64,000 bases of DNA, taken from assembly GCA_015065845.1 (NCBI GenBank), contig SVPQ01000001.1, positions 62,001 to 126,000 of the forward strand. The letters are read 5' to 3'. The notes under the pieces were generated by a model, which was not told where the DNA came from, made no database searches, and was given only the letters and a program-made list of their open reading frames with translations. A program made the position numbers and the translations under genes. This document shows positions 1 to 64,000 of this stretch, one piece after another. The stretch is from Oscillospiraceae bacterium (GTDB taxonomy: Bacteria > Bacillota > Clostridia > Oscillospirales > Acutalibacteraceae). Each line of letters starts with the position of its first letter. The stretch's first letter is position 1.

Positions 1-2
1 CA

Positions 3-584
3 ACCCTTGCCAAAATCATTATGGGTATTGAAAAACCAACTGGTGGTAAAATACTCTGGAATGGCACTGATATTACAGATATGTCTATAACAGAAAGAGC
101 AAAACTTGGTATAGGCTACGCTTTTCAGCAACCGCCGAGATTTAAAGGTCTTACTGTAAGAGATTTATTAAGTCTTTCTCACGGTAGCACTCTTCCTGAA
201 GACCAGTGTTGCACATACCTTACAAATGTTGGTCTTTGCTCAAAAGATTACCTTAACAGAGAGGTTGACGCAACTCTTTCTGGTGGTGAAATAAAAAGAA
301 TAGAAATTGCAACAATTATGGCAAGAAATGTAGACCTTGCAATTTACGATGAACCAGAAGCAGGTATTGACCTTTGGAGTTTCAATATGCTTATTGAAAG
401 TTTTAAAAATATTTCTGCAAAAAACAATCAGAGTATGATTATAATCTCTCATCAGGAGAGAATTATGAAAATTGCTGATGAAATTGCAATTATAGCAAAT
501 GGCACAGTAAGTAAAAAAGGTCCTGTTGATGAAGTTTTCCCTCTTTTAATGAACGAATTCAACAGCGCTTGTAATTTCAGATAA
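3..584 (+). CDS. sufC: SufC, Fe-S assembly ATPase (5' end cut by window)
   Basis: ATP-binding cassette protein that energises the SUF iron-sulfur cluster scaffold in the cytoplasm. The reading frame is open to the window edge and already reads TLAKIIMG before the first in-frame ATG at 21, which is the residue run just after a Walker A lysine; the true start therefore lies upstream and the ATG at 21 is internal. Seen: Q-loop FQQP, signature LSGGE (around 276-290), Walker B followed by the SufC-typical DEPEAGIDLWSF, and the switch histidine in IISHQ. There are no membrane segments. The next gene, a SufB/SufD homologue, starts 13 bases after the stop, so the two form one operon. The compact form resembles archaeal and clostridial SufC. 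Assignment is firm; only the N-terminus is missing. Confidence 0.95.
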   Translation, partial: TLAKIIMGIEKPTGGKILWNGTDITDMSITERAKLGIGYAFQQPPRFKGLTVRDLLSLSHGSTLPEDQCCTYLTNVGLCSKDYLNREVDATLSGGEIKRIEIATIMARNVDLAIYDEPEAGIDLWSFNMLIESFKNISAKNNQSMIIISHQERIMKIADEIAIIANGTVSKKGPVDEVFPLLMNEFNSACNFR

Positions 585-597
585 GGTGGTGGAATAA

Positions 598-1515
598 ATG
601 CAAAAAGTAGATTCACATATGTTAAAAACAATTGCAGATTTGCACGATGTTCCACAAGGGGCCTACAACATCCGTAAGAATGGTGAAAGTGCAGGTCGTG
701 CCTCAACTGAAAATATTATAATTGAAAATAAAAAAGACAAACCCGGCATTGATATAACAGTCAAATCGAATACAAAGAATGAAAGTGTTCACATTCCTGT
801 TATAATCACCGAAACCGGTGTTGATGACTTGGTTTACAACGATTTTTATATTGGTGAAAATGCAGATGTTCTTATTGTTGCTGGTTGCGGTATTCATAAC
901 TCAGGTGACAAAAAGAGTGAGCACGATGGTATCCACCGTTTCCATATAGGTAAAAATGCGCGTATTAAATATGTTGAAAAACATTATGGCGAAGGCACAG
1001 GCACAGGAGAAAATATTTTAAACCCTGTTACTGAAATTTTTATGGATGAAAATTCATATTGTGAAATGGAAATGGTGCAGATTGAAGGCGTCGACTCAAC
1101 AAAAAGAAACACTGTTGCAAAATTACAGGCTGGTGCTCACCTTCTCATTTTAGAAAAACTTATGACTCACGACAACCAGGTTGCACATTCAGATATGACA
1201 ATTGAACTTAATGGATTAGATGCATCTTCACAGATTATTTCCCGTTCAGTTGCAAAAGACAATTCTGAACAAGTCTTTTACCCTAAAGCAGTCGGTAACG
1301 CAAAATGCAGAGCTCACGTACAATGCGACTCAATTATTATGGGTAACGCTCACATCCGTTCAATTCCTGAAATTGCTGCAAACCATTGCGATGCAAACAT
1401 TGTTCACGAAGCGGCAATTGGTAAAATAAACAATGACCAGCTTTTAAAACTTCAGACACTTGGTAAAACAGAAGATGAAGCAGAAGAAATTATTATCAAC
1501 TGTTTCTTGAGATAA
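598..1515 (+). CDS. SufB/SufD family Fe-S scaffold protein
   Basis: Partner of SufC in Fe-S cluster assembly. The protein has 305 residues, much shorter than a full SufB (about 460-490), and consists essentially of the SufBD beta-helix core. The C-terminal part carries the family pattern: a histidine-rich strand region (HIRSIPEI, ANHCDANIVHEAAIG) followed by a helical stretch QLLKLQTLGKTEDEAEEI, the equivalent of the SufB/D 'YL.sRG.se.eA' segment. The ATG is preceded by AAGGTGGTGG at a good distance. With only one scaffold gene visible, the system looks like the minimal SufBC type seen in archaea and many Clostridia rather than SufBCDSU. Whether it corresponds to SufB or SufD cannot be settled from sequence alone, so no symbol is given. 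Confidence 0.88.
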   Translation: MQKVDSHMLKTIADLHDVPQGAYNIRKNGESAGRASTENIIIENKKDKPGIDITVKSNTKNESVHIPVIITETGVDDLVYNDFYIGENADVLIVAGCGIHNSGDKKSEHDGIHRFHIGKNARIKYVEKHYGEGTGTGENILNPVTEIFMDENSYCEMEMVQIEGVDSTKRNTVAKLQAGAHLLILEKLMTHDNQVAHSDMTIELNGLDASSQIISRSVAKDNSEQVFYPKAVGNAKCRAHVQCDSIIMGNAHIRSIPEIAANHCDANIVHEAAIGKINNDQLLKLQTLGKTEDEAEEIIINCFLR

Positions 1516-1543
1516 TTATATTTACTGTAGGGAGGTTATTCCT

Positions 1544-3010
1544 TTGAAAAAAAGAGTTCTTGCATTTGACTTTGGTGCATCAAGCGGCAGAGCAATTTTA
1601 GCTACATTTGATGGTAAAAAAATTGACCTTAAAGAAGTTCACCGTTTTTCAAACGACCCTGTAACAATAAATGGGACTGTTTATTGGGATATTCAAAGAC
1701 TTTTCTTTGAAATAAAACAAGGTATGGTAAAAGCAAAAGAATTCGGCGGATTTACAAGCATCGGTATCGACACCTGGGGTGTTGATTTTGGTCTTTTAAG
1801 AAAAGACGGTACTTTAGTTGAAAACCCTGTTCATTACCGCGACAAAAGAAACAGTGGTATGATTGAAAAAGCAGAAGAGTACATTTCAAAAGAAAGAATG
1901 TATGATATTACAGGAATTCAGTTTATGGACTTCAACACTGTATTCCAGCTTCTTTCATTAAAAGAAAACCGCCCTTATATTTTAGACGAGGCAGAAACAA
2001 TGCTTTTCACACCTGACCTTTTAAACTACATGCTCACAGGTGTAAAATCAACTGAATATTCTATTGCAACCACCTCACAGATGGTTGATTTAAAAACTAA
2101 TGACTGGTCAGATGAAATAATAAACGCTTTAGGTCTTCCAAAAAGACTTTTAACCAAAATTGTTCCAACTGGTACAGTTGTAGGTCAATTAAGTGACGAA
2201 ATCTGTGAAGAACTTTCACTCCCGAAAGCAGATGTAATTGCAGTTGCGGCACACGACACACAAAGTGCTATTACCGCAGTACCTTGTCAGGATGATGACT
2301 TTGTATTTATAAGTTGTGGTACATGGTCTCTTTTCGGCACAGAAGTTAAAGAACCTATTATAAACGAAGCATCAAAACGCCTTAATGTTACAAACGAAGG
2401 CGGTTATGATTTCACCACTGCATTTTTAAAGAACATTATAGGTTTGTGGCTCATTCAGGAAAGTCGCCGTCAATGGAAAAGACAAAACATTGAATATTCT
2501 TATGCAGACCTTGAAAAATTAGCACTTGAATGTGAACCTTTCAAATGCTTTATTGACCCTGATTCACCGGAATTCGGCTCAATGGGCAACATTCCGAAAC
2601 GCGTTCAGGAATATTGCGAAAGAACAGGTCAGTATGTACCACAAACTCCAGGTGAAATTATGCGTTGTATTTATGAAAGTCTTGCTCTCAAATACCGTTA
2701 TACATTCGATGGTATTAAAGAGTGTACAGAAAAAGAATATGACAGAATTCATGTTATGGGTGGCGGCACTAAAGACAAATTACTTTTACAGATGACTGCA
2801 GAAATTTGTAATGTAAATGTTTTCGGTGGCCCTATTGAAGCAACTGCTTTAGGTAATGTTGCTGTTCAGCTTATTTCTTCTGGTGTTATAAAAGACATTA
2901 AAGAAGCAAGAAAAATCATTGCAGAAGGTGAAAATCTCACTTGCTACACCCCTACAGAAAACGAGAAATGGGAAGAAGCATACAAGAGATTCAAAGATAT
3001 AATTAAATGA
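1544..3010 (+). CDS. rhaB: L-rhamnulokinase, FGGY family
   Basis: Phosphorylates L-rhamnulose to rhamnulose-1-phosphate in rhamnose catabolism. 488 residues, the usual length. N-terminal phosphate-binding loop FDFGASSGRA (residues 8-17) and GIDTWGVDFG (about 74-83) are RhaB signatures; AAHDTQSA (around 245) holds the expected catalytic aspartate; the second FGGY domain carries MGGGTKDKLL. The start is a TTG preceded by GGGAGG. The gene follows the SUF pair by only 28 bases and its stop overlaps the next start (ATGA), so translation is probably coupled to the downstream membrane protein. No rhaA or rhaD is in view. An alpha-L-rhamnosidase-type gene lies 20 kb away. Confidence 0.92.
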   Translation: MKKRVLAFDFGASSGRAILATFDGKKIDLKEVHRFSNDPVTINGTVYWDIQRLFFEIKQGMVKAKEFGGFTSIGIDTWGVDFGLLRKDGTLVENPVHYRDKRNSGMIEKAEEYISKERMYDITGIQFMDFNTVFQLLSLKENRPYILDEAETMLFTPDLLNYMLTGVKSTEYSIATTSQMVDLKTNDWSDEIINALGLPKRLLTKIVPTGTVVGQLSDEICEELSLPKADVIAVAAHDTQSAITAVPCQDDDFVFISCGTWSLFGTEVKEPIINEASKRLNVTNEGGYDFTTAFLKNIIGLWLIQESRRQWKRQNIEYSYADLEKLALECEPFKCFIDPDSPEFGSMGNIPKRVQEYCERTGQYVPQTPGEIMRCIYESLALKYRYTFDGIKECTEKEYDRIHVMGGGTKDKLLLQMTAEICNVNVFGGPIEATALGNVAVQLISSGVIKDIKEARKIIAEGENLTCYTPTENEKWEEAYKRFKDIIK

Positions 3011-4227
3011 CAATCACACCAAAATTATCCACAGAAAATATAGACTATGTATTTTCTGTAGCAGGAAAAATTCTTTCGGAAAGTTCTGACAGATTACCTT
3101 CAACACCTGGTGAAGCGTACTCTGCAAGACTTATTATGAATGAACTCAAGAATTATTGCGATGAAACACACGAAGAAACTTTCACAACCCATTTGAAAGT
3201 TGGTACATATCTTTTAAAAATCCTTTGTTTTCTTTTAATAATTTCTTCTTTCATTTTTAAATTTGCAGTTAAGCGCGGTTCTGTTATACCAGTATGTATA
3301 TGCACGGTGTTAAGTATATTGATTTTTTCAATATTCGCTTACAAATTCTTTTTCGATGGAAAAATTCTTGATAATCTTTTCCCAAGAAGAAATTCTCTCA
3401 ATATTTTTGCAAAACGCTACTCACACTTCACTGCACAAAACAGAGTTGTTCTTGTAGCTCGTGCAGATGCACCGAAGAAGCAGAGGTTTTTCCTTTACAA
3501 AACAAATCTTACAACAGTATTACTTACCCTTTCGGTAATCGGTAACACATTTACATTCATTTCTTGTATTATGTATCTGTTTACAGGTGCTCCCGAAAGT
3601 AATGCTATATTTTCTTTACTTGCTTCCATTTCAGTATTTTTCTCATTATTTTATTTATTATCTATTCTTCTTGTTCACCCGAAAAGAGCGGCAAGTGGTT
3701 TAAGTTCAAGCATAATTCCTGCGGCAACTATCACCGCTATTATGAAGCAGATGAGCGAGAATAATTTCAGATATAATCAGACTGAATTCTGTTGTCTTAT
3801 TACAGGTAGTGAGTACTCAAATCATGCAGGTGCTTACGCATTCGCATCAAAATACAAAAAAATAATGAGAGATATTCCTACAGTTTTTATTCCTGTTGAA
3901 GAATTGACCTCATCTAAACATTTAGCTATCTTTTTCAAAGATGGCAGTGGTAACGAAGGTAGTAAGGACGCTGCAAATATAATGTCAGATGCGTGTGATA
4001 ACTTAGGGCTTAAAATACATAAAGAAAGCACTATTATAGGAACTTCAAGTTTCACACCTTTTACTGTGCATCATTTTGCATCGTGTTCACTGGGTACTTC
4101 TAAAAAATACATTAACAAATGCTTTAGTAACAAAGATTTGCTTTCAAATGTTTCAAGAAAAACAATCTTTGACTCTGCAAACATTTTAATGGAAACAACA
4201 AACTATTACGACAATGCAAGATTATAA
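3007..4227 (+). CDS. Membrane protein with degenerate M28-peptidase-like fold
   Basis: Function unknown. 406 residues overlapping rhaB by 4 bases. The N-terminal segment (AGKILSESSDRLPSTPGEAYSA and on) resembles the opening of M28 aminopeptidases. Two hydrophobic pairs follow (about residues 68-115 and 165-220). The stretch VVLVARADAP sits where M28 enzymes have a metal-binding HxD (A-H-x-D becomes A-R-A-D), and LITGSEYSNHAGAYAFA sits where they have the paired glutamates followed by a Gly-Ser helix. A late histidine pair (VHHF) remains. What I see is therefore an M28-like scaffold with at least one key ligand lost and membrane segments inserted in it. This is an inference from motif spacing; an unrelated membrane family is possible. 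Its place between rhaB and a GH130 gene suggests a carbohydrate-related role. Confidence 0.5.
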   Translation: MTITPKLSTENIDYVFSVAGKILSESSDRLPSTPGEAYSARLIMNELKNYCDETHEETFTTHLKVGTYLLKILCFLLIISSFIFKFAVKRGSVIPVCICTVLSILIFSIFAYKFFFDGKILDNLFPRRNSLNIFAKRYSHFTAQNRVVLVARADAPKKQRFFLYKTNLTTVLLTLSVIGNTFTFISCIMYLFTGAPESNAIFSLLASISVFFSLFYLLSILLVHPKRAASGLSSSIIPAATITAIMKQMSENNFRYNQTEFCCLITGSEYSNHAGAYAFASKYKKIMRDIPTVFIPVEELTSSKHLAIFFKDGSGNEGSKDAANIMSDACDNLGLKIHKESTIIGTSSFTPFTVHHFASCSLGTSKKYINKCFSNKDLLSNVSRKTIFDSANILMETTNYYDNARL

Positions 4228-4246
4228 TTAAAAAGGAATATATATT

Positions 4247-5203
4247 ATGGCTAAAATTTTAAATTCAAAAGTTAAAAATATCCCTTGGCAAGACAAGCCA
4301 GAAAACTGTAATGACCCTGTATGGCGTTACACAGAAAACCCTATTATTGACAGAAGTTTTGTAAAAGATGCTAACAGCATTTTTAATTCAGCAGTTGTAA
4401 GACGCGATAAAGAAGATGACTTTGCAGGTGTTTTCAGACTTGATGATATTACACGCGAACAATATCTCGTTACAGGTTTCAGTAAAGATGGTATTCACTG
4501 GAAGCTGAATGATGAGAAAATTTTCCGTGGTTATGACCCTCGCCTTTGCGAAATCGATGGCAAATATTATCTTTCATGGGTTTGCCACACAGACAGAGGC
4601 ACATCTATCGGTATTGCAGTTACAGAAGATTTTATTAACTGGGCCAGAAAGGAAAACGCAGTTTTACCAGTTTCAAGAAATGGTGTTTTGTTCCCAAGAA
4701 AAGTTAATAATGAATATATGATTTTCACCCGTCCTTGCGATAAAGGTCACACACCTTATGGTGATATTTTCTTAAGTCACAGCCCTGACCTTACATACTG
4801 GGGTAAGCACCGTTTTGTTATAAAACCCGAAAATAACTGGGAAATGACAAAAGTAGGTGCTGGTCCTACACCTATTGAAACTGATGAGGGTTGGCTTTGC
4901 TTCTACCACGGCGTTATTACAAGTTGTAATGGTTTCACTTACAGTATGGGTGCTATGATTACAGATATAAATGAACCGTGGAAAGTCTTACACAGAGCAG
5001 ATTGCTACTTATTAAGTCCTCGAGAAACTTACGAATTTGTTGGCGATGTTCCTAATGTTGTGTTCCCTTGTGCCGCTTTAGCAGATAGTGACACAGGCAG
5101 AATTGCAGTTTACTATGGCGGTGCCGACACAGTTGTAGGTCTTGCTTTTACCACTGTTGATGAAGTTATAAACTTTATCAAAGAGCACGATATGATAAAA
5201 TGA
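4247..5203 (+). CDS. GH130 family beta-mannoside phosphorylase/hydrolase-like enzyme
   Basis: 318 residues with the five-bladed propeller pattern of glycoside hydrolase family 130, whose members phosphorolyse or hydrolyse beta-mannosides in the cytoplasm. Diagnostic segments: NPII near residue 31, YDPRL (96-100) containing the family's catalytic aspartate, KVGAGPTPIETDEGW, FYHGV, and near the C-terminus VPNVVFPC and YYGGADTVVGLAF. There is no signal peptide. A ribosome site AAAAGGA precedes the ATG. The stop overlaps the start of the MATE gene by 4 bases. Within the family, phosphorylases and hydrolases differ in phosphate-binding residues that I cannot assign safely, so substrate and mechanism stay open. 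Together with the GH125 enzyme at 60.5 kb it suggests use of mannose-containing glycans. Confidence 0.85.
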   Translation: MAKILNSKVKNIPWQDKPENCNDPVWRYTENPIIDRSFVKDANSIFNSAVVRRDKEDDFAGVFRLDDITREQYLVTGFSKDGIHWKLNDEKIFRGYDPRLCEIDGKYYLSWVCHTDRGTSIGIAVTEDFINWARKENAVLPVSRNGVLFPRKVNNEYMIFTRPCDKGHTPYGDIFLSHSPDLTYWGKHRFVIKPENNWEMTKVGAGPTPIETDEGWLCFYHGVITSCNGFTYSMGAMITDINEPWKVLHRADCYLLSPRETYEFVGDVPNVVFPCAALADSDTGRIAVYYGGADTVVGLAFTTVDEVINFIKEHDMIK

Positions 5204-6582
5204 GAATAAAAGAATACATAGGCAACAAAGCCTTTTATAAAATGACACTTGGCATTGCATTACCAATGATGATACAAAATTTAATTTCAAATTTTGTCAG
5301 TCTTTTAGACAATGTTATGGTTGGTTCTCTTAGCACAGAAGATATGTCAGGAGTCTCCATTGTAAATCAGTTATATTTCGTTTTCACCCTTGCACTTTTC
5401 GGTGCAGTTAGTGGTGCAGGTATTTTCACTTCGCAATTCCACGGAAAAAACGATGAGGAAGGCATCCGCTATACTATAAGATTTAAAACTGTAACAGTTA
5501 TTGTACTTACTGTAATCGCTTCACTTATCTTTATATTTTGGGGTGATTTTTTAATCAGCCTTTTTCTTCACGAAGGTGATAATTCATCAGATATAGAACT
5601 CACTGCAACTATTGCAAGAAAATATCTTAATATAATTATAATTGGGTTGCTTCCGTTTGCCGTTTCAAATATTTTCTCAAGCACATTAAGAGAAACAGGA
5701 CAAACTGTTATTCCAATGATTACAGGATTTGTTGCAGTTTTTGTAAACTGTATTCTCAACTACATTCTTATTTTCGGCAAACTTGGTTTACCCGCTTTAG
5801 GTGCAGAAGGTGCAGCAATTGCTACAGTTATTGCGCGATATGTAGAATGTGCAGTATTTATTATTTATGTGATATGCAAGAAAAAGAAATTCCCATTCTT
5901 CAAAGGTGCATTTAAGAGTATGTATGTACCTAAAGAGTTACTTAAAAGAATTACCGTTAAAGGTATGCCACTCTTACTCAATGAGTTTTTATGGGCGGGT
6001 GGTATGTCTGTTCTCAGTATGAGCTACAGTCTTCACGGTGTTGCAGTTGTTGCAGGTTTCAGTATTTCTTCAACTGTTGTAAATCTTTTGAGCATTTCAT
6101 TTCAGGCATTAGGGTCAAGTATAAGTATAATTGTCGGTAAACTTTTAGGTGCCGGTAAATTCAATGAAGCAATTTCTACTGTTAAAAAGATGTTTGCTTT
6201 TACACTTTTTGCAAGTGTGGTTGTAGGAGTTTCAATTTACTTTGCAAGTAACCCTATATTAATGCTTTATAACACTTCTGAAGAATCTAAGAACTATGCA
6301 GAATTCTTTATGAAGACAGTTGCATTTGTTGTTCCTCTTAACGCTTTTGCCCATGCTTCATATTTCACATTACGAAGTGGTGGTAAAACATTTGTCACAT
6401 TCCTGTTTGACAGTGTTTTTCTCTGGGGCTTTGTAGTTCCTCTTGCATTCGCGCTTTTCTATATAGGTCACCTTTCTATTTTCATTATATTCCCTATTGT
6501 TCAATGTACAGATATAATAAAAGATATTATAGGTTATATATTTATAAAGAAAAAAGTGTGGGTAGTAAATATAGTTAATTAA
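5200..6582 (+). CDS. MATE family multidrug/cation exporter
   Basis: 460-residue polytopic membrane protein with about twelve hydrophobic segments. The N-terminus shows the MATE signature (ALPMMIQNLISNFVSLLDNV, VGSLSTEDMSGVSIVNQ), and the mirror-image half repeats it (GMPLLLNEFLWAGG, STVVNLLSISFQALGSS). MATE proteins export drugs or metabolites by Na+ or H+ antiport. The start codon overlaps the GH130 stop (ATGA), placing it last in the rhaB-GH130 operon, and a strong stem-loop follows the gene. The substrate is unknown; its operon position would fit export of a toxic or overflow compound formed during glycan use, but this is speculation. Confidence 0.9.
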   Translation: MRIKEYIGNKAFYKMTLGIALPMMIQNLISNFVSLLDNVMVGSLSTEDMSGVSIVNQLYFVFTLALFGAVSGAGIFTSQFHGKNDEEGIRYTIRFKTVTVIVLTVIASLIFIFWGDFLISLFLHEGDNSSDIELTATIARKYLNIIIIGLLPFAVSNIFSSTLRETGQTVIPMITGFVAVFVNCILNYILIFGKLGLPALGAEGAAIATVIARYVECAVFIIYVICKKKKFPFFKGAFKSMYVPKELLKRITVKGMPLLLNEFLWAGGMSVLSMSYSLHGVAVVAGFSISSTVVNLLSISFQALGSSISIIVGKLLGAGKFNEAISTVKKMFAFTLFASVVVGVSIYFASNPILMLYNTSEESKNYAEFFMKTVAFVVPLNAFAHASYFTLRSGGKTFVTFLFDSVFLWGFVVPLAFALFYIGHLSIFIIFPIVQCTDIIKDIIGYIFIKKKVWVVNIVN

Positions 6583-6615
6583 ACATACACATCCGAATCA
6601 ATTTGGATAAAAAAA

Positions 6616-6650
6616 TCCCCTATGAAGAAACCAAGATTCTTCATAGGGGA
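6616..6650. terminator. Bidirectional terminator between MATE and GGDEF genes
   Basis: Perfect 14-bp inverted repeat TCCCCTATGAAGAA / TTCTTCATAGGGGA with a 7-base loop, lying between converging genes and flanked by A-runs on one side and T-rich sequence on the other. It probably ends both transcripts. Confidence 0.85.
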
Positions 6651-6658
6651 AATTCATT

Positions 6659-7909
6659 TTATATAACAGCAGGAGTTGCTTCTTCTTGTTTTGTTTTCTT
6701 TCCCTCTGCTGCCCAACGCGCTTTTTTAGCAACTTTATATTCATACATATTGTCGTCCATGCGTTTCATAAAACCGTCGCTATCTTTTTCTTTACCAACG
6801 GTAAATTGAGCATAACCATAAGAGAATGATAACTCATAAGGGTACTCACCGGATTCATTATTGGCATTTGCAGCATCAGTAAGTTTCTGCATAAGAGATT
6901 CAATACTATCACTGTCAAGCATAGGAGTTATAATGATAAACTCGTCACCACCATAACGGGCAGCAAAATTCATTTTGCCTAAATTATCTCTTAAAATTTT
7001 ACCTACCTGAGATATTGCATCATCACCGACATGGTGACCGAAATTATCGTTTATCTGCTTGAATTTATCCATATCAAGCATTATACCAGTAATGGTCTTA
7101 CCCATCTTTTTAAATTTATCATTTTCATTAAGACCTGTAAGATAATCGTCTAAATATCTTCTGTTATAAACACCACTTAAACGGTCAATGTATGCAGACT
7201 CTGATTGCGTTGTAGCATATAAACCAACGAGGGATATTGTAACTACCATTGCTATAATTGCAGTACCCGGTAATACCGCCTGAATAATTGCACCTATAAA
7301 AATAGGTGAAATAATAAGTGCAATTGGCATAATCATATATTTGTTGATTCTTTTTCTATTAGCGTAAATATAAGCAACACCAAAAACAACATAAGCAATT
7401 GTTGCTACTGCCGGTAATATCCTCAACCATTCTCTTGTATATACATTATCATCAGTAATTCTGAAAACCCAACCTGTAAAAGGTGTAGTCCATATTGATA
7501 CCAATGCAAGAACTATTGGGAAACAAATAATTTTTGCATAGCGTTTTACACGCCTAGGACTACCGAACATTCTGTAAACTGCATACAAGCACCAAATGTA
7601 ACCAAACATTACATTGATTGTAAAATACAATAGATTTAACACCATATTTATGCCAATATCTACTGCGTTACCAATATGGTAATTGCTTATAATCATTGAA
7701 AAAATATGTTCTTTATCCCAAAGGTTTGTAAACGCTTCAATAAAACACTGAACCATTGCAAGGTCAAGCATTACTACAAACAATTTCTGGTCTAACACAA
7801 AACTATTTTTAACGCTTTTGTGCTGCATTCTTAAAAACACTAATAAAAGCAAAGCACAGGAGTTAACAATGATGTTTTCCATTGCATATTTTGTTACTGG
7901 CTCTACCAT
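6659..7909 (-). CDS. Membrane-bound diguanylate cyclase (GGDEF)
   Basis: Makes the second messenger c-di-GMP. The reading frame runs 17 codons further upstream, but an AGAGGTGG site sits just before the ATG at 7909, so the protein is taken to start MVEPVTKYAMENII (416 residues). The first 240 residues are hydrophobic with about seven membrane segments and no recognisable extracellular ligand domain. The C-terminal GGDEF domain has DMDKFKQINDNFGHHVGD and the intact active-site RYGGDEF near residue 320. There is no EAL domain and no clear RxxD inhibitory site immediately before the motif. The gene is monocistronic, between a shared terminator and divergent non-coding sequence. Confidence 0.88.
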   Translation of the reverse strand: MVEPVTKYAMENIIVNSCALLLLVFLRMQHKSVKNSFVLDQKLFVVMLDLAMVQCFIEAFTNLWDKEHIFSMIISNYHIGNAVDIGINMVLNLLYFTINVMFGYIWCLYAVYRMFGSPRRVKRYAKIICFPIVLALVSIWTTPFTGWVFRITDDNVYTREWLRILPAVATIAYVVFGVAYIYANRKRINKYMIMPIALIISPIFIGAIIQAVLPGTAIIAMVVTISLVGLYATTQSESAYIDRLSGVYNRRYLDDYLTGLNENDKFKKMGKTITGIMLDMDKFKQINDNFGHHVGDDAISQVGKILRDNLGKMNFAARYGGDEFIIITPMLDSDSIESLMQKLTDAANANNESGEYPYELSFSYGYAQFTVGKEKDSDGFMKRMDDNMYEYKVAKKARWAAEGKKTKQEEATPAVI

Positions 7910-8106
7910 AACCCACCTCTTTTTTCTCCACAAGAAAATACTGATATAATTTAAAAGCACACTATATTTTGTACATTATTAATTAATTTTACATTACATT
8001 GATTATACCACAAATGTTTTTTATTTCAACCATTTTAGGTGAAAATGTTCAAAAAAATTGAAAACTTTTTGTTAATATCCACTATAAACCTGTAGGGAAT
8101 TAAGGG

Positions 8107-8146
8107 AAATAAAACGACAAAAAGTTGCCTTTTTGTCGTTTTATTT
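8107..8146 (-). terminator. Terminator of uxaC
   Basis: Perfect 18-bp inverted repeat (AAATAAAACGACAAAAAG and its complement) around a 4-base loop, 28 bases downstream of the uronate isomerase stop. The rest of the 7,910-8,174 gap is A+T-rich and shows no other gene. Confidence 0.8.
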
Positions 8147-8174
8147 AATAATTCTTAACACAATATATTGTATT

Positions 8175-9575
8175 TTATTTCACACCGAAATATTTTTCGG
8201 CATTTCTGAATGAAATATCTTTAACCACTTCGCTCAAAAATTCCATATCATCAGGGTATTTACCCTCTTCAACCAAATCACCGATAATTTCGCAAACTAT
8301 TCTTCTGAAATACTCGTGTCTTGGGTAAGATAAGAAACTTCTTGAGTCCGTAAGCATACCAATGAATTTTGCGAATGCACCAAGATTCATTAACGAACTC
8401 ATCTGAGTGCGCATACCGTCATAGTTATCATTAAACCACCACGCAGTACCAAACTGAATTTTAGATGCTGCTTCATCTGTCTGGAAGTTGCCGAGCATTG
8501 TACCTAAAACCTGATTATCTTTAGGGTTAAGTGTGAAAAGAACAGTTTTAGGAAGACGGAATTCAGAATGCATAGCATTAAGAAGCTTTGAAAGATTTAT
8601 AGCAATTTCGTAGTCTGCTATTGAATCGTAACCAGTGTCAGGACCTAACTTTTTAAACATTTCGGTGTTATTGTTTCTCATAGCACCAATGTGAATTTCC
8701 ATAGCCCAGTTATTTTTTGCATATTCTTTAGCAAGGAATATTAAAAGCTCTGTTTTATATAAATCAATTTCTTCTGTTGTAAGTTCTGCACCGCTTAATT
8801 TTTTAGTAAAGAGAGCGTTTAATTCGTCTTCACTACCTCTTTTATAAGGAACATAAGTCAAAGCGTGGTCACTTGCACAGCAACCCATTTCTTTAAACAA
8901 CTCAATTCTTGTAAGAAGAACTTTTTTAAGCTCTGTAAATGATTTAATTTGAGTATTTGAAACATTTTCAAGAGATGCTAACCACTCTAAATAACCATCA
9001 AGCTCAATTCCGAGTGCCTTGTCTGGTCTGAATGCAGGTAACACCTGACAAGAAAAAGTTTCATCTTCTTTTAAAAGTTTATGATATTCCAAAGTATCTG
9101 CCGCATCATCTGTTGTGCAAAGATATTTAACATTACTTTTTTCAATAAGTTCTCTTGGTGTGTAACCACCATTTTTAATTAAATTATTTGCTTTTTCCCA
9201 GATAGCGTCACAAGTTTTTTCACTTAATGGCTCGTAAATATCAAAATATCTTTGTAATTCAAGGTGAGTCCAGTGGTAAAGCGGGTTACCTATTAAATTC
9301 GGCATCGCCTTTGCCCAAGCCTTGAATTTTTCGTAAGGTGACTTGTCACCTGTTATATAATCTTCACTTATACCGCAAGAACGCATTGCACGCCATTTGT
9401 AGTGGTCACCAGCAAGCCATAAGTAAGCAATATCACTCGGAGCATTATTTTCATAAATCTCTTTTGGTGACAAGTGGCAGTGCCAGTCAAAAATCGGTTC
9501 ATTTTCACAAGCGGCAAAAAGTTTTTTTGCCGTTTCAGTTTTAAGTAAAAAATCTTTATCCATAAATTTTTTCAT
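8175..9575 (-). CDS. uxaC: Uronate isomerase (glucuronate/galacturonate isomerase)
   Basis: Converts D-glucuronate to D-fructuronate and D-galacturonate to D-tagaturonate, the entry step of hexuronate catabolism. 466 residues, standard for the amidohydrolase-superfamily uronate isomerases. Early metal-binding motif FDWHCHLSP (residues 30-38 or so), then LYHWTHLELQRYFD, MEIHIGAMRNNN and FLSYPRHEYFRR, all typical of UxaC. A GTG three codons upstream lies inside the ribosome site AGAGGTG, so the ATG at 9575 is chosen. A promoter with an overlapping palindrome is found upstream, suggesting control by a LacI/GntR-type uronate repressor. No uxaA/B or kdgK is adjacent. Confidence 0.95.
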   Translation of the reverse strand: MKKFMDKDFLLKTETAKKLFAACENEPIFDWHCHLSPKEIYENNAPSDIAYLWLAGDHYKWRAMRSCGISEDYITGDKSPYEKFKAWAKAMPNLIGNPLYHWTHLELQRYFDIYEPLSEKTCDAIWEKANNLIKNGGYTPRELIEKSNVKYLCTTDDAADTLEYHKLLKEDETFSCQVLPAFRPDKALGIELDGYLEWLASLENVSNTQIKSFTELKKVLLTRIELFKEMGCCASDHALTYVPYKRGSEDELNALFTKKLSGAELTTEEIDLYKTELLIFLAKEYAKNNWAMEIHIGAMRNNNTEMFKKLGPDTGYDSIADYEIAINLSKLLNAMHSEFRLPKTVLFTLNPKDNQVLGTMLGNFQTDEAASKIQFGTAWWFNDNYDGMRTQMSSLMNLGAFAKFIGMLTDSRSFLSYPRHEYFRRIVCEIIGDLVEEGKYPDDMEFLSEVVKDISFRNAEKYFGVK

Positions 9576-9615
9576 AGTTTGCACCTCTGAATTATACTTA
9601 AAAATCTACAGATTT

Positions 9616-9648
9616 ATGATAACATATTGAAAGTTTTATTTCAATGTG
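9616..9648 (-). promoter_or_regulatory. uxaC promoter with overlapping operator-like palindrome
   Basis: On the minus strand: TTGAAA (9639-9644), 17-base spacer, TATCAT (9616-9621). An inverted repeat CATATTGAAA-N6-TTTCAATGTG (9623-9648, one mismatch in ten pairs) covers the -35 box and spacer. Binding there would block polymerase, so repression is the simplest reading; the regulator is not in the window. Confidence 0.5.
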
Positions 9649-9712
9649 AAAAATATTTAAGAAAATGAAATAAAAACCAACAAATTAAACAAAAGAGAGT
9701 AAGGCTAAAGCT

Positions 9713-11419
9713 TTACTCAACTTTTTCAACTGTATTTAAAACCTTGTGCAACAACTCGTGGTCTGCAGTGTCACCTGATTCGGGTTTGTAGTGAATCTGG
9801 TAATAACCATCTTCAAATTTGTCGTTATAAAAATATATGTACGCGTTGTATCGTTCGTATTCACCTCTCTCTTTAACTTCAAGTTGTTCCTTTTCGCTTA
9901 ATGTTACACCTTTTGATTTTACTATTTCCGCATTAAAAATACCATTATCAAAATATTCCATTTCATCTTTGTCATTCCAAGTATATAATTCACGCGTTTT
10001 AATCATAACAAAATATGTTATACACTCTTCAATATCAAATATATTAGCATCGTCAGGGTCAATCGAATGTAGTAAACGATAGTATTCCTGATTTGTTGAA
10101 GGAACATATCCGAAAGTATTTTTTACCATACGACTAAAACCTTCACCTTCTTCGTCAAAGAACAATTCACTCGGTATATCTAATGGTTCAGTGGATATAT
10201 TCTCAAGATGGATTATTGAAAATAGAAAATCATCACAACCTTTTTTCCCGAATTTTAATCCCGTGCTATATTTATGTTCTAATTCTTCAAGAAGTTCGTA
10301 TTCTTCGGGTAATGAAACCTTAATTTTCTCAAGAGAATATTCTGTTAAATTTTCTTCAGGGAATGAAATTGCAATTTCATCATAAAATAATGCATCTGGT
10401 TTTGCAGCAGGACTTCTTTGGGCAAGTGTTTTAAAAATTAGTCCGGGTACAAAAAGTGCGAGAGCAGAAAGGGTTAAAACTGCAACTAAGCAAATTGCTA
10501 TTACTTTCTTAACATTTCTTTTAACTTTGTTTTCCGGTTTTACTTCTGTTTCTTTTTGTATTTCAAGCAAAGATTGATATTCAATCACTTCATACATTAT
10601 GTAAATCGGGAAAAAATTAACTAAAATAATTTTAAATATATTTGTAATAACAGCTAAAGAAAGTGAACCCGCCACTACTCCGTACGCAACTAAAAGTAAC
10701 AACACTAATGTTCCTGAACATAAAAACATTTCACGCTTTGGTAGTGTAATATTTTTTCCTTTTTTATATTTCAACCATTGAAAAAATCCAGAGATTCCTA
10801 TCAGGATTAAGAAAATAAAATCACACAATAATATGGAAACATGCGCTTCATTTAAATTATACAATGTCGCCAATGATTGTGAACCTATAGATACAATCAC
10901 CATATCCCATAAGTAATCATATTTTTTATAAGTTATTTTATTGCCTGACTTTAAAAACTTTTTTAAAACCACAAAAAACAAAACTATGGGTAAAAGCGGC
11001 AGAAAATCGCTGAAAAAAAGGTAACTACCACTAATTGAAATACCTGCAAATTCCACCTGTACAAAAACCACTGCTTTTATTATAAAATTCAACACAGCAG
11101 CAAATAAAACTACAATTAACTGGTTATCTATCTCTTTCTTTATTTTTGTAACTCTCTTTTGGTAAAATGACTCATACGCTTCATATTTTTCGCTTTCATT
11201 GGTTTTTAATTCTTCTGTTTGTGAAAGCAAATCTTCATAAGTAACAGAAAAGCAGTCAGCAATATTTTTGAGTGTTTTCACTCTTGGCATTGCTTCACCT
11301 GTCTCCCATTTTGAAACTGCTTTGTCTGAAACCCCCAGTATATTTGCAAGGTCTTTCTGTGTTAAGTTGCTTTCGGTTCTTAACTTATAAAGTTTGTTAC
11401 CAAATGTGTATTTATCCAT
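9713..11419 (-). CDS. XRE-family helix-turn-helix protein with membrane and C-terminal extracytoplasmic part
   Basis: Unnamed regulator-like protein of 568 residues. Residues 1-65 are a Cro/CI-type HTH (LGVSDKAVSKWETGEAMPR), a form common in Clostridia. A short basic linker is followed by about seven hydrophobic segments (roughly 95-300), then a basic stretch (KPENKVKRNVKK) and one more membrane helix (about 308-330). The remaining 240 residues are acidic and hydrophilic without a recognised fold. Such HTH-plus-membrane proteins are thought to couple membrane or envelope sensing to transcription; ligand and targets are unknown. It is a single gene preceded by a GGGGGTGTTCC-like ribosome site. 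The stop is close to the uxaC promoter region. Confidence 0.7.
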   Translation of the reverse strand: MDKYTFGNKLYKLRTESNLTQKDLANILGVSDKAVSKWETGEAMPRVKTLKNIADCFSVTYEDLLSQTEELKTNESEKYEAYESFYQKRVTKIKKEIDNQLIVVLFAAVLNFIIKAVVFVQVEFAGISISGSYLFFSDFLPLLPIVLFFVVLKKFLKSGNKITYKKYDYLWDMVIVSIGSQSLATLYNLNEAHVSILLCDFIFLILIGISGFFQWLKYKKGKNITLPKREMFLCSGTLVLLLLVAYGVVAGSLSLAVITNIFKIILVNFFPIYIMYEVIEYQSLLEIQKETEVKPENKVKRNVKKVIAICLVAVLTLSALALFVPGLIFKTLAQRSPAAKPDALFYDEIAISFPEENLTEYSLEKIKVSLPEEYELLEELEHKYSTGLKFGKKGCDDFLFSIIHLENISTEPLDIPSELFFDEEGEGFSRMVKNTFGYVPSTNQEYYRLLHSIDPDDANIFDIEECITYFVMIKTRELYTWNDKDEMEYFDNGIFNAEIVKSKGVTLSEKEQLEVKERGEYERYNAYIYFYNDKFEDGYYQIHYKPESGDTADHELLHKVLNTVEKVE

Positions 11420-11519
11420 AGGAACACCCCCAATACTTTATAGCTAAATTATACTTTAATATATTCTCTTTTTCAATAAATAGAAGCTTTTTTGTTGTAG
11501 AATTAAAGTAGAAGTTGTA

Positions 11520-11555
11520 AAAAATGAATAATACAAACGAAAATCCGCCCTCTTA
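11520..11555. repeat. 36-bp direct repeat, left copy
   Basis: Identical to 12,457-12,492: begins AAAAATGAATAATAC and ends CCGCCCTCTTA. It contains the left arm (11,535-11,547) of a 13-bp inverted repeat whose right arm has been displaced to 11,941-11,953. The pair of copies encloses the four-helix-bundle gene and a hairpin array. Confidence 0.8.
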
Positions 11556-11928
11556 TGCCGAGTGTTCGTAAGGACACTCGGCAGTTTTATTCGCCATACG
11601 GCGAGTGATATTGCTTCGCAGTTTTATTGTGCTTCTCACAGTGTTATTGTCCTTCGGACAGTTTTATGCGAATAAAATAACACTGAAGCCGTAAGGCTTC
11701 AATATCACTTTTGATTTATCAAAAATATCACTGCAAATTTTAATTTGCAATATCACTCATACATACCGAAAAAAGATTTTGTTTTTCTGAAAAGTTACCC
11801 TGAAGTATATAACCCACTATGACACTTTCCGCTCGAAAGCATCTGTTTTTCATCAAAAAATTGTGAGACACCTTATGAAAAGTGTCTCACAACTGTATAA
11901 ATATTTGTTTCTGTCCTTAGCAACCCCG
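11556..11928. mobile_element. 373-bp hairpin-rich insertion inside a terminator-like stem
   Basis: At 12,472-12,511 the arms AAACGAAAATCCG and CGGATTTTCGTTT are separated by a 14-base loop. At 11,535-11,953 the same arms are 393 bases apart, with CTCTTA present on both sides of the extra DNA (11,550-11,555 and 11,929-11,934), like a 6-bp target duplication. The insert has no ORF of note. It holds a string of small stem-loops between 11,557 and 11,748 and an 11-bp stem TTGTGAGACAC/GTGTCTCACAA at 11,861-11,892. The ends are not obvious inverted repeats, so a transposon-type mechanism is unproven; a recombination product is the alternative. This accounts for the long gene-free stretch here. Confidence 0.55.
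11557..11748. repeat. Array of eight short hairpins with complementary linkers
   Basis: Stems in order: GCCGAGTGT/ACACTCGGC; TCGCC/GGCGA; TGC/GCA; TGTG/CACA; TGTCC/GGACA; GAAGCC/GGCTTC; TTTTGAT/ATCAAAA; GCAAATT/AATTTGC. They are separated by linkers of two kinds. In the left half these read GTTTTATT or AGTGATATT. In the right half they read AATAAAAT or AATATCACT, the reverse complements. TTTTATTCGC (11,586-11,595) is an exact complement of GCGAATAAAA (11,668-11,677). The whole can fold into one multibranched structure. Confidence 0.7.
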
Positions 11929-11953
11929 CTCTTACGAGAACGGATTTTCGTTT

Positions 11954-12310
11954 CTACTTTTTATTTTCTTTTGCAGTATTTATTGAAGCGATTAAAATCC
12001 GTTTAATTTCCAAACAATCATTAAGAAGTGATTGACTCATTTTCTCATCAATATATTCAGACATATAAAGTAATTTAATCCAATATTCCGTTTCTGCAGT
12101 TTCTTTTAAAGCTATGCTCATTTTGGATATAAAATCTGCTTTGCTTTGTCCGTAGTTTGCCTCATTTATATTAGCACCAATACTTGTACCGCTACGAACA
12201 ATTTGTTTTGATATTATTGTTTCTTTTTTAGTTTTAGTTAAATGTTGATGTAATTTTACAATTCTTGATGCAAATATTATAGATTTATCAATCAACAAAT
12301 TCTCTTTCAT
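11954..12310 (-). CDS. Four-helix-bundle protein (23S rRNA intervening-sequence protein family)
   Basis: 118 residues matching the S23/IVP-type four-helix-bundle family (PF05635-like). The typical pattern is present: an N-terminal helix with FASRIVKLHQHL, then QIVRSGTSIGANINEANYGQ, SKADFISKMSIALKE and TEYWIKLL. Members occur as ORFs inside 23S rRNA intervening sequences, as stand-alone genes in many Bacteroidetes and Firmicutes, and as the distant relatives Avd of diversity-generating retroelements; the molecular role is poorly known and probably nucleic-acid binding. The ribosome site AAGGTGA precedes the ATG. The stop codon directly abuts the right arm of the interrupted inverted repeat. 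The gene sits between two 36-bp direct repeats, suggesting it travels as a cassette. Confidence 0.85.
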   Translation of the reverse strand: MKENLLIDKSIIFASRIVKLHQHLTKTKKETIISKQIVRSGTSIGANINEANYGQSKADFISKMSIALKETAETEYWIKLLYMSEYIDEKMSQSLLNDCLEIKRILIASINTAKENKK

Positions 12311-12456
12311 ATAATCGTCACCTTCTTGCTTATTATAGCAGTAAAAGAATTCAAAATCAATTATTCATTATTCATCAGCGAGTTTATGAGTGACTTCATC
12401 ATTCATTATTCATTGAAAATCCGTTCTTTTTAATGAATGATGAATATTGAATAATG

Positions 12457-12492
12457 AAAAATGAATAATACAAACGAAAATCCGCCCTCTTA
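12457..12492. repeat. 36-bp direct repeat, right copy
   Basis: Second copy of the repeat at 11,520-11,555, here uninterrupted and running into the complete stem-loop. The preceding 100 bases (12,355-12,456) are made of ATTCATTATTCAT-type words in both orientations plus a fragment AAAATCCGTTCT of the same stem, so this is a small cluster of repeat debris. Confidence 0.8.
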
Positions 12493-12511
12493 CGAGAACG
12501 GATTTTCGTTT
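12472..12511. terminator. Intact copy of the 13-bp terminator-like stem-loop
   Basis: AAACGAAAATCCG, 14-base loop, CGGATTTTCGTTT. It is the uninterrupted counterpart of the arms at 11,535-11,547 and 11,941-11,953. It could act as a terminator but may simply be a repeat element. Confidence 0.5.
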
Positions 12512-12546
12512 GTGTTTGTGGGGGTATATTGAATAAGGAGATAGGA

Positions 12547-12636
12547 ATGAAAAAATCTCAAAATAACTCTGAAAAAATTTTCATCTGTTTTACTGTCTAT
12601 ATTCTAACCCCTACTGATAAATTGCGTGTGAATTAA
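12547..12636 (+). CDS. Possible 29-residue peptide
   Basis: A short frame beginning MKKSQNNSEKIFICF and ending at a TAA, with a textbook AAGGAG six bases before its ATG. No homology is recognised and it is too short to judge by coding pattern. It could be the decayed start of a lost gene adjoining the repeat cassette. Low confidence. Confidence 0.2.
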   Translation: MKKSQNNSEKIFICFTVYILTPTDKLRVN

Positions 12637-12705
12637 ATGTTAATAAATTGTTAATTCGGTTACAAGTATGCAAGTTGCAAGTGACAAGTGTTATAAACAT
12701 TAATA

Positions 12706-12750
12706 ACTTCTATCACTCTAAATTACCAATCAACTTAAAATGATAGAAGT
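12706..12750. terminator. Stem-loop downstream of rqcP
   Basis: ACTTCTATCA and TGATAGAAGT form a 10-bp stem around a 25-base loop, followed on the plus strand by a T-rich run. The same CTATCA/TGATAG core recurs in two other intergenic stem-loops of the window. The rest of the 12,637-12,810 gap shows only degenerate CAAGTTGCAAGTGACAAGTG-like sequence. Confidence 0.5.
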
Positions 12751-12810
12751 CTTTCTTTTCACTTAATTATTCTTGTAACTTGCAACTGTAATAAATTTAA
12801 ACCCAAGGTT

Positions 12811-13053
12811 TTAATTTATTACCTCATACATCGCTGCAGCATCGTCTTTTTTTGCATATTCATTAATTGAAACTACTTTATATTTTGTAAGATTTTCACC
12901 CATCTGAATTTCAATCAAGTCACCCTCTTTAACTTCATAAGAAGCACGGGCAATTTTACCGTTTACAGTAACATGCTTTGCGTCGCAAACCTCATTCGCT
13001 ACTGTTCTTCTTTTTATAATTCTTGAAACCTTTAAATATTTATCTAATCTCAT
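12811..13053 (-). CDS. rqcP: S4-domain RNA-binding protein RqcP
   Basis: 80-residue protein consisting of one S4 domain: MRLDKYLKVSRIIKRR, then a helix ending CDAKHVTVNG, KIARASYEVKEGDLIEI. This is the YabO/Hsp15-like family; in Firmicutes the protein works with RqcH in ribosome-associated quality control, holding P-site tRNA on obstructed 50S subunits during alanine tailing. Length and the conserved motifs fit. GGAGAAG precedes the ATG. It is the last gene after hisS and the cyclase-family hydrolase on this strand. An Hsp15 role in heat shock is the alternative name for the same fold, but in this lineage RqcP is the better call. Confidence 0.85.
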   Translation of the reverse strand: MRLDKYLKVSRIIKRRTVANEVCDAKHVTVNGKIARASYEVKEGDLIEIQMGENLTKYKVVSINEYAKKDDAAAMYEVIN

Positions 13054-13117
13054 AACTTCTCCTTAAACTATTATAATAGCCGACCGCAGGTCCCGAAATT
13101 TTTAATTTTCAATTATT

Positions 13118-13144
13118 AAGATGATTTGCTTCGCAAATTATCTT
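13118..13144 (-). terminator. Stem-loop overlapping the end of the cyclase gene
   Basis: AAGATGATTTGC, 3-base loop, GCAAATTATCTT (one mismatch) spans the stop codon of the upstream gene. It lacks a clean T-run, so its function as a terminator is uncertain; a TATTATAAT element lies between it and rqcP. Confidence 0.3.
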
Positions 13145-13743
13145 GTGCCTGTCCAGAATAAATGGTCTTTTATAAGTATCGCTCTGCAAGGAGCTGCTTC
13201 AACATCACTAATTTTAATCGGTTGTGCCATTAAAAAATATTTACCAGGCTCTACCTTACTTAAATCAAGACCTTCTAAAATTGCAATATTTTCAGTGAGC
13301 AATGCACGGTGAACAACTTCATTTGAACTACCGTAACCGATTGACTGCGAATCTGTACCTATTAATTTTACATTTGTATCAGCAAAACAATATGCACTAC
13401 TTTCCATTAAATATGATGTACCGTTACCCTTAATTAAAATTCTTTCTGCCGAGAAAGGAAAATTATCTTCGGCAAAAGCACCTGTAATGGGCCCTGGCGG
13501 TGCTTCAACAACAACACATTCACCAATGAAATAAGATAACGAAATTTCATCAATTGAACTGCCACCATTTATAAAGTGTAGCGGTGCATCTATATGGGTT
13601 GCAGTGTGAAGACAAGTGTAAAATGCGTTAAGATTACACTTCTCACCTTGTTTCATAGATTTAATTTCATCTAAATACCCCTCAGGGTCACCCGGGTAAA
13701 CAGGTGTTTTAAGAATATCTCTTGAAATATCTATTATTTCCAT
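13138..13743 (-). CDS. Cyclase-family metal-dependent hydrolase (kynurenine-formamidase-like)
   Basis: 201 residues of the PF04199 cyclase/formamidase family. The metal-binding signature is present as HTATHIDAPLHF (around residues 46-57), preceded by DISRDILKTPVYPGDP, both typical. Members hydrolyse N-formylkynurenine, isatin or other amides, or act in polyketide cyclisation; the substrate here is unknown, and no tryptophan-catabolic gene is nearby, so the name kynB is not used. The start follows GGTGGTG at a good distance. The gene lies 34 bases after hisS on the same strand and is likely co-transcribed. Confidence 0.82.
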   Translation of the reverse strand: MEIIDISRDILKTPVYPGDPEGYLDEIKSMKQGEKCNLNAFYTCLHTATHIDAPLHFINGGSSIDEISLSYFIGECVVVEAPPGPITGAFAEDNFPFSAERILIKGNGTSYLMESSAYCFADTNVKLIGTDSQSIGYGSSNEVVHRALLTENIAILEGLDLSKVEPGKYFLMAQPIKISDVEAAPCRAILIKDHLFWTGTR

Positions 13744-13777
13744 TTTTGCACCACCAATTTTGAAAATTCACTAAAAA

Positions 13778-15127
13778 TTATAATTTAAAAAGATTATTTA
13801 TATCTTCCGGGTTCATTCCTGAAAATGAAGCATCGGCTATGCCGTCCATACTATCTTTAACTACTGCCTGAAAAAATTCTTCTGAAAATTCATCGAGTGA
13901 AATTTCTGTTTCAGTACCATCTTTCATATTTTTAAGTTTTGCTTTGTTCTCTTCTAACTCGTTATCGCCTAAAACAACAGTATATTCTGCACCGATTTTG
14001 TTTGAATATTTCATTTGTGCTTTTATTGACCTGCCAACAGTATCAACAGAAACACTGTAACCCTCACTTCTTAAATCAGTTGCAATCTGGAGTGCTTTCA
14101 ACACTGCATTTTCACCAGCAGTTACTATTGAAAGATTATATTTTGGTGCTTCTGGGAATGGAATTCCTGCACCCTCCATAATAAGCACAAGTCTCTCGAG
14201 TCCCATACCAAATCCGCAAGCAGGTAAAGCATTACCGCCTAACTCTTCAATAAGCCCATCGTAACGACCACCACCACAAACAACAAGACCATTTGTTGTT
14301 TCATATTTTGAAATGAATTCAAAAACAGTTCTTGTGTAGTAATCAAGACCACGCACAATTTGTGGATTTACTGTGTAAGTAATACCCATTGTGTCGAGAT
14401 ATTTCTGAAGAGAATTAAAGTGTTCACGACAATCATCACAAATAAAGTCAAGCACAACCGGTGCATTCTCTGCAATACCTGAACAAACAGGACTTTTACA
14501 ATCAAGAATTCTCATTGGGTTTCTGTCAAGTCTTGAAAGGCAGGTTTCGCAAAGTTCACCTTTTTTATTCTCAAAATATTCTTTTAAAGCGTCAGTATAT
14601 TTCTTTCTACACTCAGGACAACCGATTGAATTAATTTCAAGTGCAACATTATCAATTCCTAAATAATTAAGATAAGTGTATGCGAGTGAAATAACCTCTG
14701 CATCCTGAACTGCAGTACCTGCACCGAATGCTTCAACACCAAACTGATGAAATTCACGAAGACGACCAGCCTGTGGTTTTTCATAACGGTAACAGGATGT
14801 TAAATAACATATTTTTTGTGGCAATGGTTCATTAAAAAGACCGTGCTCTAAAAATGCTCTTACTGCACCTGCTGTACCCTCAGGTCTTAATGTAATTGAA
14901 CGGTCACCTTTATCGTTAAAAGTGTACATTTCTTTCTGAACAACATCAGTAGTTTCACCAACTGAACGGTCAAAAAGTTCTGTGTATTCAAAAACAGGTG
15001 TACGCATTTCTAAAAATCCGAAACTTTTTGCAGTATCAATTGCCGCCTGTTCAATATATTGATATTTGTGAGATTCATTTGGTAACACATCGTTTGTACC
15101 TTTAATCGCTTTTACACTGAATGCCAT
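13778..15127 (-). CDS. hisS: Histidyl-tRNA synthetase
   Basis: Charges tRNA-His. 449 residues, slightly longer than the usual 420-430 owing to a C-terminal tail of about 30 residues (SMDGIADASFSG and on). Class II motifs: IKGTNDVLP at the N-terminus, motif 2 CYRYEKPQAGRLREFHQFG, HisA-type RGLDYYTRTVFEF, and motif 3 GFGMGLERL. The C-terminal anticodon-binding domain starts near YNLSIV. The leader between mgsA and hisS is only about 75 bases and has no T-box, in contrast to thrS in this window. Its promoter must lie in or before the mgsA terminator region. Confidence 0.97.
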   Translation of the reverse strand: MAFSVKAIKGTNDVLPNESHKYQYIEQAAIDTAKSFGFLEMRTPVFEYTELFDRSVGETTDVVQKEMYTFNDKGDRSITLRPEGTAGAVRAFLEHGLFNEPLPQKICYLTSCYRYEKPQAGRLREFHQFGVEAFGAGTAVQDAEVISLAYTYLNYLGIDNVALEINSIGCPECRKKYTDALKEYFENKKGELCETCLSRLDRNPMRILDCKSPVCSGIAENAPVVLDFICDDCREHFNSLQKYLDTMGITYTVNPQIVRGLDYYTRTVFEFISKYETTNGLVVCGGGRYDGLIEELGGNALPACGFGMGLERLVLIMEGAGIPFPEAPKYNLSIVTAGENAVLKALQIATDLRSEGYSVSVDTVGRSIKAQMKYSNKIGAEYTVVLGDNELEENKAKLKNMKDGTETEISLDEFSEEFFQAVVKDSMDGIADASFSGMNPEDINNLFKL

Positions 15128-15163
15128 TTTATTTCCTACCTTTATACTTTTAAAAAATTCAAA

Positions 15164-15192
15164 AATCGGGAGCAGAAAAAAGCACCCGATTT
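15164..15192 (-). terminator. Terminator/attenuator between mgsA and hisS
   Basis: AATCGGGAGC and GCACCCGATT form a stem (one internal mismatch); on the minus strand it is followed by T-rich sequence. It lies immediately after the mgsA stop and only 37 bases before the hisS start, so it can end the mgsA transcript or limit read-through into hisS. Confidence 0.65.
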
Positions 15193-15202
15193 CGATTAAA
15201 TA

Positions 15203-15604
15203 TTACTTTGGGTTTACAATATCACGCCAGTCGAGGTCGCCTCGTTCAAGACTGTGAATAAGAGCTTCACCAGTTGCAATATTTGTAGCAACAGGAATGT
15301 TATGTACATCACAAAGTCTTAAAATATTATTTTCATTTGGCTCGCCAGGATTTGGAGAAATAGGGTCTCTGAATAAGAGAAGCAAGTCAATTTCACCACA
15401 AGCAATTCTTGAGCCGATTTGTTGGTCGCCACCTTGCGGACCACTTAAGTATTTTTCAATTTCCAAGCCAGTTGCTTCAGAAACCAATTTACCAGTAGTA
15501 CCTGTTGCACAAAGTGTATGCTTACTTAAAATACCGCAGTACGCAATACAAAATTGTGTCATAAGCTCTTTCTTTGAATCATGTGCCATCAATGCAATAT
15601 TCAT
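15203..15604 (-). CDS. mgsA: Methylglyoxal synthase
   Basis: Converts dihydroxyacetone phosphate to methylglyoxal and phosphate, an overflow route from the lower glycolytic pool. 133 residues, close to the family norm. N-terminal MAHDSKK, phosphate loop TGTTG, and the catalytic segment GPQGGDQQIG with the essential aspartate at residue 60; LLFRDP and the late VPVATN motif are also present. A GGAGGG ribosome site precedes the start. Products of DHAP-yielding sugar pathways (rhamnose, fucose, uronates) feed this enzyme, which matches the catabolic genes around it. Confidence 0.95.
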   Translation of the reverse strand: MNIALMAHDSKKELMTQFCIAYCGILSKHTLCATGTTGKLVSEATGLEIEKYLSGPQGGDQQIGSRIACGEIDLLLLFRDPISPNPGEPNENNILRLCDVHNIPVATNIATGEALIHSLERGDLDWRDIVNPK

Positions 15605-15706
15605 ACATCCGCCCTCCTTAAATCTTTACACACCAATATAAATATATTTCTATTATAGCAGAAAAAACTATTTTTTCAATAGAATTCTGACAAGTTTTTC
15701 ACATTT

Positions 15707-17299
15707 TTATGAATTGAGAAGTGCAAAATTCTTTTTGTTTGCAGAATATAAATTTTTGTAAACTTCGTAATATTTGTCGTAAACTTTCTTAGTTTCCATA
15801 TTTGGTTTAAATGTTTTACTTACAGGAATCATTTTCTTCGCATCTTCAATAGAATTGCAAATACCAAGACCAACTGCAACAAGAACGGTTGCACCCATAG
15901 CACCGGCATTTTGTGGCTCGTTTACCGTTTCAACCACTTTACCTGTACAGTCAGCAAGAATCTGACAAGTTAAATCTGAAAGTGCGCCACCACCGACAAA
16001 ACGGATTTTGTCAGAAGTTTTAACTTTCTTTTCTTCTGTTTCAATAAACCATCTGAGATGGTAACAAACACCCTCTAAAACAGCACGAATCATTTCTCGT
16101 TTACCTGTTTCAAGGCTTAAATTAAAGAACATACCACGAGAATTAGGGTCCTCAAAAGGACAACGGTTACCGTGAAGCCAAGGTGTGAAAATAACACCAT
16201 TTGAACCCGCAGGAATTTCACTCACAACTTCTGTCATATAGTCATAAAGACTTGTGTATTTTTTCTCGTAACTGTCTGTAATATTTTTCTTTTCTAAATA
16301 AATATCTATTTCATCAAGTGCTAAATGGTCTTTAACCCACTCAAGACATTTACCGGCAGTTTCGAGTTCAGCGAAGTAATTATATTTACCCTCTTCTGCA
16401 CCTACAACCGCCGCAATCATAGCAGAAGCGTCAACAATACTCTTAGGAACAACTGTTGAAACCCAGCCTGATGTACCACTGTAAACATGAGTATCACCCG
16501 TTGATACTGCACCTGCACCAACGCCTATAAGCGAAGCGTCACCGCCACCACCGAATACGGCAGTACCCTCTTTAAGCCCTAATTCTTCTGCCGCTTTTTT
16601 TGTTAATGTACCAATTTTTTCGGTTGATGCTTTAATTTCTGGTAAATGGTCAAAATTAACTTTAAGCATTTTACACATTGTTTTACTGAACTCTTTTTTA
16701 TTGATATCATAAAGTTCAGTAGCAAATGCAGAGTCGTGCGTCATACAGAACTCGCCTGTCATTCTTGCAATAAAATATTCTTTAACATCTAACCATTTAT
16801 GTACTCTTTTAAAATTTTCGGGTTCGTGTTTTTCTACCCATTTATATTTCCATACAGGGTCTTTTACAGATGCCGCAACCGCACCTGTAATTTTAAGCGA
16901 AACTAAAAGTTTAGGTACATTAGCACCTGCAATTTTAAATCCGTGTGCAATACCCTCTTTTAATTCTTCTCGTGCTCTCTGGTCCATATAACTCATAGCG
17001 CGTCTTACAGGTAAAGCATCTTTATCTACAAGAACTACACCCTGCATCTGAGAGCAGAAAGAAATACCAACTATATTTTCTGTACTGAGACCACTTTTTT
17101 CAAGAACTTTTTTAGTAGTGCTACATAATGCAGACCACCATTCATTCGGGTCTTGTTCAGCACCACCATCAGCGAAAACATAAAGTTTATACCCCTCAGA
17201 AGCGGCTGCAACTAATTTCAAGTTTTCAGCTAATTCAAAAATACAGGTTTTAACACCTGTTGTACCTATATCATAAGCAATAGCATATTTCTTTTCCAT
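15707..17299 (-). CDS. FGGY carbohydrate kinase, xylulokinase-like
   Basis: The frame is open 25 codons further upstream, but GGAGAG lies seven bases before the ATG at 17,299 and the protein from there (MEKKYAIAYDIGTTGVK) has the normal FGGY N-terminus; 530 residues. Other family signs: SFCSQMQGVVLVD with AMSYMDQRA (sugar-binding region), GGGGDASLIGVGAG (catalytic aspartate region), and FVGGGALSDLTCQILADC in the second domain. D-xylulose is the usual substrate for this branch, but gluconate, ribulose and erythrulose kinases look alike and no isomerase is adjacent, so no symbol is assigned. It is a single gene, oppositely oriented to the 5S rRNA gene that follows. Confidence 0.82.
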   Translation of the reverse strand: MEKKYAIAYDIGTTGVKTCIFELAENLKLVAAASEGYKLYVFADGGAEQDPNEWWSALCSTTKKVLEKSGLSTENIVGISFCSQMQGVVLVDKDALPVRRAMSYMDQRAREELKEGIAHGFKIAGANVPKLLVSLKITGAVAASVKDPVWKYKWVEKHEPENFKRVHKWLDVKEYFIARMTGEFCMTHDSAFATELYDINKKEFSKTMCKMLKVNFDHLPEIKASTEKIGTLTKKAAEELGLKEGTAVFGGGGDASLIGVGAGAVSTGDTHVYSGTSGWVSTVVPKSIVDASAMIAAVVGAEEGKYNYFAELETAGKCLEWVKDHLALDEIDIYLEKKNITDSYEKKYTSLYDYMTEVVSEIPAGSNGVIFTPWLHGNRCPFEDPNSRGMFFNLSLETGKREMIRAVLEGVCYHLRWFIETEEKKVKTSDKIRFVGGGALSDLTCQILADCTGKVVETVNEPQNAGAMGATVLVAVGLGICNSIEDAKKMIPVSKTFKPNMETKKVYDKYYEVYKNLYSANKKNFALLNS

Positions 17300-17462
17300 C
17301 TCTATCTCTCCAAAAAAAATATTTTCAAAATACCACTTATACATTATGCAATATTTTTTGTAAATAATCAACATCTTTTTTTAATAATTTTCAACATTTT
17401 TAATCATTTTCACATTTTTAAACAAAAACTAAAAAAATTTGAATTTTTTTGTAAAAAAAGGG

Positions 17463-17490
17463 TTGACTTTTATTTTCATTGTGATATAAT
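17463..17490 (+). promoter_or_regulatory. Promoter of the 5S rRNA gene
   Basis: TTGACT (17,463-17,468), 16-base spacer, TATAAT (17,485-17,490), 37 bases before the mature 5S end. It shows that the 5S gene has its own promoter and is not only processed from a longer rRNA transcript. Confidence 0.75.
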
Positions 17491-17527
17491 ACAAGCACTG
17501 TTTCAGAGGATATCAAAGTTCTCTGTA

Positions 17528-17643
<116 letters not shown>

Positions 17644-17654
17644 ACTAATAAAAG

Positions 17655-17683
17655 CAACCACCCAATAGGGTGGTTGTTTTTTT
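17655..17683 (+). terminator. Terminator of the 5S rRNA gene
   Basis: CAACCACCC, AATA loop, GGGTGGTTG and a run of T, 12 bases after the 5S 3' end. A classic intrinsic terminator. Confidence 0.9.
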
Positions 17684-17745
17684 GTTTAGTTTCAGTGGCA
17701 AGGAAACAGAAAGCAGGAAACAGGAAACAGATTATATAAAATTCG

Positions 17746-17830
17746 TTGCACTCGATTGGTTTATTGCAACATAAAAATTACTCCCACTACTGCGGACTAC
17801 TAAAAGTGCCCCTACCATAATGGAAGTTAT
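17746..17830. repeat. Dispersed intergenic repeat, copy 1
   Basis: Shares long stretches with 21,261-21,347: TTGCACTCGATT, ACTCCCACTACTGCGG, ACTAAAAGT and GCCCCTACCATA in the same order and spacing. The sequence can fold on itself through its A/GTTACTCCC and GGAAGTTA ends. It lies 3' of a transglutaminase gene on the minus strand, as does copy 2. The surrounding bases (17,690-17,735 and 17,940-18,000) are degenerate GGAAACAG-type and ACTAGC/CAACTGAC-type short repeats. Confidence 0.65.
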
Positions 17831-17885
17831 TTTTTTCATTTATTCTTTTATTATTTCTTCTTCATTCTTTATTCTTTAAAATAAC

Positions 17886-17924
17886 AAGTTCTATCACTTT
17901 CATAAACCGAAAATGATAGAACTT
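17886..17924. terminator. Stem-loop between 5S region and the first transglutaminase gene
   Basis: AAGTTCTATCA and TGATAGAACTT (11 bp), 17-base loop, followed by TTCTTTTTT on the plus strand. Shares its CTATCA/TGATAG core with the stem-loops at 12,706 and 21,121. Confidence 0.55.
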
Positions 17925-18002
17925 TTCTTTTTTATAATACTAGCCAACCAGCCACACTAGCAACTAAACTGACCACTGACTTACTAACAACTGACTACTA
18001 AA

Positions 18003-20984
18003 TCACCTTTTTACTGAGCTACTCGCTTTATAAGTACTCGCAACCTTACCATTAACTGCCTTAACAGTATAGCGATATTTTACACCTTTCTTTGCAGTTT
18101 TGTCGGTGTATGACTTCACGGTAGATTTTTCAGTTTTTAAAGATTTCCAACTGCTCCATTTCTTAGTTTCAGTATTATACTCTGCACGGTAAACCTTGTA
18201 ACTTGTTGCACCCGCACTTTGTGTCCAGGCAACTTTTATACCATTCGACAATACTTTTACCGCTACCTTTGGTTGCGCTAAATAAAGAAGTGATGAACTT
18301 GATTTGAAACTGCTTTTAAAACTACCGTTACACGCTCTTACAGTATATTTATATTTTACACCGCTTTTAGCATTTTTATCTGTCCACGAAGTCTTATCAG
18401 CTTTCGCAGTGCCCATATTTTTCCATGCAACCCACTTTTTAGTTTTTGTGTTGTATTCACTTCTGTATACTGTATATCCGGTTGCATTTGCAACCTTTGA
18501 CCAACTCACCTTTATACCAGTACTTGAATTAGCTATTTTTACCGTCGGTGTTACATTGAATTTCAATGTTGAAGTTGATGTGCATTTACTCGTCACATCA
18601 CCACTCACCGCACGCACTGTATATCTGTACTTTGTTCCGAGTTTCACTTTTGTATCTGTGTAACTGGTTCCAGTATAACCTGTTTTAATTTTTGACCAGC
18701 CAGACCATTTTTTCGTTTCTGCGTTATAAGTTCTTCTGTAGATGATATAACTCTCAGCATTTGCTATATCATCCCAGGTAACTTTTATTCCCTTTGCAGA
18801 ATTTTTTACTTTTACTACAGGTGTCGTGAGAGAGGTTACATATTTCAGCACTCTGCTTTCTATTTCTTCATAACATACTGTACATTCTTTGTATTTATAA
18901 CCATCTGTCTTTTCAGTCGGATGACTTTCTATAATCCAGTCGCTTGATTTATGCCCCGGTGCTTTTATAACACTGCCATACTCAACAACAGTACCACACG
19001 AACTGCATTTTTTGTTACCGGTAAAACCATCAACTGTACAAGTAACCGTTCTTGCATTAACAGTTTTTAAGTTGTGTTCTTTCTTCGCGGTAACAGTTCT
19101 CTCTGCTTCTTTGCCACAAACAACACATTTTCTATAATTATAGCCTTCATTTTTACACGAAGCTTCTCTGCCGATTAACCACGCACCGCCTGGTGTGTGA
19201 GTATTGGTAACAGGAATTTTTGTAAGATTTTTTCTGCTTTCACATTTTGTACAATGGTGAGATTTAATACCTTCATCTATACAAGTAGCACTTAAATCTA
19301 CTGTCCACTCCACACTATAGTTGTGCCCTGTCTTTTTCACTTTTTCCCATTTATATGCAGTACATCCGCTATCTTTACAACTTTTAATTCTTACTCCATC
19401 ACTGGTACAGGTTGGGGTATTATCTTCATCATAATACCAGTTACCCCAATTATGATTACCTAAAGCAGCAACTTGTCTTGTTTCAAAAACATAATCGCAA
19501 TTCACACAAGTAATAGCATCTTTACCACTTTTAGTTTCAGTAGGCGAAACGAGTGAAATCCATTCATCACTTTTTGTATGAATATCTGTTGAAAATGTTT
19601 TTTCTTTCTTTGTTGTTAAAGTATAATTTGGTGTTTTGGAATACTCCCCTTTAAGTGTACAACCATCAAACCTGAAACCATAAATTGCATAGTTACTGTC
19701 ATTCCCGGTTGCTTCTGAAACTTCTTCTGGTGTAATAATCACTTTTTCTTCATTTGTTACAGGATTAAAACTGCAGACTGAGTCTTTAGTTGAATAATAA
19801 AGCACACCATTTCCACTTGCAAGTCTTGAAAAATTATATTTCCAGATTGTGTTGTCTTCTGTCTTTTTCCATTCGTCTTTAATTTCTTTTAACACAACAG
19901 GTGTAGTGTCATTTATATCATCCAAAGCTATAAGTTTACCTGTTCTGTGAGTTGTATTTTCAGAATCATAGTCACCGTCGATGTAATAAATCTTATCATT
20001 CAAAAGTTCAAATGATGCACCTGAATCCTGCCAGAAATAATCATCATATTTTGTATTTTTTGGTGTAGTGATAAAATCTGTTCTGTCAAAAATTCCATAT
20101 TTATGACCGGTTTCTTTTATACCATCTGTTGACCTTAAAAAATTCTTGTGATAAACCCTACCACTTGTGTCATTAGTGGGGTCATCCCATGTAACATCTA
20201 CATGGTATGGTTCACCATCAATATAAACTACATTCCAGGCGTGAACTAATTTATCTGATGAGCAATACTGCGACTCAACACCTACTCTTTCGAGTAAATA
20301 GTCATACGCCAGAGCATAACCCATACAAACTGCAACACCTTCACCTAGTGTACCATAAATATTAAACACTTTATCGGGAAGCGTATCGTTTTCTAAATTC
20401 GCAACATCATACTCACAAAACAGAGCAAGTCTGTCGTGTAGAAGCAATGCCTTTTCAATATCACTTAAACTACTGTTACCTTCAATACCTTTTAATAACT
20501 TATCAGCATTTTTCATAGCCACGTTGTAATCTTTGACAAAGTCCTGAGGTTTATCGTAAATGTATGAACATTTAAGACCTACAATCTGACTCTCATTTTT
20601 TCCACCAAGTTCTGCTATGAACCCTGTTGACCTGAAAAGTTCCGGACTTTCATACCATATAAATTCACATATTGTAGCATACAAATCTGCATTTATCGGT
20701 AAATTATATTTACTTAAATCAATATAACCATATCCGTCAGGGTCAGTCAGGTTACTGTCATCAACCATATACTGATGAAGAACATCATTTTTGAAAGCAA
20801 CTAAATCAGGTATATAATCCTTTAAATCAATATTCCCTGTGCTGACTGCATTATGTAATTCACGAGTTATCAATTCACTTTCAATTACAGTTTCATCTTC
20901 AACCGCAAATGCAACACTCGGCATAGTAAAGAGAAAACTGAAAACCAAAAGAAAACTCAATATAAATTTTAAACCTTTTTTCAT
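18003..20984 (-). CDS. Secreted transglutaminase-like protein with zinc-ribbon-like and three FN3 modules
   Basis: 993 residues. Signal peptide MKKGLKFILSFLLVFSF...VAFA (cleavage near 27). Residues about 170-270 form a transglutaminase-like core with the Cys-His-Asp triad: Cys220 in AVCMGYALAYDYLL, His248 in HAWNVVYIDG, Asp263 in HVDVTWDDP. Residues about 465-715 hold five or six Cys-rich modules of the form (A/P)TC..(D/E)G.....C..C. Three fibronectin-III-like domains occupy about 720-993, each with a V.(V/I)YR.EYN.(K/E)TKKW.(G/A/S)W core. The protein ends SSSVKR, with no LPxTG, SLH or choline-binding segment, so its surface attachment is unknown. Bacterial proteins with this core may be proteases, cross-linkers or peptidoglycan-associated enzymes. 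It is a close paralogue of the next gene and of the one at 50.0 kb. Confidence 0.85.
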   Translation of the reverse strand: MKKGLKFILSFLLVFSFLFTMPSVAFAVEDETVIESELITRELHNAVSTGNIDLKDYIPDLVAFKNDVLHQYMVDDSNLTDPDGYGYIDLSKYNLPINADLYATICEFIWYESPELFRSTGFIAELGGKNESQIVGLKCSYIYDKPQDFVKDYNVAMKNADKLLKGIEGNSSLSDIEKALLLHDRLALFCEYDVANLENDTLPDKVFNIYGTLGEGVAVCMGYALAYDYLLERVGVESQYCSSDKLVHAWNVVYIDGEPYHVDVTWDDPTNDTSGRVYHKNFLRSTDGIKETGHKYGIFDRTDFITTPKNTKYDDYFWQDSGASFELLNDKIYYIDGDYDSENTTHRTGKLIALDDINDTTPVVLKEIKDEWKKTEDNTIWKYNFSRLASGNGVLYYSTKDSVCSFNPVTNEEKVIITPEEVSEATGNDSNYAIYGFRFDGCTLKGEYSKTPNYTLTTKKEKTFSTDIHTKSDEWISLVSPTETKSGKDAITCVNCDYVFETRQVAALGNHNWGNWYYDEDNTPTCTSDGVRIKSCKDSGCTAYKWEKVKKTGHNYSVEWTVDLSATCIDEGIKSHHCTKCESRKNLTKIPVTNTHTPGGAWLIGREASCKNEGYNYRKCVVCGKEAERTVTAKKEHNLKTVNARTVTCTVDGFTGNKKCSSCGTVVEYGSVIKAPGHKSSDWIIESHPTEKTDGYKYKECTVCYEEIESRVLKYVTSLTTPVVKVKNSAKGIKVTWDDIANAESYIIYRRTYNAETKKWSGWSKIKTGYTGTSYTDTKVKLGTKYRYTVRAVSGDVTSKCTSTSTLKFNVTPTVKIANSSTGIKVSWSKVANATGYTVYRSEYNTKTKKWVAWKNMGTAKADKTSWTDKNAKSGVKYKYTVRACNGSFKSSFKSSSSLLYLAQPKVAVKVLSNGIKVAWTQSAGATSYKVYRAEYNTETKKWSSWKSLKTEKSTVKSYTDKTAKKGVKYRYTVKAVNGKVASTYKASSSVKR

Positions 20985-21120
20985 AATTTTAACCCCTTAA
21001 AACCATAATTTCACACTAAAAGTTTAGCATACATTTCAATGTTTTGCAATGTTTTTCTTGAATAGGTGTCAGTTATCAGTAAGTCAGTGGTCAGGGCCTA
21101 GGAAACAGAAAACAGAAAAA

Positions 21121-21167
21121 TCATCCTATCATTTTAAGTTCACGAAAAACTTTAAATGATAGGATGA
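21121..21167. terminator. Stem-loop between the two transglutaminase paralogues
   Basis: TCATCCTATCA and TGATAGGATGA, 11 bp with a 25-base loop that itself has AAGTT/AACTT complementarity. It could end the transcript of the upstream paralogue. The remainder of the 20,985-21,416 gap holds GGAAACAG- and CTAGTTCC-type degenerate repeats and the dispersed repeat listed next. Confidence 0.5.
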
Positions 21168-21260
21168 GACTATTTCTTCGTAGGGGATGAGCTTTGCTCT
21201 CCCGCGACAACGCGTTGTTTAATAGAATGCATTTGAAACGAAACTATAAACTATAATTTA

Positions 21261-21347
21261 TTGCACTCGATTAATTTATATTTATAAAAAACTAACTCCC
21301 ACTACTGCGGGCGACTAAAAGTCTGCCCCTACCATAGTGAGAGTTAA
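21261..21347. repeat. Dispersed intergenic repeat, copy 2
   Basis: Second copy of the element at 17,746-17,830. Here the ends TAACTCCCACTA and TAGTGAGAGTTA pair with two mismatches, and GGGC pairs with GCCC, so the whole forms an imperfect hairpin. It too lies just 3' of a minus-strand transglutaminase gene. Confidence 0.65.
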
Positions 21348-21416
21348 TTTTTCGTTTCATTTATAGAACTCTAGTTCCTAGTCCCTAGTTTCTGATTCCT
21401 AGTTCCTGAGCAAGCG

Positions 21417-24338
21417 TCAGCGTTTCACGCTGGAGCTTGATTTATAACTACTAGCGACCTTACCGTTAACCGCTTTTACTGTGTAACGGTATTTTACGCC
21501 TTTCTTTGCGGTTTTGTCCACATAAGATTTAGAAGTGGATTTTGCAGTTTTTAATCCTTTCCAACTGCTCCATTTCTTAGTCTTTGCGTTGTACTCACTT
21601 CTGTAAATTTTGTAACTTGTTGCACCTGTGCTTTGTACCCATGCAACTTTTATGCCATTTGAAAGTGCTTTTACTGCTACTTTAGGTTGTGCTAAATAAA
21701 GAAGTGAAGAACTTGATTTATAAGTACTAGCTGTTTTACCATTTACCGCTTTTACTGTGTACTTGTATTTTACACCGCTCTTAGCAGACTTATCTGTCCA
21801 TGAAACAGTTGAACCTTTGGTAATTGTTTTTACACTCTTCCAACCAGTCCATTTACCATTTGTATATTCAGCACGGTAAACTTTGTAACCTGTTGCACCT
21901 GTAATCTTGTTCCAGGTAACTTTCACACCGGTACTTGCATTTGCAATTTTTACTGTTGGTTGTGCGAGGAATAAAATGCTCGAAGAATTTTTAATACCGC
22001 TTTTTGTATCACCGTTAAATGCTTTTACAGTATAAATATATTTTGTACCACTCTTTGCTTTAGTGTCGACATAACTTGTTGTAGTTACAGTACCACAAGT
22101 TTTCCAACTACCATATTTTTTAGTTTTGGTGCTATATGTTTTGCGGTAAACCTTGTAGCTTGTTGCACCGTCTATTGCTTTCCAGCTTACCTTTACACCT
22201 GTTGCACTATTTTTAACTGTTACTACTGGAGTTGCAAGCGTAAGTTTTGCAACATCTTTTTGTGCTACTGTAATTGTACCACATACAGAACATTTTTTAC
22301 CCTCAGTTTTACCAACTGTTGTAAATGTTGGTGCTACTGCTGGAATTACTACTTCTTTGTGACCTGTTGCTTTGATGGCTTCACCCTTATATAAAGTTCC
22401 ACAGTCACGGCAGATTTTGTCACCCGAATATCCATCCACAAAACAAGTCGCTTCTTTATAACCTTTTACGGAAAAATCTGAACACTCACCTTTAGGAATC
22501 ACCTGGGTTGACATTTCTTTACCGCAACCCTTACATGCCTTATATAAATAACCATCTTCTTTACAGGTTGCATCCTTACCCTTTATCCACACGTCACCCT
22601 CAATGTGAACACCTGTAGCAGAAATTTCTGTTATATCCGTCCTTGCATCACAACGGGTACAGTGACGGGATTTAATTCCACTTTCCTTACAAGTCGGCTC
22701 AAGATCTGTTGTATATTCAGCGGAATAATTATGACCTAACGCTGTACCGTAACGCCATTCCTGAGCATTACAATGCGGACAATCCCTTAACTCGACACCT
22801 TTATCAGTACAAGTTGGTGGATTATTCACATCAATATACCAGTCTGTCCATATATGCTGATTGTCTAATGCCGGAATAAGTCTTGACCCAACTTCTCTGC
22901 CACAATCAATACAATAATTCTTTTCTTTACCTTCGCTTGAAGTTGTCGGTTCTATAACCACTTTCCAGTTTTCAGCAGGATTATGGTAAGCTCTGGTAAA
23001 CACCTGACTTCTTTTAGTTTCACTGTTATAATTAGGTGTTTCTGAATACTCGCCCCATAAAGTGCATCCAACAGCGGTCATACCATAAATTCTGTAACTA
23101 TTTACACCTGTTGAATCTACTATATCTTCTTCTGATAATACAGTTTCGGTTTTATCCGTTGTTGGTTTATAACTATAAACTGCTGTAGGCGCTGAGTAAA
23201 AAATCTCACCACGGATTGACGCTAATCTTGAATAATTACCATTATAATATCTGCCATCTGCAGTAGTCCATCTGTAATCAAGTTTTGCTATTGTTTCAGG
23301 ACTTGTGTCAGTTATATCATCAATAACATTCAATTCTTGTTTTTCATTATCTATATAATATATTTTATTATCAACAAGTTGAAATGCAGTGGTTGAATTC
23401 TGCCAGAAAGCCTCATCATAGGTTGTGTCAACCGGTGTTGAAATATAATCATCTGCTTTGTGATTACCTACACTCTTTATACCTTCAGTTGAACGCAAAA
23501 AATTATTATGGTTAACACGACCGGAAATATCCCACACAGGGTCATCAGATGTAACATCTACATGATAAGGTTTACCATCTATATAGACAATGTTCCACGC
23601 GTGATTCAAAGCATCTGACGGGCAGTATTCTGCCTCAATCCCTACTTGTTCCAAAAGATAGTCATAAGCATAAGCATAACCCTGGCAAACTGCTGTACCC
23701 AAGCAAAACACACCATAAGCACTATGAGAACTATCAGGAACAGAACCTGACAAATAACTTTCATAATCATACTCACAGTATTCTATAAGTCTGTCATGTA
23801 AAAGGAGTGCTTTTTCAACATCGCTTAATGTCTCGTTGCCTTTTATACCATTTAAAAGTTGCTCTGACATATCTATAAAAAGTTCATATTCCTGACGGAA
23901 ATAAGCAGGGTCTGAAAAAGCATAAGTCGGAGTCAATGCAATTATATTTCCACCAAGGTAATAACTTATACCTGCAGCTTTTATTCTGAAAAGCTCCGGA
24001 CTTTCATTATTAATTAAATCAGCAAGTTCTGCAAACATTTCCTCTGAATATGGAATATTATACTTACTTATATCTATGTAACCCCTGTAATTCTTATCTG
24101 TCAGGTTACTATCATCTGTCATAATACTATCAAGAATATACTTCTGAAACTCATCAATATCCCCGATATATTTTTCTAAGTTATCAAAAGAACCGTTTGA
24201 AGCAGTATAATACAATTCAGGTTCAACAAGTTCTGAACTTAACACAATATTATTCCCCGCAAGAGCAATATTTGCATTAGCCAACATAAATACTAACACA
24301 AAAATTCCGCAAAGTGCTCTTTTTAAAGTCTTTTTCAT
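21417..24338 (-). CDS. Secreted transglutaminase-like protein, paralogue 2, with three FN3 modules
   Basis: 973 residues from the ATG at 24,338, which follows AGGAGTGG; a GTG three codons earlier lies inside that site. Signal peptide MKKTLKRALCGIFVLVFML ending near ANIALA. Transglutaminase-like core with AVCQGYAYAYDYLLEQVG (Cys), HAWNIVYIDG (His) and HVDVTSDDP (Asp); where the two relatives have W after VDVT this one has S. Cys-rich modules fill about 460-700 and three FN3-like domains the end, again finishing SSSVKR. The last FN3 modules of this protein and paralogue 1 are almost the same, more so than modules within one protein, suggesting recent duplication or gene conversion. The gene points in the same direction as paralogue 1, 432 bases upstream of it. 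Confidence 0.85.
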   Translation of the reverse strand: MKKTLKRALCGIFVLVFMLANANIALAGNNIVLSSELVEPELYYTASNGSFDNLEKYIGDIDEFQKYILDSIMTDDSNLTDKNYRGYIDISKYNIPYSEEMFAELADLINNESPELFRIKAAGISYYLGGNIIALTPTYAFSDPAYFRQEYELFIDMSEQLLNGIKGNETLSDVEKALLLHDRLIEYCEYDYESYLSGSVPDSSHSAYGVFCLGTAVCQGYAYAYDYLLEQVGIEAEYCPSDALNHAWNIVYIDGKPYHVDVTSDDPVWDISGRVNHNNFLRSTEGIKSVGNHKADDYISTPVDTTYDEAFWQNSTTAFQLVDNKIYYIDNEKQELNVIDDITDTSPETIAKLDYRWTTADGRYYNGNYSRLASIRGEIFYSAPTAVYSYKPTTDKTETVLSEEDIVDSTGVNSYRIYGMTAVGCTLWGEYSETPNYNSETKRSQVFTRAYHNPAENWKVVIEPTTSSEGKEKNYCIDCGREVGSRLIPALDNQHIWTDWYIDVNNPPTCTDKGVELRDCPHCNAQEWRYGTALGHNYSAEYTTDLEPTCKESGIKSRHCTRCDARTDITEISATGVHIEGDVWIKGKDATCKEDGYLYKACKGCGKEMSTQVIPKGECSDFSVKGYKEATCFVDGYSGDKICRDCGTLYKGEAIKATGHKEVVIPAVAPTFTTVGKTEGKKCSVCGTITVAQKDVAKLTLATPVVTVKNSATGVKVSWKAIDGATSYKVYRKTYSTKTKKYGSWKTCGTVTTTSYVDTKAKSGTKYIYTVKAFNGDTKSGIKNSSSILFLAQPTVKIANASTGVKVTWNKITGATGYKVYRAEYTNGKWTGWKSVKTITKGSTVSWTDKSAKSGVKYKYTVKAVNGKTASTYKSSSSLLYLAQPKVAVKALSNGIKVAWVQSTGATSYKIYRSEYNAKTKKWSSWKGLKTAKSTSKSYVDKTAKKGVKYRYTVKAVNGKVASSYKSSSSVKR

Positions 24339-24413
24339 ATTAACCACTCCTGAAAAATATCTATAATTCTATTATAAATTAAATTTTCTTTTTGGTAAAT
24401 TCGCAATATAAAC

Positions 24414-24449
24414 AAAAAGGTGGCAGGTATTTTCTACCTACCACCTTTT
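24414..24449 (-). terminator. Terminator of the lacZ-GH78 operon
   Basis: AAAAGGTGG.AGGTA and TACCT.CCACCTTTT form a 14-bp stem with one bulge each side and a TTTTC loop, 7 bases after the GH78 stop. A/T flanks on both sides make it possibly bidirectional. Confidence 0.8.
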
Positions 24450-24455
24450 AATGTT

Positions 24456-26786
24456 TTACGCTTCGTTGAAAAACTTTACAATATATTGCACAACAGCACC
24501 AAACATAGGGTGGCTGTGAGATGCCTCACCATTCCAGTTTTCCCAGAGAGTTGTAGCACCGTGTTTTTTCATATTGTAGAAAGTGTTTTCTTTTTCAGAT
24601 GTTAAAAGCTTAAACGCTAAGTCTTTATGACCATTTTCGCATAGCACACGAATTAAAATATCTGTACCAAAAATGCCAGTATCAAATTCACCTAAAGTTT
24701 CATATTTATCAACTATTGCTTTTAGTGTTCTTTCATCACCTAAACCAATATCATAAGCATACGCGTCACTCGCTTCAAGAGACGAACAGAATGTGCCTGT
24801 TTTTTCGTCATAATATGCTTTAATAAACGCATTTGTGATTTTATCAAGTCTTTCTTGTAATTCAGCAGTTTCTTTGCCTAAAATTTTTGAAATCTCAATT
24901 ACCTGTTTAAATGCTTTTATCAAGAAATATGTATTAACAAAAGGTTCAGGTATAAGGTTTTTATTACCAGGTGAGCACCAGTCACCAAGACACCAGCCAC
25001 CCAATTCTTCTTTTACTACAAGACCGTTTTCGCTTCTGTCTTCCATATAGCTGAGGAAATTAAGCATATTCTGATAATATTTTTTCAAGAAAGTTTCGTC
25101 TTTATAGAATTTATAGAATGAGTACGGAACAAATACAATTGCGCCACCCCAACCACCAGGGCCACCTCCGCCACCACGGAATGGTGCTGTGTGTTGCACA
25201 TGACCATTATAAACATCCTGACAGTCGGCAACATCCTGCATCCATTTTCTGTACATTTTCTCTGCATCAAAACAAGTCATAACCGCTTCAGCCGCCAATT
25301 GACCGTCACCTGTGTAACCGAGTCTTTCTCTGTGAGGACAGTCAGACGGAATACATCCATGTGTATTACTGAGCTGTGTTCTTATAAACGCATCAAAAAT
25401 CCATTGCAATGTTTCATTACTTGATTTAAAGTTTACTATTTGTTTTAAATCTGTGTGAGTAACTCTGTACTCAACTACATCTGCATCACCGATAACTTCA
25501 AAATATCTTGCAGCGTGCCATGTAAAAATCGGATGAAATTCAGTTTTTACTTTGTCGCGGATAAATCTGTCTCTTTGTACACGCGACTCCCAACCCGCAG
25601 AGTTGAAATTAAGAGAAAAATCGTCATTTATATTTTCTGCATATCGGATGTCACACACACCACTGTGAGAAGTATCATCGTGGAATTTAATTACTGCATA
25701 ACCTGCAATATTTTCACCAATATCATAAAGTTTTATATCGCCGTGGCTATAAATACATTTTGGCTTTAATGTTCTTATAACTTTATCAGGAATACAATCC
25801 TGCTCCTGTAAAACTGAAAGTGGTCTTTCTGTTTCTTCTGCTTTTTTCCAGTTTTCTATATTGTAATCCGTATCAGAAAAATCATAATTACCAATTCTTG
25901 CATCGTGTTCCTCGCCATAGTAAATATTTGTTTTTCTTACATAAGATTTTGTGTATCTTACCCTGTCATCGCTCAGGGCAATTTGTCTTTCACCTTGCAT
26001 AATTTTAAAGCAAAGCATTATATCTCCATAATACGGCGCGAGTTCACCAATGCTTTCATATTGACAGAACCAGCCTCCGCCGATATGGAAAACAATAGTG
26101 TTTTTACCTTCATTTAAAAATGAAGTAACATCTATTTTTTCATAGAGAATTCTCTGTGTCATTTTATCAAAAATCGGATAAGACATTGTTTTTGAATCCA
26201 CAGAAACATAATTAGTCCACGCTGGTGCTAAAAGTCGGTCTGAAATTTTCTGACCATTTATATAAATCTCGCAGAAACCAAGACCTGTTGCGTAAAGTAA
26301 AGTTTCTTTAATTTCGTCAACAAAGAAGTCTTTACGGGCAATTACCGCATCTTTTTCGCCACCGAATGTTACCCACTGGGCATCATCAAAAACGAATTGA
26401 TATGAACATTTTATAACACGCGCGTCACCTTTTTTATATGACACGCCATCTACTGCCATCTGATTTTTTTCAAAAAATCTTATAACACTTGTCGGTAATT
26501 CTGCAAAAATTTCTGTTGCACCATTTTCTTTTGCATATTTTTTAAATTCGCAAAGAAGTTTTGTACCTAAACCGTTAAGTCTGTAATGCTCTTTTACAAA
26601 TAAGCCGTAAATCTCAAAAACCCCTTTTTCGATTTCAGCAAGGCTACCACAAGCTATAATATCTTCACCGATAACACAGCTTATATGAAAGGCTTTTTCG
26701 TCTTTTTCATTTTTCTCTCTCAATGTGAGAATTTTATTGTAATTTTCACATTGAGAAGAATGTTTTTTATACTCTAACATTGCCAT
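24456..26786 (-). CDS. GNAT acetyltransferase domain fused to GH78 alpha-L-rhamnosidase-like enzyme
   Basis: 776 residues. Residues 1-130 look like a GNAT N-acetyltransferase: a beta-strand pair around FHISCVIGEDIIACGSL, then the acetyl-CoA loop region GLFVKEHYRLNGLGTKLL and GATEIFAEL. From about 140 on the sequence follows GH78: an N-terminal beta-sandwich (GLGFCEIYINGQKISDRLLAPAWTNY), the segment CDIRYAENIN, and an (alpha/alpha)6 catalytic part with SDCPHRERLGYTGDGQL near residue 485, the family's general-acid region, then WGGAIVFVPYSFY and TTLWENWNG. There is no signal peptide, so it acts inside the cell. GAAGG lies 7 bases before the ATG, which starts three bases after the lacZ stop. A GNAT-GH78 union is unusual; a frame join is unlikely because the linker is continuous. 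Confidence 0.8.
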   Translation of the reverse strand: MAMLEYKKHSSQCENYNKILTLREKNEKDEKAFHISCVIGEDIIACGSLAEIEKGVFEIYGLFVKEHYRLNGLGTKLLCEFKKYAKENGATEIFAELPTSVIRFFEKNQMAVDGVSYKKGDARVIKCSYQFVFDDAQWVTFGGEKDAVIARKDFFVDEIKETLLYATGLGFCEIYINGQKISDRLLAPAWTNYVSVDSKTMSYPIFDKMTQRILYEKIDVTSFLNEGKNTIVFHIGGGWFCQYESIGELAPYYGDIMLCFKIMQGERQIALSDDRVRYTKSYVRKTNIYYGEEHDARIGNYDFSDTDYNIENWKKAEETERPLSVLQEQDCIPDKVIRTLKPKCIYSHGDIKLYDIGENIAGYAVIKFHDDTSHSGVCDIRYAENINDDFSLNFNSAGWESRVQRDRFIRDKVKTEFHPIFTWHAARYFEVIGDADVVEYRVTHTDLKQIVNFKSSNETLQWIFDAFIRTQLSNTHGCIPSDCPHRERLGYTGDGQLAAEAVMTCFDAEKMYRKWMQDVADCQDVYNGHVQHTAPFRGGGGGPGGWGGAIVFVPYSFYKFYKDETFLKKYYQNMLNFLSYMEDRSENGLVVKEELGGWCLGDWCSPGNKNLIPEPFVNTYFLIKAFKQVIEISKILGKETAELQERLDKITNAFIKAYYDEKTGTFCSSLEASDAYAYDIGLGDERTLKAIVDKYETLGEFDTGIFGTDILIRVLCENGHKDLAFKLLTSEKENTFYNMKKHGATTLWENWNGEASHSHPMFGAVVQYIVKFFNEA

Positions 26787-26789
26787 AAT

Positions 26790-29700
26790 TTAACCTTCTT
26801 TTTTATCAGGAACAATTACAAAGTTGAATGTAAGTTCTTTTGATAAATCAATTGTGTATTGTGGGAGTGTTTCTGGACCACAGGAATTCGTACCTGCACC
26901 TCTTGTAAAACCATCAAGAGTTACAAATGTTGTTTTTTCATCAACTATATCTTCTCTGTGTTTTGCTTTACTTAATGTTTCCTGTGTGTAGTTGTGAATG
27001 TTGAATGTAAAGTCTTTATCTGAGTAAACAAGCACTTCTTCACCTTTATCACTCATAAGTTTTACATATTTTGTGTCACAATGGTTTGAGTTATCTTGTG
27101 GGCGGATATATGGCTCGTGACTTTCTTCTACAGTACTCTCATAAAGTCCGACATAAGACTGAGCATTGAAGTCAGAAAGACATTCTCTGTCACCACGACC
27201 GAAATACTCGAATTTATTGAATTTTTTATCTAATTCAACTGTAAGACCAATTCTTGGAACAGCAGTTATAAGTTTTTCGCCTTCTACAGTTCTCTTAATA
27301 GCGACTTCAATATCTATAACACCATTACCGCCGATAATGTAGAGAATATGAGCGTCAAACAATGGTTCTTTTTCACCGTAAATTGTCACAAATTCAGAAA
27401 CAGTTGCAATACCTGATTTAATTTCTGCACTGATGTCATTAATTTCAATCTTAGGTTCTGCTATTTTTTCCTTTTTCCACATAGAGAGCATTTTGTCTGC
27501 ATCGTTATCAAGATATGCTCTTGAAATATTAAGCAAGAAGCCTTTATGAGAAACAGGTGTTTTATTTAAAATGCTTACACCATTTCTCTTGTAACTTAAC
27601 ATTTCGCCTGTTGTTTCAGAAAAATCTACACTACCATTTTCAAATTTAACAGTTAAAATATCATCATCTGATACAATTGACATTTTACCACGTGTAAGCT
27701 TTGGTAAATCAAAATCTGCTTTGTTAATTGAGAGTTGCTCTTTTGCAATCTCGAAATCGCCATCAAGATATGTAACATTAAGATAAACATTTTTATCTTT
27801 ATTCAATTTTGGTAACTCGAGTGTATAAATAGCATCTTTTTGTGCTTCAATATCTGTTGAGAATGAACCACAAGAAGTCATAACACCATTTTCCTGAAGT
27901 TCCCAATAAACTTCAATTCCGCTTGAAGATTTGAAACGGTTTGTGTTAGTAATTGTGAGTTTATTGTTTTTAAACTGTTTAACTCTTAATGGACGATACA
28001 CATTTTTCATCTGTAAAGCACCTGTGTGTGGTGTTCTGTCAGGGTAGAAAAGACCATCCACACAGAAGTTACCATCGTGTAATTTTTCACCGTGGTCACC
28101 ACCATAAGTATATTCATACTTAAAGCCGTCTTTTTTCTTGTCATGTTTTACAGAGTGGTCTGCCCATTCCCAGATGCAACCGCCCATAAAGATATCGTGT
28201 GACATAAAGATGTCAAAATAATCTTCTAATGAACCAGGTCCTACACCCATTGCGTGAGCATATTCACATAAATAGAATGGTACTTCGGTGTATGATTTAC
28301 CTCGTTTACCCTCTCTTACTTTTATTAAATCATCAGGATGAGTATACATTTCAGAATACACATCATAGTGTTGACGCTTGGTTCTGCAAACGCTTTCATA
28401 ATGAACAGGAATATCTGTACCGATTTCTTTTAACATCTTATAGCATTTATCCTGACATTTGTAACCTTCAGCCTCGTTACCTAATGACCACATAGTAATA
28501 GCGGCGTGGTTTCTGTCGCGGTAATACATTCTTCTTACTCTGTCCATATAATGCTTAGCCCATTTTGTATCGTTACTGATAGCAGTACCCTCACAACCCA
28601 AATGATAAAGACCGTGAGTTTCAATATCTGCTTCGTCAACAACATAAAGACCGTAATGGTCGCAAAGTTCAAGGAAATGTGGGTCTGGTGGGTAGTGTGA
28701 AGTACGAACACAGTTTACATTGTATTCTTTCATAAGAAGAATATCTTTAAGTAAATCATCGTAATTCATACAGTAACCCTTTGTTTCGTGGGTATCGTGA
28801 TGGTTTACGCCTTTTAATTTTACTTTTTTACCATTGAAAAAGAATACCGCATTTTTGATTTTAATATCCTTAAAACCTGTGTATGAACGGATTGTCATTA
28901 CTTCTTTTTTGCCATCAACAAGAGTTATGTAAAGTTCATAAAGTCTTGGGATTTCTGCACTCCATTCATCTACTTTAAGATTTTTAAAAGTAACTTCAGT
29001 TACCTTTTCTGCGTCAACTGTTTCTGTTGCAATTACATTTTTGCCATCCATCAAAGCAATTTCAAGTTTTTTATTCTTCAAATCACCTTTAACATCCGCT
29101 TTTATGTTGAGATTATATTTATCACCTTTTTTAACAGGTATTGCTTCATAATCATAAATATAAGTTTTTTCATAAGTGTGAAGAAGAACATCACGGAAAA
29201 TACCATTTTCTCTGAACATATCCTGTGCTTCAAGATATGAACCATTTGTCCAGCGGAAAACTACTGCAACAATTTCATTGTCACCTTCCACCAGATATTC
29301 AGTAATATCAAATTCATAAGAATTGTGTGAACCCTCACCGTAACCTACATACTGACCATTTACATAAAGGTCAACTGAAGCCGCAACACCTAAAAATGTG
29401 ATAATAAAGTTTTTATTTACATCTTCGTTTTTTACATTTTTTCTGTAAACACCACAAGAGAAATCTTCAGGAAGTTCAGGTGGCTTTACACCTTGCTTTT
29501 CAGGAAGACCTAAATAAACAGGGTCAAATGTATATGGGCAGTTTATGTATGCAGGGTTGTCATAACCTGTTCTCTGCCAGGTAGAAGGTACATTTATTTT
29601 ATCAAAAGTGATTTTACTTGTATCTAATTTCCCAGGAAGTTTGGATTTTTTCTTATAATATTTAAAATCCCATTCGCCTGAAAGAACAGTAACAATATCA

Positions 29701-29843
29701 CTTTCGTATCTTTCAAAGTTGTAGTCGATTTTTTTTGCATCTGCTTTTTTCTTGTGTGCAATAAAATATGCACGAGGGTCAAGTCTGTTTACTGCAATTG
29801 TTTTAAAATCGCAGTGATTTGTTTTGTTAATTAAGTACTTCAT
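26790..29843 (-). CDS. lacZ: Beta-galactosidase, GH2 (LacZ type)
   Basis: 1,017 residues, the length of E. coli LacZ. Hydrolyses terminal beta-galactosides such as lactose in the cytoplasm. Seen: N-terminal jelly roll (YNPAYINCPY-like region, here DNPAYINCPYTFDP), GH2 signature VRTSHYPPDPHFLELCD, acid/base glutamate in MWSLGNEAEG (about 454), nucleophile in CEYAHAMG (about 526), and a C-terminal small-chain domain with PVSHKGFLLNISRA and GRGDRECLSD. No signal peptide. It is the first gene of an operon with the GNAT-GH78 gene. A good promoter lies upstream. Related GH2 enzymes can act on other galactosides, so lactose as natural substrate is not proven. Confidence 0.92.
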   Translation of the reverse strand: MKYLINKTNHCDFKTIAVNRLDPRAYFIAHKKKADAKKIDYNFERYESDIVTVLSGEWDFKYYKKKSKLPGKLDTSKITFDKINVPSTWQRTGYDNPAYINCPYTFDPVYLGLPEKQGVKPPELPEDFSCGVYRKNVKNEDVNKNFIITFLGVAASVDLYVNGQYVGYGEGSHNSYEFDITEYLVEGDNEIVAVVFRWTNGSYLEAQDMFRENGIFRDVLLHTYEKTYIYDYEAIPVKKGDKYNLNIKADVKGDLKNKKLEIALMDGKNVIATETVDAEKVTEVTFKNLKVDEWSAEIPRLYELYITLVDGKKEVMTIRSYTGFKDIKIKNAVFFFNGKKVKLKGVNHHDTHETKGYCMNYDDLLKDILLMKEYNVNCVRTSHYPPDPHFLELCDHYGLYVVDEADIETHGLYHLGCEGTAISNDTKWAKHYMDRVRRMYYRDRNHAAITMWSLGNEAEGYKCQDKCYKMLKEIGTDIPVHYESVCRTKRQHYDVYSEMYTHPDDLIKVREGKRGKSYTEVPFYLCEYAHAMGVGPGSLEDYFDIFMSHDIFMGGCIWEWADHSVKHDKKKDGFKYEYTYGGDHGEKLHDGNFCVDGLFYPDRTPHTGALQMKNVYRPLRVKQFKNNKLTITNTNRFKSSSGIEVYWELQENGVMTSCGSFSTDIEAQKDAIYTLELPKLNKDKNVYLNVTYLDGDFEIAKEQLSINKADFDLPKLTRGKMSIVSDDDILTVKFENGSVDFSETTGEMLSYKRNGVSILNKTPVSHKGFLLNISRAYLDNDADKMLSMWKKEKIAEPKIEINDISAEIKSGIATVSEFVTIYGEKEPLFDAHILYIIGGNGVIDIEVAIKRTVEGEKLITAVPRIGLTVELDKKFNKFEYFGRGDRECLSDFNAQSYVGLYESTVEESHEPYIRPQDNSNHCDTKYVKLMSDKGEEVLVYSDKDFTFNIHNYTQETLSKAKHREDIVDEKTTFVTLDGFTRGAGTNSCGPETLPQYTIDLSKELTFNFVIVPDKKEG

Positions 29844-29879
29844 AATGTTTCCTCACTTAATTCTTTTTATAATGAGTTC

Positions 29880-29908
29880 ATTTTATCACACATATTATTC
29901 ATTTTCAA
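29880..29908 (-). promoter_or_regulatory. Promoter of the lacZ operon
   Basis: Minus strand TTGAAA (29,903-29,908), 17-base spacer, TAAAAT (29,880-29,885), 37 bases upstream of the lacZ start, which has TGAGGA as ribosome site. No obvious operator palindrome. Confidence 0.6.
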
Positions 29909-29995
29909 TTTATTTGTAGAAATTTCAAAAAAATCTCGCATATTTCTCTATTTTATGATAAAATGAATTCAATATCTCAAAAGGTGGTGAACAAG

Positions 29996-32197
29996 GTGGA
30001 AATTAATGAAGAAACAATAACTGGTGTAGTTGAAGAAATAACTTTCCAGAACGAGCAGAATGGTTTTACTGTTCTTGATTTTTCGGCAGATGATGAATTA
30101 TTTACTGCAGTTGGTGTTATGCCCGGAATCACCGCCGGCGAAACAGTTTCTTTAACAGGTAATTTTGTTATGCACCCCACCTTTGGCAGACAATTGAAAG
30201 TCACCGCCTTTACAAGAACTTTACCGGAAACCAGTGAACAGATTATAAAATACCTCTCGTCAGGTGTTATAAGGGGAATAGGACCTAAAAAAGCACTTTT
30301 AATTGTTGAAACTTTTGGTACGGATACACTTAATGTTATTGAAGAAACACCTGAAAGACTCTCGGAACTTAAAGGCATTTCTCTAGAACAGGCAAAAAAC
30401 ATAGGTGAAGAATTCAAAAGACAATACGCAATGAGAACTGTTATGTTAGGTCTTGAAAAATATGGCTTAACACCTAATGAATGTGTTCGTATATATAAAA
30501 AACTCGGCATAGGTTCTGTTGAAATGGTTAAAGAAAACCCTTATTGCCTCTGTTCTTTGGGTATTGGTATTTCCTTTGATAAAGCAGAAGTTATAGAGAG
30601 TAAATTAGAAGAAAAACCTGTGCCTGAACACAGAATAAAAGAAGGTATTCTTCATGTTATGCGACACAACCGTAATTCCCGTGGACACACTTGTATTCCA
30701 AGAGAAAAACTTTTAAAACCGTGTGCAGATTTACTTTCTACCAACGAAGATACAATTGACATCACAATTGATTCATTAGTTTCAGTTGCACAACTTAAAA
30801 CATATGTAATTGATGGTACTGAATTCGTATTTTTACCCTCATCTTACAGAGATGAAAAGCGAATTGCAGAAAGAATGAGCATTGTTGCAAAATTCCCACC
30901 ACCGAGAATGAGCACACTCGCTAAAACCATTGACGATATTGAATACGAAAACGATATTAAATATGAAGAATTGCAGAGAATGGCTATTGCTACTGCAGCA
31001 AACAAAGGTCTTTTAATTTTAACAGGTGGCCCCGGTACCGGTAAAACTACCGCTATAAAAGGTATTATAAAAGTATTTGAGAAGCAACAACTTGACATTG
31101 CACTCGCCGCCCCTACAGGCAGAGCGGCAAAAAGAATGACTGAATTAACAGGCAGAGAAGCAAAGACTATTCACAGACTTTTAGAGGTTGAATGGGATGA
31201 AGATGACCGCCCTGTTTTCAGGCGCGACACTAAAAATCCGCTTGAGTGTAACGCTCTTATTTTAGACGAACTTTCAATGGTGGATATTTCACTCTTTGCA
31301 AGTCTTTTAGATGCACTCCCTCTTGGTTGCAGACTTATTTTAGTTGGCGACTCTGACCAGTTGCCACCGGTAGGAGCCGGTAATGTTTTGCACGATTTAA
31401 TAAAAGCAGAAGTGTTACCTGTTATTGAACTCAATAAAGTTTTCCGTCAGGCTATGGAAAGCAAAATAGTAAGTAATGCTCACAAAATTGTACACGGCGA
31501 AATGCCTGACTTAAAAAATGACAACAAAGATTTTTTTCACATGGAAAGACAATCAACATTTTTAGCATCAGAAACTGTCGCAGAACTTTGTGCTGTAAGG
31601 CTAAAAAAAGCATACAACTGGGACCCTCTTTCAGACATTCAGGTAATCTGCCCATCTAAAAAAGGTGAAACAGGTACTGTAAACTTAAATAAAATTTTAC
31701 AGAATGTTCTGAACCCTAAGGATGATAACAAGCACGAAGTAATTGTTGCAGGTCAGTTGTTCCGCGAGGGCGACAAAGTAATGCAGACCAAAAACAATTA
31801 TAATATAGAATGGGAAAGCGAAGACGAAAAAGGTAACGGAATTTTCAACGGAGATATTGGTATTTTAGAAAAAATCAACACACAAAACGGACTTGTCACA
31901 CTAAATTTTGACGGACGAGTTGCAGAAATTGCCGCAGAAAACCTAAGTGAACTCGATTTGTCGTACGCTATAACAGTACATAAAAGTCAGGGTAGCGAAT
32001 TCAAAGCAGTTATTATGCCTGTAATTGGTGTAGTACCAGAACTTTCATACCGTAATCTTTTATACACCGCGGTTACAAGAGCGAAAGATATGTTAATTAC
32101 AGTAGGCTCCTCTGATTTAGTTTTCAGAATGACTGCTAACGATAAAAAGTCAAAGCGTTATTCTGCATTATCACACTTCTTAAAGGCTGAATTCTGA
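29996..32197 (+). CDS. recD2: RecD2-type DNA helicase (RecD-like, UvrD/Pif1 superfamily 1B)
   Basis: 5'-3' helicase acting in DNA repair and replication-fork maintenance in bacteria without RecBCD. The open frame has an ATG at 29,963, but that ATG lies in the promoter-like string TATGATAAAAT and has no ribosome site, whereas AAAGGTGGTG precedes a GTG at 29,996, so the protein probably starts MEINEETITGVVEEI (733 residues). An OB-like N-domain is followed by helix-hairpin-helix motifs (GVIRGIGPKKALLI), Walker A GGPGTGKTT (about 343), Walker B LILDELSMVD, and the C-terminal motif TVHKSQGSEF. It is divergent from lacZ and overlaps comFC by one base. Confidence 0.92.
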   Translation: MEINEETITGVVEEITFQNEQNGFTVLDFSADDELFTAVGVMPGITAGETVSLTGNFVMHPTFGRQLKVTAFTRTLPETSEQIIKYLSSGVIRGIGPKKALLIVETFGTDTLNVIEETPERLSELKGISLEQAKNIGEEFKRQYAMRTVMLGLEKYGLTPNECVRIYKKLGIGSVEMVKENPYCLCSLGIGISFDKAEVIESKLEEKPVPEHRIKEGILHVMRHNRNSRGHTCIPREKLLKPCADLLSTNEDTIDITIDSLVSVAQLKTYVIDGTEFVFLPSSYRDEKRIAERMSIVAKFPPPRMSTLAKTIDDIEYENDIKYEELQRMAIATAANKGLLILTGGPGTGKTTAIKGIIKVFEKQQLDIALAAPTGRAAKRMTELTGREAKTIHRLLEVEWDEDDRPVFRRDTKNPLECNALILDELSMVDISLFASLLDALPLGCRLILVGDSDQLPPVGAGNVLHDLIKAEVLPVIELNKVFRQAMESKIVSNAHKIVHGEMPDLKNDNKDFFHMERQSTFLASETVAELCAVRLKKAYNWDPLSDIQVICPSKKGETGTVNLNKILQNVLNPKDDNKHEVIVAGQLFREGDKVMQTKNNYNIEWESEDEKGNGIFNGDIGILEKINTQNGLVTLNFDGRVAEIAAENLSELDLSYAITVHKSQGSEFKAVIMPVIGVVPELSYRNLLYTAVTRAKDMLITVGSSDLVFRMTANDKKSKRYSALSHFLKAEF

Positions 32198-32916
32198 TGG
32201 ATATACACGAATTAAAAGATTTTTTAGTTGCATTTTTATTTCCTAACAGATGTCGTTACTGTACCTGTGTAATAAAACACAACGAAGAAATCTGTCAGAA
32301 ATGTGAAGACAATCTTCACGAAATAACCGGTGAAATATGTTTTAAATGCGGATGCAATAAAGAGGACTGTGCTTGTAAAAATCACAAATCATACTACGAA
32401 GCAATTTCTGCTCCCCTTTATTATGAAGGCACTGCAAGTAATTCTATAAAACTTTTAAAATTCCGTAAGAAAACTGAAGTGGCTGACATTTTAGCAGAAC
32501 AAATGGCAAAATGTTACATTAACAATCTTTCAGAATATTCAGTGGATTTAGTAACATTTGTGCCAATGCATAAGAAAAAGCAAAAGGAACGCGGATTTAA
32601 CCAGGCGGAATTACTCACACGAAAAATGTGTGATATTTTAGAATTACCATGTGAAAATTTGCTCTCTAAAACTTACGAAACAGGCGACCAGCATTTTCTT
32701 GACGAAAATTTAAGAAAAGGTAATCTGCTCGGTGTATTTTCAGTAAACCCCGAAATTGATATTCTCGACAAAAGAATTCTTCTTTGTGACGATATAAAAA
32801 CAACCGGCGCAACACTCGATGAATGTGCAAAGACGCTTCTTATTGCAGGTGCTTCGGATGTTATTTGCCTGACTTGTGCAATTGCGAAGAAGAAAAGGTC
32901 AGGGACTAGGGGCTAG
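32197..32916 (+). CDS. comFC: ComFC-like phosphoribosyltransferase-family protein
   Basis: 239 residues. N-terminal zinc-binding part with CRYC, CQKC, CFKC and CNKEDCAC; C-terminal type I PRTase fold with the PRPP-binding loop ILLCDDIKTTGATLDE and the upstream VTFVPMHKKKQKERGFNQA. In transformable Firmicutes ComFC helps natural DNA uptake; the same gene is widespread in species not known to be competent. The start overlaps the recD2 stop (TGATG), a common clostridial pairing. The final residues KKRSGTRG and the stop are encoded by a degenerate AGGGGCTAGG repeat that runs on downstream, so the native C-terminus may have been replaced by repeat sequence. Confidence 0.85.
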   Translation: MDIHELKDFLVAFLFPNRCRYCTCVIKHNEEICQKCEDNLHEITGEICFKCGCNKEDCACKNHKSYYEAISAPLYYEGTASNSIKLLKFRKKTEVADILAEQMAKCYINNLSEYSVDLVTFVPMHKKKQKERGFNQAELLTRKMCDILELPCENLLSKTYETGDQHFLDENLRKGNLLGVFSVNPEIDILDKRILLCDDIKTTGATLDECAKTLLIAGASDVICLTCAIAKKKRSGTRG

Positions 32917-33000
32917 GGGCTAGGAATTAGGAACTAGGAATTAGGAACTAGGAACTAGGAAACAGGAATCAGGAAGCAGTGGCAATTACCGCTTTTTCCT
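32898..33000. repeat. Degenerate short tandem repeat (GGAACTAGG / GGAAACAGG words)
   Basis: Head-to-tail 7-10 bp words: AGGGACTAGG, GGCTAGG, AATTAGG, AACTAGG several times, then AACAGG, ATCAGG, AGCAGT. A similar run in the opposite sense (TTTCCTGTTTCCTGCTTCC) is at 33,330-33,367, and related short runs are at 17,697-17,732, 21,094-21,115 and 21,365-21,408. The rest of 33,001-33,330 is A+T-rich and shows no gene. Confidence 0.7.
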
Positions 33001-33158
33001 GTTTTAATTTATTTTATACTTTAAAACATAAAACTATATTCTCTCATAAATCACAAAAGAAAGAGTGCAGTTATTTCTATAATGTACCTCTATTCGAAGA
33101 GAGATACACCTTAAAAACAACTTTTTCTTTTCATTTTCACTTTATTCTTTAAAACATA

Positions 33159-33196
33159 AAACTCAGTTAATTGACCGAAATCAATTAACTGAGTTT
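33159..33196. terminator. Stem-loop downstream of comFC
   Basis: Perfect 16-bp stem AAACTCAGTTAATTGA / TCAATTAACTGAGTTT with a 6-base loop followed by TGTTTGATTTT. Likely terminator for recD2-comFC. Confidence 0.75.
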
Positions 33197-33369
33197 GTTT
33201 GATTTTATTAAGTTTTAAAGTAATACGAATCAGCATTTTACAAGATACATCTTCACTATTCACTCTTACTTCTTACCTCAATCATCCGCCCCCTGTCTAA
33301 CAAAACAGGGAACAGAGGTTATCTCACTCTGTTTCCTGTTTCCTGCTTCCTATTTCCTGCTTCCTAACC

Positions 33370-33405
33370 AAAAAGAAACCCAGCAAAAATGCTGAGTTTC
33401 TTTTT
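33370..33405. terminator. Terminator of the CNNM/CorC gene
   Basis: AAAAAGAAACCCAGCA, short A loop, TGCTGAGTTTCTTTTT; one mismatch. It touches the stop codon of the minus-strand gene and probably works in both directions. Confidence 0.8.
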
Positions 33406-34832
33406 TAATCATCTTCATCCTCATCGTCGTCATCGTCCTCTACTTCAGGTAGCGGAGTGATTTCGACTTTAATTTTTTCTATTCTTCGTTCATCAACTTT
33501 AAGAACTGTGAATTTGACATTTTCAAATTCTACTTCGTTCATTTCACCGTCTTTAGGTAAGAATTGAAGTTGGTCAATTATAAATCCTGCAAGAGTTTCG
33601 TAGTCACCCTCAGGGAGTTCTTTGCCTATAAGTTCTTCAATTTCCTCAATATCAATAGTACCATCAACTGTGAATGTATTATCGTCAATTCTTGAGATTT
33701 CTTCATCTTCATGGTCATATTCGTCCTGAATATTACCCATAATTGCTTCAACTAAATCTTCAAGTGTGAGAATACCCGCTGTACCACCGTACTCGTCAAC
33801 AACAATAGCCATCTGAATTTTTTTAGCACTCATTTCTGTAAACAATTCTCCACAGGATTTTGTTTCAGGAATAAAGTACGCTTCTCTTGCCATTTTCTTA
33901 AGATTTGCTTTAGCGGGAACAGATTTACCCACATACTTAAGTAAATCTTTAACATATATAATGCCGATTATATTATCAATTTCGCCTTCATAAACAGGAA
34001 TTCTTGAGTAACCTTTTTCAATAGCGAGATTAACAAAACTTTCTATATCTGCATCTTCAACATCAACTGCGGTAACATCGGTGCGGTGAGTCATAATGTC
34101 ACCGGCATTAAGGTCATCAAACTCAAAGATGTTGTTAATCATTTCTTTCTGAACATCTTCAATAACACCTTTTTCCTGACCAACATCAACCATCATTCTG
34201 ATTTCTTCCTCAGTAACAACTTCTTCAGAAGCATTAGGGTCAAAACCTAAAAGTCTTACAACGCCATTTGTAGAAACTGAAAGAACTTTTACAAAAGGTG
34301 AAGTTATTTTTGAAATTGTTTTTAATACTCCAACTACTTTAAAAGCGATTTTTTCAGGAATCTGCATACCAATTCTTTTTGGTGCAAGCTCACCGAAAAC
34401 AAGTGTGAAGTATGACATTATAATTGTAACAAGAACAACTGCAATTGGTGAAATGATTTTTTCACTTACACCCGTTGAATTCACTACCACAGAAGTAAGC
34501 ATTTCTGCTAAAGTTGTAGCAGCAGAAGCTGATGCTAAGAACCCTGCAAGAGTAACACCTATCTGAATTGTAGATAAAAACTTACTTGGATTTTTTGTAA
34601 GTTTTAAAACTTGTTTTGCTTTTTTATTGCCTTCGTCTGCTTGTTTTTCCAGTTTTGCATCATTAAGTGAAATAAGTGCAATTTCACTCATTGCAAAAAA
34701 TGCATTAACTAAAATAAGAACTATAAGTAACGGCACTTGCCATATAAGTGATTTTGCACTTGCAGTTACTTCGAGTGTATTGAGCATCGGCTCAATTGAA
34801 TTTAAAATAATACCAGGTCCGGCGTCATCCAT
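33405..34832 (-). CDS. CNNM/CorC (hemolysin C-like) membrane protein with CBS pair
   Basis: 475 residues from the ATG at 34,832; an upstream TTG overlaps the AAAGGAG ribosome site and is rejected. Residues about 20-190 are the DUF21/CNNM transmembrane domain (IVLILVNAFFAMSEIALISL, then two or three more helices), followed by a CBS pair (MTHRTDVTAVDVED, RIPVYEGEIDNIIGIIYVKDLL) and a CorC_HlyC domain (DEYGGTAGILTLEDLVEAIMGNI). Such proteins are thought to mediate or regulate Mg2+ (or Co2+) extrusion; the old name hemolysin is misleading. The C-terminus is an acidic tail of mostly Asp/Glu. It stands alone, divergent from the PFOR gene. Confidence 0.88.
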   Translation of the reverse strand: MDDAGPGIILNSIEPMLNTLEVTASAKSLIWQVPLLIVLILVNAFFAMSEIALISLNDAKLEKQADEGNKKAKQVLKLTKNPSKFLSTIQIGVTLAGFLASASAATTLAEMLTSVVVNSTGVSEKIISPIAVVLVTIIMSYFTLVFGELAPKRIGMQIPEKIAFKVVGVLKTISKITSPFVKVLSVSTNGVVRLLGFDPNASEEVVTEEEIRMMVDVGQEKGVIEDVQKEMINNIFEFDDLNAGDIMTHRTDVTAVDVEDADIESFVNLAIEKGYSRIPVYEGEIDNIIGIIYVKDLLKYVGKSVPAKANLKKMAREAYFIPETKSCGELFTEMSAKKIQMAIVVDEYGGTAGILTLEDLVEAIMGNIQDEYDHEDEEISRIDDNTFTVDGTIDIEEIEELIGKELPEGDYETLAGFIIDQLQFLPKDGEMNEVEFENVKFTVLKVDERRIEKIKVEITPLPEVEDDDDDEDEDD

Positions 34833-34994
34833 TATAGGACTTGCTCCTTTCAAAAATATATTTTAATTTTTGTATTATACAAAATAATAGCACTTTTGTC
34901 AATGTTATTACAACTATTCTACATTATAGATATATCTTTTACTTAAATATAGTAAATTTTCCACTTTTTTTGTAGAATTTTTAACGATTTAATG

Positions 34995-35023
34995 TTTACA
35001 TTTTTTTATTTTAGTGATAGAAT
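34995..35023 (+). promoter_or_regulatory. Promoter of the PFOR gene
   Basis: TTTACA (34,995-35,000), 17-base spacer, TAGAAT (35,018-35,023), 40 bases before the start codon, with a perfect AGGAGG at 35,049-35,054. It matches the high expression suggested by the gene's codon use. Confidence 0.65.
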
Positions 35024-35063
35024 AGATGTGTTTAAAATTAAAAATCATAGGAGGCAAAATCCA

Positions 35064-38000
35064 ATGGCACGTAAAATGAAAACCATGGACGGTAACAATG
35101 CGGCTGCGTATGTCTCATACGCTTTCACAGAAGTTGCCGGCATCTACCCAATCACACCTTCAAGCCCAATGGCTGACTATGTTGACCAGTGGTCTGCTCA
35201 AGGTCAAAAAAACATTTTCGGTACAACTGTAAAAGTTGCTGAAATGCAATCTGAAGCAGGTGCTGCAGGTACAGTACACGGCTCTTTAGCAGCTGGTGCT
35301 CTTACAACTACTTATACAGCATCACAAGGTCTTCTTTTAATGATTCCTAACATGTACAAAATTGCTGGTGAGCTTCTCCCATCAGTTTTCCATGTTTCAG
35401 CTCGTTGCGTAGCTTCTCACGCACTTAATATTTTCGGTGACCATTCAGACGTTTATGCTTGTCGTCAGACAGGTTTCGCAATGCTCGCTGAAACAAATAC
35501 TCAGGAAGTTATGGACTTAGGCGCAGTTGCTCACCTTGCAACAATCAAGAGCCGTGTTCCATTTATTAACTTCTTCGACGGTTTCCGTACATCTCACGAA
35601 ATTCAGAAAATTGAAATCTGGGATTATGAAGACCTTAAAGAAATGTGCGATATGGATGCTGTTGATGCATTCCGTCAGAGAGCACTTAACCCAGAACACC
35701 CAGTAATGCGTGGTTCTCACGAAAACGGTGATATCTTCTTCCAACACAGAGAAGCATGTAACAAATTCTATGATGAAGTTCCTGCAATTGTAGAAGAATA
35801 TATGGGCAAAGTTAATGCTAAACTTGGCACAAACTATCAACTCTTCAACTACTACGGTGCTGAAGATGCTGACAGAGTTATCGTAGCAATGGGTTCATTC
35901 TGCGACGTTGCTGAAGAAGTTATTGACTACCTCTTAGCTAAAGGCGAAAAAGTTGGTCTTCTTAAAGTTAGACTTTACAGACCATTCGCTGCTGATAAAT
36001 TCTGCGCAGCTCTTCCTAAAACAGTTAAGAAGATTGCTGTTCTTGACAGAACAAAAGAACCAGGTTCTATTGGTGAACCACTTTACCTTGATGTTGTTGC
36101 AGCTCTTGAAGCTTGTGGCAAAACAGGTCTTACAGTAACAGGCGGTCGTTACGGTCTTGGTTCAAAAGACACACCACCTGCATCAGTATTTGCAGTTTAC
36201 GATGAACTCGCAAAAGCTGAACCAAAGAAACACTTCACACTTGGTATTAACGATGACGTTACTTACCTTTCACTCGAAGAAAAAGAAGCTCCAGCAACTG
36301 CTGCTGAAGGTACAATCGAGTGTAAATTCTGGGGTCTCGGCGGTGACGGTACTGTTGGTGCTAACAAAGACTCTATCAAAATCATTGGTGACCATACTGA
36401 TAAATATGTACAAGCATATTTCCAATATGACTCAAAGAAAACAGGTGGCGTTACAATTTCTCACCTTCGTTTCGGTGATAAACCTATTAAGAGCCCATAC
36501 TATGTAAACAAGGCAGACTTCGTTGCTTGCCACACACCTGCTTACATTGAAAAAGGCTACAAGATTGTTAACGACGTTAAACCAGGCGGTGTATTCCTTA
36601 TCAACTGCCAGTGGGATGACGCTGAAGTAGCTGAAAAGCTCAACGCTGAAACAAAACAATATATTGCTAAGAACAACATTCAGCTCTACACAGTTAACGC
36701 TATTGACTTAGCTGCTGAAATCGGTCTTGGTAAGAGAACAAACACAATCCTTCAGGCTTCATTCTTCGCACTTGCTAATGTTCTTCCAAAAGAAGATGCA
36801 ATCGGCTATATGAAGAACGCTGCTATGAAGTTCCTCAAAAAAGGTCAGGATATCGTTGATATGAACCACAAAGCTATCGACGCTGGTTTCGGTGCATTCA
36901 AGAAATATGATGTTCCTGCTGACTGGGCTAACGCAACTGATAATGTTGTTGCTGAAAAAGCTGAAGGCCCAGCAAAACTTGTTAAGATGGTTGACAATAT
37001 CATGAAACCAGTTGGTAACATGAATGGTGACTCTCTTCCAGTTTCTGTATTTATGGACCACGCAGACGGTACATTCGAACAAGGTGCATCTGCTTACGAA
37101 AAACGCGGTGTTGCAGTTATGGTTCCTGAATGGAACAATGACACTTGCGTTGGTTGTAACAAATGTGCTTACGTTTGTCCTCACGCTACAATCCGTCCAT
37201 TCGCAATGAGTGAAGAAGAAGCAGCTAATGCTCCTGAAATCACAAAAGTTGCAACAAAAGAAAAAGCTGTTACAAACAAAGGCTACAAATATACACTTGC
37301 TGTATCTCCTATGGATTGTATGGGTTGCGGTGTTTGTGTTGGCGTTTGTCCTACAAACTCTCTTAAGATGGTTTCTCGTGAAAGCCAGGATGCACAGCAG
37401 GCAGCATTTGATTACTGCGTAGCAAACGTAACAGAAAAAGAAGGCATTGCTTCATCTGCTAACCTCATCTCAAGCCAGTTCAAGAAACCTCTTCTTGAGT
37501 TCTCAGGCTCATGTGCTGGTTGTGCTGAAACAGCTTATGCTCGTCTTATCACTCAACTCTTTGGTGACAGAATGTACATCTCTAACGCAACAGGTTGTTC
37601 TTCAATCTGGGGTGGTCCAGCTGCTACATCACCATACACAGTAAACGCTAAGGGTCAGGGTCCTGCATGGGCTAACTCACTCTTCGAAGATAACGCTGAA
37701 CACGGTTTCGGTATGTATTTAGGACAGAACGCTATCCGTAACAGCCTTATTGCTAAAGTTGAAAACATTCTTACAGCTGAACAAGCTTCTGATGACCTCA
37801 AGGCAAAAGCTAAAGCTTACCTTGACACAGTTAATGATGGTGAAGCTAACGGTGCTGCTACTGATGCTCTTGTAGCTGCTCTTGAAGGCATTGAATGTGA
37901 CAACTGCAAATCAATCGTTGCTAACAAAGAATATCTTGCAAAGAAATCTGTATGGATCTTCGGTGGTGACGGTTGGGCTTACGACATCGGCTTCGGCGGT

Positions 38001-38609
38001 GTTGACCATGTTCTCGCATCTGGTGAAGATGTAAACATTATGGTATTCGATACAGAGGTTTACTCAAATACAGGTGGTCAGGCTTCTAAGGCTTCTAACA
38101 TCGGTCAGGTTGCTCAGTTCGCTGCTGCTGGTAAAGCAGTTGCTAAGAAGAGCCTTGCTGAAATCGCTATGAGCTATGGTTATGTTTATGTAGCACAAAT
38201 CGCTATGGGTGCTGACCAGAACCAGACTCTTAAAGCAATTAAAGAAGCTGAAGCTTACAACGGTCCTTCAATCATCATTGCTTACGCACCTTGCGAAATG
38301 CACTCAATCAAAGGCGGTATGATTAACTGCCAGAACGAAATGAAGAAGGCTGTTGACTGCGGTTACTGGAATATGTTCCGTTACAACCCAGCTCTTAAAG
38401 CAGAAGGTAAGAACCCATTCACAATTGATAGCAAACCTGCAACAGGCAGCTACCGTGAATTCCTTCTTAACGAAGCTCGTTATGCATCTCTTACACGCTC
38501 ATTCCCAGAAAGAGCAGAAGAACTCTTCGCACTTTCAGAGAAAACAGCTACAGAGAGATATGACCATCTCCTTCGTCTTAAAGACCTTTACGCTCCAAAA
38601 GCTGAATAA
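35064..38609 (+). CDS. nifJ: Pyruvate:ferredoxin (flavodoxin) oxidoreductase
   Basis: Oxidises pyruvate to acetyl-CoA and CO2 with reduction of ferredoxin, the central fermentation step of strict anaerobes. The frame opens 24 codons earlier, but AGGAGG precedes the ATG at 35,064 (1,181 residues, as usual for the one-chain enzyme). Domains in order: pyrimidine-binding half with YPITPSSPM, transketolase-C-like domain, gamma domain, two 4Fe-4S ferredoxin motifs (CVGCNKCAYVCPH and CMGCGVCVGVCP), then the TPP domain with CAGCAETAY, GGDGWAYDIGFGG and YSNTGGQASK. Codon choice (GCT, CTC, GGT, AAC enriched) differs from neighbouring genes, a sign of very high expression rather than transfer. Monocistronic, with promoter and strong terminator. 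Confidence 0.97.
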   Translation: MARKMKTMDGNNAAAYVSYAFTEVAGIYPITPSSPMADYVDQWSAQGQKNIFGTTVKVAEMQSEAGAAGTVHGSLAAGALTTTYTASQGLLLMIPNMYKIAGELLPSVFHVSARCVASHALNIFGDHSDVYACRQTGFAMLAETNTQEVMDLGAVAHLATIKSRVPFINFFDGFRTSHEIQKIEIWDYEDLKEMCDMDAVDAFRQRALNPEHPVMRGSHENGDIFFQHREACNKFYDEVPAIVEEYMGKVNAKLGTNYQLFNYYGAEDADRVIVAMGSFCDVAEEVIDYLLAKGEKVGLLKVRLYRPFAADKFCAALPKTVKKIAVLDRTKEPGSIGEPLYLDVVAALEACGKTGLTVTGGRYGLGSKDTPPASVFAVYDELAKAEPKKHFTLGINDDVTYLSLEEKEAPATAAEGTIECKFWGLGGDGTVGANKDSIKIIGDHTDKYVQAYFQYDSKKTGGVTISHLRFGDKPIKSPYYVNKADFVACHTPAYIEKGYKIVNDVKPGGVFLINCQWDDAEVAEKLNAETKQYIAKNNIQLYTVNAIDLAAEIGLGKRTNTILQASFFALANVLPKEDAIGYMKNAAMKFLKKGQDIVDMNHKAIDAGFGAFKKYDVPADWANATDNVVAEKAEGPAKLVKMVDNIMKPVGNMNGDSLPVSVFMDHADGTFEQGASAYEKRGVAVMVPEWNNDTCVGCNKCAYVCPHATIRPFAMSEEEAANAPEITKVATKEKAVTNKGYKYTLAVSPMDCMGCGVCVGVCPTNSLKMVSRESQDAQQAAFDYCVANVTEKEGIASSANLISSQFKKPLLEFSGSCAGCAETAYARLITQLFGDRMYISNATGCSSIWGGPAATSPYTVNAKGQGPAWANSLFEDNAEHGFGMYLGQNAIRNSLIAKVENILTAEQASDDLKAKAKAYLDTVNDGEANGAATDALVAALEGIECDNCKSIVANKEYLAKKSVWIFGGDGWAYDIGFGGVDHVLASGEDVNIMVFDTEVYSNTGGQASKASNIGQVAQFAAAGKAVAKKSLAEIAMSYGYVYVAQIAMGADQNQTLKAIKEAEAYNGPSIIIAYAPCEMHSIKGGMINCQNEMKKAVDCGYWNMFRYNPALKAEGKNPFTIDSKPATGSYREFLLNEARYASLTRSFPERAEELFALSEKTATERYDHLLRLKDLYAPKAE

Positions 38610-38621
38610 GATTAGTTAAAT

Positions 38622-38660
38622 AAAAAACCTGTAGAGTGGAAACACTCTGCAGGTTTTTTT
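38622..38660 (+). terminator. Terminator of the PFOR gene
   Basis: AAAAACCTGTAGAGTG, GAAA loop, CACTCTGCAGGTTTTTTT: 14-bp stem with one wobble pair and a long T-run, 12 bases after the stop. Confidence 0.92.
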
Positions 38661-38773
38661 GTTGGCTAGTGGTCGGTCGTCAGGTTTAATTGAAAATTGA
38701 AAGTTGAAAATTGCGGAACTGCGTTGGCAAATATAATTAAATATCAATAAAAAATACTACATTCTTTCATTTA

Positions 38774-41011
38774 TCAATAAATAAAGTTAAAATATTCACA
38801 AGCATTCAAAATCTCACATTCAATGTCCTGATTGCCAACAACAAGTATATCTACATTAGCATACATATCAACTGTTGCATAATGAGTAAGAGAAACAAAC
38901 TTACCATCTCTTGTCATTTCGGCTTCAATTGTAAAACTTTCATGTAAAACTGATTTACTATTAATACTTTTTATAAATGAATATTCATTAATCACTTCCT
39001 GTATGTCATCCCAATAAAAAACTGAATTCGTTACTTGTGATAAAAAACTCGTTTCTTTATTCATTGGGGTATCTTCATCCATCATAACAATTGTAATTCG
39101 ATAGTTACCATTAGGAAGGTCTCTCTTTGTAGCACTTTTTACTTTTGATAAATCTGTAAGGGTACAATCAGGAAAACGACACATAGCATCATAAGAACCT
39201 TTTTGGTTAACCTTTACTTCAGCTTCATCTTCAGTTATCAGATAACTCTCGAGAATTGGTGAAAAAATTGAAGCACAAGAACCAAAATTAACTACAGGTA
39301 CCACTTGATATTCCAATTTATTATAACCAGCACTACCGTTCGTTGCAATATCGTGAGCAGATTTTTTATAGAAATTAAATATAGTTTCTTTATCCCAAAT
39401 ATTAACCGGTCTTGTTGTTGGTATATAAGATGAGTATGTTGTGTCTGGTACATACTCTGTTGGCTGTACAGGTACTGTTGTAGGAATATAATATGTTACA
39501 TCTGGCCTTGGTGTTGTTGATGTGCTTCCTCCTTGTGAACCAGGGGTTACGCAACCATTTATTGCTGAGCTTGCTTTATAGGTACTCTTAAAGTTACCAT
39601 TTATTGCTCTTGCTGCATATTTATATTTAACACCTTTTAATGCATTGGTATCAGTTAAACTTAAGTTTGGTGTGGTACTGATATTAAACCACGAAGTCCA
39701 CTTACCATCAACATATTCTGAACGGTAAATTGCATACTTAATTGCACCAGTTGTTTCAGTCCAGTTGACTTTAACTCCATTTGAAGATGTTGCAACAGTA
39801 ACTTGTGGTTGTGACAAGAACATTATTTTTTCTGTTGCTTTATATGAACTTTTTGAATTAGCGTTAGTTGCTTTTACTGTGTAACGGTAAACTTCGCCAC
39901 TTCCAGCATTTTTATCTACGAAACTAAAAACATTATTTTTAGTTGTTTTCACATTTTTCCATGATGACCATTTACCATTTGTGAGTGTCGCTCTGTAAAC
40001 AGTGTAACCAGTTGCAGATGTATTTTTATTCCAGCTTACTTTTACACCATTTGAAGCGTTTGCAATTTTAACAGTTGGTTGTGTTAAAAATCTTAAAGCA
40101 CCTGTTGCTTTATAACCAGTTTTTCCGCCACTATAAACTGCACGGACTGTATAACGGTAAATTGAACCATTTTTTACTTTCTTATCTGTCCATGATGTAG
40201 TGGTTGATTTTGTTGTTTCTCTATTAGTCCAGCCAGACCATTTTTTAGTTTTTGAATTATAGGTCGCAGAATACACTATATAACCAGTTGCTGACGGAAT
40301 TTTGCTCCATTTAACACTTATACCCTTTTGTGCATTTGCTATTTCAACTGTTGGAACAACATTAAATTTAATATTTTTTGTTGCGGCAGAAGTGCTTTTG
40401 ACATCACCATTAACCGCTTTTACTTTGTAACTGTAAGTTTTACCAAGATTAACCTTTTTATCAGTATAACTTATTTTGGTATAATCTTTGTTAAGAGTAG
40501 TCCATGAAGAATATTTTTTAGTTTTTGTGTTGTACGTTCTTCTGTAAATTGTGTAAGTTTCTGCATTTTCTATTGCTTTCCAACTTACCTTTACACCACT
40601 TGACGTACCCTTAACAGATACTTTTGGTGTTGAAAGAGTTGTTAATTTTTTATATGTATGTGCAAACTCACTGTACTGCCCAGCATTACCCATTGCATCC
40701 ATTGCTGCAACTGCGTAGCAATATGTTTCACCATCTACTGCGGTCCGGTCTGTAAATGCTAAAGTTGAAGCACCAACTACCGCTAATTGCTGATATACAT
40801 ATTCCCCTGCTTCATTCTGAACGAGTTTGAATACTATATAGCCCTCAATATTGTTAAGTTGCTCCCATTCGATTTTCACACCTTTTGATGTTGATGAAAC
40901 AGATGTCACCTGTACCTCAGGTAACTGTGCTGCATTTGAATTTATCGGTATAGATAAATAAATTCCAAACACCAAAACAACTGCTAAAACTAAACCGATA
41001 CACTTTTTCAT
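38774..41011 (-). CDS. Secreted protein with five FN3-like modules and an unknown C-terminal domain
   Basis: 745 residues. Signal peptide MKKCIGLVLAVVLVFGIYLS with cleavage near SNAA. Five consecutive FN3-like modules (about residues 30-490), the first divergent and the others with the YR..Y..GKW..W core seen in the transglutaminase proteins. A Thr/Pro-rich linker (TTPRP, IPTTVPVQP, IPTTRPV) leads to a 190-residue C-terminal region with two cysteines near CRFPDC and the sequence YRITIVMMDEDTP, for which I recognise no family. There is no wall-sorting signal. AGGAGG precedes the ATG. Its transcript begins with a long structured leader ending in a terminator, so expression is probably switched at attenuation level. 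Role unknown; adhesion or matrix contact is plausible. Confidence 0.75.
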   Translation of the reverse strand: MKKCIGLVLAVVLVFGIYLSIPINSNAAQLPEVQVTSVSSTSKGVKIEWEQLNNIEGYIVFKLVQNEAGEYVYQQLAVVGASTLAFTDRTAVDGETYCYAVAAMDAMGNAGQYSEFAHTYKKLTTLSTPKVSVKGTSSGVKVSWKAIENAETYTIYRRTYNTKTKKYSSWTTLNKDYTKISYTDKKVNLGKTYSYKVKAVNGDVKSTSAATKNIKFNVVPTVEIANAQKGISVKWSKIPSATGYIVYSATYNSKTKKWSGWTNRETTKSTTTSWTDKKVKNGSIYRYTVRAVYSGGKTGYKATGALRFLTQPTVKIANASNGVKVSWNKNTSATGYTVYRATLTNGKWSSWKNVKTTKNNVFSFVDKNAGSGEVYRYTVKATNANSKSSYKATEKIMFLSQPQVTVATSSNGVKVNWTETTGAIKYAIYRSEYVDGKWTSWFNISTTPNLSLTDTNALKGVKYKYAARAINGNFKSTYKASSAINGCVTPGSQGGSTSTTPRPDVTYYIPTTVPVQPTEYVPDTTYSSYIPTTRPVNIWDKETIFNFYKKSAHDIATNGSAGYNKLEYQVVPVVNFGSCASIFSPILESYLITEDEAEVKVNQKGSYDAMCRFPDCTLTDLSKVKSATKRDLPNGNYRITIVMMDEDTPMNKETSFLSQVTNSVFYWDDIQEVINEYSFIKSINSKSVLHESFTIEAEMTRDGKFVSLTHYATVDMYANVDILVVGNQDIECEILNACEYFNFIY

Positions 41012-41040
41012 TATTTTTACCTCCTTAAATTTTTAAAATT

Positions 41041-41203
41041 AAAAAGTGCGCAGCCGAAGCTACGCACGAAAAACACATAGCTCCGATTTGCTGCGCCACA
41101 AGTTTTCGTCAATTCCAAGGAATGCGAAAATAGAGCATGCATTTTTACCAAAATAAAAACACATCCTTAAAATTGACATATATTAACTTGTGTCGCACTT
41201 TTC
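41041..41203 (-). promoter_or_regulatory. Structured attenuator leader (riboswitch-like, class unknown)
   Basis: Read on the minus strand. P1 pairs 41,185-41,197 with 41,092-41,104 (12 of 13 pairs). P2 pairs 41,164-41,177 with 41,108-41,121 (14 pairs including two G-U). A small loop stem lies near 41,142-41,159. Then comes an intrinsic terminator, GTGCGTAGC, TTCG, GCTGCGCAC plus a T-run, at 41,041-41,067, directly before the AGGAGG of the FN3 gene. The 3' strand of P1 continues as GCGCAGC, an exact 7-base complement of GCTGCGC in the terminator's 3' arm, so P1 and an antiterminator exclude each other. I checked it by eye against c-di-GMP-I/II, preQ1, THF, fluoride and T-box patterns and found no match. 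Confidence 0.6.
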
Positions 41204-41232
41204 AGTCTAGCACATATTTTCCAATTTTACAA
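41204..41232 (-). promoter_or_regulatory. Promoter of the FN3 protein leader
   Basis: Minus strand TTGTAA (41,227-41,232), 17-base spacer, TAGACT (41,204-41,209). The start of transcription would fall just before the 5' strand of P1. Confidence 0.5.
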
Positions 41233-41274
41233 TAATTTTTGTTCAGGAAATAAAAATTAGGAAACTGATAAACT

Positions 41275-41342
41275 AAAAAACTACATCTTAGCATTTTTAG
41301 TTGGTACTAAAATCAACTTTAAATAATAAGATGTAGTTTTTA
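41275..41342 (-). terminator. Terminator of thrS
   Basis: AAAAAACTACATCTTA and TAAGATGTAGTTTT frame a 36-base loop that has its own AGTTG/CAACT pairing. It lies 75 bases after the thrS stop. The remaining bases up to the stop (41,343-41,416) show only TTGCATTCTGCATTTTGCATT-like repeats, which I describe but do not name. Confidence 0.65.
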
Positions 41343-41416
41343 TTATTCAATGATAATTATAATCAAACGCGAAGCGTTTCCGAAATTTTGCATTCTGCAT
41401 TTTGCATTCAAAAAGC

Positions 41417-43354
41417 TTACAGCTTTTTGGTTTCAACTTCCTCTATCGCCATTTTGATAAATTCGTCAACTTTCATTGAACCCATATCGCCATTCTTTCT
41501 GCTTCTTACAGAAAGTGATTCGTTTTCAATTTCGTTATCACCAAGAATGAGCATATAAGGGATTTTTTCAAGCTGTGCTTCGCGGATTTTGTAGCCTGTT
41601 TTTTCTGCTCTGTCGTCAACTGTCACGCGAAGACCATTTGCTTCGAGTTTGTTTTTAAGTTCGTAACAAGCATCGTGATGTCTTTCAGAAATAGGAAGAA
41701 TTCTCATCTGCTCAGGTGCGAGCCACATCGGGAATGCACCTGCATATTTTTCAATAAGAAGTGCAAGAGTTCTTTCGTAGCAACCAATAGATGTACGGTG
41801 GATGATATAAGGATTTTTCTTTGTACCATCTTTCGCTACATATTCCATACCAAATTTTTCTGCAAGCATCTGGTCAATCTGAATTGTAATCAAAGTATCT
41901 TCCTTACCGTGAACATTCTTAATCTGAATATCAAGTTTAGGACCATAGAAAGCAGCTTCACCAATACCGATTTTATAATCAATATTGAGGTTATCAAGGA
42001 TTTCTTTCATAATACCCTGTGCTTCATTCCACTGTTCTTCAGTACCTATATATTTTTCTCTGTCATTAGGGTCCCATTGAGAGAATCTGTAAGAAACATC
42101 TTCATAAAGACCGAGAGTTTTGAGCATAAATATGCAAAGGTCAAGGCAACGCTCAAATTCATCTGCAAGTTGTTCAGGAGTACACATAAGGTGACCCTCT
42201 GAAATTGTGAACTGTCTTACGCGGATAAGACCATGCATTTCACCTGAAGACTCATTTCTGAAAAGAGTTGATGTTTCTGCAAGACGCATTGGAAGGTCAC
42301 GGTAAGAACGAGCTCTGTTCAAGTATGCCTGGTACTGGAATGGGCAAGTCATTGGACGAAGCGCAAATACTTCGTTGTCTTTCTCCTCATCACCTAATAC
42401 GAACATACCATCTTTATAGTGGTCCCAGTGACCTGAAATTTTGTAAAGGTCGCTCTTTGCCATAAGAGGTGTCTTTGTACGCACCCAACCTCTTCTTGCT
42501 TCTTCATCTTCAACAAATCTCTGAAGTGTCTGCACAATAAATGTACCTTTTGGAAGAAGAATTGGTAAGCCCTGACCGATAGAATCAACTGTTGTGAAAA
42601 TTTCAAGCTCTCTGCCTAATTTATTGTGGTCGCGTTTTTTTGCTTCTTCAATTCTTAAAAGATGTTCTTCTAACTCAGATGCTTTAGGGAATGCAGTACC
42701 ATAAATTCTCTGAAGCATTTTATTGTTCTGGTCACCACGCCAGTAAGCACCTGTGCAGGCAGTAAGTTTAATTGCTTTTACTTTGCCTGTTGAAAGAATG
42801 TGTGGACCTGCACAAACATCGCAGAATCCACCTTGTTTATAAAAACTGATAGGTTCATTTTTACCTGCGTGTTCTTTAATGAGTTCAACCTTGTAAATCT
42901 CACCTTTTTCTTCCATAAGCTTAATTGCTTCATCCGGCTCAACAAGGAATTTTTCGAGTTCAATATCTTCTTTTACGATTTTTTTCATTTCTGCTTCAAT
43001 TTTTTCGAGAGTTTCAGGTGTGAAAGAAACTTCTGAATCAAAATCATAATAGAAACCATTGTCAATTGCAGGACCAATTGCAAGTTTTGTTTCAGGATAA
43101 AGTCTTTTTACTGCCTGTGCTAAAATGTGAGATGCAGTATGCCAGAATGCGTGTTTACCCTCTTCACTTTCAAAAGTGAGAAGATTAACTTCACAATCTT
43201 CATTTAATTCTGTTCTTACATCTGCCATTACACCATTTACTGTACATGCACAAAGATTTCTGTAAAGTCCCATACTGATTTCTTTTGCAATATCAGCAGG
43301 TGTAGTACCCTTTGGAAATTCCTTTACTTCATCACGAAGTGTAACTTTAATCAT
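41417..43354 (-). CDS. thrS: Threonyl-tRNA synthetase
   Basis: Charges tRNA-Thr. The frame opens six codons upstream at a TTG that is part of the AAAGGCGG ribosome site; the ATG at 43,354 gives 645 residues. Domains: N-terminal TGS (VTLRDEVKEFPKGTTPADIA), editing domain with HTASHILAQAV and a later CDVCAGPHI, catalytic core with motif 2 (STLFRNESSGEMHGLIRVRQ), zinc ligand region RPMTCPFQ and HRTSIGCYERTLALLIE, and the anticodon-binding domain. It is controlled by a T-box leader. It follows the rpmH-jag operon but has its own promoter. Confidence 0.98.
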   Translation of the reverse strand: MIKVTLRDEVKEFPKGTTPADIAKEISMGLYRNLCACTVNGVMADVRTELNEDCEVNLLTFESEEGKHAFWHTASHILAQAVKRLYPETKLAIGPAIDNGFYYDFDSEVSFTPETLEKIEAEMKKIVKEDIELEKFLVEPDEAIKLMEEKGEIYKVELIKEHAGKNEPISFYKQGGFCDVCAGPHILSTGKVKAIKLTACTGAYWRGDQNNKMLQRIYGTAFPKASELEEHLLRIEEAKKRDHNKLGRELEIFTTVDSIGQGLPILLPKGTFIVQTLQRFVEDEEARRGWVRTKTPLMAKSDLYKISGHWDHYKDGMFVLGDEEKDNEVFALRPMTCPFQYQAYLNRARSYRDLPMRLAETSTLFRNESSGEMHGLIRVRQFTISEGHLMCTPEQLADEFERCLDLCIFMLKTLGLYEDVSYRFSQWDPNDREKYIGTEEQWNEAQGIMKEILDNLNIDYKIGIGEAAFYGPKLDIQIKNVHGKEDTLITIQIDQMLAEKFGMEYVAKDGTKKNPYIIHRTSIGCYERTLALLIEKYAGAFPMWLAPEQMRILPISERHHDACYELKNKLEANGLRVTVDDRAEKTGYKIREAQLEKIPYMLILGDNEIENESLSVRSRKNGDMGSMKVDEFIKMAIEEVETKKL

Positions 43355-43391
43355 ATATATTCCGCCTTTCAAGATTATTAATTATATAAAT

Positions 43392-43640
43392 AAAAATGCT
43401 CCACCCCATAAAAAATGGGATGAAGCATAATACTCCACGGTTCCACCCAAATTGCAGTATAATACTGCCACTCGAGGAAGTCTTAACGCGACTTCAGACG
43501 GCTTTATTTATCGTAATATATACGCTTCACAAAGCACTCATAAGTGGTCTTCAGAACGGTGTAACTCGTACCTTTCACCAACCGGTACGCTCTCTGAAGA
43601 AACGCTCCGTTCCTACTCTCTTAATCATAGATTTAAACTA
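43392..43640 (-). promoter_or_regulatory. T-box leader of thrS
   Basis: On the minus strand the leader has a base stem CTTCAGA/TCTGAAG, a specifier-side strand containing ACC (43,558-43,560), a Thr codon, just before that closing strand, and the conserved T-box sequence as TTGGGTGGAACCGTGGAG (43,434-43,451). A terminator ATGCTTCATCCCAT/ATGGGGTGGAGCAT with a T-run follows at 43,392-43,428. Uncharged tRNA-Thr would pair with the specifier and the TGGA bulge and prevent termination. Confidence 0.92.
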
Positions 43641-43649
43641 TATAATAAT

Positions 43650-43676
43650 ATTATACCTATTTTTTCGGGTTGTCAA
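43650..43676 (-). promoter_or_regulatory. Promoter of thrS
   Basis: TTGACA (43,671-43,676) and TATAAT (43,650-43,655) with a short 15-base spacer, located between the jag stop and the T-box leader. Confidence 0.6.
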
Positions 43677-43683
43677 GGGAAAA

Positions 43684-44643
43684 TTATTCTTCTGTCGTTT
43701 CAGTAGCAGTATGCTTTGGCTCAATTTTGCCATAGCGAGAAGAACCTGTAGCATCCACTTTTTGTTCTCTTGGCTCTTTTGGAGTTTCAGGAACATATTG
43801 TGGTCTTCTGTTTTCTCTTCTGCCACCATTGTTGTTACGGCGATCTCTTGAGTAACCACCGCGTCTCTGATTATCACAATCATCAGAAACAATAACAACT
43901 CTTCTGTTTTCGCCTTCGCCTACTGAGTGTGATGAAACACCACTGATTTCCTGAACTGCTGTATGAATAATACGGCGTTCATAAGGATTCATTGGTTCAA
44001 GCACACAACTTCTGCGATATTTAATAGCTCTCTGAGCTTGACGCTTTGCAAGAGATTTAAGTGTTTCTTCACGGCGTTTTCTGTAATCACCAACATTAAG
44101 TGCAACTCTTTTGCCATCTTTATCTGCACGGTTAACATAAAGTCTTGTGAGATATTGAAGTGCATCAAGTGTTTCACCGCGTCTGCCGATGATGTTACCA
44201 TAATCTTCGCCACAAGTAATTTCAAAGAATAAATCTTCTTCTGTTTCTTTAACAGTTACATTAGCATCAGAGAATCCCATACCAACAAGAATTGATTTGA
44301 GATAATTTGTAGCATCTGTTTCTTTTGCTTCAATACCTGAAAGGTCAATTTCAGGTTCTTTCACTTTTGGAGTTTCTTTTTTAGCAGGTTTATTTTCTTT
44401 TTTAGGTTCTGCTTTTTTATTTTCTTGCTTTTTCTCAGGTGTTTTTTTAACTTCTTCTACACCATCATCATAAAAAGCTTTAACTTTTGCGTCTGCACCG
44501 CCGAAAAGTCCTAAAACCTTTTTCTTTGGCATTGATATAATTTCAACCTTAACATCTGCATCTAATGGTGCATTAAGGTTCTGGGTTGCTATTTTTCTAG
44601 CTTCATCTATTGTAGATGCAACACCAATTGCTTCTTTAATCAT
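43684..44643 (-). CDS. jag: Jag/KhpB, KH-R3H RNA-binding protein
   Basis: 319 residues. An N-terminal Jag domain (KEAIGVASTIDEARKIA, VKVEIISMPKKKVLGLFG) is followed by a Lys/Glu/Pro linker, then a KH domain containing GNIIGRRGETLDALQYLTRL, and an R3H domain with NPYERRIIHTAVQEI and SHSVGEGENRRVVI. A basic, Arg/Gly/Asn-rich tail (RRGGYSRDRRNNN) is appended, longer than in Bacillus. KhpB with KhpA binds RNA and affects cell division and envelope homeostasis. It is the last gene of rpmH-rnpA-yidD-yidC-jag, 9 bases after yidC. Unlike in many Firmicutes, mnmE does not follow; thrS does. Confidence 0.95.
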   Translation of the reverse strand: MIKEAIGVASTIDEARKIATQNLNAPLDADVKVEIISMPKKKVLGLFGGADAKVKAFYDDGVEEVKKTPEKKQENKKAEPKKENKPAKKETPKVKEPEIDLSGIEAKETDATNYLKSILVGMGFSDANVTVKETEEDLFFEITCGEDYGNIIGRRGETLDALQYLTRLYVNRADKDGKRVALNVGDYRKRREETLKSLAKRQAQRAIKYRRSCVLEPMNPYERRIIHTAVQEISGVSSHSVGEGENRRVVIVSDDCDNQRRGGYSRDRRNNNGGRRENRRPQYVPETPKEPREQKVDATGSSRYGKIEPKHTATETTEE

Positions 44644-44652
44644 AGTAACACC

Positions 44653-45624
44653 TTATTTCTTTTCGTTTTCTACGCGTAATTTTGTAGTGTTTTCTTTCGA
44701 ACGCCTTACAACAGTTTCATCCACCATCTGTTGTGCAATAACTTTTTTAGGACTATAAAAAACAGAAAGTCCTACTTGTTGAACAAATGCGATAATGTTA
44801 GAAATAATCCAGTAAACACCAACACCTGTCGGGAACATAAATGTAAAAACAAGTGACATGAGAGGTGACATAAATGACATACAACCCATAGCAGGATTTT
44901 TAGCCATTTCAGGATTTTGTTTTCTTTGTTTTAAATACATATAAACTGAAGAAAATGCTGCAGTAAGACATGCTAAAATCGGAATAAGCCAATAAGCATC
45001 AAAATGACTTTTATCCGGTGTAACAGAAAGGTCAAGACCTAAAAATGTGAATTTCTCACTGAACTCCGCTAATTCTGCTAATGCTTCTGCACCTATAGAA
45101 TCTTTAAGTTCTGCTGCATAGTCACCAAAATTCTTGAGAATACTGATTTCAGCCATATCAACAGAACCGCGTTTGCTATTTTTAGAAGCTGCTTCAAGAG
45201 CAGTTTTCATAACTTCCTTTATAGCGGTGATTTTTTCATCACTGAATCTTAACACACTTGAAAGTGGTTTGTACATAACGCCATAAAGACCAATCATAAC
45301 AATCATCTGAATCATCATAGGCATACAGCCCATATTAGCTGCACCAAAGCCCTCGCGTTGATAAAGCTCCTGGATTTCCTGTTGTGCTTTTTGTTGGTTA
45401 TTTGCGTATTTTTGTCTTATTCTGTTTACTTTTGCATTAAGTCTTGTTTGCTTTGCTGAGTTTTTCTGTTGTTTTATTGAAACAGGTAAAAGTAATAATC
45501 TTATAATAAGTGTCAATAAGAAAATCGCTAAAACATAACTACCTGTCCAATCGTAAAACCAACTGAGTGGTAAACTGAAAACGGGCAATAAAAGCGTTCT
45601 AATACCTTCGTAAATTCCAGCCAT
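44653..45624 (-). CDS. yidC: YidC/Oxa1 membrane protein insertase
   Basis: Inserts and folds proteins in the cytoplasmic membrane, with or without Sec. 323 residues. An N-terminal hydrophobic stretch (LLLPVFSLPLSWFYDWTG), then TM1 (LAIFLLTLIIRLLLLPVSI) followed by the family's conserved cytoplasmic helix (QQKNSAKQTRLNAKVNRI), TM segments around MMIQMIVMIGLYGVMY, the spacer with VTPDKSHFDAYWLIPIL, and the C-terminal pair FMSPLMSLVFTFMFPTGVGVYW. There is no lipobox, unlike many Firmicute SpoIIIJ/YidC proteins, and the loop between TM2 and TM3 is enlarged. Operon context is canonical. Confidence 0.95.
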   Translation of the reverse strand: MAGIYEGIRTLLLPVFSLPLSWFYDWTGSYVLAIFLLTLIIRLLLLPVSIKQQKNSAKQTRLNAKVNRIRQKYANNQQKAQQEIQELYQREGFGAANMGCMPMMIQMIVMIGLYGVMYKPLSSVLRFSDEKITAIKEVMKTALEAASKNSKRGSVDMAEISILKNFGDYAAELKDSIGAEALAELAEFSEKFTFLGLDLSVTPDKSHFDAYWLIPILACLTAAFSSVYMYLKQRKQNPEMAKNPAMGCMSFMSPLMSLVFTFMFPTGVGVYWIISNIIAFVQQVGLSVFYSPKKVIAQQMVDETVVRRSKENTTKLRVENEKK

Positions 45625-45640
45625 TTATTTTGGTATCCTT

Positions 45641-45895
45641 TCATTTTTGATGTCTGCCCTTATGGCAACATTTTTTCTCTTTCTTAGGTGGAACTGGGTC
45701 CACACCGCCAGGAAATAAAATATTGCAACGCATAAGGCGACAGATGGCAAGAATTATGCCTTTCGGTACTCCGTGAATTTCAATAGCATCTTTTGCATAT
45801 TGTGAACAAGTTGGATAATAACGGCACCTTGGTGGGAAAAGCGGAGAAATTTTACGCTGATAAAACGAAAGCATTTTTAAAAGTGCGTTTTTCAT
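45641..45895 (-). CDS. yidD: YidD, membrane protein insertion efficiency factor
   Basis: 84 residues with the signature LSFYQRKISPLFPPRCRYYPTCSQYA and RLMRCNILFPGGVDPVP. A small membrane-associated protein that helps YidC-dependent insertion. The start overlaps the rnpA stop (ATGA), and yidC follows after 16 bases, so the three are translated as a coupled set. Confidence 0.95.
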   Translation of the reverse strand: MKNALLKMLSFYQRKISPLFPPRCRYYPTCSQYAKDAIEIHGVPKGIILAICRLMRCNILFPGGVDPVPPKKEKKCCHKGRHQK

Positions 45896-46251
45896 TCTTC
45901 TGCACCATTACTTTCAGTTTTCAGCATATTCTCACTAAACATCATATCGCGCATAATTTTCTCAATATATGTGCTCTTCTGATATTTGGTTTTGCTTCTC
46001 GCAACAAAAACAATGTCAAAATCCCCGTCAATATCTTTTACCACACTTCTGAAAGCTTCTCTGATAACTCGCCTTGAACGGTTACGCTCCACTGCATTAC
46101 CAATTTTTTTACCGGTAGTTATACCAATACGACAAATTCCCGCGCGGTTCTTCGAATAGTACATAACCAACGCAGGATTTGTTACAGCCCTACCTCTATT
46201 GTAAAGACGGCGGAAATCACCGTTTAATTTTAGTGTGACAAAGTGTGACAC
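45892..46251 (-). CDS. rnpA: Ribonuclease P protein component
   Basis: 119-residue basic protein that binds the RNase P RNA and aids 5' maturation of tRNA. Conserved features: a start region FRRLYNRGRAV, a beta strand VMYYSKN, and the RNR motif AVERNRSRRVIREAFR, followed by FDIVFVARSK. Between rpmH (29 bases upstream) and yidD (4-base overlap), the canonical order. Confidence 0.96.
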   Translation of the reverse strand: MSHFVTLKLNGDFRRLYNRGRAVTNPALVMYYSKNRAGICRIGITTGKKIGNAVERNRSRRVIREAFRSVVKDIDGDFDIVFVARSKTKYQKSTYIEKIMRDMMFSENMLKTESNGAEE

Positions 46252-46280
46252 TTGTTCTCTCCTCGGATTCAGGCTAATTC

Positions 46281-46415
46281 TTAATAAGTGAGTTGCTTTC
46301 TGCCTTTTCTTCTGCGACGAGCAAGTACCTTGCGGCCGTTTCTGTCTGCCATTCTTTTACGGAAGCCGTGTTCCATTTTTCTGTGTCTTTTCTTAGGCTG
46401 ATAAGTTCTTTTCAT
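46281..46415 (-). CDS. rpmH: 50S ribosomal protein L34
   Basis: A 44-residue Arg/Lys-rich protein read directly from the sequence: [20 protein letters not shown] at the start, then [20 protein letters not shown] and QLTY. This is the invariant L34 pattern (RTYQP, H.FR.RM, GR.VL..RR.KGR). Preceded by AGGAG and a strong promoter. Too short for ordinary ORF cut-offs. First gene of the operon that runs to jag. Confidence 0.97.
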
Positions 46416-46501
46416 TTTTATTTACTCCTATCTATTATTCAGGTAAATTATTTAAGTAGTGAAAGTAGTGGGTAAAATAACAACCTGTTTTACAAATTTA
46501 T

Positions 46502-46527
46502 TTGTCTGATTTCGTAATTACAGACAA
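46502..46527 (-). promoter_or_regulatory. Stem-loop in the rpmH leader
   Basis: TTGTCTG and CAGACAA, 7 bp around a 12-base loop, about 15 bases downstream of the -10 box and about 90 bases before rpmH. It could stabilise the leader or serve regulation; no known ribosomal leader motif is claimed. Confidence 0.35.
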
Positions 46528-46538
46528 TCGCACATTGC

Positions 46539-46567
46539 ATTATATAAAAAATAGAAGCAAATGTCAA
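46539..46567 (-). promoter_or_regulatory. Promoter of the rpmH operon
   Basis: Consensus promoter on the minus strand: TTGACA (46,562-46,567), 17-base spacer, TATAAT (46,539-46,544). Transcribes rpmH-rnpA-yidD-yidC-jag. Confidence 0.85.
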
Positions 46568-46640
46568 TAGTTTTTCATATACAAAATACACCCTGCAATT
46601 TTAAATTTATAGTGCAATTTGAATTAAATTTCACTATACC

Positions 46641-46669
46641 TTGATATTTCGTCTTTATTGTGGTATCAT
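46641..46669 (+). promoter_or_regulatory. Promoter of mrp
   Basis: TTGATA (46,641-46,646), 17-base spacer, TATCAT (46,664-46,669), then TTAGGAGATG as ribosome site before the ATG. It is divergent from the rpmH promoter about 75 bases away. Confidence 0.65.
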
Positions 46670-46699
46670 ACCAATTATATTATTAGGAGATGATTTAAA

Positions 46700-47521
46700 A
46701 TGAGCGAATGTACACACGATTGTAGCAGTTGCAGTCAGAACTGCTCTTCACGCACACCTGAAAGTCTTTTAGAAAAACCACACGAACTTTCAAAAATCAA
46801 AAAAGTTATTGGTGTTGTCAGCGGTAAAGGTGGAGTTGGTAAATCACTTATCACCTCACTTTTAGCAGTTTCAATGAAAAGACGCGGTTTTTCTACCGCA
46901 ATTCTTGATGCTGATATTACAGGTCCTTCAATTCCTAAAGCATTCGGAATAAAAGAAAGAGCTCAAGGGTCTGAACAAGGTATTTTCCCTTGTATGACAA
47001 AGACAGGCATTGAAGTTATGTCAGTAAACCTTTTACTCGAAAATGAAACTGACCCTGTTGTATGGCGTGGCCCTGTTATTGCAGGTACTGTAAAGCAATT
47101 CTGGACTGATGTTATCTGGAACGATGTAGACTTTATGTTTGTAGATATGCCACCAGGTACTGGTGATGTACCTCTCACTGTATTCCAGAGTATTCCTGTT
47201 GACGGAATTGTTATTGTTGCGTCTCCTCAGGAATTAGTTGGTATGATTGTTGAAAAAGCAGTAAAAATGGCTTCACTTATGAATATTCCAGTATTGGGTT
47301 TTGTTGAAAATATGTCATATTTTGAGTGTCCTGACTGTAAAAAGCGTCACAGTATTTTTGGTGACAGTCACATTGACGAAATTGCAAAAGAACATTCTGT
47401 AGACACAGTCGCAAAACTACCAATCAACAACAAATTGGCTGCTGCAGTAGATGCAGGTGCTATTGAACTTTTCGAGGGCGATTGGTTAGAAAAGCTTGCA
47501 GATAAAATTGAAAATTTATAA
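46700..47521 (+). CDS. mrp: Mrp/NBP35-family P-loop ATPase (Fe-S cluster carrier)
   Basis: Binds and transfers [4Fe-4S] clusters. 273 residues with a short N-terminal Cys-rich segment (CTHDCSSCSQNC), deviant Walker A SGKGGVGKS, FSTAILDADITGPSIPKAFG, VDMPPGTGDVPLT, and the family's CxxC in FECPDCKKRH (about residue 212-215), expected to hold the bridging cluster of the dimer. The N-terminal cysteines recall the eukaryotic Nbp35 N-cluster. It stands where dnaA would sit next to rpmH in many genomes. Complements the SUF genes at the window start. Confidence 0.92.
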   Translation: MSECTHDCSSCSQNCSSRTPESLLEKPHELSKIKKVIGVVSGKGGVGKSLITSLLAVSMKRRGFSTAILDADITGPSIPKAFGIKERAQGSEQGIFPCMTKTGIEVMSVNLLLENETDPVVWRGPVIAGTVKQFWTDVIWNDVDFMFVDMPPGTGDVPLTVFQSIPVDGIVIVASPQELVGMIVEKAVKMASLMNIPVLGFVENMSYFECPDCKKRHSIFGDSHIDEIAKEHSVDTVAKLPINNKLAAAVDAGAIELFEGDWLEKLADKIENL

Positions 47522-47556
47522 AAAATAAAAGACCTTTATAGAAAGAGGGGTGCTTT

Positions 47557-49800
47557 ATGAAATCAACAAAAATTAAACTGTTTTCACTTTTTTTCACCCT
47601 TGTTCTTGCACTATCGGGCACATTGGTAATTGCTTCGGCAGTTGAAAACACCACTGAATCTACAGTTATAAATGTTACTGCACAAGAAATCTCGCAACTT
47701 GGCGCCGTAAAAGCTATAAACAATGCTTTGAAAGAGGCTACTCTCATAGGCACAGCGGATATCCCCTGCACAGTCAAAGTTGAAGCAGGTAACTACAAAC
47801 TTGACTACAGTCTTAAAATATACAGTAACACAATACTTGACCTTACAGATGTAACACTTTCCCGTAAAAATTCAGACTATAATGTGCTTCATATAGGTAA
47901 TCCGTCTTTAGATTTTGAAAATTCGGATAACGCTGGTTCTGCAAACCCTTTAACTGATGGTCTTACAGGTTACACTGCTTACCAGAATATCACAATTAAT
48001 AATGGTACCCTCAGTGGTGCAAATCTTCACGGAACAATCCTTAAAGTTGCTCATACTACAAATTTCACTATGAACAACACAGTACTTACCGGTGCAAAGG
48101 ATTCTCACACCGCCGAAGTTGCCGCAGTAAACCACTTTACACTTAATAATTGTGTATTTAAGAATCAGTCACTCTCTGCTGATGCCAAAACAAAAACCTA
48201 TGAAGCAATTCAATTTGATGTTACTCACGAAAAACATTTTAACAGTTACAGAGCAGAAGCGTTGCCCTGCAAAAATATAAAAATTACAGGCTGTAAATTT
48301 TCTAATGTCCCCCGTGCAATTGGCAGTCATACAGGTATTGCAAACGCACCTATAAAAAGTGTTTCAATAAAAAACTGTACCTTCAATAAAATTTCAAGTG
48401 TTGCAATTCAATTCCAGAACTGCCAGAAGGTTACTATAGCAAACAATAAAATTACCAATGCACCTCGCGGTATTGCCATTTATTCAATAACAACCGATGG
48501 TCAGGGTACCTATCTGGCATCAACCATTGCAAATCACGGAAAAACAACAACTAATATTTCTGATGAATATACTAAACCTACCGATGCAGGTATTGTAATA
48601 AAAAATAACACCATCACTCTTACCGATGCCAAGGACCCACACGCAAATTATCAAAGACTTGCAATTCTCGTTTCTGGTGGTAAGATAACCGAAAAGAAAT
48701 CACACAGCGATGGTAGCGGAAATCTTCCAACGGGTAATTATTACATTACAGGTGCAACTGTTTCAGGCAACACCATTACAACCTATGGTCACGGCATAAG
48801 AGTTTCAAATGCCCGTAATGTAAAAATATCAAGCAACACAATAACATGTAAAAAATCTCCGAAAGATTCTGCAAATTATTACGGAATCCAGGCTTTAGGT
48901 GCAAGTAAAAACATATCGGTTATAAAAAACACCATTAAAAACCCTGTTTATAATGGTATCTACTTCCGTGAAAAATCCTCTGCAACCACTATTGAGTCAA
49001 ACAAAATATCAGCTGCGGGTAACAACGCGATAGCTTTCGAATCCTCCTCTACTGATTTAATTGCCTCAAACTCAATTAGCTCTCCTGCAGGTTATGGCAT
49101 TTCATTAACACAAAAATCCTCGATAAAAAAAATAAAAGAGAATAAAATAAGCAAACCTAAAAAAGCCGGTATAGTGGTTATTGATGCTTCAAAGGTTACA
49201 TATATTTCCTCAAATACAATTTCAACCTCTAAAAGTAATTCAATACACATTGCTTCCAAAAGCACTGTTAATACAATTTCTTCAAACACAATAAAAAGCA
49301 GTTTAAATAACGGAATTGTTCTTTATGAAGGTTCAAAGGCAACCAAGATTTCATCAAATAAAATTTCCTCTCCCGCTAAGCACGGTATTGCCTTAGAAAA
49401 ATCCACAGCAACCACCATTACCAAGAACAGTATCAGTTCAGCAGGTGGAACAGCCATTTCAATCAATTTCAAATCAAAGGCAACTGATATTACACGAAAT
49501 AGCCTTTCTTCACCGAAATTATATGGAATAACGGTAAACGAGTCTTCTACCGTTACCAACATCAAATCAAATACTGTTTCATCCAGCAAAAACAGAGCTT
49601 TAAATGTAGGCAATTCCTCTAAGGTATCTACCATAAGTTCAAACACCTTAAAGAATTGTGCCGGTGGAATTCATGTTTACCAAAAAGCTCGTGTTACAAC
49701 ACTCAGTAGTAACACTTTCACCAAATGTGGTTCAAAACCGATAACCTCTGGTTCAAACGGCAAAATAACAAATAAAAAGAGTAATAAAATCTCTAATTAA
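47557..49800 (+). CDS. Secreted right-handed parallel beta-helix protein
   Basis: 747 residues. Signal peptide KIKLFSLFFTLVLALSGTLVIASA. From about residue 130 to the end the chain is a ladder of 20-24-residue coils rich in Asn, Ser and Lys, repeating patterns such as I.SNTI..S....I.......IS.N.I: at least 20 coils, as in pectate-lyase-like/NosD beta-helix proteins. The early region has PCTVKVEAGNYKLDYSLKIYSNTILDL, typical of the cap of polysaccharide lyases and epimerases. No catalytic residues can be pinned down, and the C-terminus (KKSNKISN) has no anchor. Probably binds or modifies a polysaccharide. Preceded by AGAGGGG; 36 bases after mrp, but with an unrelated function. Confidence 0.78.
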   Translation: MKSTKIKLFSLFFTLVLALSGTLVIASAVENTTESTVINVTAQEISQLGAVKAINNALKEATLIGTADIPCTVKVEAGNYKLDYSLKIYSNTILDLTDVTLSRKNSDYNVLHIGNPSLDFENSDNAGSANPLTDGLTGYTAYQNITINNGTLSGANLHGTILKVAHTTNFTMNNTVLTGAKDSHTAEVAAVNHFTLNNCVFKNQSLSADAKTKTYEAIQFDVTHEKHFNSYRAEALPCKNIKITGCKFSNVPRAIGSHTGIANAPIKSVSIKNCTFNKISSVAIQFQNCQKVTIANNKITNAPRGIAIYSITTDGQGTYLASTIANHGKTTTNISDEYTKPTDAGIVIKNNTITLTDAKDPHANYQRLAILVSGGKITEKKSHSDGSGNLPTGNYYITGATVSGNTITTYGHGIRVSNARNVKISSNTITCKKSPKDSANYYGIQALGASKNISVIKNTIKNPVYNGIYFREKSSATTIESNKISAAGNNAIAFESSSTDLIASNSISSPAGYGISLTQKSSIKKIKENKISKPKKAGIVVIDASKVTYISSNTISTSKSNSIHIASKSTVNTISSNTIKSSLNNGIVLYEGSKATKISSNKISSPAKHGIALEKSTATTITKNSISSAGGTAISINFKSKATDITRNSLSSPKLYGITVNESSTVTNIKSNTVSSSKNRALNVGNSSKVSTISSNTLKNCAGGIHVYQKARVTTLSSNTFTKCGSKPITSGSNGKITNKKSNKISN

Positions 49801-49804
49801 TCAT

Positions 49805-49857
49805 AAAGAGTAACTGTAAAAATTCAAATTTTCTACAGTTACTCTTTGTTTTTTTAC
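49805..49857 (+). terminator. Terminator of the beta-helix gene
   Basis: AAAGAGTAACTGTA and TACAGTTACTCTTT with an inner AAATT/AATTT stem, then a T-run. Strong intrinsic terminator right after the stop. Confidence 0.85.
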
Positions 49858-49949
49858 TTATACCAAAGCATTCAATCCTTCTTTATAGTGCAACTTTATG
49901 GTGTACATTTTTCATAAACAGAACTAAAAAATTTCATAAATATAATGAA

Positions 49950-49979
49950 TTGACCACATTTACACAATTGTTATATAAT
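49950..49979 (+). promoter_or_regulatory. Promoter of the third transglutaminase gene
   Basis: TTGACC (49,950-49,955), 18-base spacer, TATAAT (49,974-49,979), and AAAGGCGGTG as ribosome site. Confidence 0.65.
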
Positions 49980-50000
49980 GAAATAAAGGCGGTGTAAATT

Positions 50001-51836
50001 ATGAAAAAATTTATTATAATACTACTTACTTTAGTCTTATTAATAGTAAACACTAATTTTGCTTTTGCAATAGAAATTGTTTCTCCTGATGTAGACATAA
50101 AATCGCCTGTTCTTTATGACGCTGCCACATCTACTTTGGATCTCTCAACTTATTTTGACTTTAAAGAATTCAACGATTATATGGTCGAACAATTAAAAAC
50201 CGTTGAAGGTACATCTTCTACTCTTGCAACTATTAACATAAGTAAATTTAATATACCTAACAGTACCGCTGTAGAAAAAGCCTTGCAAGAGCATATCTGG
50301 TACAACTCACCTGAACTTTTCAGAATTGGCAGTATGGGAATTGGTTCTTCCGGTAACAAATTCACTTATATCCAATTCTATTCATACTACACTAAAGAAG
50401 ATTACGCAGAAATGCATAATAAAATGGTTACCGAAGCAGAAAAACTTCTTAAAGGCGTTAAAGATAACCCAAACCTTACAGATGTAGAAAAAGCACTTAT
50501 TTTACATGACAGACTCGCTTTGCACTGTGAATATGACTACGACACTTTAAAGTACGACTACAGCAATATGCCCCGTTCTTCTTATAATGCTTATGGGGTT
50601 CTCGTTCTGCGTGATGCTGTTTGTATGGGTTACGCTTTAGCATACGATTATCTGCTTGACCAAGTTGGAATTAAAACCCTTTACTGTTCTTCCGACACTT
50701 TAAACCATGCGTGGAATATAGTTTACATTGATAACACTCCATATCATGTAGATGTCACCTGGGATGACCCTGTGTGGGATATGTACGGCAGAGTTTCTCA
50801 CGAAAACTTCCTCCGTTCAACACAAGGTATGAAAGATACTGACCACACAGCAACTGACTTCTTCAGTTTCCCTGATGACACAACTTATGATGACTACTAC
50901 TGGCAAACCAGTAAAAGTGCATTTCAACTTATAAATAATGAGTATTACTACCACGATTCTACAAATAATAAAATAAACAAACTTAATAATGTTTTAACTG
51001 GCGAATCCACTGTAGTGACATCTGTACCGCCAAGCACATGGACTACTGCCAGTGGTGGTTACTGGTCGGGAAACTATGTAAAACTCTCGGGTGACGGTCA
51101 CTATTTATATTACAACACCAAAAACAAGGTTTTCAGATACGACCCTGAAACTGATATTACAGAAATCGTTTTTGAACCTGATTTGTCAACTTATGGCACA
51201 GGTTTCTGGATTTTTGGAATGGTCTACTCTGATTGTAAAATAATGTGTGAAATCTTCAACTCTCCAAACTACACAGTAGATGTAAGGAAAAATTACACGG
51301 TAACCGTAGATGCACATGCCCCATCCGATTGGGTAACAACAAAAGAGCCTACTTTTGAAGAAAAAGGCGAAAAGCAACAAAAATGTCTTAACTGCGAACA
51401 GATTATAAATACAGAAATTATTCCTGAAATTTTTGTTGCACCAACAGAAGATACAGACACAATTATTGAAGATGGTATTGTTTTCACAAGTGCAGATTTA
51501 TGTAACGACATTGAAACTATTGTAGATTTTTCTGACAAAGTAACATATGAAATTTCTGCAAGTTTCAAAACTTCAACCGTAGAATTTTTAGGTACAGGCA
51601 GTATTATTTCTGTCTATGAAAATGATGAAAAAGTAGGCGAATATAAAGTTATTGTATCTGGTGATTTAAACGGTGACAGCGTTTGTGATGTTTTAGATAT
51701 TGCCTGTGCTGAACTTTCTGTTACAAATAACAGAATTCCGTCAGCAGACGAATGTTACGCCGCTAACGGAACTAAAAAAGATATTATTGACGAATTATCA
51801 TTTCAATTTGTGGTTAATACCGCTTTATCAGAATAA
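50001..51836 (+). CDS. Secreted transglutaminase-like protein, paralogue 3, with dockerin-like end
   Basis: 611 residues. Signal peptide MKKFIIILLTLVLLIVN ending near FAFA. The transglutaminase-like core keeps the triad: DAVCMGYALAYDYLLDQVG, HAWNIVYIDN, HVDVTWDDP. The middle matches the other two paralogues up to one Cys-rich module (EPTFEEKGEKQQKCLNCEQ), but the FN3 modules are absent. Instead the end is a domain with GTGSIISVYENDEKVGEY followed by a dockerin-like calcium loop GDLNGDSVCDVLD; a second loop is degenerate. The dockerin-like end resembles that of the large repeat protein at the window's right edge. No scaffoldin or cohesin is visible here, so a cellulosome link is unproven. Confidence 0.85.
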   Translation: MKKFIIILLTLVLLIVNTNFAFAIEIVSPDVDIKSPVLYDAATSTLDLSTYFDFKEFNDYMVEQLKTVEGTSSTLATINISKFNIPNSTAVEKALQEHIWYNSPELFRIGSMGIGSSGNKFTYIQFYSYYTKEDYAEMHNKMVTEAEKLLKGVKDNPNLTDVEKALILHDRLALHCEYDYDTLKYDYSNMPRSSYNAYGVLVLRDAVCMGYALAYDYLLDQVGIKTLYCSSDTLNHAWNIVYIDNTPYHVDVTWDDPVWDMYGRVSHENFLRSTQGMKDTDHTATDFFSFPDDTTYDDYYWQTSKSAFQLINNEYYYHDSTNNKINKLNNVLTGESTVVTSVPPSTWTTASGGYWSGNYVKLSGDGHYLYYNTKNKVFRYDPETDITEIVFEPDLSTYGTGFWIFGMVYSDCKIMCEIFNSPNYTVDVRKNYTVTVDAHAPSDWVTTKEPTFEEKGEKQQKCLNCEQIINTEIIPEIFVAPTEDTDTIIEDGIVFTSADLCNDIETIVDFSDKVTYEISASFKTSTVEFLGTGSIISVYENDEKVGEYKVIVSGDLNGDSVCDVLDIACAELSVTNNRIPSADECYAANGTKKDIIDELSFQFVVNTALSE

Positions 51837-51838
51837 TA

Positions 51839-52843
51839 TCACTCATCAAATGTCAGTAAATCAACATTCAAATCACTGTATTCGATTTGTTTTGACCACC
51901 TTTTGACATTTTCAATTCTGTCGGTTAGTGTAAGCTGATTTTTTTCACAGTAAGTTTTAATATCACAAAGTTTTATAAACCTCACCGCTGAAATACAGAA
52001 ATTAAAATACTCTTTAAGACCTGCATTATCACCATAAACAGAACTGCTTAAATGTCTGAATATTATGTAAGAAAGAATTTTTGAATAAAGCTTATTGCCG
52101 TTTGTCGCTTCGTCAAACGGCTTTTCTTTTTCCAAATACTCACATATATTATCTTTTAAAGAATTAAAATATTCAGTCCACTCACTGTTTATTGGTTCAG
52201 TTTCATCATACCTTGCTAAAATTGCACCATCACTATCAAATACAATTTCTTCCTTTATTGTTTTTTCCACCAATTTTTTAAGAGTGTTAATTTTATCATC
52301 AAAATTTATATCACTATTCAGAATTTCAAACATTTCTGCTCTGAGAGTGTAAATCGCAATATAATCCTCATGCACACTTTCATCAAGATAAAAACCAATA
52401 GAAATTTCATCTTCTGGTACGATTTCGGTCACATAATTGCAAGGTTCGTCAGTTTCTAAAAGCAACCTGCAAACTTCCTCGCAGCAAAGTCCCAGACCAC
52501 ATTCTATTGATTCAGAAAACTCATTGTAAAAACGCGGGTGTTCAGTACAAATACCACAAAGTGCATCTTCTCCGCAATTTATGATAATATCGCAAAGATT
52601 ATTCTTATTAAGAAACGGACAACGCTCATTTTCATCCAGTTTAAAACAAGTTGCGTTTTCTTCGTCTTTTACTAAATTCGCCCTTATCTTTTCCCCAAAA
52701 TCGCCTGTTATATTGTTGTACTTTTCTCTTGTTTTTCTATCTACGACAATTTCCCAACCTATACAACAGGAATCTGTGCATTTATCTGCTATACATTTAA
52801 AATTTTTATAAAAATCAGGTCTTGTTACTACCATTTTCCTCAC
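51839..52843 (-). CDS. FliB-like lysine N-methylase / CxxC cluster protein
   Basis: 334 residues of the family named after flagellin lysine-N-methylase FliB. Diagnostic cysteines: KCIADKCTDSCCIGWEI (about 16-32), CPFLNKNNLCDIIINCGED, LCGICTEHPRF and GLGLCCEEVCRLL, which probably hold an Fe-S cluster. In Salmonella FliB methylates flagellin, but most Firmicute homologues occur without flagella and their substrates are unknown; no flagellar gene is in this window. The start is either the GTG overlapping the trmO stop (GTGA coupling) or the ATG at 52,834; the first is used here. Same operon as trmO. Confidence 0.82.
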   Translation of the reverse strand: MRKMVVTRPDFYKNFKCIADKCTDSCCIGWEIVVDRKTREKYNNITGDFGEKIRANLVKDEENATCFKLDENERCPFLNKNNLCDIIINCGEDALCGICTEHPRFYNEFSESIECGLGLCCEEVCRLLLETDEPCNYVTEIVPEDEISIGFYLDESVHEDYIAIYTLRAEMFEILNSDINFDDKINTLKKLVEKTIKEEIVFDSDGAILARYDETEPINSEWTEYFNSLKDNICEYLEKEKPFDEATNGNKLYSKILSYIIFRHLSSSVYGDNAGLKEYFNFCISAVRFIKLCDIKTYCEKNQLTLTDRIENVKRWSKQIEYSDLNVDLLTFDE

Positions 52844-53514
52844 TCTATTTCTATTACTGTGATTTCTTTTTCACTACATCTAAACTTAATTTCGAAATTC
52901 TTATAAGAAAGCCCGTAAATTCTTTCTTCATCGCTCTGATACTGTGGTTTCGGATTAAGTTCCAGAATAGATGTAATCTCATTAATATCTTCACTGTTCA
53001 ATTTATTTTTTATTTCATCAGGTATACTGACTTTCAAAATATCATTTTTAAATTCTTCTGAAAAACCACCATTCGCCTCAGGAATAGCATCAACATACGG
53101 CAAATATGGCTTTATGTCAAAAATCGGTGTGCCATTTAATAAATCTGCTCCACTGACCACAAGAATTCTGCCATCTTCTGACTTTCTGATTTCTTCTAAT
53201 TTAACCACAGAAAGACCAAGTGAATTTGGTCTATAGGGTGAGCGTGTCGCAAAGACCCCAACTCGTTTATTACCGCCTAATTTCGGTGGTCTTACTGTTG
53301 GTGACCACTCGCCATTATTTTCTGTAAATCCCCATATAAGCCACAAATGAGAATACTGCTCAATATCTCTTATTAAATTTTCATCCCTGAAGTCTTTCTC
53401 GAATATAATTTCTGATTTTACCTGTGGAGCAAGGCCACTTTGTCTTGGAATGCCAAATTTCTCTTTATATCCATTTTTTATTTTCGCAACAGGAATTATA
53501 GTAAATTCTTTCAT
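52840..53514 (-). CDS. trmO: TrmO-like tRNA (N6-threonylcarbamoyladenosine37-N6)-methyltransferase
   Basis: S-adenosylmethionine-dependent enzyme of the TsaA/YaeB family that converts t6A37 to m6t6A37 in some Thr-accepting tRNAs. The core is typical: SHLWLIWGFTENN, then PPKLGGNKRVGVFATRSPYRPNSLGLS, VSGADLLNGTPIFDIKPYLPY, and a C-terminal domain. The ATG at 53,514 is preferred over one five codons upstream because AGAAGTGA precedes it; 224 residues result. The methylase-like gene overlaps its 3' end. Confidence 0.85.
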   Translation of the reverse strand: MKEFTIIPVAKIKNGYKEKFGIPRQSGLAPQVKSEIIFEKDFRDENLIRDIEQYSHLWLIWGFTENNGEWSPTVRPPKLGGNKRVGVFATRSPYRPNSLGLSVVKLEEIRKSEDGRILVVSGADLLNGTPIFDIKPYLPYVDAIPEANGGFSEEFKNDILKVSIPDEIKNKLNSEDINEITSILELNPKPQYQSDEERIYGLSYKNFEIKFRCSEKEITVIEIE

Positions 53515-53676
53515 TTTTTCACTTCTCATTATTTTAGAATGTTTCTATGCTACCACAAATCTCTTTCTTCGTCAATTTTAGTTTAAAATGTTAAATTTTT
53601 TTGAATATTTTTTCGATAAACTGTTGATTTTTAATATAATTTTTAGTACAATACTATAAATAGATAAAAATAGGGT

Positions 53677-53698
53677 AGTTCTACTTTTTTGTAGAACT
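53677..53698 (+). promoter_or_regulatory. Stem-loop just before the ribosome site of the GGDEF gene
   Basis: AGTTCTAC, six T, GTAGAACT: a perfect 8-bp hairpin ending 5 bases before GGAGGA. It lies within the transcribed leader if the TACAATACTATAAAT region supplies the -10 box. It could affect translation or mRNA stability. Confidence 0.4.
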
Positions 53699-53713
53699 GG
53701 GTTGGAGGAAGTT

Positions 53714-54856
53714 ATGTTAAGCAAAATAAAAGAATATCTTATTTCTACATTTTTTTACGCGGGTATTACACCTGAAGAATACGACTCTATAAGGTCTGCA
53801 AGAGAAGAAAAAAACAGGGGTATTCTTTTTGTTACTTCAGGTCTTGGAACTATTGTTTTCTTTGCACTTCTTGTAATGTCATGTTTTGAAGAATCATACA
53901 CTAAAAATATGTTTTTATATGGTGCACTTTTTGTATGTGAAGCATTAGTGTTACTTTTCGCCTGGAAATTTCTTCCGAAAAAACCAGACTACACAACAAT
54001 GATAACATACATATCAATATTTGCAATTTTTGCTTATGCAATTATTTTAGGTACATTTAACAGTCCTAAAATTACAAGTACAACATTCTGCGTGTTCTTA
54101 ATTGCTATTCCTATGATAATAATTGACAGACCATGGCGACTTATTACATTTAACGCGGCACAAGTTGTAATCTTCTGCCTCTGCAGTAATTATGTCAAAG
54201 AATGGGAAGTTGCTTCTGTTGATATTTTAAACGCTGTAAGTTTTTACTTTTTAGGTGCAGTCTTAAACACATATATGATTAAAACAAAAGCGAAAGAACT
54301 CACTTTAAGAAGATATATTGAACACGACAGGGATACAGACCCTCTCACACTTCTTTATAATAAAGCTGCTGTCGGCAGAGAAATTTCAAAACATATAAAC
54401 GAGGGTGGTACAGGCGTATTTATGTTTGTTGACCTTGATAATTTCAAGAAAATCAACGACACTTATGGCCATGCAATGGGTGACGATGTTCTCCACGAGT
54501 TTGGTGATTGCATCCGTCGTATTTTCCGACACACCGACATTTTAGGTCGTTTCGGTGGTGACGAATTTATTATTTTCCTCCCCCACCCTATTGATGATGA
54601 TATTGTTTCAACCCGTGCACAAGACCTTCTTGACCTTATGAATGAAACAATTAAAATTGAAGACGAATCCATTGATTTCCACGCTAGTATTGGTATTGCC
54701 AAATGCCCTGAAAACGGTGCAACTTATGAAGATGTTATGGCAAAAGCCGACCAGGCACTTTATTATTCAAAGAAAAATGGTAAAAATATGTTTATGTATT
54801 ATGACAGTCTCCCTGAAGATTATTTAAAATCTTTAGAGGAACAGGAAAATAAATAG
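53714..54856 (+). CDS. Membrane-bound diguanylate cyclase (GGDEF)
   Basis: 380 residues from the ATG at 53,714, which follows GGAGGA; the upstream TTG lies within that site. Five or six hydrophobic segments fill residues 35-195, then a GGDEF domain with VDLDNFKKINDTYGHAMGDD, the intact catalytic GRFGGDEFIIFLP (about 279-291) and KADQALYYSKKNGKN at the end. Intact motif and no EAL, so an active cyclase is likely. Unlike the one at 6.7-7.9 kb the membrane part is shorter. The pyrophosphatase and a hybrid kinase follow closely on the same strand, suggesting a signalling cluster. Confidence 0.88.
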   Translation: MLSKIKEYLISTFFYAGITPEEYDSIRSAREEKNRGILFVTSGLGTIVFFALLVMSCFEESYTKNMFLYGALFVCEALVLLFAWKFLPKKPDYTTMITYISIFAIFAYAIILGTFNSPKITSTTFCVFLIAIPMIIIDRPWRLITFNAAQVVIFCLCSNYVKEWEVASVDILNAVSFYFLGAVLNTYMIKTKAKELTLRRYIEHDRDTDPLTLLYNKAAVGREISKHINEGGTGVFMFVDLDNFKKINDTYGHAMGDDVLHEFGDCIRRIFRHTDILGRFGGDEFIIFLPHPIDDDIVSTRAQDLLDLMNETIKIEDESIDFHASIGIAKCPENGATYEDVMAKADQALYYSKKNGKNMFMYYDSLPEDYLKSLEEQENK

Positions 54857-54895
54857 TAATATCATATACAAACAAAAGTACAAGAGGCGATTTTT

Positions 54896-55432
54896 TTGAA
54901 TATCTGGCACGATATAAACCCCGAGCGTATTTCACGCTCATCTTATGCCGCAGTTATAGAAATAAGCAAAGGCAGTAAAATGAAATATGAACTCGACAAA
55001 GAAACAGGTCTTTTAAGACTTGACAGAGTTCTTTATACATCTACTCACTATCCTGCTAACTATGGTTTCATACCACGCACTTTTGCGAAAGACAATGACC
55101 CTTTAGATGTTCTTGTTCTTTGTTCAGAACAAATCCAACCAATGTCAATAGTTGAATGTTACCCTATAGGTGTTATTACAATGCTTGATAATGGTGCGCC
55201 TGACGATAAAATTATTTCTATTCCTTTTAACGACCCGACTTATAACACTTATAAAGATATAAGTCAGTTACCAACACATGTTTTTGATGAAATGAAACAC
55301 TTCTTTTCAGTTTATAAAACACTTGAAGAAAAAGAAACCGCAATTGACGAAGTTCGCGGTGTTTTAGATGCGGTTTCAATTATAGAAGATGCAATTATTG
55401 CATACAAAGAAAAATTTTCTGACAGGAAGTAG
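54896..55432 (+). CDS. ppa: Inorganic pyrophosphatase, family I
   Basis: Soluble Mg-dependent enzyme hydrolysing PPi to phosphate. 178 residues; metal-binding motif DNDPLDVLVL, plus SKGSKMKYELDKETGLLRLDR, HYPANYGFIP and a C-terminal helix. The start is TTG, preceded by AGAGGCGA eight bases upstream. In Firmicutes family II enzymes or membrane pyrophosphatases are often used, so a family I copy between a GGDEF and a kinase gene is of some note. The following gene begins only 7 bases after the stop. Confidence 0.92.
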   Translation: MNIWHDINPERISRSSYAAVIEISKGSKMKYELDKETGLLRLDRVLYTSTHYPANYGFIPRTFAKDNDPLDVLVLCSEQIQPMSIVECYPIGVITMLDNGAPDDKIISIPFNDPTYNTYKDISQLPTHVFDEMKHFFSVYKTLEEKETAIDEVRGVLDAVSIIEDAIIAYKEKFSDRK

Positions 55433-55439
55433 TTAAAAA

Positions 55440-57842
55440 ATGGATAATTTTAATTTTGAATGTGGAATGTATATTGTCGGTAAAGATTACCGTATTCGTT
55501 ATGCTAATGATACATTAAAAAATTTTTTTCCTAAAGTAGTAGAAGGTTCTCTTTGTTATAATACTATAGCAAACAAAAATGAACCTTGTACTTTTTGTCC
55601 TGTTCACAATAAATTTGAAAAAGGGCGCCTGCTATTTAATTCCCCTGATTTTAACCGTTACGCTGCAGGTTTCACAAATATTGATACACCTGAATTCAAA
55701 GATTGTTATTCTGTTATAATTCAACAAATAGCCAGTCCCGAATTGTTAGCTAAATATGAAAAAAATGAATTAGATGCAATTATCGAGCAACAAAGAGAAC
55801 TTCAGAACAGAAATTTCATTATTGAAACTCTTGCAGAAGAATATACCTCAATCTATTTTATATCAGAAGAAAACGGGACTTTTAAATGCACAAAAAATTA
55901 TGATAAAAATTCTGCAAGTACATTCTCAACAGCAGATGTAGCTCTCACAAGTTACGACTCTATATTCTCGACTTACGCTAAAACTCATGTTCATAAAGAT
56001 GACCGCAAGATGTTTCTTGAAGAAACCAGACTTGAAAACATCAAAACCTGTATTTTCAGGGATCACAAACCTTTTGAACTGAATTACCGCGAATTATATG
56101 ATGACAAACAACGATATATGCAAATAAGATTTATCCCGATTTTTGTGGATAAAGATTCCCCTAAATTGATTGTTGCATTCCGTTGTATTGATAATATCGT
56201 TGAACAAGAACTAGAGCAACGCAAAGAAACAGAAGATTTATTAGAAAACTCAAACCAACGATTAAGAGTTATTACAGGTCTCTGTACCGAATACGAATCA
56301 CTTTATTATGTTGATGCAAAACGAGATGTTGGTATCCCTTATATTTTATCTGATAATTTCGATGAAGAATTCAGAAAAAATCTTCTTCATGAAATACCTT
56401 ACACTCCAAGTTTTCATGCGTATCTCGATATTTGCGTAGCACCCTCTCAAAGAGAATATTTAAAAGCACAAACTGAATTGCGTCTTGTTACTGAGAAACT
56501 CAGGGAAACACCTTGCTTCAGAATAAATTACGAAGTTCCTTTTGAAGGTAAAATTCTTCATTACCAGATTTATATTGCACGAATCGGTGAACCACACGAG
56601 CAAGTGTGGGCATTCAAGAGTATTGAAGAAACCGTTGAAGAACAATTAAAACAACACAGAATTCTTCTCGACGCACTTAATCAGGCAAAAAAAGCAGAAA
56701 CCGCAAAGTCAAATTTCCTTTTCAATATGTCGCACGATATTCGTACGCCTATGAATGCTATTTTAGGTTTCAATACTATTGCAGAAAAGAACATTGATAA
56801 TAAAGACCTTGCCCTTGATGCTCTGAAAAAAGCAAAACACTCCGGTGAACATATGTTGAGCATTATAAATAATGTGCTTGATATGGCAAGAATTGGCAGC
56901 GGAAAACTTGAGCTTAATCGTGAAATTGTTAATTTCCCTGAATTAGTTGACAAACTTAAAGAAATGTTCGTTCACGATATGGCACAGAAAGATATTGTTT
57001 TCAATACAAATTTCAATATCAATACAGAAATGATTTACAGCGATTCATTAAGAATTTCGCAAATAATCATTAACCTCTTAAGTAACGCTTTAAAATTCAC
57101 ACATAGCGGAGGTTCTATCACCTTCCAGGTTTCTGAAATGAAATCAGTTGATGAAAAAGCTTATTATCAGGTAAGAATTGAAGATACTGGCGTTGGTATG
57201 AGCGAAGAATTCCAAAAACACCTTTTCAATGCTTTTGAACGCGAACAAACTGCTACTCAGAGTGGTGTACAAGGTACAGGTTTAGGTCTTGCTATTACAA
57301 GAAACCTTGTAAACCTTTTAGGTGGTTCACTTACATATAACAGTATGGTAGGTGTCGGCACAGAATTCACCTTCACTTTCAAAGCAGAAAAAGCTGATGT
57401 CGAAGAAATTAAATCAAAAGAAGAAATATCCTTATTGCCGGAACTTAAAGGAAAACGAATTCTTATTGTTGAAGATAATGTAATTAACCGTGAAATTGCT
57501 CGCGAACTTCTCGAGGACGAAGGTTTTATAATTGAAGAAGCAGAAGATGGTACCGTTGCAGTTTCAATGCTTGAATCAAAAGAAAAAGGTTATTATGAAT
57601 TTGTTCTTATGGATATTCAGATGCCTATTATGAATGGTTACACTGCAACAAGAAAAATCCGTGGCTCTGACAACACAGACATCGCAGATATTCCTATTAT
57701 TGCTATGACTGCAAACGCTTTCAGCGAAGATAAGAAAAATGCTTTTGATGCTGGTATGAATGAGCATATTGCAAAACCACTTGATATTGATACACTTATT
57801 GATGTACTCAATAAAGTCTACAAGGAAACTCATAATAAATAA
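55440..57842 (+). CDS. Hybrid sensor histidine kinase with C-terminal receiver
   Basis: 800 residues without membrane segments. An N-terminal PAS-like region contains CYNTIANKNEPCTFCP (about 39-54), a Cys-rich pattern with a following histidine that could bind metal or a redox cofactor. Two further sensor-like domains follow (about 110-245 and 270-400) joined by helices, then the dimerisation box NFLFNMSHDIRTPMNAILGF (His near 431), the ATPase N and G boxes (LLSNALKFTHSGG, GVQGTGLGLAI), and a receiver domain with LIVEDNVINREIA, the phosphoacceptor in VLMDIQMP (about 723) and PIIAMTANAF. The receiver is internal to the protein; no DNA-binding output gene is adjacent. Together with the preceding GGDEF and ppa genes it appears to be in one operon. 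Confidence 0.88.
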   Translation: MDNFNFECGMYIVGKDYRIRYANDTLKNFFPKVVEGSLCYNTIANKNEPCTFCPVHNKFEKGRLLFNSPDFNRYAAGFTNIDTPEFKDCYSVIIQQIASPELLAKYEKNELDAIIEQQRELQNRNFIIETLAEEYTSIYFISEENGTFKCTKNYDKNSASTFSTADVALTSYDSIFSTYAKTHVHKDDRKMFLEETRLENIKTCIFRDHKPFELNYRELYDDKQRYMQIRFIPIFVDKDSPKLIVAFRCIDNIVEQELEQRKETEDLLENSNQRLRVITGLCTEYESLYYVDAKRDVGIPYILSDNFDEEFRKNLLHEIPYTPSFHAYLDICVAPSQREYLKAQTELRLVTEKLRETPCFRINYEVPFEGKILHYQIYIARIGEPHEQVWAFKSIEETVEEQLKQHRILLDALNQAKKAETAKSNFLFNMSHDIRTPMNAILGFNTIAEKNIDNKDLALDALKKAKHSGEHMLSIINNVLDMARIGSGKLELNREIVNFPELVDKLKEMFVHDMAQKDIVFNTNFNINTEMIYSDSLRISQIIINLLSNALKFTHSGGSITFQVSEMKSVDEKAYYQVRIEDTGVGMSEEFQKHLFNAFEREQTATQSGVQGTGLGLAITRNLVNLLGGSLTYNSMVGVGTEFTFTFKAEKADVEEIKSKEEISLLPELKGKRILIVEDNVINREIARELLEDEGFIIEEAEDGTVAVSMLESKEKGYYEFVLMDIQMPIMNGYTATRKIRGSDNTDIADIPIIAMTANAFSEDKKNAFDAGMNEHIAKPLDIDTLIDVLNKVYKETHNK

Positions 57843-57844
57843 TT

Positions 57845-57883
57845 AAAAAACAGAAAAATCTTTTTTAGATTTTTCTGTTTTTT
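57845..57883 (+). terminator. Terminator of the kinase gene
   Basis: AAAACAGAAAAATCT, TTTT loop, AGATTTTTCTGTTTT followed by T-rich sequence, directly after the stop. It separates the signalling genes from spoVAD. Confidence 0.85.
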
Positions 57884-57919
57884 TCTTTTTTTCAGGGCAA
57901 TATAATTCTGGTGATGATT

Positions 57920-58936
57920 ATGCCAAAAAGAATTGGAAGATATACTATTTTTTTAGAAAACAAACCAAGCATTACAGGCAACGCCGCCGTTGTAGGCAAA
58001 AAAGAAGGCGAAGGCCCCTTAGGACAGGAATTTGATAAAATTCATGAAGATGAATTTTTAGGCAAAGAAACTTTTGAAAAAGCAGAAAGCGAATTAGTAA
58101 AAGATGCAGTAACCCGTGCTTTATTTAAAGCGGACGAAAAGGCAGAAGATATAGACTGTTGCTTCTCAGGCGACCTTTTAAATCAATGTATTGGTTCGTC
58201 ATTCGGACTCAGAGAATTCGGTATGCCATTTTCAGGACTCTACGGTGCATGTTCGACAATGGCACTCTCTTTAGCACTTTCTGCAACACTTATAGATTCA
58301 GGTGCATTACAGAGCGCAGTTGCATCTACATCTTCACACTTCTGCTCTGCTGAAAGGCAATACAGAAACCCGCTTGAATATGGTGGACAACGACCACCCT
58401 CTGCACAATGGACTGTTACAGGTGCCGGTGCCGCTGTATTAAAAAGCGCCGCCCCTGATAACCCGCGTATAAATGCTGTAATCTTCGGTAAAATACGCGA
58501 TTTAGGAATAACCGATGTAAACAATATGGGTGCTGCTATGGCGCCGGCGGCAGCAGAAACAATAAGTGCATTTTTAAATGACACAAAAACTTCACCCGAT
58601 GATTTTGATTTAATTCTCACCGGTGACTTAGGCAAAGTTGGCAGCGACCTTTTAAAAGAATTGCTTATCAAAGAAAATAACATTGATATTTCAAAGGTTC
58701 ACAACGACTGCGGAATTATGATTTATGATGCAGATACACAGGATGTTCACTCAGGTGGTTCTGGTTGTGGTTGCAGTGCAAGTGTTGTTTGTTCTTATAT
58801 TATAAATAAACTTCGCAAAAAAGAACTTAACCGTGTTTTATTTGTCGGCACAGGTGCCTTGCTTTCACCTACTTCATCTTTACAGGGCGAAAGCGTACCG
58901 GGAATTGCACACGGAGTACTATTAACATCGGATTAG
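57920..58936 (+). CDS. spoVAD: Stage V sporulation protein AD (SpoVAD)
   Basis: Thiolase-fold protein of the SpoVA complex that takes dipicolinic acid into the forespore and binds it. 338 residues from the ATG at 57,920 (GTGATG before it provides the ribosome site; the earlier GTG at 57,911 is less likely). Typical segments: IGRYTIFLENKPSITGNAAV, GPLGQEFDKIHED, GLYGACSTMALSLALSA, ASTSSHFCSAERQYRNPLEYG and GGSGCGCSASV. Shows that the organism belongs to a spore-forming lineage. In Bacillus the gene sits between spoVAC and spoVAEB; here neither is adjacent in the window, only a tiny membrane ORF. Confidence 0.93.
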   Translation: MPKRIGRYTIFLENKPSITGNAAVVGKKEGEGPLGQEFDKIHEDEFLGKETFEKAESELVKDAVTRALFKADEKAEDIDCCFSGDLLNQCIGSSFGLREFGMPFSGLYGACSTMALSLALSATLIDSGALQSAVASTSSHFCSAERQYRNPLEYGGQRPPSAQWTVTGAGAAVLKSAAPDNPRINAVIFGKIRDLGITDVNNMGAAMAPAAAETISAFLNDTKTSPDDFDLILTGDLGKVGSDLLKELLIKENNIDISKVHNDCGIMIYDADTQDVHSGGSGCGCSASVVCSYIINKLRKKELNRVLFVGTGALLSPTSSLQGESVPGIAHGVLLTSD

Positions 58937-58948
58937 GAGAGTTATCAG

Positions 58949-59092
58949 ATGAATTATTGTTTAAAAACTTTAAAAAATATTGAAAAAATTACAAAAGCAT
59001 ATAAATCAATTTATGTTCTGAAAAAATTATTATCAGCATTTCTAATTATTTATACTGGAATTAAAGTAGTTACATTTTTCCTGAACAAATAA
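58949..59092 (+). CDS. 47-residue predicted membrane peptide downstream of spoVAD
   Basis: A short frame beginning MNYCLKTLKNIEKITKAYKS with TAGGAGAG eight bases before the ATG, 12 bases after the spoVAD stop. The N-terminal half is basic; the C-terminal half is one hydrophobic segment (LLSAFLIIYTGIKVVTFFL). A terminator follows at once, so it lies in the spoVAD transcript. No homologue is recognised. It may be a spore-envelope or SpoVA-associated small protein; the evidence is position only. Confidence 0.55.
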   Translation: MNYCLKTLKNIEKITKAYKSIYVLKKLLSAFLIIYTGIKVVTFFLNK

Positions 59093-59095
59093 ATA

Positions 59096-59141
59096 AAAAG
59101 AAACTGTAAAAAACGTTAAGTTTTTTACAGTTTCTTTTTAT
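59096..59141. terminator. Terminator between spoVAD operon and alcohol dehydrogenase
   Basis: AAAAAGAAACTGTAAAAAAC and GTTTTTTACAGTTTCTTTTT: a 20-bp perfect stem with a 5-base loop, T-run on both strands. Bidirectional for converging genes. Confidence 0.92.
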
Positions 59142-59147
59142 TAACAC

Positions 59148-60296
59148 TTACATTAAACTCTTATAAAGTTCAACAATTTCTTCAACACTTGTATCTCTCG
59201 GGTTACCAGGTCTGCAAGCATCTGCGTAAGCACTTTCAGAGAGGAACTGAATATCTTCTTCCTTAACAATCTCTTTAAGATTTTCAGGGATTCCAACATC
59301 TGTTGCTAACTTTCTTACTGCAGCAACTGCGGCTTTACGAGCACCTTCAATAGTCATATTTTCAGTACCTTCTACACCCATTGCTTTAGCAATATCTCTG
59401 TATTTCTCACCAGTACATTCTGCATTGTACTCCATAACAGTTGGTAAAATGATAGCGTTAGCAACGCCATGAGGTGTATCATAAAGAGCACCTAAACCAT
59501 GAGCCATGCTATGAACAATACCAAGACCAACATTTGAGAAGCCCTGACCTGCAATATATTGAGCGAGTGCCATACCCTCTCTGCCTTCTTCTGTATTTTC
59601 ACAAGCACCACGAAGATGTTTTGAAATAAGTTCAATAGCTTTAAGATGGAACATATCTGTCATTTCCCAAGCGCCTTTTGTAATATAACCTTCAATAGCG
59701 TGTGTCAAAGCATCCATACCTGTTGCTGCTGTAAGACCTTTTGGCATTGAAGCCATCATATCAGGGTCAACAACTGCAACTTCAGGAATATCGTGAACAT
59801 CTACACAAACAAATTTGCGTTTTTTCTCAACATCAGTAATAACATAGTTAATTGTAACTTCTGCCGCAGTACCTGCTGTTGTAGGCACTGCAATTGTAAA
59901 TGTTGCGTGATTTTTTGTAGGTGCTACACCTTCAAGACTTCTTACATCAGAAAATTCCGGATTTTCAACAATAATACCGATTGCTTTTGCAGTATCCATT
60001 GCAGAACCACCGCCGATAGCAACAATAGAATCAGCACCTGACGCTTTAAATGCCTTAACGCCGTCTAAAACATTTTCAATAGTAGGGTTAGGTTTGATTT
60101 CACTGAAAACTTCAAAAGCAATGTTATTTTCTTTAAGAATATCTGTTACTTTTCCTGCAACACCGAATTTTAATAAATCAGGGTCTGTGCAAACAAAAAC
60201 TTTTTTAAGTGAACGAGCAGTAATTTCTGCAGGTATTTCTTTAATTGCACCTTTACCGTGATAAGAAATTGTGTTTAATACGATTCTCTGAGCCAT
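59148..60296 (-). CDS. Iron-containing alcohol dehydrogenase (FucO/butanol-dehydrogenase type)
   Basis: 382-residue group III alcohol dehydrogenase. NAD(P)-binding loop GGGSAMDTAKAIG, TTAGTAAEVTINYVITD, metal ligand region GMDALTHAIEGY, and HGLGALYDTPHGVANAIILP with further ligand histidines. The pattern around GALYDTPHGVANAI is close to lactaldehyde:propanediol oxidoreductase (FucO), which would reduce lactaldehyde from rhamnose breakdown, but butanol or other alcohol activity is equally compatible, so no symbol is given. Promoter TTGACA...TAACTT upstream. AAGGAGGAG precedes the ATG. Confidence 0.88.
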   Translation of the reverse strand: MAQRIVLNTISYHGKGAIKEIPAEITARSLKKVFVCTDPDLLKFGVAGKVTDILKENNIAFEVFSEIKPNPTIENVLDGVKAFKASGADSIVAIGGGSAMDTAKAIGIIVENPEFSDVRSLEGVAPTKNHATFTIAVPTTAGTAAEVTINYVITDVEKKRKFVCVDVHDIPEVAVVDPDMMASMPKGLTAATGMDALTHAIEGYITKGAWEMTDMFHLKAIELISKHLRGACENTEEGREGMALAQYIAGQGFSNVGLGIVHSMAHGLGALYDTPHGVANAIILPTVMEYNAECTGEKYRDIAKAMGVEGTENMTIEGARKAAVAAVRKLATDVGIPENLKEIVKEEDIQFLSESAYADACRPGNPRDTSVEEIVELYKSLM

Positions 60297-60367
60297 TGGA
60301 AACTCCTCCTTATATTTGCATTTATAAAATTGATTTTTATAAAGATAACAAAAAGTTACCTACTAAT

Positions 60368-60396
60368 AAGTTACAACATTTCACGAACTTTGTCAA
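60368..60396 (-). promoter_or_regulatory. Promoter of the alcohol dehydrogenase gene
   Basis: Minus strand TTGACA (60,391-60,396), 17-base spacer, TAACTT (60,368-60,373). No clear Rex-type operator was found in the leader. Confidence 0.55.
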
Positions 60397-60419
60397 GAGT
60401 TTAACAAACTTTTTTGGTA

Positions 60420-60448
60420 TTGTATTTATATATTTTATATGGTATAAT
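60420..60448 (+). promoter_or_regulatory. Promoter of the GH125 gene
   Basis: TTGTAT (60,420-60,425), 17-base spacer, TATAAT (60,443-60,448), followed by GTGGAGA as ribosome site before the ATG. Divergent from the dehydrogenase promoter. Confidence 0.65.
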
Positions 60449-60495
60449 GTTTGTGTATATTTTATAAATATCAATTTTAGTGTGGAGATTTTTTT

Positions 60496-61779
60496 ATGGA
60501 TATTCCAAAAATTTTAACAGATAAAGCAAATGAAATCGAAAGTCTTTTAAAAGAGAAATGTCCGGAAGCGGCACCATTTTTCAAAAGGTGCTTTTTAAAT
60601 ACAATTGAAACTACTGTTACCCAGCTTGAAGATGGAAGTTTCTTCGTTATTACAGGTGATATTCCCGCTATGTGGCTTCGTGACAGTGCGGCACAAGTAA
60701 AACCTTATATTCGTTACGCAAATGAAGATGAGGATTTAAAAGCAATCCTTAAAAGCGTTATTGAAAAACACGCTTTTTATGTTTGTCTTGACCCTTATTC
60801 AAATGCTTTCAACGCAAAAGCTAACCCTGATTCTGCAAAAGATGAAACTGACTTTTATCACGAACTTATATGGGAGCGAAAATATGAAGTTGATTCACTT
60901 TGCGCCCCTCTTTATTTAGCTTATGAGTACTACCAGACAACTCTTGACAACTCTATTTTCACAGAACAATTCAAAGAGATGCTCTGGAAGATTTTTGAAA
61001 CATTCAAAAAAGAGCAAAATCACTTTACAAACTCTACATATTTTTTCAATCGTAAAGATTGCCCTGCACTTGACACATTATCTAATGATGGTAAAGGTGA
61101 AGATGTCTCTTACACTGGTATGACCTGGTCAGGTTTCAGACCATCTGACGACCGTTGCAAATTGGGTTATTTAGTTCCCGCCAATATGATGGCGGTGTGT
61201 GCCTTGAAAAAGGCGGCAGAAATGGCAAGCATAGGTTATGAAGACACCAAACTCGAAAGTGAATGTCGCTCACTTGCTTTTGATATAGATGAGGGTATTA
61301 AAGAATATGCTGTTATAAATAACGAGCGTTACGGAAAAATGTACGCTTATGAAACCGACGGCAAAGGTAACTTTGTTCTTATGGATGATGCAAACTCACC
61401 AAGTTTACTTGCCGCACCATATTTGGGTTATATAAAAGCAGATAACGAAATTTATAAAAACACACGCAATTTTATTCTTTCGGGCAATAATCCGTGGTAT
61501 TTTGAAGGCAGTGCCGCAAAAGGTGTTGGTAGTCCACACACAGGACTCGATAAAATCTGGCACATTTCACTTTCAATGCAAGCACTCACAAGCACTGACA
61601 AAGAAGAAGTAAAAGAATGCATAAAAATGCTTACAACTACTGATGCGGGTACAGGTCTTATGCACGAGTCATTCAATAAAAATGATGCAACAAATTTCAC
61701 AAGACCTTGGTTTGCGTGGTCAAACAGTCTTTTTGCAGAGCTTTTAATAAGAATTGTAAATGGAAATATAGAAATATAA
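60496..61779 (+). CDS. GH125 exo-alpha-1,6-mannosidase-like enzyme
   Basis: 427 residues of glycoside hydrolase family 125, (alpha/alpha)6 fold. Diagnostic segments: VITGDIPAMWLRDSAAQVKPYI (quoted in part: TGDIPAMWLRDSAAQ, about 55-69), the motif YELDSLCAPLYLAY seen here as KYEVDSLCAPLYLAY, MTWSGFRPSDDRCKLGYLVPANM, and near the end TGLMHESFNKNDATNFTRPWFAWSNS in shortened form (HESFNKNDATNF, RPWFAWSNS). Family members remove alpha-1,6-linked mannose from N-glycans or yeast mannan. No signal peptide, so it acts on imported oligosaccharides. Pairs logically with the GH130 enzyme. Alone between two terminators. Confidence 0.92.
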   Translation: MDIPKILTDKANEIESLLKEKCPEAAPFFKRCFLNTIETTVTQLEDGSFFVITGDIPAMWLRDSAAQVKPYIRYANEDEDLKAILKSVIEKHAFYVCLDPYSNAFNAKANPDSAKDETDFYHELIWERKYEVDSLCAPLYLAYEYYQTTLDNSIFTEQFKEMLWKIFETFKKEQNHFTNSTYFFNRKDCPALDTLSNDGKGEDVSYTGMTWSGFRPSDDRCKLGYLVPANMMAVCALKKAAEMASIGYEDTKLESECRSLAFDIDEGIKEYAVINNERYGKMYAYETDGKGNFVLMDDANSPSLLAAPYLGYIKADNEIYKNTRNFILSGNNPWYFEGSAAKGVGSPHTGLDKIWHISLSMQALTSTDKEEVKECIKMLTTTDAGTGLMHESFNKNDATNFTRPWFAWSNSLFAELLIRIVNGNIEI

Positions 61780-61788
61780 TTTATAATA

Positions 61789-61826
61789 AAAAAACAGTCT
61801 ACGGATTTTCCATAGACTGTTTTTTC
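61789..61826. terminator. Terminator between GH125 and the repeat-protein gene
   Basis: AAAAAACAGTCTA.GGA and TCC.TAGACTGTTTTTT, a long stem with one mismatch and T-runs on both sides; shared by converging genes. Confidence 0.85.
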
Positions 61827-61837
61827 TTTTTCAAAAT

Positions 61838-64000
61838 TTATTCTTCACTTGGTTCTGTTGACTCAGGTTCTGTTACTTCAGGTTCTGTTACTTCAGGCTC
61901 TGTTGCTTCAGGCTCTGTTGCTTCAGGCTCTGTTGCTTCAGGCTCTGTTGCTTCAGGCTCTGTTGCTTCAGGCTCTGTTACCTCAGGCTCTGTTACCTCA
62001 GGCTCTGTTTCGTCAACAGGTGGTTCAGAGTTTTCATAGCGCTCTTTTGCAGCATTTACAACTGCAGAATAGTCATCGCTTGTAATACCATTCTTTCCAT
62101 CAAAATCACCTGCAACAAAATATGCATCTTCGAGAGAAATATTTTTAGTTGCATCGAGTTGAACTATCATACAGTCAAGAACATCACAAACACCATCACC
62201 ATTGACATCACCACGAACAACTACTGTGCGACTGTCAATTATGTTGTTGTTTTCATCGTAAACAGTTATAACTGAACCTGTACCATAAAGTACAACATCC
62301 TGATAAACATAACTTGCTTCAGCTGTTGCAGTGTAGTTAGCATTTAATGTAACAACATCCTCTACACCGTCTTTATTACCTTCAACTACTACATAGTCAT
62401 TTACAACAGTTGCTTTTTCTTCGTTTACTGTGTAAACATCGTCAATATCAATATAAGTAAAGCCATTTGTTTCAGCATAACTTGCCGCATAACCTGAGTT
62501 ACCGTAAATTACAAAATCTTCGTATTTTGTATAAGTTTTTGTTGGTTCTTCACCTTCGGCACCCTCTGCAATTGTAACATCGTAACCAAAGGCATAATCA
62601 CCTATACTGGTTGTAACGGTATCAGGAATTCTTACATATTTGAGGTTTTCACAACTAATAAATGCTTCTGAACCTATCATAGTAACTGTTGATGGAATAA
62701 TTACTGTTGAGAATGTAGCATCTTTAAATGCATAATTTCTGATAGCTTTTACTGCTGCTCCATTATTTGTTTTTTCAGGAATGGTTACAACTGAACCGGT
62801 ACCATTATAACCAATAATTATTGCTGAACCTTCAATTTCATGGAAATCAAATTCTTGTATAGCACAACCTTCATTTTTACATACATTATTAACAAAATTG
62901 TGCCCTATTGCAGGAATTAAATCTTCTTTAATTCTTTCTTCACATACAGTACACTCTGTATATTTTGTACCTGTTTCTGTACAAGTTGCATCTTTTTCTG
63001 TTATCCAGTCGCTTTCGGTGTGACCTTTTGCAGGGATAACTTCACCGACTTCAACAATTTCAATACAATCAAGACAGAGTTTATCACCTGTGTAACCTGT
63101 TTCTGTGCAAGTCGCTTCTTTAGCGTCAAGAAGTTCATAATTTGCGTGGTTTGTTGCAGGAATTTCTTTTGTTCCTAAATCCTCACCACAAACTGAACAA
63201 ATTACTTTTCTTTCACCTGCTACAAAGCAAGTTGGTTGTGTAATAACTTCACCATCTGCTTCTGTATGTGCTATTTTTTCTACTACTGCAGTAACATCTT
63301 CTTTACCGCAAACTGTACATTTACCGGTTTTTTCGCCTTCTTTTGTACAAGTTGCAGGAGTTGTTACTTCCCATTCTTCTACTGTGTGTGGTAAAGCAGG
63401 AATTTCTTCGCCCTTATCAAGAATTTTCTTACAATCAGGACAATATAAGTAGCCTGTGTGACCTGCTTCTGTACAAGTTGCGTCTTTAGAATTTACTCTG
63501 CGTGACGCTGGGTGATTTGTAGCAGGAATTACCTCTGTAACATCTTCATTACAAACTGTACATTTACCAGTCTTTTCACCTGCTTCTGTACAAGTCACTT
63601 CTGTTACAGTTTCCCAATCTTCAACACTATGACCTAATTTATCAATTACTTCGCCCTCTGTGAGAACTGTTTCACAAAGTGGGCAGAACATATCACCTGT
63701 GTAGCCATCTTCTTCACAAGATGGGTCTTTTGCATCTTTGAGGTAAGCACCTGCGTGGTCAAGTGCAGCGACTTCTTCTGTTACTGTTTCTTCACATCTT
63801 GTACAAATACCGCTTTTTGAACCTTTTTCTGTACAAGTTGGTTTATTTGTTTCCGTATCCCATTCTTCTACATTATGACCTAATTTGGCGATTGTTTCGC
63901 CTTCTACAACGATTTTTTTACAATCGTTACAATATGTATCACCTGTGTAACCTGCTTTTTCACAAGTTGCTTCTTCTTCACCAAGTTTAGCGTGTGTATG
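61838..64000 (-). CDS. Large secreted repeat protein: Cys-module ladder, LRR_5, dockerin-like, TEPE tail (5' end outside window)
   Basis: At least 720 residues; the frame is open to the window edge, so the ATG at 63,691 is internal and the true start is further right. Visible order: nine full and one partial module of about 40 residues, each starting with His and bearing C-x9-10-C-x2-C (for example [17 protein letters not shown]), then a BspA-type leucine-rich stretch (SAFRNYAF-like [39 protein letters not shown]), a spacer, a domain [18 protein letters not shown] with dockerin-like loops [12 protein letters not shown] and [13 protein letters not shown], and a tail of TEPE(A/V) repeats ending SEE. 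No wall-sorting motif is seen. Surface adhesion or substrate binding is likely; metal binding by the Cys/His modules is possible. Confidence 0.8.
61850..62010 (-). repeat. 15-bp tandem repeat encoding the TEPE(A/V) tail
   Basis: About ten to eleven consecutive 15-bp units in frame, encoding [10 protein letters not shown] and TEPES. The central five TEPEA units are base-identical; the outer units differ at one or two positions. Such in-frame tandem arrays usually vary in copy number between strains. Confidence 0.8.

Follow-up and report, generated by a model that had tools for sequence, protein, structure and literature searches.

A putative strand-swapping transcription attenuator preceding exported-protein genes in uncultured Clostridia

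Results

The locus

The window (the whole 64,000-nucleotide stretch of DNA analysed here) holds, on its minus strand between a thrS-like gene that ends at 41417 and an FN3 gene that starts at 41011, the self-contained beginning of a transcription unit (Table 1), with an RNA element of roughly 160 nt. A preliminary description of this DNA had named a promoter, a long two-part helix and an intrinsic terminator before the FN3 gene on its coding strand, and all of these are present. It had also placed the terminator in contact with the ribosome site, which is not so, as the Shine-Dalgarno (SD) sequence lies clear of the U-run. The terminator hairpin was recovered by a terminator scan; the promoter is absent from the promoter-scan list, with 8 of 12 consensus positions by our own count at a threshold of 9. 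At its N terminus the FN3 protein has a hydrophobic stretch, and its FN3 matches exceed the Pfam cut-off.

Table 1. Parts of the element and the gene that it leads, in window coordinates.
Feature	Coordinates	Strand	Details
Promoter	41232-41204	-	-35 TTGTAA 41232-41227, 17 nt spacer, extended -10 TGC-TAGACT 41209-41204
P1 5' strand	41198-41185	-	at or next to the inferred transcription start
J1/2	41184-41175	-	unpaired AAUA; overlaps the start of P2
P2 5' strand	41177-41164	-	sequence variable, pairing kept
Apical hairpin P3	41163-41138	-	UGUGUUUUUA - UUUUGG - UAAAAAUGCA
Linker toehold UGCUCU	41137-41132	-	complementary to GGAGC after P1
P2 3' strand	41121-41108	-	
P1 3' strand	41104-41090	-	GCGCAGC at end
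Invader strand GGAGCUAUGUGUUUUUC	41084-41068	-	17 nt
Intrinsic terminator GTGCGTAGC-TTCG-GCTGCGCAC	41067-41046	-	U-run 41045-41041
Shine-Dalgarno AAGGAGG	41026-41020	-	14 nt after the U-run
FN3 gene led by the element	41011-38774	-	745 aa; starts with ATG

The invader strand has two possible partners. It can pair with the P3 3' strand plus linker (41148-41132), a helix that we call SWAP, or with the 5' side of the terminator, forming an antiterminator. Four helices thus share strands pairwise: P3 and SWAP both use the P3 3' strand, SWAP and the antiterminator both use GGAGC, and the antiterminator and terminator both use the terminator 5' side. From this pairwise sharing we infer a relay.

The RNA of the window copy has a folding energy of -62.5 kcal/mol (z -6.66), and none of 200 dinucleotide shuffles folds as well. 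Its individual helices are calculated at -6.1 (P3), -15.1 (SWAP), -10.9 (antiterminator) and -15.4 kcal/mol (terminator), energies that are close, so that a modest outside influence could decide between them. Nested folding of the full window transcript, in which SWAP is not representable, leads to the antiterminator state. GCGCAGC in the P1 3' strand and GCTGCGC in the terminator 3' arm of this copy are perfectly complementary, as the preliminary description had it. In the minimum-energy fold of the window copy this complement does not drive termination but lengthens the antiterminator.

Beside the element, the gene at 41417-43372, which by eye we take to encode a threonyl-tRNA synthetase-like protein, is preceded by a T-box leader (RF00230, minus strand, 43413-43637, 122.5 bits). 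Between this gene and the element, 41262-41410 (minus strand) is a dispersed repeat that contains a near-perfect palindrome (41276-41341). It gives 50 blastn rows in its own genome at E 0.001, some of which are the two strands of one place, and against Rfam it shows only a sub-threshold resemblance to RNA-OUT.

Known RNA families and the published record

No Rfam 15 covariance model reaches its gathering score at the window element, either in the window scan or in a local low-threshold scan, and the rows that lie over it at lax thresholds are at chance level (tsr26, for instance, scores 21.5 bits at E 0.69, its gathering score being 141). Twenty further element loci scanned whole against Rfam likewise give no family at the element, in agreement with the earlier remark that no known class was recognised. 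The RF00230 model is unmatched at the element, the T-box noted above being the sole T-box match in the window. The c-di-GMP-I model, RF01051, is unmatched at the element in the window and in the 20 further loci, and anywhere in its own genome, which bears out the reported absence of a c-di-GMP aptamer consensus.

Judged by titles and the starts of abstracts, our literature searches returned no paper naming the element among the matches listed. A term search of PMC11109978 gave zero occurrences. PMC8040213, whose supplements lay outside the search, has 3161 candidates, and the element may be one of those without a name.

Distribution and variants

In blastn, 35 of 99 genomes contain element-like DNA. 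From 28 copies we built a covariance model, R1, that includes P1, P3 and the terminator; it matches 74 of 200 genomes of the family (E 0.001) and 100 of 391 genomes of the class (E 1e-4), the own genome being included in all three counts; in a phylum-wide sample it matches 1 of 299 genomes, again the own genome. Because these searches scored only 14 (family), 7 (class) or 9 (phylum) candidates per genome, copy counts from them are lower bounds. The own genome has 7 element copies, excluding an eighth, weak row antisense to one of them, and 12 genomes chosen for many matches have 7-28 copies each. One genome with 28 copies also has a drum RNA (RF02958, L233 1794-1914).

A scan of named genomes with a terminator-region pattern found 102 stretches, 80 of which were retrieved as loci. 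All 80 carry MAG or 'uncultured' titles (uncultured Ruminococcus, Oscillospiraceae, Clostridia and so on), and many come from ruminant guts. On the sequences at hand, the element is widespread in uncultured, mostly gut-dwelling Clostridia.

Two mobile origins were considered and rejected. The terminator-region pattern is unmatched in viral_contigs; blastn matches to two 'Bacteriophage sp.' records are to unannotated fecal contigs, and in the one inspected for ORFs the proteins look chromosomal by eye (YicC-like, PLP-enzyme-like). Among plasmids there is no blastn match.

Pooling three model alignments gave 216 distinct copies, which include 17 tandem pairs within 250 nt. At the tandem loci inspected (L073, L074, L222, L227, L229) every unit has a promoter-like start. 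The L073 locus (3362-4334) has four copies about 265 bp apart, only the last of which leads a gene, presumably for a PIN/NYN-like protein by its appearance. The copies at L005, L006, L070 and L135 are of a longer subtype whose inner domain is enlarged, and the first three of these have AUAAAAAUGCAAAUUCC in common in the P3 region.

Comparative evidence for pairing

For 210 of the 216 copies we cut the sequence into segments, the other six being dropped as too short, without an A-tract at the anchor, or with a short post-P1 strand; 92 of these serve as representatives, no two of them more than 80% identical. The duplex energy of two segments within each copy was compared with that obtained when one segment is dealt out among copies, so that the pairs need no column alignment. 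By this measure, which removes column composition but not all shared ancestry, pairing in the 92 representatives exceeds all of 500 shuffles for P1 (z -27.6), P3 (z -7.1), SWAP (z -13.9), the antiterminator (z -9.4) and the terminator (z -18.9), and P2 reaches z -35.6 in 90 representatives (2 of 92 omitted), with none of 200 shuffles as good. Four control pairings in the 92 representatives range from z -1.1 to +1.3; when all 210 copies are used, redundancy included, one of these controls (linker with terminator 5' side) gives z -2.2 with 3 of 500 shuffles as good. P1, P2 and the four competing helices thus covary beyond shuffles.

SWAP covaries more than P3. Its z is still -12.8 without the A:U tract, and among the 62 representatives that were not fetched by the terminator pattern it is -10.8, with -9.0 for the antiterminator. 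In 91 of 92 representatives the SWAP duplex, with no pseudoknot penalty applied, has a lower energy than the P3 hairpin. In an alignment (A2) made with a model that lacks SWAP, 94.9% of SWAP cells are standard pairs and both sides change in 7 of 16 SWAP pairs, with GC/AU and UA/UG/CG exchanges; in the same alignment the antiterminator is paired in 94.3% of cells and P3 in only 82.2%. Invariance in A2 is inflated, because an exact match to a terminator-region pattern was used to retrieve its loci.

An unsupervised mutual-information scan ranks P1 pairs in its top seven places and the tip of SWAP (G:C or A:U) eighth, at 10.2 sd. Further SWAP pairs come lower, among non-complementary pairs (A8:sw-7 at 6.5, A7:sw-6 at 3.9), and the first 70 pairs, many of which are not complementary, include no P3 or antiterminator pair.

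The pairing of the P1 3' strand with the terminator 3' arm, put forward earlier as the main switch, is exact in the window copy, yet weak across the class, and we rejected it in that role. Its z in the 92 representatives is -2.8, compared with -13.9 for SWAP and -9.4 for the antiterminator; none of 500 shuffles is as good, but it lies only 0.46 kcal/mol below the shuffle mean. A separate shuffle run gave z -2.4 (2 of 200 as good), and restricting the set to the 62 representatives retrieved without the terminator pattern gave z -2.3 (4 of 300 as good).

All four exclusive helices are present in 78 of 92 representatives, at thresholds of our own choosing. On this comparative evidence the element has two features expected of a riboswitch, namely a conserved structured 5'-leader RNA supported by covariation and an expression platform with mutually exclusive helices.

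Some unpaired parts are conserved as well, namely AAUA in J1/2, the CAA that follows P1 and the U-rich linker; 66 of 92 representatives have AAUA within positions 13-30. The three parts are candidate binding places. P1 also keeps sequence besides pairing (C in 96% and A in 96% at two positions), as a protein site might.

Promoter position and downstream genes

Of 214 copies, 171 have exactly 5 nt between the end of the -10 and P1, and 187 have a promoter spacer of 17 nt. A loose promoter consensus rule is passed by 207 of 214 copies and by a mean of 146 of 214 shuffles; because shuffles also pass, the consensus score is uninformative and the fixed position alone counts. Since the promoter is position-locked to P1, the RNA should begin at or near P1. 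Downstream, 8 of 154 copies with less than 150 nt of sequence were left out; among the remaining 146, an SD and start codon follow within 60 nt of the element end in 107 (median 19 nt), 87 of them at 16-23 nt, and are lacking in that range in the other 39.

These distances bear on the proposal that the terminated transcript is itself the product, the element being a small RNA gene, sometimes in tandem, and the downstream gene incidental. Such a gene would explain why promoter and terminator belong to the unit, why tandem pairs recur and why the first three of the four L073 copies lead no gene. However, it does not account for the SD and start codon at so narrow a distance after most copies, and a selected antiterminator helix has no obvious use in a plain small RNA. 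We consider a small RNA gene improbable.

The genes that are led are very mixed. A set of 106 distinct target proteins, which excludes one duplicate gene, was scanned for families with each protein truncated at 420 aa. BspA-type LRR_5 occurs in 21 of them, CHAP in 4, dockerin in 3 and AMP-binding in 3, the remainder being scattered over many families. AbrB-like small regulators recur: PF04014 matches two of the 106, and about eight further targets are AbrB-like by eye. Of 70 targets from all loci with a length of 150 aa or more, 53 have an N-terminal hydrophobic segment by a simple hydropathy rule, compared with 82 of 343 background ORFs, unfiltered, from L093-L172 and the window (Fisher p 4e-16). 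This enrichment agrees with the earlier claim that the element precedes a gene for a secreted protein.

Tiny recurrent targets of 50-57 aa start like MENELYKKMYxHLFN (L012, L019, L027, L097, L165), and Pfam DUF6809 matches two of the 106 scanned targets. An association with defence was considered and dropped: PADLOC finds 8 families among the 106, none with more than two members.

We also weighed the possibility that the element is repeat or mobile DNA, such as a palindromic repeat or transposon end, with no regulatory function. Many copies per genome, the position of some near contig ends, and tandem duplications are what such DNA would show, but compensatory change keeps P1 and P2 in differing sequences, the place between promoter and start codon is fixed, and there is a strong bias to genes with N-terminal hydrophobic segments. 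Contradicted by covariation, this reading deserves almost no credence.

Discussion

A proposed strand-swapping relay

Taken together, these observations make it quite probable that the window element belongs to an undescribed class of transcription attenuators that act in cis and work as a strand-swapping relay. RNA polymerase would start at or next to the first P1 base, and P1, P2 and the apical P3 would presumably fold first. The post-P1 strand, GGAGC...GUGUUUUUC, would then choose between two partners. On the off route, GGAGC would bind first to the toehold GCUC, in the linker directly 3' of P3, and the copy of the P3 5' strand that follows GGAGC would complete the displacement of the P3 5' strand. 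The product, SWAP, would be a 16-bp helix forming a pseudoknot across P1/P2, which it must span with a short connector; by a rough count this appears feasible. With GGAGC taken by SWAP, the terminator would form and the gene would probably be off. On the on route, P3 would be held closed, GGAGC would pair with the terminator 5' side as the antiterminator, and the gene would be transcribed.

One variant locus, L112 (3891-4006), lacks the P1-P3 domain and has its promoter abutting the GGAGC/terminator module; 166 nt downstream lies an ORF that we take by eye to be sigma-70-like. This copy looks like a natural deletion of the element, and would be always on, as the relay predicts.

What might set the relay

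The choice between routes would be set by a cell-wide signal, perhaps a small molecule on P1/J1-2/P3, acting on a regulon rich in exported proteins. The preliminary description had called the element a riboswitch-like attenuator; the attenuator make-up stands, and for the rest we hypothesize that the element is a riboswitch. In its full form, to which we give slightly less than an even chance, our reading is that a new riboswitch class senses a signal other than c-di-GMP that holds or releases the apical hairpin, that toehold strand displacement decides termination, and that up to about 28 leaders per genome are governed in this way in uncultured gut Clostridia, mostly before genes for exported or surface proteins and some AbrB-like regulators. 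Alternatively, the relay could be set by an RNA-binding protein (an antiterminator or repressor) or by another RNA. The sequence kept in P1 would fit a protein site, and the diversity of targets would fit a global regulator; we judge this version rather unlikely.

Two diguanylate cyclases had been noted in the window, and GGDEF matches at C36:116335 and C36:68722 (window ~54335 and ~6722) confirm them. A c-di-GMP riboswitch of a new class would suit the surface-type targets and the own genome, which at 82% completeness has 7 GGDEF matches and no c-di-GMP-I match. However, a GGDEF match at E 1e-10 is found in 18 of 40 element-bearing genomes and missing in 22, of which only G129, G237 and G244 had no first-look candidate, the other 19 having 1-6 below the limit. 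G244 is negative despite 11 element copies and 97% completeness, and ordinary c-di-GMP-I riboswitches also occur in 9 of the 40. With GGDEF unmatched at this limit in 22 of the 40 carriers, c-di-GMP is unlikely as the class-wide ligand, and we regard a new c-di-GMP class as very improbable.

If the proposed switch is correct, the element would be a widespread class of regulatory RNA missing from Rfam, an absence that may stem from its occurrence in uncultured bacteria. That many copies in a genome precede adhesin-like genes suggests a common signal controlling what the carriers expose on their outside. The relay predicts that single toehold changes lock each state and that compensating changes restore switching; because these predictions are exact and cheap, the search for the signal is directly testable.

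Comparison with known systems

c-di-GMP-I riboswitches are in use in Clostridia. They can precede an adhesin gene, as in Bacillus thuringiensis (PMC4933901), and can occur in tandem (PMC4759541). Adhesin-type targets and tandem occurrence are thus shared with the element, whereas RF01051 does not match it and it is present in genomes without GGDEF at E 1e-10. The T-box leader (RF00230) resembles the element as a terminator/antiterminator leader with one example in the same window, but its model does not match the element, whose targets are not amino-acid genes. The RNAs of type III toxin-antitoxin systems (ToxI) likewise come as tandem units, with a promoter and a terminator, ahead of a gene. 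ToxI is made of short repeats with ToxN downstream; neither is seen with the element, and the genes that follow it encode LRR, CHAP, dockerin, AMP-ligase and other proteins.

The closest likeness in architecture is to terminator-platform riboswitches, in which a conserved structured domain is followed by a mutually exclusive antiterminator and terminator in the 5' leader. The element differs from them in that its switching strand would swap with the apical hairpin via a toehold and not come from P1. It has no Rfam family and keeps its promoter at a nearly fixed spacing from P1, and its class leads very mixed genes, with up to 28 copies per genome.
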